A DNA stretch of 37,071 bases, taken from positions 1-37,071 of IMG/VR virus record IMGVR_UViG_3300034198_002656. One strand, 5' to 3'. The notes beneath the pieces are model-generated. The model searched no databases. It was not told where the DNA came from and saw nothing but the letters and a program-made list of their open reading frames with translations. This DNA is from a virus. Each line of letters starts with the position of its first letter. Within the stretch, counting starts at the first letter, position 1. Below are positions 1 to 37,071 of this stretch, one piece after another. The translations under genes and the position numbers were made by a program.

Positions 1-306
1 GCTGCTAGCGCACTGGCGACCATGCTGACTTTGCCTGCTAACAGCAAAGCTGTCGTGTTCATCGGCACTGCAAGCACTCAGTACCCACAGAACTTGATCT
101 ATCACAAAGACGCAATCACGTTTGCTACTGCTGACCTGTTGCTGCCCCAAGGCGTTGACATGGCTGCACGTTCCGTCCACAACGGTATCAGCCTGCGCGT
201 TGTTCGTCAGTACGACATCAACAACGATCGTATGCCTTGCCGTATTGACGTTCTGTACGGCTACAGCGCGATTCGTCCTCAAATGGCGTCTCGTATCTGG
301 GGCTAA
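1..306 (+). CDS. Major capsid (coat) protein, P22 gp5-like, C-terminal fragment
   Basis: The reading frame is open from base 1 and ends at TAA 304-306, giving 101 residues without a start, so the gene is cut by the window edge. The end of the chain (…GYSAIRPQMASRIWG) and its place directly before gp4-like and gp10-like genes fit the P22-type coat protein that forms the HK97-fold icosahedral shell. The matching N-terminus lies at 36852-37071, after a scaffold gene, so the two pieces are very probably one gene broken by linearisation. P22-family coats are about 430 residues; 73 plus 101 are present here, so roughly 250 are missing. A TTCG-loop hairpin follows the stop. Recognition is by family resemblance and gene order. 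Confidence 0.85.
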   Translation, partial: AASALATMLTLPANSKAVVFIGTASTQYPQNLIYHKDAITFATADLLLPQGVDMAARSVHNGISLRVVRQYDINNDRMPCRIDVLYGYSAIRPQMASRIWG

Positions 307-313
307 ACTGAAA

Positions 314-334
314 TGGGGCTTCGGCCCCTTTCTT
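314..334 (+). terminator. GGGGC-TTCG-GCCCC hairpin after the coat gene
   Basis: A perfect 5-bp GC stem (315-319 with 324-328) closes a TTCG tetraloop and is followed by a T-rich run. It sits between the coat stop and the next start. It has the form of an intrinsic terminator or attenuator, or of a 3' mRNA-stabilising hairpin. Related hairpins follow the next two genes. Confidence 0.65.
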
Positions 335-363
335 CGTAAATCATTCTTTTTAAGGAAATTATC

Positions 364-771
364 ATGGCACTCCCTAACGGCGCAGGCGGTTACCAAGTTG
401 GTGACGGCAATCTGACAGAAGCTCAATTGACCGTGCAAACGGTTCCCACCAGCTTGACCGCTGACACTACCCTGACGGCTGCTCAAGTAGCAGTTGGTCT
501 GGTTGTTTGTGCAAAAGCTACAGACGCAACATTGACTGTTACGTTGCCTACGGCTGCATTGCTTGATGCTGCTATTCCCAGCGCAAAAGTCGGTTCGGCT
601 TTTGAGTTGACGATTTGCAACAACAACAACAGTGGTGCTTCGTCTACTGTTCCTGTTACCACTGGTACAGGTATCACGATTTTTGGTTCTGTGACTGTGC
701 CCCGTTTTGGCGCATACACTTACCGCTTCGTGAAAACAGGTGACGCTGCCTACTCGGCATTTTTGAAGTAA
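364..771 (+). CDS. Small virion protein of unknown role downstream of coat
   Basis: This 135-aa protein is rich in Thr, Ala and Val, has no charged core or catalytic motif, and looks like a beta-rich structural protein. Its start is supported by AAGGA at 352-356, about 7 bases upstream. It lies immediately after the coat gene and is flanked by two TTCG hairpins, which would let it be expressed at a level set by read-through from coat. Head decoration or cement proteins often occupy this position, so that is a reasonable guess, but I do not recognise the family. It has no signal peptide and no membrane segment. Confidence 0.75.
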   Translation: MALPNGAGGYQVGDGNLTEAQLTVQTVPTSLTADTTLTAAQVAVGLVVCAKATDATLTVTLPTAALLDAAIPSAKVGSAFELTICNNNNSGASSTVPVTTGTGITIFGSVTVPRFGAYTYRFVKTGDAAYSAFLK

Positions 772-776
772 ACAAT

Positions 777-798
777 GGGGGCTTCGGCCCCCGTTTTT
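777..798 (+). terminator. GGGGGC-TTCG-GCCCCC hairpin
   Basis: A perfect 6-bp stem (777-782 with 787-792) with a TTCG loop is followed by GTTTTT. It is the second of three near-identical intergenic hairpins and separates the 135-aa and 78-aa genes. Confidence 0.65.
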
Positions 799-810
799 AA
801 GGAATCAATC

Positions 811-1047
811 ATGGCGAACAATAAACCTGTTGGCGTTGCTTACGCCGATCCTGCACTGGACAGCGCTCAATATACGCTGTACACCGTTGCTCAACTGCCT
901 GCTGCGTCTACTGCTTTGGCAGGAACCCGCTCTGCTGTGAGCAACTCAAATGCTGCTTACACGGCTGGCATTGGGGCTACTGTCGTCGGCGGTGGTACTT
1001 ATGTAGTGCCCGTATTCTGCAACGGCACTGCCTGGCTCATCGGCTAA
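811..1047 (+). CDS. Small Ala/Thr-rich virion protein, unknown role
   Basis: I place the start at ATG 811 (MANNKPVG…), preceded by AAGGAATCAATC, rather than at an in-frame ATG at 775 that would lie inside the preceding hairpin. The product is 78 aa, rich in Ala, Thr, Val and Gly, with a hydrophobic C-terminal end (GTYVVPVFCNGTAWLIG). No domain is recognised. Its position in the coat-proximal late operon and its composition, similar to the 135-aa protein upstream, suggest a minor head or head-surface protein. This is inference from context only. Confidence 0.7.
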   Translation: MANNKPVGVAYADPALDSAQYTLYTVAQLPAASTALAGTRSAVSNSNAAYTAGIGATVVGGGTYVVPVFCNGTAWLIG

Positions 1048-1052
1048 ATCGA

Positions 1053-1074
1053 ATGGGGCTTCGGCCCCATTTTT
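1053..1074 (+). terminator. ATGGGGC-TTCG-GCCCCAT hairpin
   Basis: A 7-bp perfect stem (1053-1059 with 1064-1070, around a TTCG loop) leads into TTTT. It ends only four bases before the next ATG, so it could lower ribosome access to the 64-aa gene as well as attenuate transcription. Confidence 0.6.
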
Positions 1075-1077
1075 AAC

Positions 1078-1272
1078 ATGCACATTTATCTCAAACATCC
1101 TACTCACGGCGCTAAGGTCGCAATTTCCGACTCTGAAGCTGAATATGATGAACAAAACGGCTGGACACGTTACAATCCAGAAACGCCTTCGGACTCCGAA
1201 GAAGCGGCTCCCGTTAACACACTCGGGATAAAGCGCAAATACACCCGCAAGGTGGAAACTGAAGGAGTCTAA
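1078..1272 (+). CDS. Small acidic protein upstream of gp4-like gene, unknown
   Basis: The 64-aa product begins MHIYLKHPTHGAKVAISDSEAEYDEQNGWTRY in outline and has a basic tail (IKRKYTRK). The middle is acidic with a Pro/Ser/Glu linker. Short proteins of this form, with an N-terminal strand pair ending in a 'GW.RY' turn and a charged tail, are common beside head-tail genes of podoviruses. The function is unknown to me. No good Shine-Dalgarno is seen because the TTCG hairpin occupies the space just upstream, so translation may be weak or coupled. It ends two bases before the next start. Confidence 0.65.
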   Translation: MHIYLKHPTHGAKVAISDSEAEYDEQNGWTRYNPETPSDSEEAAPVNTLGIKRKYTRKVETEGV

Positions 1273-1274
1273 GC

Positions 1275-1991
1275 ATGACCACGTACACCGCTGGCGATCA
1301 AATCAATCGGTCACTCCGACTGCTTGGCATTCTTGCCGAAGGTGAGACACCGTCTGCTGCTATGTCCCAAGACGCCCTGATGGCGTTGAATCAAATGATT
1401 GATTCGTGGAACACCGAACGCCTTTCTACCTTTGTGACCCAAGATCAAGTGTTTACTTGGCCTGCTGGTTTCATTTCTCGTACTCTTGGGCCATCTGGTG
1501 ATTTTGTTGGTTTGCGTCCCATTTTGATGGATGACGCCACCTACTACCGTGATCCAGGTACAAACGTGTCATTTGGCATTAAGTTTATCAACCAGCAGCA
1601 GTACGACGGTATTGCGGTCAAGACCGTAACCAGCACGTACCCACAAGTTTGCTGGGTAAATATGGGCTTTCCTGACATTACGCTGACAGTTTACCCACGC
1701 CCCACTCGTGATCTTGAATGGCACTTTGTGTCGGTGCAAGAGTTGGATCGGCCTGCTGATTTGTCAACAGTGATGTATTACCCGCCAGGTTATCTGCGGG
1801 CGTTCACCTACAACCTGGCTATGGAGTTTGCGCCTGAGTTTGGTGTGGAACCCAGTCCACAGGTGTCGCGCATTGCCATGACCAGCAAACGCAACCTGAA
1901 ACGTATCAACAACCCCGATGATGTAATGTCGATGCCTTACGCCATTGTGGCAACTCGTCAGCGGTTCAACATCTACGCCGGTAACTATTGA
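1275..1991 (+). CDS. Tail accessory factor, P22 gp4-like (head completion / DNA stabilisation)
   Basis: The 238-aa protein opens with a short helical segment typical of the P22 gp4 family (YTAGDQINRSLRLLGILAEGETPSA, then LNQMIDSWNTERL), which binds under the portal ring after packaging. GGAGTC lies about 8 bases before the ATG. In P22, gp4 extends the portal barrel and forms the platform for gp10 and the tailspikes; a gp10-like gene follows directly here with a TGATG overlap, the same order as in P22. The length is moderately greater than P22 gp4 (about 166 aa), as in many environmental relatives. The family call is confident; the structural role is by analogy. Confidence 0.85.
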   Translation: MTTYTAGDQINRSLRLLGILAEGETPSAAMSQDALMALNQMIDSWNTERLSTFVTQDQVFTWPAGFISRTLGPSGDFVGLRPILMDDATYYRDPGTNVSFGIKFINQQQYDGIAVKTVTSTYPQVCWVNMGFPDITLTVYPRPTRDLEWHFVSVQELDRPADLSTVMYYPPGYLRAFTYNLAMEFAPEFGVEPSPQVSRIAMTSKRNLKRINNPDDVMSMPYAIVATRQRFNIYAGNY

Positions 1992-3433
1992 TGAAAACCC
2001 AGATTCTTGGTTCAGCGTATGTTGCTCGCAGCGTCAACGCTGCCGACAATCGCATGATTAATCTGTTTCCAGAGTTGATCCCAGAGGGCGGTAAGGAGTC
2101 TGGATTCCTTAACCGTGCCCCTGGCCTTATGTTGCAGCAAACTGTTGGCACAGGCCCGATACGGGCTTTGTGGGCACATCAAACCAATGGTTCTGATTTT
2201 TACGTTGTGTCGGGAACTGAGGTCTACAAACTCACCAGCTTGACCAGCACACCTATTAAGATCGGCAATGTATCTGGTGTTGGTCCTGTTTCGATTGCTG
2301 ACAATGGCACTCAGATTTTCTTCGCCTGCAACGGACCCAGCTACATTTACAACGAGGTCACCAACACCTTTGCCCAAATCACCGATCCTGACTTTCCGGG
2401 TGCGTTGAACGTTGGCTACTTGGATGGGTACTTTGTCTTTAACGAGCCTAACAGTCAGCGTGTGTGGGTGACTAGCCTACTCGACGGTCTATCTGTCGAT
2501 CCTCTTGACTTTGCCAGTGCTGAAGGCTCTCCTGACGGACTGGTGTCATTGATAGTTGACCATCGTGAAGCATGGCTGTTTGGCTCTGACTCCGTTGAAG
2601 TTTGGTATGACGCAGGCAATGCTGATTTCCCACTGGCTCGCATTCAGGGCGCATTTAACGAGATTGGTTGTGCAGCCACGTTTTCGGTTGCCAAGCTCGA
2701 CAATGGCCTGTTCTGGCTGGGCACAGATGCCCGTGGACAGGGTATTGTTTACCGTGCCAATGGTTACACCGGCACAAGGGTATCAACTCACGCCATTGAG
2801 TATGCGATCGCCCAATACGGCAACATCTCGGACGCTATTGCCTATACGTATCAGCAAGAAGGTCACTCGTTCTATGTGCTGACTTTCCCCAGCGCCAACG
2901 CAACTTGGGTATACGATGTGTCCACCCAGATGTGGCATGAACGTGCTGGTTTTCAAAATGGTGTGTTTATGCGCCATCGTTCCAACTGTCAGTGCAATTT
3001 CGGTGGCAACATTGTTGTTGGCGACTTTGAAAATGGCAACATTTACACATTTGATCTTGATGTATACGCTGACAACGGAAACCCACAAAAGTGGCTTCGG
3101 TCATGGCGGGCATTGGCACCCGGTCAGAACAATCTAAAGCGTACAGCGCACCACAGTCTCCAGCTTGACGCTGAGACAGGTGTCGGCCTAATTGTTGGTC
3201 AAGGTAGCCAACCAGAAGCAATGTTGCGCTGGTCGGATGATGGCGGCCATACTTGGAGCAATGAGCATTGGCAATTAATGGGCGCTATTGGTCAATACGG
3301 TTATCGCACCATTTGGCGGCGTTTGGGTATGACACTAAAGCTGCGCGATCGTGTGTACGAGGTGTCTGGCACTGATCCAGTAAAGATTGCCATCGTGGGC
3401 GCTGAACTTTACGTGACTGCAACAAGCGCATGA
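1991..3433 (+). CDS. Tail accessory factor, P22 gp10-like (packaged DNA stabilisation)
   Basis: The 480-aa product begins MKTQILGSAYVARSVNAADN and contains NLFPELIPEGGKESGFLNRAPGL split over residues 28-50, the N-terminal signature of the P22 gp10 family. The rest is beta-rich with repeated W/G motifs, compatible with the propeller-like hub of gp10. I chose ATG 1991, which overlaps the upstream TGA by one base, over a TTG one codon earlier. In P22, gp10 forms the hexameric tail hub that binds the needle and tailspikes after gp4. The next gene overlaps by four bases (ATGA), so the tail-closing proteins are translationally coupled. Confidence 0.88.
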   Translation: MKTQILGSAYVARSVNAADNRMINLFPELIPEGGKESGFLNRAPGLMLQQTVGTGPIRALWAHQTNGSDFYVVSGTEVYKLTSLTSTPIKIGNVSGVGPVSIADNGTQIFFACNGPSYIYNEVTNTFAQITDPDFPGALNVGYLDGYFVFNEPNSQRVWVTSLLDGLSVDPLDFASAEGSPDGLVSLIVDHREAWLFGSDSVEVWYDAGNADFPLARIQGAFNEIGCAATFSVAKLDNGLFWLGTDARGQGIVYRANGYTGTRVSTHAIEYAIAQYGNISDAIAYTYQQEGHSFYVLTFPSANATWVYDVSTQMWHERAGFQNGVFMRHRSNCQCNFGGNIVVGDFENGNIYTFDLDVYADNGNPQKWLRSWRALAPGQNNLKRTAHHSLQLDAETGVGLIVGQGSQPEAMLRWSDDGGHTWSNEHWQLMGAIGQYGYRTIWRRLGMTLKLRDRVYEVSGTDPVKIAIVGAELYVTATSA

Positions 3434-4725
3434 GCAACCCAAACGTCATCCTTACAAATATTACGCCTCCGCGAGTCCCATTAACGGATTCACGGACCGG
3501 CCTGATCTCGCGTGAATGGTACAGGTTCTTCTTCAATCTGTTTCAGCTTACAGGTAGTGGCAGCAATTACACATCGCTGACCGATTTGCAAGTTGGTCCA
3601 CCGGATCATCAGGACTTGCTAGGATTTGATCCTACGCCAGCCAGCTTTGATGCTTTTGCCAGCAACTCGTCGCTGGAGTCGGATGTGGCCGAATTGCAAA
3701 AAGAAATTCAGGCGCTTGATAGCACACCACCATTGCTTAACAGTAATACGATTGACACCAATTACATTGACTTTGAAGTCGATGCTCCACATACCGACAA
3801 GATGGGTCGCATGGGTTGGAATCAAGCGGATCAAACGCTTGACCTTGGTATGGAATATGGCGTGGTGCAGCAGATCGGATTGGAAACCTACGCCCGTGTG
3901 CAAAACAACACTGGTGTCATGATTCCAAACGGCACGGTTGTAGGTTTCACTGGTGCCGTGCCAGACAGTGCGTTGTCAGTCGCACCCTATCTAGCCAACG
4001 GTGCAACAAACACGCTGTACATCGTTGGGGTAATGACTCACGACTTGCCAGATACGGGCGACAAAGGCTATTGCACCACTTGGGGTTTTGTTCGAGAAAT
4101 AAACACTAGCGCGTTTGCATTGGGTGATGTGCTGTACGCTTCACCAACGGTGGCGGGTGCGTTTACCAACGTAAAACCAACAGCTCCTAACAACGTGATT
4201 CCAATTGCGGCTGTTTTGCAGGTCGGCACAACAGATGGTATTATTTTTGTCCGGCCAACAATTGAGCAGCAGCTTTATTACGGTGAATTCACCAAAACAA
4301 ATAGCCAAACACCAGCGGCAATTAACACTGCCTATCCGCTGACTTTCACCAATACTGAAATTGCCAACGGTGTGTCAATTGGTGCAACAACTTCCAGAAT
4401 TTATATTGACAACGCAGGTTTGTACAATATCGCCACTTCGGTGCAAATTACGTCTAGCAGCAGTTCGCAAAAATCTGTTTGGGTTTGGTTGCGTAAAAAC
4501 GGCACAACCGACTTTTCCAACTCTGCGCGAATTGCGTCAATTACACTAAACAACGGTTATTTGGTTGTGACACTTAATGAAGTGGCTTCTCTGTTGGCTG
4601 GTGAGTTTATTGAAGTGATGTATGCTTCTGACAGTACCAGCATCAGCATTGCCACTGTTGCGGCCACGGCATTCGCGCCAGCAGCACCTGCCGCTATTCT
4701 TGCCATTACCCAGACTGAACAATAG
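3430..4725 (+). CDS. Tail structural protein with C-terminal TNF/C1q-like domain; candidate tail needle
   Basis: The 431-aa protein has three visible parts. The N-terminus (about 1-60) contains LISREWYRFFFNLFQLTG, a segment often found in podovirus tail proteins. A short coiled-coil stretch follows at about 76-95 (SSLESDVAELQKEIQALD). The middle (about 150-280) is a beta-rich repeat of structural type (NNTGVMIPNGTVVGFTGA, DVLYASPTVAGAFTN). The last 145 residues resemble a C1q/TNF-like jelly roll: AGLYNIATSVQI, then SVWVWLRKNGT, then AGEFIEVMYASDSTSISI. It starts within the ATGA overlap with gp10 and occupies the position of gene 26 in P22. Sf6 has a needle with a TNF-like knob, so a needle role is a reasonable inference. 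A short fibre is the alternative. Confidence 0.75.
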   Translation: MSNPNVILTNITPPRVPLTDSRTGLISREWYRFFFNLFQLTGSGSNYTSLTDLQVGPPDHQDLLGFDPTPASFDAFASNSSLESDVAELQKEIQALDSTPPLLNSNTIDTNYIDFEVDAPHTDKMGRMGWNQADQTLDLGMEYGVVQQIGLETYARVQNNTGVMIPNGTVVGFTGAVPDSALSVAPYLANGATNTLYIVGVMTHDLPDTGDKGYCTTWGFVREINTSAFALGDVLYASPTVAGAFTNVKPTAPNNVIPIAAVLQVGTTDGIIFVRPTIEQQLYYGEFTKTNSQTPAAINTAYPLTFTNTEIANGVSIGATTSRIYIDNAGLYNIATSVQITSSSSSQKSVWVWLRKNGTTDFSNSARIASITLNNGYLVVTLNEVASLLAGEFIEVMYASDSTSISIATVAATAFAPAAPAAILAITQTEQ

Positions 4726-4733
4726 GAGTTTTT

Positions 4734-5069
4734 ATGACCGTTACCGTCAAAGTCCTGATTCCGGCCAAGATTGCCGAAGCAACTCAGACCACTCAATACA
4801 CTGCAAATGGCGTGACCACCATTATCGACAAGTTCACGGCCACCAATTACGGTTCGGCTGCTGCTACTTTGTCGGTCAACCTGGTGACTGTTGCTGACAC
4901 AGCAGGCAACCAGAACTTGATTACCAAGACCAAGACGTTGCAGCCAACAGAGGTGTACACATTCCCTGAACTGGTGGGTCAGGTTCTGGCACCCAGCGGG
5001 TTCATTTCGACTTTGGCTGGCACAGCAGCGTCGATCAACATTCGCGCATCAGGGCGTGAGGTTTCGTAA
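4734..5069 (+). CDS. Small beta-rich tail-region protein, unknown
   Basis: This 111-aa protein (MTVTVKVLIPAKIAEATQTT…) is made of alternating polar and hydrophobic stretches with a central 'FTATNYGSAAATLSVNLV' strand pattern. It has no catalytic motif and no membrane segment. AGGAGTTTTT lies directly before the ATG. Its fold is probably an immunoglobulin-like or beta-sandwich module, judging from the strand pattern only. It sits between the candidate needle and the cupin protein, and its stop TAA overlaps the next ATG by one base. Proteins of this form recur next to podovirus tail genes, but I cannot give a function. Confidence 0.75.
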   Translation: MTVTVKVLIPAKIAEATQTTQYTANGVTTIIDKFTATNYGSAAATLSVNLVTVADTAGNQNLITKTKTLQPTEVYTFPELVGQVLAPSGFISTLAGTAASINIRASGREVS

Positions 5070-5533
5070 TGCAGGTCACATACGGGCCTGAGTTTAGTGC
5101 ACCAGTGCTTGTTGACATGCGGGCGAAAGTAGAGACACTTCAAACCGAGGTGCTGAAACATGAGCAATACGAGCCGCCTACAGAACACTTGTTTCACGGT
5201 GGAATGTATTGCCGTCAAGTCTGGCGTCCAGCCGGATGCTTAATTGTTGGAAAAGTTCACAAAAAGGAACATTTCTACATGGTTGTGTCTGGTACGGTTG
5301 CCGTGACCACGGATAACGGCGTAGAACACATTACTGGACCAAAGGTACTGTGCAGCAAACCAGGCACTAAACGTGCCGTATATGCGGAAACTGATGCGCT
5401 TTGCATGACTTTCCATCGGGTTGATTCAAACACCGTTGAGGATGTAGAATCAGAGCTAGTTGAGGATGATCCACGTTCCATGTTTGGTGTGGGTAACAAA
5501 CTAAAAAACCAACTTATTGAGGTGTCGCCATGA
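5069..5533 (+). CDS. Cupin-domain protein in the tail operon
   Basis: The 154-aa protein has a cupin core: KVHKKEHFYMVVSGTVAVTT at about residues 70-90 fits the first cupin motif (G-x-H-x3-5-H-F-x3-S-G), and GPKVLCSKPGTKRAVYAETD then CMTFH fits the second. Two His of the first motif could bind a metal, as in small single-domain cupins; the acidic residue usual in the motif is not clear. The C-terminal 35 residues are acidic. Cupin folds are also used as non-enzymatic jelly rolls in virions, so it may be structural or may modify a host product. It is coupled at both ends: TAATG with the preceding gene and ATGA with the following one. Confidence 0.75.
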   Translation: MQVTYGPEFSAPVLVDMRAKVETLQTEVLKHEQYEPPTEHLFHGGMYCRQVWRPAGCLIVGKVHKKEHFYMVVSGTVAVTTDNGVEHITGPKVLCSKPGTKRAVYAETDALCMTFHRVDSNTVEDVESELVEDDPRSMFGVGNKLKNQLIEVSP

Positions 5534-6306
5534 GCTTTATTACAGCAGCGTTAATCGGGGGTGGCACCGCTTTGCTAGGTGGTTACATGGCGTCCCAAGG
5601 TGCCAAGTCAGCGGCTAACACACAAGCGGACGCCGCAAACCGTTCTGCTGCACTGCAAAAACAGATGTATGACGAGCAGGTAAAACTGCAAGAACCATAT
5701 CGTCAAGCTGGCATTACGGGTCAAAACCGATTGATGGAGCTTCTAGGGCTTGGTGGTAACACTGGTGCCGCTGGGTACGGTAAGTACGCTCAAGACTTTG
5801 GAGCGCAGGATTTTCAGCAAGACCCAGGTTATGCTTTCCGATTGGCTGAAGGTCAAAAAGCTCTGGATCGTAGTGCTGCGGCGCGTGGAGGTTTGATCTC
5901 TGGTGCTGCACTAAAAGCAGCCACAGGTTACGGTCAACAAATGGGTTCTCAAGAGTATCAGAACGCATTTAACCGCTACCAAACCAATCGTACCAATCAA
6001 CTCCAACCATTGGGTAATTTGATGGCGTCCGGTCAGTCTGCTGCTGCCAATCAAGGCACTGCTGCTGGTAATTACGGTACTGCTGGTGGCAATGCAATCA
6101 TGCAGGGCGGTCAATCGGTTGCCGCTGGTCAATTGGGTGCTGGTAATACTTGGAACAATGCTCTGGGCAATATTGGCAGTGCTTATCAAACCAATGCAAT
6201 GCTGAATCGGTTTTATCCTGGTTCTGGTGGTTATAGTACATCGGATATTGCAGGTGCCAATGCTATGTCCGTACCTTACGGTTATCAGCCGCTCAATCTC
6301 GGATAA
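5530..6306 (+). CDS. Ejection-type internal virion protein, small (P22 gp7/gp14 position)
   Basis: The 258-aa protein opens with a glycine-rich hydrophobic helix (ALIGGGTALLGGYMAS, about residues 6-21). It continues with an Ala/Gln-rich helical region (KSAANTQADAANRSAALQKQMYDEQVKLQEPYRQAG), read here in pieces, a recognisable conserved block (DPGYAFRLAEGQKALDRSAAARGG, about 100-123) and a Gly/Asn/Gln-rich tail. The 'DPGYxFRLxEGxxALxRSAAARG' pattern is common in internal or DNA-transfer proteins of podoviruses. It is the first of three consecutive proteins of rising size, the arrangement of P22 genes 7, 20 and 16, whose products are ejected to build a conduit across the envelope. The assignment rests on position and composition. 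Confidence 0.75.
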   Translation: MSFITAALIGGGTALLGGYMASQGAKSAANTQADAANRSAALQKQMYDEQVKLQEPYRQAGITGQNRLMELLGLGGNTGAAGYGKYAQDFGAQDFQQDPGYAFRLAEGQKALDRSAAARGGLISGAALKAATGYGQQMGSQEYQNAFNRYQTNRTNQLQPLGNLMASGQSAAANQGTAAGNYGTAGGNAIMQGGQSVAAGQLGAGNTWNNALGNIGSAYQTNAMLNRFYPGSGGYSTSDIAGANAMSVPYGYQPLNLG

Positions 6307-6315
6307 GGGTAAATT

Positions 6316-7794
6316 ATGGCCGATCTTAACGCTCTAATCGCACAAGGTGCCCAGTTTCGACAGCCTGAATCGCCATTGAACATGATGGCGCAGTTGCAGC
6401 AATTGCAATCTGCACAAAATCAAAATGCATTGGCTCAATATCAACTGGGTGCTGCTCAACGTGCTGATGTATCTAAAACAGCTTTGAATGCAGCATACGC
6501 TAAAGCTATTGATCCAGCTACCGGAAAAATTAATTACACTCAGTTGACAAGCGCACTTGCGGCTGGTGGCGGTGGTGCTGAAATTCCCGGTTTGCTGAAA
6601 CAGCAACGCGAGGGGATGAAAGCTGAACATGAGGCGGCTAAAGCTGAGGTTGATTTAGTAGACGCCAAGCTAAAGCAATCGCGTGGATTATTGGATACTG
6701 TTACAACACCAGATGCCTATTTGGCGTGGCATGAGGCAAATCACGCCGATCCTGTTCTTGGTCCTGTTTTGGCCGCCCGTGGTGTTACTGCTGATAAAGC
6801 CCGCGCCCAAATTGAAGCAGCATTACAGCAACCTGGTGGATTCGAGCAACTTCTGAATCAATCTAAACTTGGCGCTGAAAAGTTTATTGAAATAAACAAA
6901 CCAAGTATCCATACTCAGGATACGGGTGCGTTTGGTCGATTGGTCTCTATTCCTGGTTTGGGCGGCGCTGCTACAGTTGTACCAGGAAGTCAATTTACTA
7001 AGACAATGACTCCGGGTGAGGCAGCACGTCTTCCACTTGAGGAACGTAATGTTGCTGCACGAGAGGGTCAACTGGACGTGTCCAAAGGTAATCTTGAAGT
7101 ATCCAAGGGTCAACTTAAAGTGTCTCAAGGTCAACTCAAAGTGGCCCAAGATCGACTCGCCCGTGAGGGTGCTGGCTTAGACCCTGCCGAACAAGCAGCA
7201 GTCAGCAAAGCCATCATTGATGGTCGGATCGACCCCACTAAGATCAATGGCCGTAACGCCAAGATCATGGCCGGTGCACTGCTTGCTAACCCCGATGTCA
7301 ACATCAAGGAACTGGGCATTGAAGCTGCTGGCGCTGGTGCTGGTGCCCGTGCCCTGGGCACACAAGGTGCCAAGATTCTTACGGCTGCTAATGAGGCCGG
7401 TCAAATGGTTGATGTAGTTCGTGATTACTCAAACAAGATTGACCGTACTCAGTACCCCACAATTAACGCCATCCAGAACGCTGTAGACAAAGGCACAGGT
7501 GGCACCGAGATTGTGAAACTTAATACGGCAATCAATGCACTGGTTAACTCGTATGCTCGTGCGATTAACCCAACGGGTGTTGCAACAGTGTCCGATAAAA
7601 ATCACGCCCGTGAAATTATCAACTCGAGTTATGGAAATGGTCAGATCAATGCTATTCTTGACGTAATGGGTCAGGAAATGAGTATCGCTAAATCCTCGCC
7701 GGGTGAAGCAGCCAAGCAATTGAAAACTGGTCGCACCGCCGCATCAGCAGCACCAGCAGCTACCAAGTCCGGCGCAACAGTGAGCAATTGGTAA
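6316..7794 (+). CDS. Ejection-type internal virion protein, middle
   Basis: The 492-aa protein is largely helical and Ala/Gln-rich. Its N-terminus has the pattern RQPESPLNMMAQLQQLQSAQ typical of phage internal proteins. Around residues 251-283 there are about four 7-residue repeats (GQLDVSK, GNLEVSK, GQLKVSQ, GQLKVAQ), forming a perfectly spaced amphipathic helix. A conserved C-terminal part (about 300-480) is rich in Ala, Ile and Asn. GGGTAAATT precedes ATG 6316. It lies between the 258-aa and 822-aa ejection-type genes and overlaps the latter by one base (TAATG). A role in forming the trans-envelope DNA conduit is inferred from P22 gp20-like position. No enzymatic domain is seen. Confidence 0.72.
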   Translation: MADLNALIAQGAQFRQPESPLNMMAQLQQLQSAQNQNALAQYQLGAAQRADVSKTALNAAYAKAIDPATGKINYTQLTSALAAGGGGAEIPGLLKQQREGMKAEHEAAKAEVDLVDAKLKQSRGLLDTVTTPDAYLAWHEANHADPVLGPVLAARGVTADKARAQIEAALQQPGGFEQLLNQSKLGAEKFIEINKPSIHTQDTGAFGRLVSIPGLGGAATVVPGSQFTKTMTPGEAARLPLEERNVAAREGQLDVSKGNLEVSKGQLKVSQGQLKVAQDRLAREGAGLDPAEQAAVSKAIIDGRIDPTKINGRNAKIMAGALLANPDVNIKELGIEAAGAGAGARALGTQGAKILTAANEAGQMVDVVRDYSNKIDRTQYPTINAIQNAVDKGTGGTEIVKLNTAINALVNSYARAINPTGVATVSDKNHAREIINSSYGNGQINAILDVMGQEMSIAKSSPGEAAKQLKTGRTAASAAPAATKSGATVSNW

Positions 7795-10262
7795 TGGCAC
7801 GCAATATCACAGTCACATTCGACGATGGCACTAGCCATACCTATCAAAATGCGCCAGATGATCTGACGCCCGACATGGTGCAGTCACGCGCCCAAAAGGA
7901 CTTTGGTAAGACTGTGACTGCCCTTGATGGCGGTAGGTCATCTGCTGCCCCAGCAGCATCGGGTGGTGTCCCAGTAGGTCGCGCTGGCGTTGCTCAAATT
8001 CCAACTGAGCCTGGTGCGAATCTGACACCCACTGTTGCGCCAGCCATGTCATTCATGGACAAAGTGCGCGGTGTTGTTGAAACACCTGTTGCACTTGCCG
8101 CCAATTTAGTAAGTGGGCCAATTACGTATTTGGCGGGCGCGGGTGGTCCAGCGTTTCAAAAATCCGTAGCTAAAGAAATTCAATACCAGCCACGTACTCA
8201 ATTGGCTCAACAGGCTTTGGAAGCCGTTGGTCAAGGACTTGAAGCTTCTAAGCTACCACCATTCATGCCAATGATTGGTGGGCCAATGAACGCACTAGCA
8301 CCCGCCAGTCGGGCTATTGGCGATATTGCACGTTCTGAAAACGCATTGGTCAAGGGTGCGGTTGCTGCACCCCTTGAAGCTCGTCAGGCACGCATCCAAG
8401 CAAGTCGTGTTGCAGAAAGCCAACAGAATGCTCCAATCATTGAGGCTTCTCAAGCAGCGCAACGTATCGGTGCTGCAATTAACCCCGCCGTATCCAACCC
8501 CACAAAGGGCAATATCATCACCGGCAAGCTTGCCAGTGGTGTGGATGAACGCCTGGCTAAAAACAACGAGGTCGCGGTAACCAATAAGGTTCGTGAAGAC
8601 TTGGGTCTGACACCAGATCAACCATTGAATAAGCAAGCGGTTGAATCGGCACTTGATGTCGCAAGTAAGCCATACGATGTAGTGCGGCAAATTCCAGTAT
8701 TGCAGCCCGATACTTCAACGATTCAGGCATTGGCTGCTCTTAGGAAACCAGCTTCAGCAGTTGCCAAGGGCCGTGTCGAGGCAACCAATGCGTTAGTCAA
8801 CAATGTAATTGATGAGGTCAGCAAGGGTCGCAGTGGTGCCGATGTGCTGACTGATATTCGTCAACTTCGGGCAGAAGCCAATAGTGTTTACAAACGGCGT
8901 GACAAGGGGCTAAACGTGCCCACTGCTGCTGAAATTGCAGAAGCTGATGCTCGGTCATCTGTTGCCAAAATCTATGAGCAGATGATTGACAACAATGTCA
9001 ATGACCCACAAGTGCTGGCCGATCTACAAGCCGCTCGTACCAAAATGGCGCAGATTTACGACCATGAGCGGGCATTGGATTACGGTCAGCAAAAAGTTGA
9101 TCCCCAGGCTTACGCCAAAATGTACGAGGAACGTAAAGGTAACATGACAGGTGTGGGTGCCGATATTGCCAAAGTGGCATCGACATTCCCATCCGTTATG
9201 ACTTTGACGCCTGCTGCTGAAAAAGGACTTCCACGAATTACTCGTGGTAGCGTCAGCGGTGCGCTTGGTGCAACAATAGGTGGATTACTTGGTAATGTGC
9301 CTGGTGCTGCCATCGGTGCCGCTGCTGGTGTTGGCGCTGGTGAAGTCGCTAGTGCATTGGCCGCCCGTCGTATTAGCACCCCAGCGTATCAGGCTGCAAA
9401 TGCTATTCCAAAAGATTATCGGCCAGCGGTCAACATGCTGCGTCCAGTAGAACCAAACGCTACACCTAATGGTTTGGTGCCTTACAACTACGCACAATCT
9501 GTCGTGATGCCTGGTGAGCAGCCTAACTTTGTCTTTGGTCGTCCAGAAGCACAGGTTACAGCAGGTATGCCCCAAGGTGGTCCCGCTCAATTGGGTGCAC
9601 CAAGCGGTGAAGCTACGATGGCGGCTATTGCTGCTGAACGCGCCCGTGCCGCCGCCATGTCGCGCACACTGGGTCAACAGGCAGAGCAACAGCAAGCAGC
9701 TCAAGCAGCAGCGGGTCGTCAACCTACTGGTGCTGGCAGCGTGTTGGAGTTCAATCCAATCACTGGCACTTACAAGGTCGGCGGCGCTGGTGTCAAAGGT
9801 GCTACACCTGAGATATTCCAAGCCGACACAGGTGCATCGCTTAAATCGGCCACTGACAAAGTTGCTGCTGGGAAACTGTTTGATCTTAACGCTGCTGAAA
9901 AAGTGGCTTGGGAAAAAACCAAGGTTGATTTGGCAGCGGTAGACCCTGGTCTTACCAAACTGTCCGATAAGGCTGTCGCAGCAAAAATGATGGACCGTCA
10001 ATGGATTGCCGACACAAGCCAAAAAGTCAAAGACAAAGCCATTGCAAATGAGGCAATTGCTGCCCGCGCAACTACAGAACGTGCCCGTCAAACAGCACTC
10101 ATGGAACGTGAGAAATTGATGGGTCAACTTGCTGATTTAGAAGACAGGTTCAGCAAAGCCCGACCAGTTCAAAAAGGTGGTCAGGGTCCAAAAACTCGCG
10201 CATTCCAACGTAACATGCTCACACCAGAGCAAGAAATTCAAAACGCACTTGTGAGCAAATAA
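7794..10262 (+). CDS. Ejection-type internal virion protein, large, with glycine zipper
   Basis: The 822-aa protein starts at ATG 7794, overlapping the upstream TAA; TTG 7788 two codons earlier is less likely. The first 45 residues (ITVTFDDGTSHTYQNAPDD… then VQSRAQKDFGK) are a small module common at the front of podovirus internal proteins. Residues about 487-525 form a glycine zipper (GALGATIGGLLG then GAAIGAAAGVGAGEV), which could insert in a membrane. The C-terminal 200 residues are Ala/Gln/Lys-rich and helical, ending in a coiled coil (about 760-790). Position and size match the largest ejection protein (P22 gp16 place). No transglycosylase motif is seen, so peptidoglycan cutting during entry may be done by another protein. 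Confidence 0.75.
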   Translation: MARNITVTFDDGTSHTYQNAPDDLTPDMVQSRAQKDFGKTVTALDGGRSSAAPAASGGVPVGRAGVAQIPTEPGANLTPTVAPAMSFMDKVRGVVETPVALAANLVSGPITYLAGAGGPAFQKSVAKEIQYQPRTQLAQQALEAVGQGLEASKLPPFMPMIGGPMNALAPASRAIGDIARSENALVKGAVAAPLEARQARIQASRVAESQQNAPIIEASQAAQRIGAAINPAVSNPTKGNIITGKLASGVDERLAKNNEVAVTNKVREDLGLTPDQPLNKQAVESALDVASKPYDVVRQIPVLQPDTSTIQALAALRKPASAVAKGRVEATNALVNNVIDEVSKGRSGADVLTDIRQLRAEANSVYKRRDKGLNVPTAAEIAEADARSSVAKIYEQMIDNNVNDPQVLADLQAARTKMAQIYDHERALDYGQQKVDPQAYAKMYEERKGNMTGVGADIAKVASTFPSVMTLTPAAEKGLPRITRGSVSGALGATIGGLLGNVPGAAIGAAAGVGAGEVASALAARRISTPAYQAANAIPKDYRPAVNMLRPVEPNATPNGLVPYNYAQSVVMPGEQPNFVFGRPEAQVTAGMPQGGPAQLGAPSGEATMAAIAAERARAAAMSRTLGQQAEQQQAAQAAAGRQPTGAGSVLEFNPITGTYKVGGAGVKGATPEIFQADTGASLKSATDKVAAGKLFDLNAAEKVAWEKTKVDLAAVDPGLTKLSDKAVAAKMMDRQWIADTSQKVKDKAIANEAIAARATTERARQTALMEREKLMGQLADLEDRFSKARPVQKGGQGPKTRAFQRNMLTPEQEIQNALVSK

Positions 10263-10483
10263 TGGACTACCAGGTATTGTTTAACGGCGCTGTAATCGTG
10301 GCGTCTTTCTTCGGCGGCTGGACCCTCAACACGATCACCAAGTCGATTGAACGTCTGGACAGTGATGTTCGTGCAATGCCTGTTAACTATGTGGCCCGGA
10401 TCGACTATCGTGAGGACATCAAGGAACTCAAAGACATCATGAACAAGGTCTTTGACCGGCTTGAGAATAAGGTGGACAAGTGA
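10262..10483 (+). CDS. Small membrane-anchored coiled-coil protein of the lysis cassette
   Basis: The 73-aa protein has one N-terminal hydrophobic stretch (about residues 6-24, FNGAVIVASFFGGWTLNT) and a charged helical rest ending in a coiled-coil-like segment (DIKELKDIMNKVFDRLENKV). This layout resembles XhlA-type or related lysis accessory proteins, although the hydrophobic part is at the opposite end to classical XhlA. It overlaps the preceding stop (TAATG) and the following GTG start (GTGA), and the holin and endolysin follow, so a role in lysis timing or holin partnership is likely. No Rz/Rz1 pair is visible, and whether this protein replaces them cannot be decided from sequence. Confidence 0.7.
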   Translation: MDYQVLFNGAVIVASFFGGWTLNTITKSIERLDSDVRAMPVNYVARIDYREDIKELKDIMNKVFDRLENKVDK

Positions 10484-10848
10484 TTATCGAATCAATCATT
10501 GGCGCTTTGGTGCCTGTTGGTGTTGAGGGCATCAAGCAACTGATGACCAACTTCTTTGGCGGCGTCAAGGCCACCAGCATTGAAGACCAGATCAAGCTGG
10601 ACACCAACGAGATTGAAAAGATCAAGGCCATTGCCGAGCTTGATAAACCCATAGGACAGCCTTCACAGTGGGTGGTGGACCTTCGGGCTTCCGCACGGTA
10701 CATTGGTGCCTTGGCGGTCATCGTAGTGGGTATCAGCACCCTATACGCACCAGTCGATGTGCGTATCCAAGCCATTGCTTTGGAAGCGGCCAACATTGCC
10801 TTTGGTTTTTTGTTTGGTAGCCGCATCGTTGCCAGCTTCAAAAAATGA
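10480..10848 (+). CDS. Holin, three-transmembrane (GTA_holin_3TM-like)
   Basis: The 122-aa protein has a hydrophobic N-terminus (about 1-20), a charged middle (DQIKLDTNEIEKIKAIAELDK), and two strongly hydrophobic segments near the C-terminus (about 72-90, ARYIGALAVIVVGISTLY; about 98-116, ALEAANIAFGFLFGSRIV). The motif 'QWVVDLRASARY' before the second segment is typical of 3TM holins related to gene-transfer-agent holins. It would form lesions in the inner membrane that release the muralytic enzyme. The start is GTG 10480 in a GTGA overlap with the upstream gene, and the endolysin start overlaps its own stop by four bases (ATGA), placing all three in one coupled lysis operon. Confidence 0.82.
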   Translation: MIIESIIGALVPVGVEGIKQLMTNFFGGVKATSIEDQIKLDTNEIEKIKAIAELDKPIGQPSQWVVDLRASARYIGALAVIVVGISTLYAPVDVRIQAIALEAANIAFGFLFGSRIVASFKK

Positions 10849-11354
10849 AACAGAACTTTGCCGAGGCACTTCAAAAGGTGCTGGCTCATGAGGGTGGGTT
10901 CTCGGATCATCCACTTGATCCAGGCGGCATGACCAACCTAGGCGTCACCAGGCGCGTCTGGGAGGAATGGACAGGGCATCCGGTCACCGCCCGTCAAATG
11001 GTCGATCTAACCCCTGCTGTAGTGGCTCCAATGTACCGGCGCAAATACTGGGACAAGGTGTGTGGCGATGATCTGCCATCAGGCGTTGACATGGTGGTAT
11101 TCGATGCTGCTGTGAACAGTGGGCCAGGTCGTGCTGCCAAGTGGCTCCAGGCTTGTGTGGGTGTTGAGGTTGACGGCGACATTGGCCCGAAGACTCTTGC
11201 CGCCGTCAAAGCGTTTGACGCTATTCAATTGATTGACGATTATGGCCGCCGTCGATTGTCATTCCTACTGGACCTTCCTACTTGGGAGACATTTGGGAAG
11301 GGCTGGTCTGCACGGGTTGCGGCAGTGAAGATTGAGGCACAGGCTTTCGTTTAG
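10845..11354 (+). CDS. Endolysin, glycoside hydrolase family 108 (N-acetylmuramidase)
   Basis: The 169-aa protein shows the GH108 signature at its N-terminus: VLAHEGGFSDHPLDPGGMTN (about 12-31), in which Glu16 of 'HEGG' is the expected catalytic acid, followed by LGVTRRVWEEW. The second half has the peptidoglycan-binding type end seen in this family (DMVVFDAAVNSGPGRAAKWL, then GDIGPKTLAAV). It cleaves the glycan backbone of peptidoglycan. No signal peptide or signal anchor is present, so export through the upstream holin is expected. Its last 77 bases overlap head-on with the 3' end of a minus-strand zinc-ribbon gene, marking the junction of late and early transcription. Confidence 0.92.
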   Translation: MKQNFAEALQKVLAHEGGFSDHPLDPGGMTNLGVTRRVWEEWTGHPVTARQMVDLTPAVVAPMYRRKYWDKVCGDDLPSGVDMVVFDAAVNSGPGRAAKWLQACVGVEVDGDIGPKTLAAVKAFDAIQLIDDYGRRRLSFLLDLPTWETFGKGWSARVAAVKIEAQAFV

Positions 11355-11523
11355 ATTTCATGTTCCGCACAGCAGCGGGGATCACCACATCATCAGAGAT
11401 CGTTTCCCGCGTTGTGTAGGTCCACTTGCACTCACGGCACTGCTTGGTACGTACTGTCTCGTCAGCGAGTTGGAAGGTTTCAGTTGAGCGCATTTTCTCA
11501 GCGCCACAGTTGGGGCAGTTCAT
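11278..11523 (-). CDS. Small zinc-ribbon protein
   Basis: The 81-aa protein starts MNCPNCGAEKMRSTET and carries two CxxC knuckles (C3/C6 and CRECKW, about 34-37), a zinc ribbon like that at the front of NrdR regulators (NCG.E.MR.TETF), but without the ATP-cone that would make it NrdR. The C-terminal 30 residues are basic, then Pro/Ser/Gln-rich, and are encoded by DNA antisense to the endolysin 3' end. It starts in an ATGA overlap with the preceding gene and is the last gene of the leftward early operon. It could bind DNA, RNA or protein; the specific role is unknown. Confidence 0.75.
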   Translation of the reverse strand: MNCPNCGAEKMRSTETFQLADETVRTKQCRECKWTYTTRETISDDVVIPAAVRNMKSKRKPVPQSSLPQPVQTSPSQMSPK

Positions 11524-11726
11524 TTGGCGCCCCTTGCTCGGATTGCTTTGGCGAATACATGGTCATGCCCATAATACTCATATTGTTCTTCACACACCTT
11601 TGCACAAGCCTCACGCTCGTCTGCACGGACAAGTTTTGCAAAACGCTGAAGCTCTTCTATGTGGTTACGGTGCTGTGGAATAAGGATGCCAGCCTCTCGC
11701 GCCATGCGGATAATGTCTTCGTTCAT
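11520..11726 (-). CDS. Small early protein of the 'REACAKVCE' type
   Basis: The 68-aa protein is helical and contains the pattern FAKLVRADEREACAKVCEE followed by AIRARGAK at the end. I know this pattern as a frequent small protein in proteobacterial phages, always in arrays of small early genes; its function is not established. A good ribosome site (AGGAAAGCAG) precedes ATG 11726, and the gene overlaps both neighbours by four bases (ATGA), so it is translated as part of a chain. Confidence 0.75.
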   Translation of the reverse strand: MNEDIIRMAREAGILIPQHRNHIEELQRFAKLVRADEREACAKVCEEQYEYYGHDHVFAKAIRARGAK

Positions 11727-11917
11727 TCTGCTTTCCTCTTAGGTAATGGTGCCCAGAATTGCCAAAATGGGTCACCGTGGTAGTTGCTGTATTGCGCCAC
11801 ACCGCCTTGTCCTAGAAGTTGCAACTTCACCCCTCGTGGTGTGTTCTCGTCAATCGGTAGCCAGTAGTAGTCGGTCGCCACTGCTGCGGTGCCTGTGCTG
11901 TCGATCTTGTGGCTCAT
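11723..11917 (-). CDS. Small early protein ending in 'FWQFWAPLPK', unknown
   Basis: The 64-aa protein begins MSHKIDSTGTAAVATDYYWL and ends GDPFWQFWAPLPKRKAE. The central block LPIDENTPRGVKLQLLGQGG and the Trp-rich end form a conserved small domain met often in phage early operons. I take ATG 11917 as the start because it is preceded by AAGGAGCTGAACAC; an in-frame ATG 16 codons upstream (11965) lies within the preceding gene. The function is unknown. It overlaps the next gene by four bases. Confidence 0.75.
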   Translation of the reverse strand: MSHKIDSTGTAAVATDYYWLPIDENTPRGVKLQLLGQGGVAQYSNYHGDPFWQFWAPLPKRKAE

Positions 11918-12051
11918 GTGTTCAGCTCCTTCAGTTTGGATTGAATTTCTATTGCCATGTACCACAGGCCCGCTGAAGTGTTTGATGCAATGATTTTCAT
12001 AATCGCTACATCAGTCAGGTTTACCCACGGGCGCTTTGTTAATTTCTTCAT
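11914..12051 (-). CDS. Short 'WVxLTD…KLKELNT' protein, possibly truncated at the ATPase junction
   Basis: From ATG 12051 the frame gives 45 aa (MKKLTKRPWVNLTD … MAIEIQSKLKELNT). The 'RPWVxLTD…A.EI..KLKELNT' pattern is shared with the ends of the proteins at 13598-13888 and 14055-14411, so it is a paralogue. The same frame stays open upstream with phage-like sequence (THEPVKDIGFEQDERVFARIAA), back to a CTG at 12120 inside the 3' end of the ATPase gene. No start with a good ribosome site is found: GTG 12072 and ATG 12051 both lack one. This suggests the original N-terminus was lost or altered when the ATPase gene arrived. Its last codons encode the ribosome site of the next gene. Confidence 0.6.
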   Translation of the reverse strand: MKKLTKRPWVNLTDVAIMKIIASNTSAGLWYMAIEIQSKLKELNT

Positions 12052-12109
12052 GGCGGCAATGCGCGCAAACACTCGTTCATCTTGCTCAAAACCAATGTCT
12101 TTTACTGGC

Positions 12110-13276
12110 TCATGCGTCAGGCTTCCCTTTTGAAGTTTTTTTGGGGGTAGGCGGTTGCTCGCTCGTGTACTTTCGGATGGTGTCTCGGCTCACCCCGGTG
12201 ATGTCGGAGATCGTGTGCTGCGAAAGACGAGTCTGCTTGGCCAGCAGCACCGCCAGATCAATACGCCCCTGACGTTCAAGGACGAGTGCGCGCGATTTGA
12301 CGAATTCTTCGATCAGGTCAGCGTCCGAGGCTGTACCCAATGCGACGGCACGCCGGAATCGCTGAAGATCCCGCTCGATGTCGCTGAATGATTCACCATT
12401 GAAGACGAAGGTCAGAATGTCGATCCAGCGCCCGAACAGCGCATAGTCCTGGCCCAGAAAGCGCTTGATCGCCTGTTTGACGGCCGGCATTTCTGGTGCC
12501 TTAAAGTTGATCACTAGGTCGAAGCGTCGCCACAACGCAGGATCGATCAGCTCTGCATGATTGGTTGCAGCCAGCAGCAAACCCGTAGCAGGCCACTCAT
12601 CGACCTCCTGCAGGATGACGGTGACCAGCCGCTTCAACTCGCCGATATCGGCGTCGTCGCTGCGGCGCTTGGCGATGGCGTCGATTTCATCCAGTAGCAG
12701 CACACAGGGGGTGCGTTTGGCGTAATCAAGCGCGGTGCGCAAGTTGCTCCCGCTGCGCCCCAGTAGGCTGCTCATAACGGCGGTCAGGTCCAGCACATAC
12801 AACGGCACGCCCAATTGCGAGGCTAACCAACGCGCTGTGAGCGTTTTGCCGACTCCTGGCGGCCCCACAAAAATAGCGGATCGTGTTGGGCTCAGGCCCA
12901 TTGATGCCAGCCGCTCCGTCTGACGACGCTCTTGAATCAGTTGACTCAAAGTTTCTTCAAGCTCAAGCGAGAGAAGGGGTTGCTCGCGACTGGGCTCGTC
13001 CTTGAAAACCTTCAGCAGTGACAGTCTCGATTCGTCGTCGACAGGCAAGGTTTGAAGCGGCAATGTGGGTTGGGGAATTTTGCGCATGGGCGCGCTTGAG
13101 CGAGGCGCCTTCGCACGTAGATACAGATCCATCTGTTCAGCCAGCTCCGGGTCGGTATTGCGATACTTGCGCACGAGCCGAGCCACAAACAGTCGGACGT
13201 CCTCTGTTTGCTCGGCGAGTGCCAGCCTGATCAACTGGGCTAAATCAGCTTGAAATTCATTCATTTCGTCCAACAT
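12110..13276 (-). CDS. AAA+ ATPase with C-terminal helix-turn-helix; orphan member of a protease-associated ATPase family
   Basis: The 388-aa protein has a helical N-terminal region (1-60), a Pro-rich linker, and one AAA+ domain. Walker A is GPPGVGKT at about 138-145, Walker B is LLLDEID at about 193-199, sensor 1 is in AATN at about 236-239, and the arginine finger pair is WRRFD at about 249-253. The domain is of the FtsH/ClpX-like central ATPase type. The C-terminal part (about 350-370, LSQHTISDITGVSRDTIRKY) is a helix-turn-helix. I recognise the pattern 'SNLRTALDYAKRTPCVLLLDEIDAIAKRR…ELKRLVTVILQE', read in parts, from ATPases encoded beside S8 subtilisin-like proteases, including in defence-type islands. 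No protease is in this window. GC content looks clearly higher than its neighbours, and an AT-rich promoter-like gap precedes it: a cargo (moron) gene. ATG 13264 is an alternative start. Confidence 0.8.
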   Translation of the reverse strand: MLDEMNEFQADLAQLIRLALAEQTEDVRLFVARLVRKYRNTDPELAEQMDLYLRAKAPRSSAPMRKIPQPTLPLQTLPVDDESRLSLLKVFKDEPSREQPLLSLELEETLSQLIQERRQTERLASMGLSPTRSAIFVGPPGVGKTLTARWLASQLGVPLYVLDLTAVMSSLLGRSGSNLRTALDYAKRTPCVLLLDEIDAIAKRRSDDADIGELKRLVTVILQEVDEWPATGLLLAATNHAELIDPALWRRFDLVINFKAPEMPAVKQAIKRFLGQDYALFGRWIDILTFVFNGESFSDIERDLQRFRRAVALGTASDADLIEEFVKSRALVLERQGRIDLAVLLAKQTRLSQHTISDITGVSRDTIRKYTSEQPPTPKKTSKGKPDA

Positions 13277-13301
13277 CTTTGTAACTCATTGATTTTAATT
13301 G

Positions 13302-13321
13302 ATATTTTATTTTTAAAATAT
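13302..13321. promoter_or_regulatory. AT-rich inverted repeat before the ATPase gene
   Basis: An ATATTTTA arm (13302-13309) pairs with TAAAATAT (13314-13321) across a TTTT loop, inside a 62-bp very AT-rich gap (13277-13338). It is the only gap of this size in the otherwise tightly overlapped early operon. It could be the ATPase gene's own promoter or operator; on the minus strand several TAAAAT/TATCAAT-like -10 candidates occur, but no clear -35. A weak terminator for the upstream genes is the alternative. Confidence 0.4.
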
Positions 13322-13338
13322 GGAATAGACATATTTTC

Positions 13339-13449
13339 TCACGTTTTTGCTGAGATGTGAAGAACGGCGTGTGCGATGTCCACATGGGCGTAGATGTTGC
13401 GGTCGTATAGCATTTGAATCAACTCTTTCGTGGTCGGTTCTGCTTTCAT
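13339..13449 (-). CDS. 36-aa early protein
   Basis: ATG 13449 is preceded by AAAGGAGCTGAACAA, an excellent ribosome site, and the frame closes at TGA 13341-13339. The product, MKAEPTTKELIQMLYDRNIY then AHVDIAHAVLHISAKT, is a short helical peptide with no known domain. It overlaps the preceding gene by four bases (ATGA). It lies just upstream of the AT-rich gap and the ATPase. Small size lowers certainty, but the coupling and ribosome site are strong. Confidence 0.65.
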   Translation of the reverse strand: MKAEPTTKELIQMLYDRNIYAHVDIAHAVLHISAKT

Positions 13450-13601
13450 TTGTTCAGCTCCTTTGATTTAATTGCAGCATCTGCATCCATGCAAAAAAGC
13501 TCAATGATTTCCCATAATTCAATGCATCTGTTTTGCCATGCGATTGCGTTATGCAAAGCCTTTAGAAAAAGCTCACGCTCTTGCTCAAGCTCTAAGCTCA
13601 T
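13446..13601 (-). CDS. 51-aa helical early protein
   Basis: ATG 13601 follows AAAGGAGCTGAACAC. The product (MSLELEQERELFLKALHNAI… ending KSKELNK) is a charged amphipathic helix that may form a coiled coil. It overlaps the genes on both sides by four bases, and its last codons (AAAGGAGCTGAAC) are themselves the ribosome site of the 36-aa gene. No function is known. Confidence 0.65.
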   Translation of the reverse strand: MSLELEQERELFLKALHNAIAWQNRCIELWEIIELFCMDADAAIKSKELNK

Positions 13602-13888
13602 GTGTTCAGCTCCTTTAATTTGGTTTCAATGGCTCGGGCAAATGAATACGGCAACATCATTTCACCTTCCACGGTTAATAAGCCAGCATTAGCTATGTCA
13701 TCATCTGTCAGGTCTACCCATTCACGATGGTGTTGCAAGGTAGGTGAAAAGTATTTTTCAAACAGTTTCGCCATACCACCATGTTCGCCACATAACCAAT
13801 CAATAGTTTCATCAGTGTCTTCCCCGGCTTGTAATGCCAGTTGTTGAATTGCTCGATACAGTCGTTTGCTTTGCTCTTGTTTGTTCAT
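13598..13888 (-). CDS. Early protein, 'WVxLTD…KLKELNT' paralogue
   Basis: I start at ATG 13888 (MNKQEQSKRLYRAIQQLALQ), preceded by TTGGAGAAAAACAC; an in-frame ATG at 13933 would overlap the previous gene deeply. The 96-aa product has a helical N-terminal half (with GEDTDETIDWLCGEHGGMAK) and the C-terminal module EWVDLTDDDIANAG then FARAIETKLKELNT, which is shared with two other proteins of this operon. The module is common in phages of Burkholderiales-type hosts as I recall it; its function is unknown. Confidence 0.72.
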   Translation of the reverse strand: MNKQEQSKRLYRAIQQLALQAGEDTDETIDWLCGEHGGMAKLFEKYFSPTLQHHREWVDLTDDDIANAGLLTVEGEMMLPYSFARAIETKLKELNT

Positions 13889-14058
13889 GTGTTTTTCTCC
13901 AAAAAATCTTCGCACTTGCGTTTCCATCCCCATGTCTCCCGCATAACATAAACAGGCGCGTAAAAACGTGGTTTATGCAACATTGCACAGATCAGCGTTG
14001 GCTTAGGAAGTGCTCGCATAGTGGCGTGCCTGCACTGATTGCAGTGTTGAGTTTTCAT
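13885..14058 (-). CDS. 57-aa Cys-containing early protein ('HKPRFY…GWKRKC' type)
   Basis: ATG 14058 follows AAAGGAGATGAACAC. The product begins MKTQHCNQCRHATMRALPK and continues LHKPRFYAPVYV … GWKRKCEDFLEKNT. A CxxC near the start, a further Cys at about 24 and one at 49 could bind a metal. I recognise this as a recurrent small protein of proteobacterial phages without known function. It overlaps both neighbours by four bases. Confidence 0.72.
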   Translation of the reverse strand: MKTQHCNQCRHATMRALPKPTLICAMLHKPRFYAPVYVMRETWGWKRKCEDFLEKNT

Positions 14059-14411
14059 GTGTTCATCTCCTTTAATTTAGCTTCGACTTCAAGGCACAGG
14101 TCGTATGACCCTAGTTGCGCATCTGAAAACTCTTGGAGCTCCTCATCCGTCAGCCCTACCCACGGGCGCTGCACTACCTGCTTAGTCCTCACCGACTCCA
14201 ATGCTTTCCACCACCCAAAGGCGTACGCTGTTTGCTCGGCCTCGGTCTTGCATTCTGGCGGTGGTGATGGTGGCTGCGCTGCGGGTGAGGTTGCTTCTGG
14301 GTAGCACGCCTCACAAAATGGCCCGTCATGCTCGGTGTATAGAGAATCATCACCGGCGCCAGCACGTCCGGTGGCTTCGTCACATTTGCAACAGTATTCG
14401 TATTTTTCCAT
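14055..14411 (-). CDS. Early zinc-finger-like protein with C-terminal 'WVGLTD…KLKEMNT' module
   Basis: I start at ATG 14411 (MEKYEYCCKCDEATGRAGAG), preceded by GGAGAAATGAA; the in-frame ATG at 14480 lies inside the upstream gene. The 118-aa product has an N-terminal metal-binding-type domain (CCKC at about 7-10 and CEAC at about 36-39), a Pro-rich linker (SPAAQPPSPPPE), and a C-terminal module (RPWVGLTDEELQEF … EVEAKLKEMNT) shared with two other genes of the operon. The fusion suggests the module is a portable domain, perhaps for protein contacts. The role is unknown. Confidence 0.72.
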   Translation of the reverse strand: MEKYEYCCKCDEATGRAGAGDDSLYTEHDGPFCEACYPEATSPAAQPPSPPPECKTEAEQTAYAFGWWKALESVRTKQVVQRPWVGLTDEELQEFSDAQLGSYDLCLEVEAKLKEMNT

Positions 14412-14412
14412 T

Positions 14413-14616
14413 TCATTTCTCCTGCGCTGGCTGTGCCAAGGCTTCTTTGATAGCAGTAAGTTGTCGAGTGGCAATTCCAATAAATTCCCATGCTCGTCGG
14501 GCGTGCCACGCCTTCATTCCTTCATCGCTCTCCTGCCCGGTACCAGACATTCCTGCCAACGCTATTTCTTCCAGCGCCTCAAGCGCCATCTTCAATGCTT
14601 CTCGTTCTTTAGTCAC
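14413..14616 (-). CDS. Small 'ALKMALEALEEI' helical early protein
   Basis: The 67-aa protein (MTKEREALKMALEALEEIAL … TAIKEALAQPAQEK) is a two-helix protein of a type extremely common in phages and prophages of proteobacteria; its function is not known. The start is GTG 14616, overlapping the TGA of the pentapeptide gene (GTGA) with GGAG ten bases upstream. It ends one base before the next start. Confidence 0.75.
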   Translation of the reverse strand: MTKEREALKMALEALEEIALAGMSGTGQESDEGMKAWHARRAWEFIGIATRQLTAIKEALAQPAQEK

Positions 14617-15227
14617 TTTTTATCTCCTTTAGGTGTCCAGATTGCGGCATGAGCCTCAATCATCAAAATTGCCATTTCATACTCTTTGACATGGTCGTTG
14701 CCTTCGTGTGTCTTTTGCACTGCTTCAGCAAATTCGTCAAGCGAACCATCAAAACATCCAACTTTTACATGAATACCCTTGTCGGTAATGAATGAAAGTA
14801 GGTGGTCATTACGTGAACCGATAGGCCCACACTGAAAGAAAGGACGCTGACCAATCAATGATTTGTCATCCGTGATTTTGGCCCCGCGCAGATCGGCCTC
14901 ACTCAGATCGGCCCTGCGCAGATTGGCCCCGCGCAGATCGGCCCCGTACAGATCGGCCCTGCGCAGATTGGCATCGTACAGATCGGCCCTGCGCAGATCG
15001 GCCTCACTCAGATTGGCCTCGTACAGATTGGCTCTGTACAGATAGGCCCCGTACAGATAGGCCCCGTACAGATAGGCCCCGCGCAGATCGGCCCCGTACA
15101 GATCGGCCCCGTACAGATTGACTTTTCCAGTTACAGCTTTTTCCAGCGCCTTACGAATAGTCAGTTCACTACTATACTTATACAAAGTAACATCTGTATA
15201 CTGGTGTTTAATTTGATTAGTTACCAT
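14613..15227 (-). CDS. Pentapeptide-repeat protein
   Basis: The 204-aa protein has about 18 consecutive A(D/N)LxG/R-type pentapeptides (about residues 35-116: LYGADLYGADLRGAYLYGAY, then RANLYEANLSEADLRRADLY, and so on). Such a run folds into a right-handed quadrilateral beta-helix. The C-terminal 85 residues (FFQCGPIGSRNDHLLSFITD … EYEMAILMIEAHA) are a separate domain often found after such repeats in phage and bacterial proteins. Some pentapeptide proteins (Qnr, MfpA) mimic DNA and bind gyrase, but most have unknown roles, and this one lacks the loops of Qnr. GAGGAC precedes ATG 15227. At DNA level the repeats are a 15-bp tandem array. Confidence 0.85.
   Translation of the reverse strand: MVTNQIKHQYTDVTLYKYSSELTIRKALEKAVTGKVNLYGADLYGADLRGAYLYGAYLYGAYLYRANLYEANLSEADLRRADLYDANLRRADLYGADLRGANLRRADLSEADLRGAKITDDKSLIGQRPFFQCGPIGSRNDHLLSFITDKGIHVKVGCFDGSLDEFAEAVQKTHEGNDHVKEYEMAILMIEAHAAIWTPKGDKK
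14881..15120. repeat. 15-bp tandem repeats encoding the pentapeptides
   Basis: About sixteen copies of a 15-bp unit of the type CAGATCGGCCCCGTA occur in register. They vary mainly at CGC/TAC and CCC/CTC. Near-identity between neighbours indicates recent expansion by slippage or unequal recombination, so copy number may vary between strains. Confidence 0.85.
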
Positions 15228-15511
15228 GGTGCGTCCTCGTAATTCTCAGGGTTGAACTTCGGCACAGGGCCGTTGACCGGGGCTACCGGCAGTTTGGTGA
15301 ATGCGTCTTGTGAGCCTGCCCGAATTGGTTGAGATTGCTCACCATTTCCCGGTCGATATACTTCACGCTTCCATAGGTCATTTGTTGGAGGCTTTGCCTC
15401 GTCTGGATGACGTATACGCTCAACATAAACCTGATTGCCGCGTGTCTTTTTCGGCGCACGATCTGATAGGACTGGCAGCTTTGCCAAGGTGGCTTCTTTA
15501 TTCACTCTCAT
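15221..15511 (-). CDS. Early protein, Pro/Lys-rich, unknown
   Basis: The 96-aa product from ATG 15511 (MRVNKEATLAKLPVLSDRAP) is preceded by AAAGGTGCAGC. An in-frame ATG 14 codons upstream (15553) lies inside the preceding gene. The protein is basic and low in predicted structure (KKTRGNQVYVERIRHPDEAK, PPTNDLWKREVYRPGNGE). No domain is recognised. It overlaps the pentapeptide gene by seven bases and the upstream gene by four (ATGA). Confidence 0.7.
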   Translation of the reverse strand: MRVNKEATLAKLPVLSDRAPKKTRGNQVYVERIRHPDEAKPPTNDLWKREVYRPGNGEQSQPIRAGSQDAFTKLPVAPVNGPVPKFNPENYEDAPW

Positions 15512-15666
15512 GCTGCACCTTTGATTTTGACAATAGAAGCAGCCAGCAACCACTTGTCACCAAGGAATCGGATGGACCGAACCCAGGCGCGCTGATTGTG
15601 CCGGTTGGTTTTGGCATCAGCACAATTGAAGTGCTGACGGGCTCGGATTAACATGTTTGTTTTCAT
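15508..15666 (-). CDS. 52-aa basic early protein ('RHNQRAWVRS.RFLGDKWLLA' type)
   Basis: The frame from ATG 15666 gives MKTNMLIRARQHFNCADAKT then NRHNQRAWVRSIRFLGDKWL, ending KIKGAA. AAAGGACTG lies 5-6 bases upstream. The central block is a recurrent small-protein signature in phages of beta- and gammaproteobacteria; its function is unknown. ATG 15654 is an internal alternative. The gene ends in an ATGA overlap and follows the helicase gene after a 37-bp gap. Confidence 0.72.
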   Translation of the reverse strand: MKTNMLIRARQHFNCADAKTNRHNQRAWVRSIRFLGDKWLLAASIVKIKGAA

Positions 15667-15703
15667 TACAGTCCTTTGGTTGGTTACGGTGTCACACAGT
15701 GTA

Positions 15704-17110
15704 TCACAGTTTTCTGGACTGTCTATATTCTTTTATTGCGTTTCTCAAACCCGCTTGCGTCTGAGCTTTGTCATCCAGTGCAATGGCCTGAGCTTGATCA
15801 AGCGTTTCCTGAATCATGATGCGATGGCAGATGACTGGGATTCCCTGCCCTTGCCTGCGAACTCGGGCATTCATTTGGTCGTAAAGATCAAGGCTCCAGT
15901 TGAGTCCGTACCACACAACAATGTGGCCGTTCTTCTGCAAGCCGTCAATGCCGTGACCCATGCTGGCAGGGTGCCCAATCATCAGATCACAGTCACCAGT
16001 TTTCCATCGGTGCATAGCATTTACCAGTGACGCTTCGGTCTTGCACTCGGTCAAGTTAATAGGGCGCAAATGCTTGAACTTGGTCATGATACGTTCAGCA
16101 TCTGACCGATACGCATAGGCGCACAGAATGGGGCTACCGTTAGCCTCATCAATGATGTCCTCAAGTGCCTCTAGCTTTAGGTCATGCACTGCTTCCCACA
16201 ACGGCATTCCGGCCACCGGGTACATGGCACCGTTGCTAAACTGGAGACATTTGTTGGTAAGAGATGCTTGGTTAAACATCTCCACTTCGGCACCACTGTC
16301 GAGCTTCAAGAAAAACTCTTTTTCCATCTTGTCGTAGCGAACCCGCAGATCAGGCGGCATTTCAATCTCGATGTTGTTGACTACCAGGTCAGGCAACGGG
16401 TTGTAGTCCTCAGCGCTCATCTCAAGCGTAATGTCACCAATCAGCTTTTTAATGGTGTCCTCGGTGTCCTCATAAGGCACTTCCTTAAACGGGCCAGCCT
16501 TGCGGTAAAACCGCGTCCTGAAGGCCGTTTTGGATACGCCTAGGCGCTGACCCTTGTCCACCACTAGAAACTGGCCGTGTAGGTCTTTGTAACCGTTACT
16601 AGCAGGGGTGCCAGTGAGTCCGGTTGACCAAACAAAGTGATCTAGTATTTTCTTGGTGGCTTTCACTCGGTCAGTTGCTGAGTTTTTCATCTTGCTGATC
16701 TCGTCCCACACGATGCCGGTGAACGGCATGGGACGATCCTTCTTAACAAAATACGTTTGCAGCGTTTCAGCAAGCCACTTCAAGTTCTCATAGTTGGTCA
16801 TGTAAACATCAGCAGGACGCAGCAGGGCACGGGTGCGCTGGTCTTTGGTGCCGGTGATCATGCTGAATGTCAAGTGCTTCGTGTGTTCCCACTTGGCAGC
16901 TTCCTGACGCCACACCAGTCGAATGACTCGAATAGGTGCCACGATGATGACGCCCTTGAGGAATTGGGTGCGAATCAAGTGAGCCAGTGTGGTCAACGTG
17001 ATCACAGTCTTGCCCAGCCCCATATCTAACCAAAGCATCGAGTTGGGGTGGGTGCACTGGAAGTTGACTGCTTTTTTCTGGTAGTCGTGCAGCAGATTAG
17101 GTGTCAGCAT
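15704..17110 (-). CDS. SNF2-type superfamily 2 helicase
   Basis: The 468-aa protein has the SF2/SNF2 core: motif I DMGLGKT at about 29-35, Ia (VIIVAPIRVI at about 54-63), motif II as DEIS (136-139) in IVWDEISKMKN, motif III LTGTPASNG, and motif VI QMNARVRRQGQ near the C-terminus. The length is that of the compact phage SNF2 helicases that travel with VRR-NUC nuclease and replication genes. It would translocate on duplex DNA and could remodel forks or displace proteins; direct unwinding is uncertain in this subfamily. It overlaps the VRR-NUC gene by seven bases, which fits a helicase-nuclease partnership. Confidence 0.9.
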   Translation of the reverse strand: MLTPNLLHDYQKKAVNFQCTHPNSMLWLDMGLGKTVITLTTLAHLIRTQFLKGVIIVAPIRVIRLVWRQEAAKWEHTKHLTFSMITGTKDQRTRALLRPADVYMTNYENLKWLAETLQTYFVKKDRPMPFTGIVWDEISKMKNSATDRVKATKKILDHFVWSTGLTGTPASNGYKDLHGQFLVVDKGQRLGVSKTAFRTRFYRKAGPFKEVPYEDTEDTIKKLIGDITLEMSAEDYNPLPDLVVNNIEIEMPPDLRVRYDKMEKEFFLKLDSGAEVEMFNQASLTNKCLQFSNGAMYPVAGMPLWEAVHDLKLEALEDIIDEANGSPILCAYAYRSDAERIMTKFKHLRPINLTECKTEASLVNAMHRWKTGDCDLMIGHPASMGHGIDGLQKNGHIVVWYGLNWSLDLYDQMNARVRRQGQGIPVICHRIMIQETLDQAQAIALDDKAQTQAGLRNAIKEYRQSRKL

Positions 17111-17388
17111 CCCATCACCATAAAGTCAATCATTGTTTTCCCAGCGTCCACGTTGTCAATGACAAACACGTTCACTTTTTGCTGTCTGATTCGGGTGTGT
17201 TCTCGATCCTGAGCCAGAGTTGCTTTCTGGCCTTCACGCTTGAATTCACAGAACCACACACGTCCATCTGGCGCGATGAACAAACGATCAGGCACAGCAG
17301 CCCGTGCGGGGCTGGTGAACTTGTACGCAAGCACACCCTTTGACTTGGCGTAGTCGCAGACTTTGGCTTCAATTTGTTTTTCCAACAT
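17104..17388 (-). CDS. VRR-NUC domain nuclease
   Basis: The 94-aa protein is a stand-alone VRR-NUC domain of the PD-(D/E)xK class: AVPDRLFIAPDGRVWFCEFK (about 31-50) carries the Asp and the Glu-x-Lys, followed by GQKATLAQ with the conserved Gln, and 'VNVFVIDN' as the last core strand. Phage VRR-NUC proteins are structure-specific nucleases, suited to resolving branched replication or packaging intermediates. It lies between the SNF2 helicase and the DUF3310 gene, overlapping both, a gene trio widely seen in phage replication modules. Confidence 0.9.
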   Translation of the reverse strand: MLEKQIEAKVCDYAKSKGVLAYKFTSPARAAVPDRLFIAPDGRVWFCEFKREGQKATLAQDREHTRIRQQKVNVFVIDNVDAGKTMIDFMVMGC

Positions 17389-17626
17389 CGCGTGTCTCCA
17401 ATACTTCCGCTAATTTTTGTAAATAGTGGGCACCTTTACGAATCTCTTGGGCGTTTTCGTCCTTGGTGCCCATACGCATGATGTACTTGAGAGCGCCACC
17501 ACGGTAAAACCCGATGCGTTGTTCGATGGGCCATGTGTCAACCACATCCCAAGGTTCAACTCCCATACTTTTGTAATGATTTCCGCCAACTTGAATATCG
17601 CGGGCAATCACGCTAGACTCAGACAT
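17369..17626 (-). CDS. DUF3310 (SaV-like) protein
   Basis: The 85-aa protein has the DUF3310 signature: QVGGNHYKSMGVEPWDVVDT, FYRGGALKYIMRMGTKDE and the end EIRKGAHYLQKL. Members are common beside phage DNA polymerase and helicase genes and are often annotated as nucleotide kinase-like, but the function is not established. GGAGAAATT precedes ATG 17626. It overlaps the polymerase gene end by 19 bases and the nuclease start by 20. Confidence 0.88.
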   Translation of the reverse strand: MSESSVIARDIQVGGNHYKSMGVEPWDVVDTWPIEQRIGFYRGGALKYIMRMGTKDENAQEIRKGAHYLQKLAEVLETRDVGKTN

Positions 17627-19443
17627 AATTTCTCCACTTCTTGAATGTAATAATCAAAATCGACTGGCATGGTTGCATCAGCGATGTCGTTGCATATCTG
17701 CACATTCCATCCTGACTCCACACCGATCTGACGCCACACACCAGGCTTTTTAGCCAGTGGTGGCATCCACTTCACCAGAGGCTTGCCGTCCTTGGCAATG
17801 TAGTACCTGCTGGTGTTCTGCACCTTTGTCTCACCCCATGCCAAATGACTGGACCGTGGCACTTTGGTACGCAACATGAAGTCCATGATGTCGGGCCAGT
17901 TCTCCACGGTCTCGCGGATCGGCGCACCGTCAATCAACACCTTTTCGGCCACCTTTGGGATCACCAAACCACCATGGTTCTGGTGCCAGCCAATGTTGTA
18001 CTCGTAGGCACCTTTGCGCTTCACAGACCCATTGACATACTGGGCAATGTACGAGTTGACATCCCGGATAAACATTCTTGAGTAGATTGCTTCCTCAAGC
18101 TGGAGCTTGGTGCGTAACTCCCATGCTGCCCGGGCTGTGTCCACCATCCACTTGTTGTCACGGGGTACTCGAACAGTCAGACCATCGGTGTTCACTTGGA
18201 TCAGCTTCAGCCCGTCAATGTGCATCAGCCCTTCGGCCAACAGGCACAGCAGCAGCTGACCATTCAGCGTGATGCTCATGGTGAACAGCGGGTCGTAGAA
18301 CACGCTGAACGGGTTATTGCTGTCACCATACACACCATTGAGCGCCAGCTTCAGCATGGCGTTCTCAGCGGTCTTCTTGCCGTATGTCTTGCGCTGCTCG
18401 TACAGATGCTGGTAGATGTCACAAAACTGTTCGCCCAAGTGAGCCGGGTAAAACCTATTCGTTATTGCCAAGTTCGGGTAGTAAGAGCTAACGTCAAGAT
18501 CAACAATAACGTTGAGATCATCAGATTCGTGGATTTCCGATTCCACTGAACCATGTATGCCACCAAGCCCGAACACAAAAGTAAATCCATTAACCGCACA
18601 TGTAACATCCTCAAAGACTCCTTTGGTTTCGGTGATGACTTGGTTTTTGAGCCAAGTCAGAATCCTGGTGAACTCGGGCTGCTGGAACTCAATCCAAGGC
18701 AGGATTGCATCCTTCAGTGCGATGGTGGGTCGTTTGGTCTGTTTGGGTACTCGACCTTGTGGGCCAAACTCGTAGCAGGGCACACCGGCTTCCTCTAACT
18801 TCATTGTGAAGTAATCTTTGCCGATCTTGGTGTCGTTGTGATTCATAAAGTCACGCTGATACTTTTTCGTCAAGTCTTCACGAAACGCAATCATCTCCAG
18901 TGTCTTGAAGTAGAACGCCTTGGTCTGATCAACGTCATGAGCGTTGTACTGCTTCAGCACAGGTACTTGATCTTGGGTCAACTCGGTACCCACCGGGAAC
19001 GGCAGGTCTTCGATGCTGGCGCTTCGCATATTGAACTCCAGCACCTTCAGGCTGGTGGACCGTGCCTTGTTGTCAAAGTGGTGAATCTTGTACAGGTCGA
19101 TCTGGTCAACAAACCGATCAGATGGTTTGACTAAGTGCATCCAGCGGTCACCATCATCTTGACCGTAAATGATTGCCATAGCCTTGTCGTACAAAGTGCG
19201 GGCATCACTGTAGCCCATGCGAATCAGCGTATGCAAAACGGAATAGTCGAACCCCAGGTTATTGAACCCGACCATCCGAGCCCTTGTATCCCTGAGATAC
19301 TGAAGAAACGAGATGATCTCTTTGCTGTCGTTGCGCCAAGGACTGATTTCAAAAGCCCATCGTAGCGGCGCATCTACATGCTCCACCGCCAACGTGAAGA
19401 CGTTGGGATATGTCTCGATGTCGTAAGCATAATCGTTACTCAT
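17608..19443 (-). CDS. Family B DNA polymerase with 3'-5' exonuclease
   Basis: The 611-aa protein carries the exonuclease motifs YDIETYPN (Exo I, about 7-14), GFNNLGFDY (Exo II, about 59-67) and YNAHDVD (Exo III, about 166-172). The polymerase motifs are DLDVSSYYPNL (A, about 315-325), KLALNGVYG (B, about 365-373) and QVNTDGLTV (C, about 416-424). Motif C has Asn where most family B enzymes have the first Asp of DTD; the second, metal-binding Asp is kept. It is smaller than typical replicative family B enzymes (over 750 aa) and lacks an obvious terminal-protein region, so it may be primed by the PrimPol encoded divergently. I start at ATG 19443 rather than TTG 19455; neither has a strong ribosome site. 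Confidence 0.88.
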   Translation of the reverse strand: MSNDYAYDIETYPNVFTLAVEHVDAPLRWAFEISPWRNDSKEIISFLQYLRDTRARMVGFNNLGFDYSVLHTLIRMGYSDARTLYDKAMAIIYGQDDGDRWMHLVKPSDRFVDQIDLYKIHHFDNKARSTSLKVLEFNMRSASIEDLPFPVGTELTQDQVPVLKQYNAHDVDQTKAFYFKTLEMIAFREDLTKKYQRDFMNHNDTKIGKDYFTMKLEEAGVPCYEFGPQGRVPKQTKRPTIALKDAILPWIEFQQPEFTRILTWLKNQVITETKGVFEDVTCAVNGFTFVFGLGGIHGSVESEIHESDDLNVIVDLDVSSYYPNLAITNRFYPAHLGEQFCDIYQHLYEQRKTYGKKTAENAMLKLALNGVYGDSNNPFSVFYDPLFTMSITLNGQLLLCLLAEGLMHIDGLKLIQVNTDGLTVRVPRDNKWMVDTARAAWELRTKLQLEEAIYSRMFIRDVNSYIAQYVNGSVKRKGAYEYNIGWHQNHGGLVIPKVAEKVLIDGAPIRETVENWPDIMDFMLRTKVPRSSHLAWGETKVQNTSRYYIAKDGKPLVKWMPPLAKKPGVWRQIGVESGWNVQICNDIADATMPVDFDYYIQEVEKLCLSLA

Positions 19444-19448
19444 TACTG

Positions 19449-19517
19449 TTACCAATTAGGTGGGGGTACTCGCTGCACTGGAGATGGGGGTTCAAAAGGA
19501 ACCCTTACCAACAGCAT
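19449..19517 (-). CDS. Possible 22-aa proline-rich peptide
   Basis: Between the MazG-like gene and the polymerase, ATG 19517 is preceded by GGGGGGAAAGCGG and encodes MLLVRVPFEPPSPVQRVPPP plus NW before a TAA at 19451-19449. It ends five bases before the polymerase ATG, which itself lacks a ribosome site, so it may serve as a leader whose translation couples to the polymerase. It is very short and could be chance. Confidence 0.35.
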   Translation of the reverse strand: MLLVRVPFEPPSPVQRVPPPNW

Positions 19518-19537
19518 CCGCTTTCCCCCCGATTCAA

Positions 19538-19840
19538 TTACTCTTTGACAAACACACCGTTGGTTAACAGTGTGCCTTTGCGATGCTGGATTTCACGGTA
19601 CGCTGATTCCATGCAGTCCACCAAATTAATGTCTTGCAGTGCACAATAATTAATCAAGCAGACCATGACATCACCCACACCATCTTTGATGTTCTCAGGA
19701 TCATCCTTGATGGTGGCATCAGCCAGTTCACCAAGCTCAGACATTGCCTTGAGCAGTTGAGTGGCCGGTGTCGAGTTTGGAATAATCCGGCGGGCTTCCG
19801 CCCACTGGATAATCTTCATCTCAATGTTGGCGTAACTCAT
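19538..19840 (-). CDS. MazG-like nucleotide pyrophosphohydrolase
   Basis: The 100-aa protein has the all-alpha NTP-PPase pattern: QLLKAMSELGELADATIKDD (ExxE-type helix, about 29-48) and DGVGDVMVCLINYCALQDI (ExxD equivalent here as GVGD, about 54-72). Enzymes of this type hydrolyse (d)NTPs, or (p)ppGpp in some phage proposals, to monophosphate. Here it lies between the ssDNA-binding protein and polymerase genes, consistent with control of the nucleotide pool. The start is ATG 19840, overlapping the upstream TGA by one base; TTG 19843 is one codon earlier. Confidence 0.82.
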   Translation of the reverse strand: MSYANIEMKIIQWAEARRIIPNSTPATQLLKAMSELGELADATIKDDPENIKDGVGDVMVCLINYCALQDINLVDCMESAYREIQHRKGTLLTNGVFVKE

Positions 19841-20523
19841 CAATTGCCACCAAGGAACGAGGGGAGGCCGGTAGGTGCACCAAACGGGGCAGCAGGCATA
19901 CCAAAGCCAGCAGGAGCGGTCATTGCTTGAGCAACAGGTGCACCCACAGCGCCGAACATACTGGACGCATCAGCAGCGCCTTCACCGAACGCAGTGTCGT
20001 CAGCAGCAAACTGAACAGCAACCAGGTCACAGCGGATGCCGTTGCCATGCTTGTTTACTTGCAGCCAAGGCTTCACAGCAGCGTTAACGCGGCACCCACC
20101 GTACATCTTGCGAGCAAGTTGTTGGAAAGCCATCGTGTTGCTTGGGTCAATGGCCTGACCATCGGCCTGGATCATCTGAGGAGCTTGGTCACGGCCAGCA
20201 GTGATGTAGACGTTGCCGTCATAGCCATCGTAGGGTTTGAAGGTCTTTTTGTTGACCTTCTCAGTGCCCAGACCAAAGCATCGCAACTTGCGATCCACTT
20301 GAATCATCTGCATCACGGTATTGGTATGCTCGGCCCACTTGGCAAGAGCCAGTTCACCGTAGCGCTTCATGAACTGGGCAAAGCCAGGATGGTCCTGAGG
20401 CATCAGGAACTCAGCGTTGTAGCTGATACGAGTTTGACCTGTCTGCTCATTCACTTGCTTCTGAGGTTCTGCGAGGTGAGGGAAAGACAAACGGACATTG
20501 GACAAAAAGATGATATCTGACAT
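19840..20523 (-). CDS. DUF2815 single-stranded-DNA-binding protein
   Basis: The 227-aa protein begins MSDIIFLSNVRLSFPHLAEP, the usual opening of DUF2815, and contains DGYDGNVYITAGRDQAPQMI and LARKMYGGCRVNAAVKPWLQ with GIRCDLVAVQFAADDTAFG, the OB-fold core of this family. The C-terminal 50 residues are Gly/Ala/Pro-rich, like the flexible tails of SSB proteins, although the end (SFLGGN) is not strongly acidic. DUF2815 proteins coat ssDNA at the phage fork. The gene lies between DUF2800 and MazG/polymerase, the standard order in many phage replication modules. Confidence 0.88.
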   Translation of the reverse strand: MSDIIFLSNVRLSFPHLAEPQKQVNEQTGQTRISYNAEFLMPQDHPGFAQFMKRYGELALAKWAEHTNTVMQMIQVDRKLRCFGLGTEKVNKKTFKPYDGYDGNVYITAGRDQAPQMIQADGQAIDPSNTMAFQQLARKMYGGCRVNAAVKPWLQVNKHGNGIRCDLVAVQFAADDTAFGEGAADASSMFGAVGAPVAQAMTAPAGFGMPAAPFGAPTGLPSFLGGN

Positions 20524-20537
20524 TTTTTACTTTCAAG

Positions 20538-21833
20538 TTACTTTAACCAATCCGGCAGAGCCGGGACTTCTTCCACTGCACTAAACAAAGGTGCAGCGTT
20601 CATGATGACCGCAGCGCGTTCATCAGACTCATGAGCAACTGTAAGGGCACCGGCCAGCTTTGTGACGTACTCGGTGTTCATCGTCTTAAGTTGACGATCT
20701 GACAATTGCATTTTGACTTTCTCACCAGCCTTGGTCTTTTCCCAGGTCAGCTTCTCAGCTTTGGCCGGGCTGACCAGTTTGGTTTCATAAACAGCAGCCT
20801 TCGGCACACCCATCTTGATCAGTCGGGCAGCAGTCTCTTCTTCGTTCAAGGACCAAGTACGAGAGCCACGGCCATTGACCAGCTTGAGGCCAGGAATAAC
20901 CTGACCGGCTTTCAAACGGCGCAATGCTTCCGTCTCTACACCTTCAAGGAGTTGACGCATCAGGGGGGCTGCTTCCATGATCTGAGCGATCTGGCCATCG
21001 TCCATTGTGGACGGTTCTTTATCGGCGCTTTGCTGCGCGATGTCGAGTGGTTTACTAGCGATTGGTTGAAACATTATTCCGACCTCTTTCATTACGTTAC
21101 TTGCCAGTGCAGAGCATGAACCCTTGGCACGGCAGAATTTACATTGACTGTCACCCGGCACAAGCGGCGCATCTGGTTGATCAGTGGCGGCAGCTTGTCG
21201 CACAATTGTACCCATGTTTTCAATCAGTTCCCTGACTGATACATCGTGGGATGTAATTGGGTTCATGCCACGCAGCGCCAGCTTGGGTTGAATAATGGTC
21301 ATGCGAACTGTGCTGAAAGGATAGGCACCGTTAACGGGCAACTTGTAGCCAGCCAGTACACCATATGCGTACTGCTCAAGCTGCAAGTTGCCTTTGGCGC
21401 TAACGATACCCATGCCATCTTTGTAGTCGATCAGTTCCAGTACATCATTGCCCAAAATCTGAACGTCAACCGTACCTGACAGATCATTACGACCTAGCAA
21501 GAACGCAGGATCAACGTGCTGTTCGGCTACAACCTTCAGTAAACCGTTCATTGACTGCTCAGTGATGTACTTGATTGCAACTTTAACCCGTGCAGCACGG
21601 TCAGCGTCAATAGTAAACTCACCTTCATGGTCAACCATTTTGATACCTACCATGCCGGTAGGATCAGCCAAATTGGCCTCAATGCACTTTTCCAGCAACG
21701 TGTGCGAGTGGGTGCCATCGGCGGCAGCAGGGCCAGATTCCTGTTCAGGGTATTTGGCTTCCTCCCGAATCGAACCGGGGCACAAGGCCCAGCGGTTGCG
21801 TTTCGAAGGCGACAGTTGGGCGTGACCTGTCAT
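20538..21833 (-). CDS. DUF2800 PD-(D/E)xK nuclease-like protein
   Basis: The 431-aa protein opens with HAQLSPSKRNRWALCPGSIR and 'AAADGTHSHTLLEKCIE', the DUF2800 N-terminus. It then shows LELIDYKDGMGIVSAKGNLQ with LEQYAYGVLAGY, the D-x-K and Gln helix of a RecB/Cas4-type nuclease. Cysteines in SQCKFCRAKGSC (about 222-233), with Cys18 near the start, could hold an iron-sulfur cluster as in Cas4/AddB. Members are always near phage replication genes and are thought to process DNA ends. It is coupled by ATGA to the upstream gene. The C-terminal 150 residues look like a helical accessory domain. Confidence 0.87.
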   Translation of the reverse strand: MTGHAQLSPSKRNRWALCPGSIREEAKYPEQESGPAAADGTHSHTLLEKCIEANLADPTGMVGIKMVDHEGEFTIDADRAARVKVAIKYITEQSMNGLLKVVAEQHVDPAFLLGRNDLSGTVDVQILGNDVLELIDYKDGMGIVSAKGNLQLEQYAYGVLAGYKLPVNGAYPFSTVRMTIIQPKLALRGMNPITSHDVSVRELIENMGTIVRQAAATDQPDAPLVPGDSQCKFCRAKGSCSALASNVMKEVGIMFQPIASKPLDIAQQSADKEPSTMDDGQIAQIMEAAPLMRQLLEGVETEALRRLKAGQVIPGLKLVNGRGSRTWSLNEEETAARLIKMGVPKAAVYETKLVSPAKAEKLTWEKTKAGEKVKMQLSDRQLKTMNTEYVTKLAGALTVAHESDERAAVIMNAAPLFSAVEEVPALPDWLK

Positions 21834-22264
21834 TTCAGTGCTTCAATGCCAGAGAACAGAGCAGCATAATGCTCAGGTTTGACATCATTGATGTTTTGGT
21901 AGCCAAGGCCAGTCAAAACACCCTGGATGCCAGCGCCTTTAGCTGGTCCTAGGTTCTTGTACGATGTCATCACGAATTCAATCAATCCCTTGGGGTCATT
22001 GAATGGTGCACCAGTTGTTACAGATACTGCCACTGGGGCAATGAACGTGGGAGGTGCTGGCATCACAGGTGCCGCAACAGGCGCGACAATAGCAGCAGCA
22101 ACAGGCGCAGGAGTTGCCACCACCACAGGCGCAGCAACTGGAGCGGGAACAGGAGCAGGAGTAACAACAGGAGCAATTGACGCATGGGTGCCTCGCTCAT
22201 TGATGGCAACGGTCAATGTGTTGATGGCGACAATCAGAGATTCAATTTTGAGTTCGAGAGACAT
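21830..22264 (-). CDS. Protein with coiled N-terminus, Pro/Ala/Val linker and small C-terminal domain
   Basis: The 144-aa protein has a short helix at the front (LELKIESLIVAINTLTVAIN), a low-complexity linker of about 60 residues made of Ala, Pro and Val, and a conserved-looking C-terminal domain (DPKGLIEFVMTSYKNLGPAK then GIQGVLTGLGYQNINDVKPE). The layout suggests an oligomerising helix tethered to a binding domain. I do not know the family's function. It lies between the regulator gene and DUF2800 in the replication operon and ends in an ATGA overlap. Confidence 0.75.
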   Translation of the reverse strand: MSLELKIESLIVAINTLTVAINERGTHASIAPVVTPAPVPAPVAAPVVVATPAPVAAAIVAPVAAPVMPAPPTFIAPVAVSVTTGAPFNDPKGLIEFVMTSYKNLGPAKGAGIQGVLTGLGYQNINDVKPEHYAALFSGIEALK

Positions 22265-22445
22265 ATAAGCTTTCTTTTGGGTTTACAGGTGGGTGAATTA
22301 CAAGTCTGTCCTCAGTGAACGCTTGCACAATTTCCCGCAAAAGATCGGACGGCTTCCCGTAACGATCAGCCTTGCGGTGAAATGCTTTGTGATCAGTAGG
22401 TGTGAGCCTTACCGTCAAAAATTTGGTCATTTGCTTGGTTGCCAT
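22242..22445 (-). CDS. Ribbon-helix-helix-like DNA-binding protein, first gene of the replication operon
   Basis: I start at ATG 22445 (MATKQMTKFLTVRLTPTDHK), preceded by CAGGAAATATTC; longer in-frame starts run through the divergent promoter region. The 67-aa product has a strand (KFLTVRLTPTDH) and two helices (AFHRKADRYGKPSDLLREIV, then QAFTEDRL), the layout of MetJ/Arc or CopG-type regulators. It is the promoter-proximal gene of the leftward replication operon and lies beside a perfect inverted repeat at 22471-22493, so self-regulation is likely by inference. It overlaps the next gene by 23 bases. Confidence 0.72.
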   Translation of the reverse strand: MATKQMTKFLTVRLTPTDHKAFHRKADRYGKPSDLLREIVQAFTEDRLVIHPPVNPKESLYVSRTQN

Positions 22446-22470
22446 GAATATTTCCTGATTTGTTGCCGCA

Positions 22471-22498
22471 AGTGTAGCACGTTGATGTACACTGTGAA
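22471..22498 (-). promoter_or_regulatory. Leftward promoter with inverted-repeat operator
   Basis: On the minus strand TTCACA (22498-22493) and TACACT (22476-22471), 16 bp apart, resemble -35 and -10 boxes. The arms AGTGTA (22471-22476) and TACACT (22488-22493) form a perfect inverted repeat with an 11-bp spacer over this promoter. The start of the RHH-like gene lies 26 bases downstream. The boxes match only 5/6 and 4/6 of the consensus. Confidence 0.45.
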
Positions 22499-22535
22499 AC
22501 ATAACTTGCAAAAATAATTTTCCAACAGGCAAAGC

Positions 22536-25004
22536 ATGAATACAGCAACACAAGTCACTCAGCATCCGGCATCAGTCGATGCATACATCAGACATGGTTG
22601 GAGCCTTGTGCCCATTCCAGCGGGCACCAAGGGGCCACGCACTCCAGGGTGGAACCTCAAACAAAACGCTATCAAGTCCCAGTCCGAACTGCCCCAAGGC
22701 TTTGGTATCGGTCTGGCCCATGCTTACAGTGGCACGATGGCGCTGGACATTGACGAATGGGTATCGGCGTCTGCTGCACTGCTACCCCACGGCATCGACC
22801 TCAACGCGCTCTACGGTGCTGCTGATGCTGTCATTGTGGACAGTGGGCGCAGTGGTCGCGGCAAGCTGATCTATCAGATGCCCTTTGGCTTGGCGCTGCC
22901 CTCCAAAAAGATTATCATTAACGGCAACACCAGTTATGAACTGCGCTGCGCCACGGCCAACGGCGTGACAGTGCAGGACGTGCTGCCACCCAGCATTCAC
23001 CCCGACACCAAACAGCCCTATCGCTGGGCAGGTAACGGTAACTGGATGCGCCTGCCCACAATACCTCAGGCCCTGCTCGATTTGTGGCAGTCCATGCTTG
23101 AGAAGGAAAAGGACCGGGTATTGTCTACAGGTGACGCGCTCAAGGCGTCGTGGGAAGATATCAAGTCGGCCATGGAGCATATCCCAGCAAACTGCACCCG
23201 CGAGGAATGGGTATCGGTGGGCATGGCGCTGCACTGGGCAGCGACTCAGACAAACGAGTTGGACCAAGCACTGTACTTGTGGAACGAGTGGAGCGCCCAG
23301 TCGGTGGAAAAGTACCCCGGTGCGCGTGAGATTCTGAACCAGTGGGGCAGCTTCAAGTCAGACAAAGCTACCGGCGTCAAGCTGGGCACGTTATTCCATA
23401 TCGCCAAAGACCACGGTTGGACTAGACCAGCGCCCGACATTGCAGGACTGTTCGCTGCCCTGGAAGACCCAGCCAGCCCCAGTGACCTATTGATTGACCT
23501 CAAGGCACCAGCGCCTAAGATGGACCTGTCATTGTGGCCTAGTGTTATCGCCCGTAGAGCCACCGAGGTCGGGGAAAGTGTGGGCTGCGACCCTTTGGTG
23601 CCCCTCTTTGCAGGCTTATCGGCTGTCTGCGGAGTGGTAGATGCTCGGAGCCGATTAGAACTGATTAAGGGCTTCCTGGTGCCTCCAGTATTGTGGCTAA
23701 TGACCATCGGCGCCCCGGCTGACAAAAAGACACCCGGCTCTAGCCCAATGATGTCGGTTCTGCGCAAACTGGAGATGGAAGACCTGCCCCGACACAAAAA
23801 AGAACTGCTTGACTGGGAAGGCAAGGAGGCGGCGTATGCTGCGTCCAAAAAAGCTTTTCTTGACTTCGCTCAGAGTGCTGACGGCATGCTTTCGATGGAT
23901 GGTGCACCAGTGGTCAACGAGATGCCGCCCATGCCTGCCAATCTGCGCATCACGGTCAAAGATGTAACCAGCCAGAAGCTCGTGCGCTTGGCAGCAGACC
24001 GGCCCCGCGGGTTACTGTGCTACTTGGACGAGATGAACTCGTGGGTTAAAAAGATGACCGATAAGACCAGCGGTGAGGATCGTTCGGCATGGGTACAGGC
24101 TTACGAGTCGGCCAGTTACGAGATGGACCGTGTGGGTAGCGGCTCTATTCATTGTGAGAACCTGGCAATCAGCATCTACGGCAATATCCAGCCTCGCGTA
24201 TTCAAGGAACATCTGCACAATCTGAGCGCTGACGGTTTGATTCAACGATTTATTCCCTGCGTACTTAATGGCGACCTCACCACGGTGCCTCGTGAGATAC
24301 CTGATTTCCTGACAAACGAAGCAGCATGGGAACAGACCCTACGGGTCGTGTATGCACTGCCACCAATGACCTATACGCTCAACCCTGAGGCCAAAATACT
24401 GTATCAAGAGTTTCAGATATGGTATGACAACAAGCGCAAAGACGAACGGCTGCTACAGTCGGATGATGCATTTATGACGGCATTCGGCAAGGTTGAGGGC
24501 CTGACCGGGCGGCTCGCGCTCATGTTCCACCTCATGGAGTCACCTTTTAACCCTACAGTGTCGGCTGACCTTATGGGCCGGGCTATCAGTTTGGCTAAAA
24601 CCTACTTCATTCCTGCGTTTCGGTACGCCCTCTCGGACCTAGGTGGCATTAGCACTTTCGAATCTTGGCTCAAGGACTACATCATCCACCATGCCGATGA
24701 GCAGATATTGTCACTTTCGGATATTAAACGCTCGGCCCGGCGTCAATTGGATAAGTCAACACCCCACCAGGCAGACCAGGCCGTGATTAACGCGATAGCA
24801 TCCTTGGAGGATGCTCGATGGGTTATTCGGATTGACGACCGCACCCAAGAGCATAGACATGTTGCCCAGTGGGCCATTAACCCGCGATTGGCTACCCACT
24901 TCAGCGACTACCGGGCTAAGGTCATCGCGGCCAAGCAACGCCAGCTAGACGAGATATACAAACTTAGCACAAGGGACAAGCCCAAAGTCCACGGCAACCA
25001 TTAA
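22536..25004 (+). CDS. Primase-helicase: PrimPol + PriCT-2 + DUF3987
   Basis: The 822-aa protein has three domains. Residues about 10-165 are a bifunctional primase/polymerase domain with ALDIDEW (Asp71, Asp73) and VLPPSIHPDTKQPYRW. About 205-295 is PriCT-2 (DIKSAMEHIPANCTREEWVS … GVKLGTLFHIAKDHGW). From about 330 on is a DUF3987 domain (LWPSVIARRATEVGESVGCD, FLVPPVLWLMTIG). The usual Walker A of DUF3987 (GPPGSGKSP) reads GAPADKKTPGSS here, so ATPase activity is uncertain. It is transcribed away from the replication operon and ends in a strong terminator. It should prime, and may help unwind, DNA for the family B polymerase. The ribosome site (ACAGGCAAAGC) is weak. Confidence 0.88.
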   Translation: MNTATQVTQHPASVDAYIRHGWSLVPIPAGTKGPRTPGWNLKQNAIKSQSELPQGFGIGLAHAYSGTMALDIDEWVSASAALLPHGIDLNALYGAADAVIVDSGRSGRGKLIYQMPFGLALPSKKIIINGNTSYELRCATANGVTVQDVLPPSIHPDTKQPYRWAGNGNWMRLPTIPQALLDLWQSMLEKEKDRVLSTGDALKASWEDIKSAMEHIPANCTREEWVSVGMALHWAATQTNELDQALYLWNEWSAQSVEKYPGAREILNQWGSFKSDKATGVKLGTLFHIAKDHGWTRPAPDIAGLFAALEDPASPSDLLIDLKAPAPKMDLSLWPSVIARRATEVGESVGCDPLVPLFAGLSAVCGVVDARSRLELIKGFLVPPVLWLMTIGAPADKKTPGSSPMMSVLRKLEMEDLPRHKKELLDWEGKEAAYAASKKAFLDFAQSADGMLSMDGAPVVNEMPPMPANLRITVKDVTSQKLVRLAADRPRGLLCYLDEMNSWVKKMTDKTSGEDRSAWVQAYESASYEMDRVGSGSIHCENLAISIYGNIQPRVFKEHLHNLSADGLIQRFIPCVLNGDLTTVPREIPDFLTNEAAWEQTLRVVYALPPMTYTLNPEAKILYQEFQIWYDNKRKDERLLQSDDAFMTAFGKVEGLTGRLALMFHLMESPFNPTVSADLMGRAISLAKTYFIPAFRYALSDLGGISTFESWLKDYIIHHADEQILSLSDIKRSARRQLDKSTPHQADQAVINAIASLEDARWVIRIDDRTQEHRHVAQWAINPRLATHFSDYRAKVIAAKQRQLDEIYKLSTRDKPKVHGNH

Positions 25005-25029
25005 AAATGGCCCCATAGGGGCCTTTTTT
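25005..25029. terminator. Bidirectional intrinsic terminator
   Basis: GGCCCC (25009-25014), loop ATA, GGGGCC (25018-25023), then six T. On the other strand the same hairpin is followed by ATTTTT. It sits between the converging primase gene and the HTH gene operon and can end both transcripts. Confidence 0.85.
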
Positions 25030-25049
25030 ACGTTTGGGCTATGGTAGCC

Positions 25050-25298
25050 CTAGGCAGTAGGTAACCCCGGCTCCACGGGCTTTTTAGGTGCCACGCTGGG
25101 CAATAGGTGGGCATGAATCGCCGGTGCCATCACTTCGATAGCTTGGAGTACCGTTATTAAGCGCAGCAGTGCACCACCTGGGGCGCGTGTCCCGTTCTGA
25201 TACTTAATGATTGTGTGGGCGCTTACACCTAGGTAGTCGGCCACTTGGGCCACAGATAGTTCGAGTCGCGCGCGCAGGTCAATGATTGGGTTTGTCAT
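25050..25298 (-). CDS. XRE-type helix-turn-helix regulator
   Basis: The 82-aa protein is a single HTH domain: LRARLELSVAQVADYLGVSA then HTIIKYQNGTRAPGGALLRL (about 8-47), with the usual scaffold of Cro/CI-type proteins. A Pro-rich tail ends the protein. It is the last gene of a short leftward operon whose promoter at 25908-25935 contains a palindrome between the -10 and -35 boxes. This protein is therefore the best local candidate to bind the CCC-N3-GGG operator family, which is inference. It starts one base after a 17-codon frame that may couple it to the upstream gene. Confidence 0.8.
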   Translation of the reverse strand: MTNPIIDLRARLELSVAQVADYLGVSAHTIIKYQNGTRAPGGALLRLITVLQAIEVMAPAIHAHLLPSVAPKKPVEPGLPTA

Positions 25299-25299
25299 G

Positions 25300-25353
25300 T
25301 CATAGTTCCAATAAAATAAAGATAAGGGCCACGATTAGCCCGACTAGGATCAA
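25300..25353 (-). CDS. Possible 17-aa hydrophobic peptide
   Basis: TTG 25353 overlaps the TGA of the coiled-coil gene and would encode MILVGLIVALIFILLEL, ending TGA 25302-25300 just before the HTH gene ATG. The peptide is almost wholly hydrophobic, like a minimal membrane protein, and fits the coupled style of the operon. No separate ribosome site is seen, and the frame is short enough to be chance. Confidence 0.3.
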   Translation of the reverse strand: MILVGLIVALIFILLEL

Positions 25354-25595
25354 CGTTCGTTCCAGTGATATTCGGCCAAATCAGAACGTAGACTGGCGGC
25401 TTCGCTCTGGGTTTCGCGCAATTGTTTAGTTACGGCCTCTAATTCGGAATTAAGCTCATCAACGGCGTCATTTAGTTGGTTCCGCTCAAGCTCCAGGTCA
25501 GCGATGCGGGCGAACAGTTCAGCGGTACGGGTGAAGCCTTCGGAATAGGCGCGGTGCCGTTCGCACAAACTTGCGTAATATTGAACAGAATTCAT
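25350..25595 (-). CDS. Small coiled-coil protein
   Basis: The 81-aa protein (MNSVQYYASLCERHRAYSEG…) consists after residue 25 of an unbroken coiled coil (ELFARIADLELERNQLNDAV, DELNSELEAVTKQLRETQSE). GGAATCAACC precedes ATG 25595. No enzymatic motif. Such proteins are frequent in phage early operons and probably mediate protein contacts. It sits between the 84-aa gene and the HTH gene. Confidence 0.72.
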   Translation of the reverse strand: MNSVQYYASLCERHRAYSEGFTRTAELFARIADLELERNQLNDAVDELNSELEAVTKQLRETQSEAASLRSDLAEYHWNER

Positions 25596-25608
25596 GATGG
25601 TTGATTCC

Positions 25609-25863
25609 TTATTCAGCGCTTAGGGGTAGATTGAAAACAAACGCATGGTCACCATTAGGCAACTGGCCGCCTAGCATGGGGATGGACGATAGAGTTATCC
25701 AGCCCAACTTAAGAGCCAAGGCATTAGCAGCCTCACGGTGCACTGCTTGACCGTTCAACTCGTGTGGGTAAGGGATAGTGATTGAACCAGCAGCGCACCA
25801 GGCCTTGATGCGTGAGCCGCGTGTGTTTGTTGGTCCGAGATAGCGGGTTTGAATAGCTTGCAT
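25609..25863 (-). CDS. Conserved small early protein ('MQAIQTRYLGPTNTRGSRIKA' type)
   Basis: The 84-aa protein begins MQAIQTRYLGPTNTRGSRIK and continues with ITIPYPHELNGQAVHREAAN. I recognise this as a very widespread small protein of phages, plasmids and integrated elements in proteobacteria; its function is unknown to me. AGGACAATTTATC precedes ATG 25863. It is the first gene of the leftward operon driven by the consensus promoter at 25908-25935. Confidence 0.8.
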   Translation of the reverse strand: MQAIQTRYLGPTNTRGSRIKAWCAAGSITIPYPHELNGQAVHREAANALALKLGWITLSSIPMLGGQLPNGDHAFVFNLPLSAE

Positions 25864-25907
25864 GATAAATTGTCCTAACTGTTACATGGCGATGTTGCCA
25901 TGAGTGA

Positions 25908-25935
25908 ATTATAACCCAGTGGGTTACGGTGTCAA
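25908..25935 (-). promoter_or_regulatory. Consensus sigma-70 promoter with embedded palindromic operator
   Basis: On the minus strand TTGACA (25935-25930) and TATAAT (25913-25908) match the consensus exactly with a 16-bp spacer. The palindrome TAACCC-ACT-GGGTTA fills the spacer and touches the -10. The first gene starts 45 bases downstream. A protein bound to the palindrome would block polymerase. Confidence 0.8.
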
Positions 25936-26242
25936 CAAGTATTTGCAAACTATTTTTTAGGGACAAACCCTATGGGTTGGTTAATGTTACCAGGGTGCCA
26001 ACTGTGTCAACTGTGACTGGTCAGGGGGGTACTTGTTTTGATGATTCTGAAAAGGCACAAGGAAATAGAAAAAATAGCCTATTAAGGATTTCCCTGCGCG
26101 GAGTCATTTTGTCGCAGTTGACCAAAAAACCCAAAAAACTAGCCCATTGGGTCATTCCCCCCATGTTTTACTCTCTCGAAAAGTAACCCAACGGGCTAGT
26201 TTTGACCCGATTTTGCTTAAAAAACAGGCACTTTTTACGTTA

Positions 26243-26291
26243 TCAACTGTGACACTGTGACAAGGGGGTTTGTCACACTTGTCACAGTTGA
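26243..26291. repeat. 49-bp imperfect inverted repeat built from TCAACTGTGAC
   Basis: TCAACTGTGAC (26243-26253) pairs with GTCACAGTTGA (26281-26291), and the inner arms TGTGACAA and TTGTCACA extend the stem, leaving a small bulge and a G-rich loop. The 12-mer GTCAACTGTGAC also occurs at 26006-26017 and, with one mismatch, on the minus strand at 26111-26122. It may be a cruciform-forming site or a double operator. Confidence 0.75.
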
Positions 26292-26352
26292 CCCCCCTAA
26301 TAACCCGTTGGGTCATGACCCGTTGGGTTAATTGGTACCCATTGGGTTGACC

Positions 26353-26428
26353 TGGGTACATTGGGTTGACTTGGCCCATTGAATCACTGGGTGCTGTGAT
26401 GCTGTGATGCATGGGTACATTGGGTTGA
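26353..26428. repeat. 17-bp direct repeat
   Basis: TGGGTACATTGGGTTGA occurs exactly at 26353-26369 and 26412-26428. Between the copies lie CCCATTGAATCACTGGGTG and CTGTGATGCTGTGATGC. The copies extend the CCC-N3-GGG series in degenerate form. Confidence 0.8.
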
Positions 26429-26564
26429 TCTGGGTGCGTGGGTGCCATGGAATCGGGAAAAGTTTTGAGGGGGTGGGGGAGGGCCGAGCCAAGTGGCCCA
26501 CGGCTGCGGAGGCACCTCAGACAATTTTTTTATTTTTTCATTTGCTCCAATAACCCAATGGGTT

Positions 26565-26607
26565 CACTTACCCCACTTACCCCACTTACCCCACTTACCC
26601 CACTTAC
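26565..26607. repeat. 9-bp tandem repeat CACTTACCC
   Basis: Four exact CACTTACCC units and a partial fifth (CACTTAC) run directly on from the last CCC-N3-GGG palindrome and end 55 bases before the terminase small-subunit start. Iterons of this size are typical of initiator or terminase small-subunit binding sites. Confidence 0.88.
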
Positions 26608-26662
26608 ATCATTGCACCACCTGTGACACATGCACCATTCATTGTGATAGTATCCAGCCACT

Positions 26663-27283
26663 ATGAATACTAAGTTCACAGGCGCACCTGTCACAACGGA
26701 TCAGGTAAATAGCGTTTATTCCACAAGTCGAACTAAGACTGACCCACAGCTAATTCCAGACCACAACGTCGAATTGCCTGATTGGCTTAGTGCGCCCGTG
26801 GAAACTTCCCCTCCCCTGCTCTCCCCCGCCGTTGTCAAGGCTCAAACAGACCTGATGCTTACACAGTATGAGATCGTGTTCATGCGCGTAATCGAACAGA
26901 TTGCCGCGGGTCGCACGTTCCAGTCTGTGATCAGGGATGACTTTCGTGAGTTTGAGCATGGTGCGTTTCTCAGGTGGATCAAGCGCGATCCGGAGAGACA
27001 CCAGATGTACAAGGAAGCCAAGGAGCTTCGCACGGAGACATGGGCCAACGAGATCATTGAGATTGCCGATGCTGACGACTCCATGGAGGACGTTGCCCGG
27101 TCCAAGCTGCGGATCGACACTCGCAGATGGCTCATGGGTACTGACAATCGTAAACAGTACGGTGAGGTCAAGACCATCGACGTGGGCGGTCAGATCAGTA
27201 TCCTAGGTGCACTGGCAGCTGCTGACAGTCGGGTGATTGACCTGGCTGATGTGGATGACGTAACCCCAAGGATAGAAGACTGA
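26663..27283 (+). CDS. Terminase small subunit, Sf6-like
   Basis: The 206-aa protein has a disordered N-terminus (about 1-60), a helix-turn-helix-like DNA-recognition part (IAAGRTFQSVIRDDFREFEH, then AFLRWIKRDPERHQMYKEAK), and the signature of Sf6-type small terminases: WANEIIEIADADDSMEDVAR, then SKLRIDTRRWLMG and KQYGE. It would bind the packaging site and regulate the large subunit as a ring. No good ribosome site precedes ATG 26663 (TATCCAGCCACT), so another signal or low expression is possible. The stop TGA overlaps the next ATG by one base. Confidence 0.88.
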   Translation: MNTKFTGAPVTTDQVNSVYSTSRTKTDPQLIPDHNVELPDWLSAPVETSPPLLSPAVVKAQTDLMLTQYEIVFMRVIEQIAAGRTFQSVIRDDFREFEHGAFLRWIKRDPERHQMYKEAKELRTETWANEIIEIADADDSMEDVARSKLRIDTRRWLMGTDNRKQYGEVKTIDVGGQISILGALAAADSRVIDLADVDDVTPRIED

Positions 27284-27666
27284 TGACTATTAAATGGCTT
27301 GACCGTAGGATGTCATATCCAGGCCCATATCTCACGTTGTGTACTACGCAAGAGCAGTACATTCAGGTGTTTGAAAAATGTAAAGTGGTTCCTGTAAGCG
27401 ATTGGATAACTACTCCACATGCTGACGCCACCACTCACCATTTACATAATCCTGAAGGGGATGCTGTTTGTGTAATTTGCATGCGCGTTCAACCTAATCA
27501 TACTTCGATTGAAATTGCAGGTTTGCTGGTACATGAGGCTGTGCATGTGGTGCAAGATTACTTTGTACGAATTGGTGAGCACTCACCTGCTACTGAACAA
27601 TATGCTTACGCGGTTCAAAATATTTCCCAAGAATTAATGAATGCTTATGCGGAAAGCCTAAACTGA
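27283..27666 (+). CDS. HExxH metallopeptidase-like protein between the terminase genes
   Basis: The 127-aa protein has VHEAVHVVQDYFVRIGEHSP followed by ATEQYAYAVQNISQELMNAY (about 83-122). HEAVH is a zincin motif (HExxH), and the Glu in ATEQYAYA, 17-18 residues later, is placed as the third ligand of a gluzincin. The N-terminal half contains CVICMRV on a likely core strand. It overlaps both neighbours by one base (TGATG), inside the terS-terL pair. Its base composition is more AT-rich than the terminase genes on either side. Small proteins of this type between terminase genes recur in phages; a target is not known. It might process a head protein or a host factor. Confidence 0.75.
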   Translation: MTIKWLDRRMSYPGPYLTLCTTQEQYIQVFEKCKVVPVSDWITTPHADATTHHLHNPEGDAVCVICMRVQPNHTSIEIAGLLVHEAVHVVQDYFVRIGEHSPATEQYAYAVQNISQELMNAYAESLN

Positions 27667-29192
27667 TGCAGAAGCCTATATATAGTGGTGAGGAGGAGCA
27701 GACGCTTATGTCCAAGCTCTGGAGCCCCCAAATCAAGGATGACCCTGAGAGCTTCGTGCTGTTCACTTTCCCTTGGGGCGTGGAGAACACCCCGCTGGCT
27801 AAGTTCAAGGGGCCGCGTAAGTGGCAGCGCAGGGTGCTGCGTGAGATCACAACCCACATCAAGGACAACAAGGGTGTGCTGGACATGGAGGCGCTGCGCG
27901 TAGCGGTGTCCTCTGGCCGGGGGATCGGGAAGTCGGCACTGGTGGCGTGGTTGATCCTATGGATGCTAAGCACCCGGATAGGCAGCTCTGTCATCGTATC
28001 GGCTAACAGCGAGAACCAGCTTCGCACGGTCACATGGGGTGAGTTGACTAAGTGGGCCACGATGGCGGTTAACTCGCACTGGTGGGAGGTGAGTGCCACG
28101 AAGCTGAGCCCGGCTACGTGGCTGACTGACCTGGTAGAGCGTGACCTTAAGAAGGGTACTCGGTACTGGGCAGCTGAGGGTAAGCTGTGGAGCGAGGAGA
28201 ACCCAGATGCCTACGCGGGTGTGCACAACCATGACGGCATGATGGTGATCTTCGACGAGGCGAGCGGCATACCTGATGGCATTTGGAGTGTGGCGGCGGG
28301 CTTCTTTACAGAGAAGATTCTGGATCGGTACTGGTTCGCGTTTAGTAACCCACGGCGTAACACCGGGTACTTTTTCGAGACGTTCCACGGCAAACGTGAC
28401 TTTTGGAAGGGGCAGATCATTGACGCCCGGACCGTTGAGGGCACCGACCAGGCTGTGTACAACCAGATCATTGCTGAGTACGGGGACGACTCGCGTGAGG
28501 CGCGGGTGGAGGTCTATGGCGAGTTTCCAGCCACGGGCGAGGACCAGTTTATATCGCCTACGGTGGTCGAGGATGCGTTTGGACGGGAGAAGTACAAGGA
28601 CATGACTGCTCCCATCGTGATTGGCGTTGACCCGGCCAGGGGTGGCATGGACAGCACAGTGATTGCAGTGCGCCAAGGGCGTGACATTGTGGCTATCCGG
28701 CGGTTCAAGGGCGACGACACCATGACAACAGTGGGTCATGTGATTGACGCGATAGAAGAGTACAAGCCCCTGCTGACGGTAATCGACGAAGGTGGGCTGG
28801 GGTACGGGATTTTGGACCGTTTGAACGAGCAGCGGTACAAGGTTCGAGGTGTGAACTTCGGCTGGAAGTCGAAAAACCCGGTTATGTGGCAGAATAAACG
28901 GGCTGAGATGTGGGGAATGATGAAGGATTGGCTTAAAACGGCCAGTATTCCCCGCGATCGGCAGCTGAAGGCAGATTTGACGGGTCCGATGCGGAAAACG
29001 AACTCAGCCGGGGCCATTTTGCTGGAAAGTAAGAAAGAAATGAAGGCCCGTGGGCTCGCTTCCCCGGATGCTGCGGACGCAATTTGCGTAACATTTGCTT
29101 TTCCTGTAGCACATCGTGATTATAATGTGCGAACTGAACGCCGTGTAAACGCGCAATCCGGCAGCGCAGCAACATCATGGATGGGGTCTTAA
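27666..29192 (+). CDS. Terminase large subunit (ATPase-nuclease)
   Basis: The 508-aa protein has Walker A SSGRGIGKSA (about 82-91), Walker B MMVIFDEAS (about 192-200) and coupling motif FSNPRRNTG. The RNase H-like nuclease carries VIGVDPARGG (Asp322), LLTVIDEGG (Asp374) and LASPDAADAIC (Asp468/Asp471). It pumps DNA into the prohead through the portal and cuts it, probably by a headful mechanism as in P22 and Sf6. That agrees with the circularly permuted look of the window. ATG 27666 overlaps the preceding TGA by one base, with GGAAAG upstream. Confidence 0.93.
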   Translation: MQKPIYSGEEEQTLMSKLWSPQIKDDPESFVLFTFPWGVENTPLAKFKGPRKWQRRVLREITTHIKDNKGVLDMEALRVAVSSGRGIGKSALVAWLILWMLSTRIGSSVIVSANSENQLRTVTWGELTKWATMAVNSHWWEVSATKLSPATWLTDLVERDLKKGTRYWAAEGKLWSEENPDAYAGVHNHDGMMVIFDEASGIPDGIWSVAAGFFTEKILDRYWFAFSNPRRNTGYFFETFHGKRDFWKGQIIDARTVEGTDQAVYNQIIAEYGDDSREARVEVYGEFPATGEDQFISPTVVEDAFGREKYKDMTAPIVIGVDPARGGMDSTVIAVRQGRDIVAIRRFKGDDTMTTVGHVIDAIEEYKPLLTVIDEGGLGYGILDRLNEQRYKVRGVNFGWKSKNPVMWQNKRAEMWGMMKDWLKTASIPRDRQLKADLTGPMRKTNSAGAILLESKKEMKARGLASPDAADAICVTFAFPVAHRDYNVRTERRVNAQSGSAATSWMGS

Positions 29193-29193
29193 C

Positions 29194-29343
29194 ATGCCAC
29201 TCAAGAAATCTACCAGCCCCGCTGCATTCCGAAAAAATGTTGCTGCTGAAGTAAAGTCAGGCAAACCCGTCAAGCAAGCCGTGGCAATCGCCTACTCGGT
29301 AAAGCGTGAAGCTGCTAAACCTGCACCAAAAGGCAAGAAATAA
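29194..29343 (+). CDS. 49-aa Lys/Ala-rich protein ('KQAVAIAYS' type)
   Basis: The product starts MPLKKSTSPAAFRKNVAAEV and continues KSGKPVKQAVAIAYSVKREA, ending KPAPKGKK. I recognise 'MPLKKS…F..N…G.P.KQAVAIAYS.KR' as a very common small phage protein of unknown role that lies next to terminase or head genes. It is strongly basic and could bind nucleic acid. It ends one base before the portal ATG. No strong ribosome site is visible, so it may be coupled to terL, whose stop is one base upstream. Confidence 0.8.
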   Translation: MPLKKSTSPAAFRKNVAAEVKSGKPVKQAVAIAYSVKREAAKPAPKGKK

Positions 29344-29344
29344 T

Positions 29345-31540
29345 ATGGCTGACGTAACAGGCATCGTGGCCGCAGCAGCAGTTGCTGTTGGTGGCTCATC
29401 CAAAGACAAAAGCAACGCCGATGTGCTGGCTACCGCCCGTGCCCGGCTTGATTTGGCTGTTTCGGCACTGTCTGAGTCGCGTGAAGACGAGATTGATGAC
29501 CTGAAGTTCTACGCCGGCTCCCCCGACAATCACTGGCAATGGCCTGCTGATGTGTTGGCGACCCGTGGTGCTGTGCAGGGTCAGACTATCAATGCCCGAC
29601 CAACGTTGACAATCAACAAACTGCCACAGCATGTGCGCCAGGTGACCAACGACCAGCGGCAAAACCGTCCTGGTGCCAAGGTTATCCCAGTAGACGACAA
29701 AGCCGACATCGAGATTGCCGACATTTTTAACGGCATGATCCGGCACATCGAGTACATTTCCGATGCCGATGTGGCGTATGATACGGCCTGCGAGAACCAA
29801 GTGTCCTACGGTGAGGGATACCTACGTCTGCTAACTGAGTATTGCGACGACGACACGTTTGATCAAGACATCAAAATTGGCCGGGTGCGTAACAGTTTCA
29901 GCGTCTACATGGACCCCACGATCCAAGACCCCACGGGTGCGGATGCGAACTGGTGTTTCATTACGGAAGACCTTACAAAGGCTGAATATGCCCGCACGTA
30001 CCCTGACGCATCGCCTATCACGACTCTCCAGTCTCTGGGTGTTGGTGACCAGTCTATTTCTAACTGGCTCAATGAAGACACGATTCGCATTGCTGATTAC
30101 TACTACATTGACTATGACCGCGCCACGCTGAACCTGTACCCAGGCAATCAGACCGCGTTTGAGGGCACCCCTGAGGACAAAATGCTAAAAGCGCATTTTG
30201 GCAAGCCCACCAAATCGCGTGAGTCTGACCGTCCAAAGGTCAAACATTGCAAGATCAACGGCTACGAAATATTGTCGGAAAATGAATGGGCTGGCAAGTG
30301 GATTCCAGTGATTCGGATTGTCGGTAACGAGTTTGAAGTTGATGGCCGTCTGTACGTTTCTGGCCTAGTTCGCAATGCCAAGGATGCCCAGCGCATGTAC
30401 AACTACTGGGTTTCGCAAGAAGCCGAAATGTTGGCCTTGGCACCGAAAGCGCCATTTATTGGCTATGGTGGTCAGTTTGAGGGTTACGAAAACCAGTGGA
30501 AAACCGCCAACACCACCAATTGGCCGTATCTGGAAGTAAACCCTGACGTTACAGACGGCCAGGGCGCTGTCCTGCCACTACCCCAGCGTGCCCAGCCTCC
30601 AATGGCCTCCAGCGGGCTGCTACAGGCCAAGGCGGGTGCTTCTGAGGACATCAAATCCACGACAGGTCAGTACAACGCTTCTTTGGGCATGGGAAGCAAC
30701 GAACGTTCAGGAAAGGCCATTCTTGCGCGTCAACGTGAAGGCGATGTCGGAACATATCACTACGGTGACAACCTGGCTCGCGGTGTCCGTCACATTGCTC
30801 GTCAGCTGGTTGACCTGATCCCCAAGATTTACGATACCCAACGTATCGCTCGGATCATTGGTGAAGATGGCGAAACAAAAATGGTCAAGATCAATCCTGA
30901 CCAAGCTGAACCAGTCAATAAGATTGTGGATCAGCAAGGTATCTTGATTGAGAAAATCTACAATCCGAGCGTAGGCAAGTATGATGTCGTGGCAACCACC
31001 GGCCCAGGTTACGCTACCAAGCGTCAGGAAGCTTTGGAAGCCATGGCTCAGTTGCTGCAAGGCAATCCGCAGTTGTGGCAAGTTGCGGGTGACCTGTTTG
31101 TCAAGAACATGGACTGGCCTGGTGCACAAGAAATGGCCGCTCGGTTCAAGAAAACGATTGATCCCAAGTTGCTTCAGTCGGACGACAAGCCACCAGAGTT
31201 GCAGGCAGCAGAGCAGCAGATTCAAGCTATGGGTCAAGAGATGGAGCAAATGCACCAGATGATCCAGAACGTGGGCAAATCCATTGAAGCGCAGGATATG
31301 AAGCGCAAGGACTACGAGGCTGAGATCAAGGCGTACCAGGCTGAAACACAGCGTATTTCCGCAGTGCAGGCTAGTATGTCACCCGAGCAGATTCAGGACA
31401 TTGTTCTGGGCACCGTGCATGGCATGATCACCTCGGGTGATCTGATCAACGAGATGCCTGGCCGTGATATGGATGTCGGACAAGAGATGCCTCAAGAGGG
31501 CATGGAACAACAACCAATGCCTCAAGGAATGCCACAATGA
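29345..31540 (+). CDS. Portal protein, P22 gp1-like
   Basis: I start at ATG 29345 (MADVTGIVAAAAVAVGG) after AAGGCAAGAAATA. The 731-aa product has the P22-portal features: KFYAGSPDNHWQWPADVLAT, RPTLTINKLPQHVRQVTNDQ, then RQNRPGAKVIP, and a long C-terminal helix rich in Gln, Met and Glu (about 620-690), matching the barrel that extends into the head in P22. The length equals P22 gp1 (about 725 aa). The dodecamer forms the DNA channel and binds the terminase and then gp4. Its stop overlaps the next start by four bases (ATGA). Confidence 0.92.
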   Translation: MADVTGIVAAAAVAVGGSSKDKSNADVLATARARLDLAVSALSESREDEIDDLKFYAGSPDNHWQWPADVLATRGAVQGQTINARPTLTINKLPQHVRQVTNDQRQNRPGAKVIPVDDKADIEIADIFNGMIRHIEYISDADVAYDTACENQVSYGEGYLRLLTEYCDDDTFDQDIKIGRVRNSFSVYMDPTIQDPTGADANWCFITEDLTKAEYARTYPDASPITTLQSLGVGDQSISNWLNEDTIRIADYYYIDYDRATLNLYPGNQTAFEGTPEDKMLKAHFGKPTKSRESDRPKVKHCKINGYEILSENEWAGKWIPVIRIVGNEFEVDGRLYVSGLVRNAKDAQRMYNYWVSQEAEMLALAPKAPFIGYGGQFEGYENQWKTANTTNWPYLEVNPDVTDGQGAVLPLPQRAQPPMASSGLLQAKAGASEDIKSTTGQYNASLGMGSNERSGKAILARQREGDVGTYHYGDNLARGVRHIARQLVDLIPKIYDTQRIARIIGEDGETKMVKINPDQAEPVNKIVDQQGILIEKIYNPSVGKYDVVATTGPGYATKRQEALEAMAQLLQGNPQLWQVAGDLFVKNMDWPGAQEMAARFKKTIDPKLLQSDDKPPELQAAEQQIQAMGQEMEQMHQMIQNVGKSIEAQDMKRKDYEAEIKAYQAETQRISAVQASMSPEQIQDIVLGTVHGMITSGDLINEMPGRDMDVGQEMPQEGMEQQPMPQGMPQ

Positions 31541-31899
31541 AAGCAGCAGATTTTGTAGGAACGCTGTTCTTGGCCCGTGATGTGGCCCATTCGGTGCACC
31601 TAAACACCCGCAGCTTCAGCAAACACATGGCCCTGAATACGTTTTATGAAGAAATCATAGAACTGGCTGATGGGTTTGCGGAGGCATATCAAGGCCGTCA
31701 TGGTTTGATTGGCCCCATCAGTTTAATGAGCGCTAAAAAAACCAGCAACATTGTGGAGTTTCTTCAAGGTCAGCTTGATGAGATTGAAAAATGTCGCTAT
31801 GAGGTGGCTGATAAGACAGATACACCTTTGCAGAACCTGATAGATGGTATTATTGAACTGTACCTCTCGACCTTGTACAAACTGCGCTTCTTGGCGTAA
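31537..31899 (+). CDS. DUF5856-type, ferritin/Dps-like helical protein
   Basis: The 120-aa protein (FVGTLFLARDVAHSVHLNTR, then SFSKHMALNTFYEEIIELAD and GFAEAYQGRHG) has the helical pattern of DUF5856, a Dps-like four-helix fold found in phages. His in 'AHSVHL' and Glu in 'FYEEIIELAD' are at the places of a ferroxidase-like site, but I cannot tell whether it binds metal. It is coupled to portal by ATGA and lies in the head operon, so it may be packaged or protect DNA. The role is unknown. Confidence 0.75.
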   Translation: MKAADFVGTLFLARDVAHSVHLNTRSFSKHMALNTFYEEIIELADGFAEAYQGRHGLIGPISLMSAKKTSNIVEFLQGQLDEIEKCRYEVADKTDTPLQNLIDGIIELYLSTLYKLRFLA

Positions 31900-31908
31900 G
31901 GAATTATT

Positions 31909-34452
31909 ATGGCTGGCACACCTTCATTATTCGCTGGAATTGGCGCTCAATTTTTTGACAACAGCGGCAATCCGTTAACGGGCGGTAAAATTTATTCGTA
32001 TCTTGCAGGTACGACTACCCCAACCCCTACGTATACGACAGAAGCAGCAACTGTAAATCACCCAAATCCAATTATTTTGGACTCAGCTGGCCGGGTTCCA
32101 TCTGGTGGTGAAATTTGGCTGAAAGAAGGATCCGCTACATATTACAAGTTTGTTCTTAACACAACAACAGATGTACTTATTGCGTCATACGATTACGTAC
32201 CTGGCACCTATTCATCAGCTGATCTAGCAAACACATCAGATGTTACAAAAGGTGATGCCTTGGTTGGATTTAGACAATCTAACACAGGTGGAAATCTTAC
32301 AGGTTCTGTTGGCCGCACGGTGCATCAAAAATTGCAAGAACTAGTTTCTGTTCTTGATTTCGGAGCTGATCCAACTGGTGTTGCTGATAGCACAACTGCA
32401 TTTAACAACGCATGTTCTTCGGCTCGTAATGTATATGTTCCACCAGGCACATACGTCATAGCGAACACAGTAGATGTTTATGGTAATTTGTATGGTGTTC
32501 AGGAAACATCAATTATTAACTTATCCATTACCTCAGCAACAGGTCTTGGATTTAAGATGCGCTCGCAATCTTCAATTCGAGATTTGACTATCAATCGTGC
32601 TGTAAATGTTACCCCATCGTCTGGCGCGTATGGTAATGCTGTAGTTGTTGGAAATTACACACCGTCTGATAACTCATTGACCAATAATGTATCAATCAGT
32701 AACTTAACCATTGTTGGTTCCGGAACTGGTGGTCTTAGCAGCACGGGAAAATGGAATCTTATTACAGTAATTGGAAATGTGTCTAATTTTTTAATTGACA
32801 ATATTTCAATTAGTGGTAAAGCGTATATTCCTATTTTGTGCCATTGGGCTAGACGTACTGTTGGTGCTAGTTATGAGTCTTACCATCCACACAATGGTAT
32901 TGTCAGAAACATTAAATCGATATTTTCAGTTACGACTGACAATAATTGGGGTGGTATTTACCTTTCTGCTGCTCATGACATCATTGTAGAAAATTTTGAA
33001 GTTGTTAATTGCGCGCGTGGTATCACTATCGCTACTGGAGATGTTGGTGGTTATTACGCCGTTGGTGAAAGCAAAGAACGTGTTGGCTCGAACTTAAATT
33101 TCCGAAATATTTCAATTAAGAATCATACTAATGAAGCATTTTGGATCGGTAGCACAACATATCCAATTCCTGACCCAAGCGGATTAACTACACGTTGGTT
33201 TTTTACCGATAATCCTACAAGCATATCTATTGATGGATTGGTAATTGAGCAGGGCGCCGATTCAACAAGTCAAGAAATCTTGTTGCTTCAGTGGGCACAT
33301 AACGTAAATGTAAAAAACTTAAACATTTACACACTTAATGGTGAAACTACAGCATCTACCGCAACAGGTATTTATATTACAGGTAGTGTCAATGTAAACA
33401 TTCAAGGAAATGTTGCACGACAACTTGGTTGCCGCGTTTACAGTGGTGCGAATATTAATCTTACCGATTGTGATTTTATTAATCCCGATGGATCATTGGC
33501 ATCTACATCTGGTCAAACAGGTATTGTTGCGTATGGTACAACACCATCTGCTACAGTAGTTGATGCAGTTGCTGTTAACGGAACGACAATCAAGTTGGCA
33601 GTAGTACCTTGTGATATTTTCCCAGGATTGGGATTTTATGATGCGTCAGGTAATCAGTTTGTTTTTGCAAATAGTGGAAAACAAGGTGATACTAATTACA
33701 CTTTAGAAATTTTTCCTGCTAGTGCAATTATTGCATCCGGTGCAACAATTACAATTGAGTATGGTGCAAAAGGATTAAACATAAGTGATTGTTCATTCCA
33801 AGGCTACTATCGGAACGTTTTTACAAGTGGTGTTTCTGGAACTGTTCCAAAAAATGTCTCAGTGTCGAATTGTAATTTTTTCAGTTCTGGAACTTCTCAT
33901 GTGTATTTGGATGACACAAGGGATGTGGTTGTATCGGGATGTTATTTCGCCAAAGGTAATGCTTTAGTATCATCATCTGGTGCTGACATTAACATTAGAG
34001 CAGCAACTACTGGTGCAATTATTTCGAATAATGTATTTAATCCAAGTTTTGATACAAAATCTATTTACAACATTTATATTCTTGGCACAGCATCTGGTGC
34101 TATTGTAAGCAACAATGATTTTTATGCGCACAATACAGATACTGCAACATTCCCAACTGCCAGTTCTGTTTACTTAAATGCTTCCGGTAAAACAGGTGAA
34201 GCAGATTATTTAATCACAAGTAATTTTTTTGGACCGTTGGTTGTAAACCAAGTGCTTCCTGTTACTAGTAGACGATCAACCACAATCGGTTCGAATCGTG
34301 TTGGATATGCTAGCGCTGCTCCAACTGGAGGTATTTGGCGTCAAGGTGACGTAGTATTTAATACGGGCGCAACATCTGCTGGATACGCTGGTTGGATTTG
34401 TACAGTTGCTGGTTCTCCAGGTACTTGGAAAACTTTTGGATTGATTAGCTAA
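31909..34452 (+). CDS. Tailspike with right-handed beta-helix
   Basis: The 847-aa protein has a head-binding domain at about 1-105 (GIGAQFFDNSGNPLTGGKIY, SYLAGTTTPTPTYT, ILDSAGRVPSGGEIWL) as in P22/Sf6-type spikes. A pectate-lyase-like start of a beta-helix follows (VLDFGADPTGVADSTTAFNN, VYVPPGTYVI, about 145-185), then repeated N/S/I-rich coils to about 760. The end carries a short C-terminal module (GYAGWICTVAGSPGTWKTFG). It would bind and perhaps cleave surface polysaccharide. GTAAGGAATTATT precedes the ATG. The gene is clearly more AT-rich than its neighbours. In P22 the spike gene is at the far end of the late region; here it sits between portal and scaffold. Confidence 0.88.
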   Translation: MAGTPSLFAGIGAQFFDNSGNPLTGGKIYSYLAGTTTPTPTYTTEAATVNHPNPIILDSAGRVPSGGEIWLKEGSATYYKFVLNTTTDVLIASYDYVPGTYSSADLANTSDVTKGDALVGFRQSNTGGNLTGSVGRTVHQKLQELVSVLDFGADPTGVADSTTAFNNACSSARNVYVPPGTYVIANTVDVYGNLYGVQETSIINLSITSATGLGFKMRSQSSIRDLTINRAVNVTPSSGAYGNAVVVGNYTPSDNSLTNNVSISNLTIVGSGTGGLSSTGKWNLITVIGNVSNFLIDNISISGKAYIPILCHWARRTVGASYESYHPHNGIVRNIKSIFSVTTDNNWGGIYLSAAHDIIVENFEVVNCARGITIATGDVGGYYAVGESKERVGSNLNFRNISIKNHTNEAFWIGSTTYPIPDPSGLTTRWFFTDNPTSISIDGLVIEQGADSTSQEILLLQWAHNVNVKNLNIYTLNGETTASTATGIYITGSVNVNIQGNVARQLGCRVYSGANINLTDCDFINPDGSLASTSGQTGIVAYGTTPSATVVDAVAVNGTTIKLAVVPCDIFPGLGFYDASGNQFVFANSGKQGDTNYTLEIFPASAIIASGATITIEYGAKGLNISDCSFQGYYRNVFTSGVSGTVPKNVSVSNCNFFSSGTSHVYLDDTRDVVVSGCYFAKGNALVSSSGADINIRAATTGAIISNNVFNPSFDTKSIYNIYILGTASGAIVSNNDFYAHNTDTATFPTASSVYLNASGKTGEADYLITSNFFGPLVVNQVLPVTSRRSTTIGSNRVGYASAAPTGGIWRQGDVVFNTGATSAGYAGWICTVAGSPGTWKTFGLIS

Positions 34453-34550
34453 TGGACAATGTAGAAATTATTTCTATTAACGACAATACGATTACTGTAA
34501 TTTGTTTAATTACAGGTCACTTGTTTAAATATCAACTAACCAAGGTTTAA
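34452..34550 (+). CDS. 32-aa peptide after the tailspike
   Basis: ATG 34452 overlaps the tailspike TAA by one base (TAATG) and encodes MDNVEIISINDNTITVICLI then TGHLFKYQLTKV. Its strands alternate hydrophobic and polar residues. The gene-overlap style is the same as in the rest of the late operon, and the next gene starts two bases after its stop. No function is known. Confidence 0.5.
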   Translation: MDNVEIISINDNTITVICLITGHLFKYQLTKV

Positions 34551-34552
34551 CT

Positions 34553-35707
34553 ATGGCTTCCAGATTTTGGGTTGGTGGTACAGGTACATGGAACGCATCT
34601 AGTACAGCAAATTGGTCAGCTACGTCAGGTGGTGCTTCCGGGGCATCAGCTCCAACAACATCCGATGCTGTGACATTTGATTCAAATTCAGGAACTGGTA
34701 CTGTAACTACGGCTACTGGATCAATTTGTAGCACTTCCACAATAAACAGTGCAAATATTTCTCTTGTTTTTGGTGGAAATCATACACAGTCCGGGTCAAT
34801 GACTTTGACAATCGGATCAGTTTCTTTGGCAAGTTACTCAGTAACGTGTACAGCTTTTTCGTCTTCAAATTCAAATACACGTTTGTTAAACTTTGGTATT
34901 GGTAAAATTGTATTGTCTGGTTCAAATGCAACAGTGTTTAACACCGGGACATTTACTGGAATGACGATAAGTGGCTCAAGAACTGTAGAGTTATCGTATT
35001 CGGGTGCAGTAGGGACACGTACCATCACCACAGCATCGATTGCGGCAGGAAATACTGAAGCAATGGTTGTAAATTTTTACATACTGAGCGGTACAGATAT
35101 CGTAAGCATATCGAGTGGTAGAGCATACGGAACAATTGACTTTACGGGATTTGCTGGTTCATTTACAAGCAATTCCATGAGTGTCTATGGAAACTTTAGT
35201 GTTTCGTCTGGAATGACAATTGTTGCGTCCACTGGTGCATTGGGATTTGTTGCTACATCTGGTACTAAAACAATCACGACTAATGGCAAAACAATAGACC
35301 AACCTATTGCATTTAATGGCATTGGTGGAACATTTGCATGTTCAGATGCTTTAACACAAGGCTCAACACGCGCTTTTACAATTACAAACGGTACAGTGCA
35401 ACTTAAAGCTGGTGTAACTAGCACAGTGGGATTGTTTGCTACCAGTGGTAGCAATCAAAAATACTTGCAATCTACATTGGCCGGATCGCAAGCCACACTA
35501 TCACAAGCAACCGGAACAGTTGATAGCTCCTACTTAACCATCCAAGACATTAATGCCACGGGTGGTGCTACATGGAACGCTTTTGTTGATCAAAACAACA
35601 TCGACGCAGGCAATGTCGATGGTTGGAATTTTGGAATTTCACCTGTGATTGGTGGAAGCGAATATACTTACCAGCTACGGTCCTTCACGCAACCACGGAG
35701 ATTTTGA
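34553..35707 (+). CDS. Beta-rich tail or surface protein ('FWVGGTGTW…TSGG' type)
   Basis: The 384-aa protein begins MASRFWVGGTGTWNASSTAN followed by WSATSGGASGASAPTTSDAV and FDSNSG, a signature I know from many phage structural proteins. The rest is made of Ser/Thr/Gly-rich strands in a repeating pattern compatible with a beta-helix or beta-solenoid, ending DQNNIDAGNVDGWNF. AAGGTTTAACT precedes ATG 34553. It shares the AT-rich composition of the tailspike cassette. It may be a second fibre, a spike partner or a head decoration; there is no enzymatic motif to decide. Confidence 0.75.
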   Translation: MASRFWVGGTGTWNASSTANWSATSGGASGASAPTTSDAVTFDSNSGTGTVTTATGSICSTSTINSANISLVFGGNHTQSGSMTLTIGSVSLASYSVTCTAFSSSNSNTRLLNFGIGKIVLSGSNATVFNTGTFTGMTISGSRTVELSYSGAVGTRTITTASIAAGNTEAMVVNFYILSGTDIVSISSGRAYGTIDFTGFAGSFTSNSMSVYGNFSVSSGMTIVASTGALGFVATSGTKTITTNGKTIDQPIAFNGIGGTFACSDALTQGSTRAFTITNGTVQLKAGVTSTVGLFATSGSNQKYLQSTLAGSQATLSQATGTVDSSYLTIQDINATGGATWNAFVDQNNIDAGNVDGWNFGISPVIGGSEYTYQLRSFTQPRRF

Positions 35708-35708
35708 A

Positions 35709-36011
35709 ATGACAATGAACATTAAAGCGGTAACCACTTGTTTCGGTTACCAGCAAATTACAGTTGACTCATCCAAGGGTTTGACAATACCTGTCACAGC
35801 CCCTGACGGCTTAAATGCCAAGCCTGTATTTGCTTTGATTATTGCCGAAGGTGCACCAGTGCGCTGGCGCGATGACGGCACAGCACCAACAGCGTCGGTT
35901 GGTATGCCTCTTGCAATTGGTGTACCATTACAATATGACGGTGATTTGAATAAGATTCGTTTTATTCAGCAATCCGCTACGGGTATTATCAATATCTCGT
36001 ATTACAGTTAA
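35709..36011 (+). CDS. Small virion protein upstream of scaffold, unknown
   Basis: I start at ATG 35709 (MTMNIKAVTTCFGYQQITVD), preceded by CGGAGATTTTGAA; an in-frame start 20 codons upstream would run deep into the previous gene. The 100-aa product is beta-rich with the block APVRWRDDGTAPTASVGMPL, which is common in small phage structural proteins. The protein may be a decoration or adhesin-tip-like module. Base composition returns to that of the head genes here. Confidence 0.72.
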   Translation: MTMNIKAVTTCFGYQQITVDSSKGLTIPVTAPDGLNAKPVFALIIAEGAPVRWRDDGTAPTASVGMPLAIGVPLQYDGDLNKIRFIQQSATGIINISYYS

Positions 36012-36057
36012 CCAAAACCGTACTGGTGCGTTCACCAGGGAATCGAAGGATTCAAAA

Positions 36058-36831
36058 ATGTCAGAAGAAGTATTAGCGGATTCACTACCCGTGCCAGAAC
36101 AGGAAGCAACGGCTGCGCCTGCACCTGAAGTTCAATCGCCGGAAATCGCTGAGACACAGCCTGTCAAGACATTCTCGCAAGAGGAACTCGACGCTGCTAT
36201 TGGCAAACGCCTCGCAAGAGAGCAACGTAAGTGGGAACGAGATCAAGCGCAACGTCAGTCTGAACAGCAGACGTTGAGGGCACCAGCCGCACAGTCTGTT
36301 GACCAGTTTGAAAGCCCTGAAGCCTATGCTGACGCATTGGCATATCAGAAAGCCGAAGAACTGATTGCCAAACGTGAAGCGGCTAGACAGCAATCGCAAG
36401 TTCTTGAGAGTTATCACGACAAGGAAGAAGAAGCACGGTCTAAGTATGATGACTTTGAACAAGTCGCATACAACCCCAAACTTCCGATCACCAACGTGAT
36501 GGCTGAAACAATCCAGTCTTCGGACGTTGGACCTGAGTTGGCTTACTACCTCGGTTCTAACCCCAAAGAGGCAGATCGTATCTCGCGTATGACGCCCTTC
36601 ATGCAGGCAAAGGAACTCGGAAAGATCGAAGCCAAATTGGCCGATAATCCTCCCGTAAAACGAACAACGTCTGCGCCAGCGCCGATTTCACCCGTTACTG
36701 CCCGAACCTCTGGTTCGCCAGCCCTTGACACTACTGATCCACGGTCCATTAAGACCATGACGGCCAGCCAGTGGATTGAAGCTGACAGGGCACGACAGAT
36801 GAAGAAGCTCGAAGCACAACGTAACCGCTAA
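36058..36831 (+). CDS. Scaffolding protein
   Basis: The 257-aa protein is highly charged and helical: an acidic Pro/Glu/Ala N-terminus (about 1-40), a coiled region (FSQEELDAAIGKRLAREQRK, then WERDQAQRQSEQQTL), a middle helix-rich part, a Pro/Ser/Thr linker and a basic C-terminal helix (MTASQWIEADRARQMKKLEA). Scaffold proteins of P22 type bind the coat through a basic C-terminal helix-turn-helix, and this gene lies directly before the coat start. AAGGATTCAAAA precedes the ATG. There is little sequence conservation in the family, so position weighs most. Confidence 0.85.
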   Translation: MSEEVLADSLPVPEQEATAAPAPEVQSPEIAETQPVKTFSQEELDAAIGKRLAREQRKWERDQAQRQSEQQTLRAPAAQSVDQFESPEAYADALAYQKAEELIAKREAARQQSQVLESYHDKEEEARSKYDDFEQVAYNPKLPITNVMAETIQSSDVGPELAYYLGSNPKEADRISRMTPFMQAKELGKIEAKLADNPPVKRTTSAPAPISPVTARTSGSPALDTTDPRSIKTMTASQWIEADRARQMKKLEAQRNR

Positions 36832-36851
36832 CTTTTTAAGGACTTTTTGAA

Positions 36852-37071
36852 ATGTCTAACAGTATCCTCACGATCGACATGATCACCCGCAAGGCTCTGG
36901 AAATTCTGGAGAATAACCTTGTTCTGACCCGTAACGTGAACCGTCAGTACGACGACAGCTTCGCTGTTGAAGGTGCCAAGATTGGTTCTACCCTGCGTAT
37001 CCGCCTGCCTGACCGCGCTCTGGTTACTGACGGTGCCGCCCTGCAAGTTCAGGACGACAACGAGCAGTTCA
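36852..37071 (+). CDS. Major capsid (coat) protein, P22 gp5-like, N-terminal fragment
   Basis: ATG 36852 follows AAGGACTTTTTGAA, a good ribosome site for a highly expressed protein. The 73 visible residues (MSNSILTIDMITRKALEILE, NNLVLTRNVNRQYDDSF, IGSTLRIRLPDR) match the N-terminal arm of the P22-type coat family. The gene runs off the window end. The C-terminal part at 1-306 is the likely continuation. The gene follows scaffold, as in P22. Confidence 0.88.
   Translation, partial: MSNSILTIDMITRKALEILENNLVLTRNVNRQYDDSFAVEGAKIGSTLRIRLPDRALVTDGAALQVQDDNEQF

Follow-up and report, generated by a model that had tools for sequence, protein, structure and literature searches.

A putatively captured bacterial ietA gene without its ietS protease partner in a probably lytic phage

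The 37,071-bp viral record analysed here, called the window throughout, raises the question of why a phage should carry the ATPase gene of a two-gene anti-phage system without the protease gene that accompanies it in bacteria. An earlier note, made from the sequence alone, had placed this ATPase in a protease-paired, defence-associated family, and that assignment proved right, the family being IetAS.

An IetA-type ATPase gene in a phage genome

Recognisable modules of the record include a P22-type portal, terminase, Prim-Pol, phage DNA polymerase, ssDNA-binding protein, PD-(D/E)XK nuclease and SNF2 helicase. The phage is podovirus-like, and it is probably lytic, since no integrase or other lysogeny gene was recognised among the window proteins scanned, which comprise part of the ORFs. 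Its nearest named phage is DSL-LC05. A search of 399 Burkholderiales genomes with the phage DNA polymerase returned no match; the ietA sequence itself points to Betaproteobacteria as the host.

The ietA reading frame is genuine and has no internal stops (Table 1). The Walker A (GPPGVGKT, residues 138-145), Walker B (LLLDEID, 193-199), sensor-1 (AATN, 236-239) and arginine-finger (WRRF, R250 and R251) motifs listed in the earlier note are all present and are conserved across the family, and a Pfam AAA match (PF00004, E 6e-29) covers residues 135-259. The protein has an intact AAA+ core and a C-terminal helical bundle, for which an AlphaFold2 model (mean pLDDT 84) gives three confident helices (335-348, 353-360 and 364-372) at the place of the helix-turn-helix proposed earlier, a call that itself combines sequence with helix pattern. 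The PADLOC IetA profile matches residues 9-374 with 268 bits. NCBIfam NF042959 (anti-phage IetA, there named IteA) matches with 230.6 bits, below its 510-bit equivalog cut-off, and as judged from its sequence the window protein is a homologue from a subfamily other than the curated one. PHROGs assigns it to phrog_3757, a family of unknown function, and structure matches for IetA and IetS were generic AAA proteins (p97, FtsH) and weak subtilisin hits, with no solved structure of either protein among them and hence no template for an IetA-IetS complex. The window protein is an ordinary IetA-type ATPase.

The closest bacterial IetA proteins, with 95-96% amino-acid identity, come from Duganella, Nitrosomonas, Rhizobacter, Rhodocyclaceae and Hydrogenophaga, and the window gene groups inside a betaproteobacterial ietA clade (support 99/100) whose ietS partners are intact. 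None of the 254 positions that are invariant among 18 bacterial homologues is changed in the window, and the protein looks catalytically intact. Together with these invariant residues, the window-specific codon changes (approximately 19 synonymous vs 3 nonsynonymous; dN/dS approximately 0.07 relative to the nearest bacterium) show that IetA was functional until recently. The purifying selection seen on this branch may predate capture, which could lie anywhere along the branch, and is not proof that selection acted within the phage.

Table 1. Features of the ietA region of the window.
Feature	Position	Strand	Basis
3' remnant of phage accessory gene (EPVKDIGFEQDERVFARIAAMKK...KLKELNT)	11914..12109	-	homologous module in related phages
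ietS start vestige, ATG AGC CAG TAA	12102..12113	-	bacterial ATGAGCCAAACC vs window ATGAGCCAGTAA
Captured bacterial cassette (promoter, leader, ietA, first ietS bases)	12106..13404	-	nucleotide homology to bacterial ietAS
ietA, 388-aa complete AAA+ ATPase, predicted antitoxin half of IetAS	12110..13276	-	PADLOC, Pfam, bacterial homology
AT-rich 62-bp leader	13277..13338	-	gap upstream of ietA
Putative imported sigma-70-type promoter, TTCACA-17-GAAAAT, TG before second hexamer	13333..13361	-	conserved upstream block
Short upstream phage ORF, 3' end in cassette-derived sequence	13339..13449	-	homology comparison

The cassette and its boundaries

The gene is richer in GC (57.3%, GC3 66%) than the whole window (50.0%) and, as the earlier note had seen, than its neighbours (42-49% for two minus-strand genes), and this unameliorated composition says that the gene arrived recently. 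Nucleotide homology to the ietAS loci of the five bacterial groups named above (88-92% identity) has its right edge at 12106 for almost every closely related locus and its left edge at 13364-13404. Such boundaries indicate that the window carries a captured ietA cassette in which ietS is cut off at its first codons. As in bacterial ietAS, the ietS start overlaps the ietA stop as ATGA; the bases ATGAGCC are kept, after which the sequence switches to a phage gene fragment (EPVKDIGFEQDERVFARIAAM...) and the residual frame ends after three codons.

The upstream side is also bacterial. The 62-bp gap counted in the earlier note is exact, and it forms part of the promoter and leader imported with ietA; both upstream junctions checked have the 4-base overlaps described there (13598-13601 and 13446-13449). 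The promoter block is conserved upstream of many bacterial ietA genes, and it is the sole promoter-like site found in 11900-14000, a count that taken alone is not above chance. Because its own promoter came along with it, ietA did not belong to the phage operon originally.

As for the phage side of the right junction, related phages hold the same fragment mostly within longer ORFs with N-terminal extensions, and the cassette therefore probably replaced the 5' part of a phage accessory gene. The hexamer GAGCCA occurs both at the ietS start and in the phage gene, and this short match suggests itself as the point of exchange. The cassette is absent from sister phages that share the endolysin and helicase of the window, which makes it an optional gain, and in the closest of them the variable region measures 1-1.9 kb vs 4.3 kb in the window. 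No second phage with the same junction was found in IMG/VR by a search for the exact 24-base pattern. The small minus-strand ORFs of 11914-14500 share a C-terminal module (WVxLTDxE...KLKELNT), which related phages carry in shuffled arrangements within longer mosaic ORFs. A gene for a 204-aa pentapeptide-repeat protein (14613-15227) also lies in this variable region, which the endolysin and SNF2 helicase genes bound.

Pairing of IetA with the IetS protease

The earlier note had described the ATPase as an orphan, and a tblastn search together with a six-frame scan for the GTSxAxP motif found no S8 protease in the whole record. Of a complete IetAS system, which has an S8 IetS near ietA, only the ietS start codon remains beside the ATPase gene; what the window does hold is a phage-borne homologue of the antitoxin that lacks the accompanying toxin, the arrangement expected of a phage-encoded antitoxin.

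In bacteria the pairing is nearly perfect. Among 58 bacterial loci, three of them cut by contig ends, an intact S8 gene starts within or just past the 3' end of ietA in 51 of the 55 that are readable, so the absence of a protease neighbourhood, which the note had named as grounds for rejecting its reading, was not what we found. The other four (L021; L033, 7164-7957; L045; L061, 7164-8064) have an intact ietA next to a broken or interrupted ietS, and reflect either loss of the toxin in nature or, for some of them, a faulty assembly. A survey of 399 Burkholderiales genomes for close IetA (E below 1e-60) found IetA and IetS in the same 10 genomes and either gene alone in none.

Viral loci are similar. 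As a second ground for rejection the note had named phage homologues that always carry a protease which the window has simply lost, and this holds in part: an intact S8 ORF was found in 30 of 37 viral loci, and ietS was indeed lost in the window, though by a precise and clean cut. Of the seven remaining loci, at least four end before a whole protease could be read and one is ambiguous. Candidates for another lone viral IetA were set aside where the contig stops soon past ietA (L257), where an adjoining S8 gene was present and had been missed by the search queries (L265), or where the AAA genes have other neighbours (L264 and L266). The ambiguous locus (L255, 5755-9314) encodes a divergent IetA-like ATPase, followed by a 273-aa ORF that does not match S8 proteases and by a Hint-domain gene on the other strand, and is a possible second orphan.

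Antitoxin supply and its rivals

What the ATPase does without its protease can be approached from related pairs. The SGI1 pair, studied in E. coli, combines a toxic protease with an ATPase homologue that serves as its antitoxin (PMC5006074); in a minimal mycoplasma, deletion of the ATPase gene alone is lethal and deletion of the protease gene alone harmless (PMC6755753), and neutralisation has been confirmed for the mycoplasma pair (PMC8562856). This polarity is established in relatives that belong to a subfamily other than that of the window protein, and the four bacterial loci with intact ietA and broken ietS fit it. If IetA is the antitoxin in relatives and the phage has ietA alone, then the phage carries the antidote. 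Our analysis read the family, the capture boundaries, the absence of ietS, the intact sequence and the bacterial pairing directly, and takes the toxin/antitoxin polarity from this literature.

We therefore consider it somewhat more probable than all other outcomes taken together that the captured IetA would act as a functional antitoxin, neutralising host IetS to the benefit of the phage on hosts that carry ietAS. The absence of the toxin, the intact antitoxin, the kept promoter and the abrupt end of the cassette on the right, just where ietS begins, all argue for this. The course of events would be that a probably lytic, podovirus-like phage took promoter and ietA from a betaproteobacterial ietAS locus by illegitimate exchange, possibly at the common GAGCCA, severing ietS at its first codons. 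The imported promoter would then drive active IetA during infection, and phage IetA would bind or otherwise control the host IetS protease, holding it in the neutralised state at a time when infection would set it free. Cells whose ietAS matches would consequently not abort on infection, and the phage would presumably gain. Slightly better than an even chance may be given to the further claim that this is a counter-defence against IetAS of which no earlier phage example is known, in which a lytic phage took only a genuine AAA+ antitoxin and its promoter and holds the toxic host protease inactive during infection.

The main rival is that the phage recently picked up a fragment of host DNA, lost the toxic ietS as intolerable, and keeps the intact ietA as a relic without benefit as yet, which we hold to be a serious but minority possibility. 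Two of the points that speak against antitoxin supply suit it, namely that the junction is known from one phage only and that the unameliorated GC says the capture was recent; so do the 92% nucleotide identity, an insertion site in a variable patch of small ORFs, and the bacteria that likewise retain ietA after ietS has decayed. Because four bacterial loci keep ietA in this way, the loss of ietS needs no phage advantage. A mere relic, however, sits poorly with a gene that retains its whole reading frame, its promoter and every invariant residue, that imposes 1.2 kb as a real cost on a 37-kb genome, and that was cut so as to leave precisely the antitoxin and its own promoter. An assembly chimera, joining a phage contig to a bacterial ietAS read, might be suspected in a metagenomic virus contig whose junction has no second copy in IMG/VR, yet phage sequence lies on both sides and the ends of the insert coincide with a promoter and a start codon, so that two independent misjoins at natural boundaries would be needed; we think this most improbable.

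The earlier note had proposed that the phage copy disarms the host system as a decoy or dominant-negative subunit. Action against host IetAS remains the best explanation, with the mechanism revised from decoy to antitoxin supply. IetA-type AAA+ ATPases form rings, and 96% identity would suffice for the phage protein to mix with host IetA and poison the rings so that the system could not fire. No inactivating change is found, however, in Walker A, Walker B, sensor, arginine-finger or invariant residues, and it is because all of the latter are unchanged that we favour a functional antitoxin over a dead decoy; moreover, IetA alone is the antitoxin in related systems, and a wild-type copy acting as such already accounts for the outcome. 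A poisoning subunit is accordingly very unlikely. The least probable reading, also from the earlier note, is that phage IetA and host IetS together exclude other phages. IetAS is reported to be anti-phage and whole ietAS pairs do occur in phages and prophages, but those phages carry both genes whereas the window phage dropped the effector, and the proteins scanned, with their polymerase, Prim-Pol and P22-type portal modules, include no integrase or lysogeny gene; recruitment of a host protease in this way found no support.

Antitoxin supply by a phage has precedents, since phage-coded antitoxins are a known counter-defence, as with T4 Dmd, phiTE pseudo-ToxI and ICP1 AdfB, the last acting against DarT. 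The window shares with these a phage antitoxin without toxin that is expected to neutralise a host toxin, and differs in that its antitoxin is an ATPase captured almost unchanged from a host, is set against a protease toxin, and has a predicted activity. With the IetAS pairs of pTiC58, SGI1 (SgiAT) and mycoplasma (0132/0133) it shares the ATPase family and, as far as the ietS start codon, the promoter-ietA-ATGA-ietS order, and bacterial members are 96% identical to its IetA; unlike them, it lacks the toxin gene and is carried by a probably lytic phage. Three named phages or prophages (Pseudomonas Pf PfAC08, Enterobacter phiT5282H and Paenibacillus Yyerffej) likewise have an IetA homologue in a phage genome, but there the S8 protease gene accompanies the ATPase gene. 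The literature searched yielded no account of a phage IetA on its own, and the collections searched yielded no other lone ietA capture by a probably lytic phage. As a mechanism, lone IetA capture would be a variant of the phage-antitoxin strategy not seen before.

The literature consulted gives the mechanism by which IetAS blocks phages as unknown, and a phage from nature that has retained IetA alone points directly to free IetS as the effector and IetA as the switch; the window IetA also offers a ready reagent for work on IetAS. Half-capture may be a more general route, because a toxin cannot live without its antitoxin while the reverse is tolerated, which makes toxin-antitoxin loci a ready source of anti-defence genes. 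More cases could come to light if phages were scanned for antitoxin genes of two-gene defences that stand alone.

Some smaller observations were made on the loci surveyed. The deposited annotation of OR818368 (L012) swaps the names, with the ATPase labelled IetS and the S8 peptidase labelled IetA. On two alphaproteobacterial plasmids, a caspase-family protease cluster divergently adjoins ietAS (L008, 2638-4894; L009, 2637-4888).
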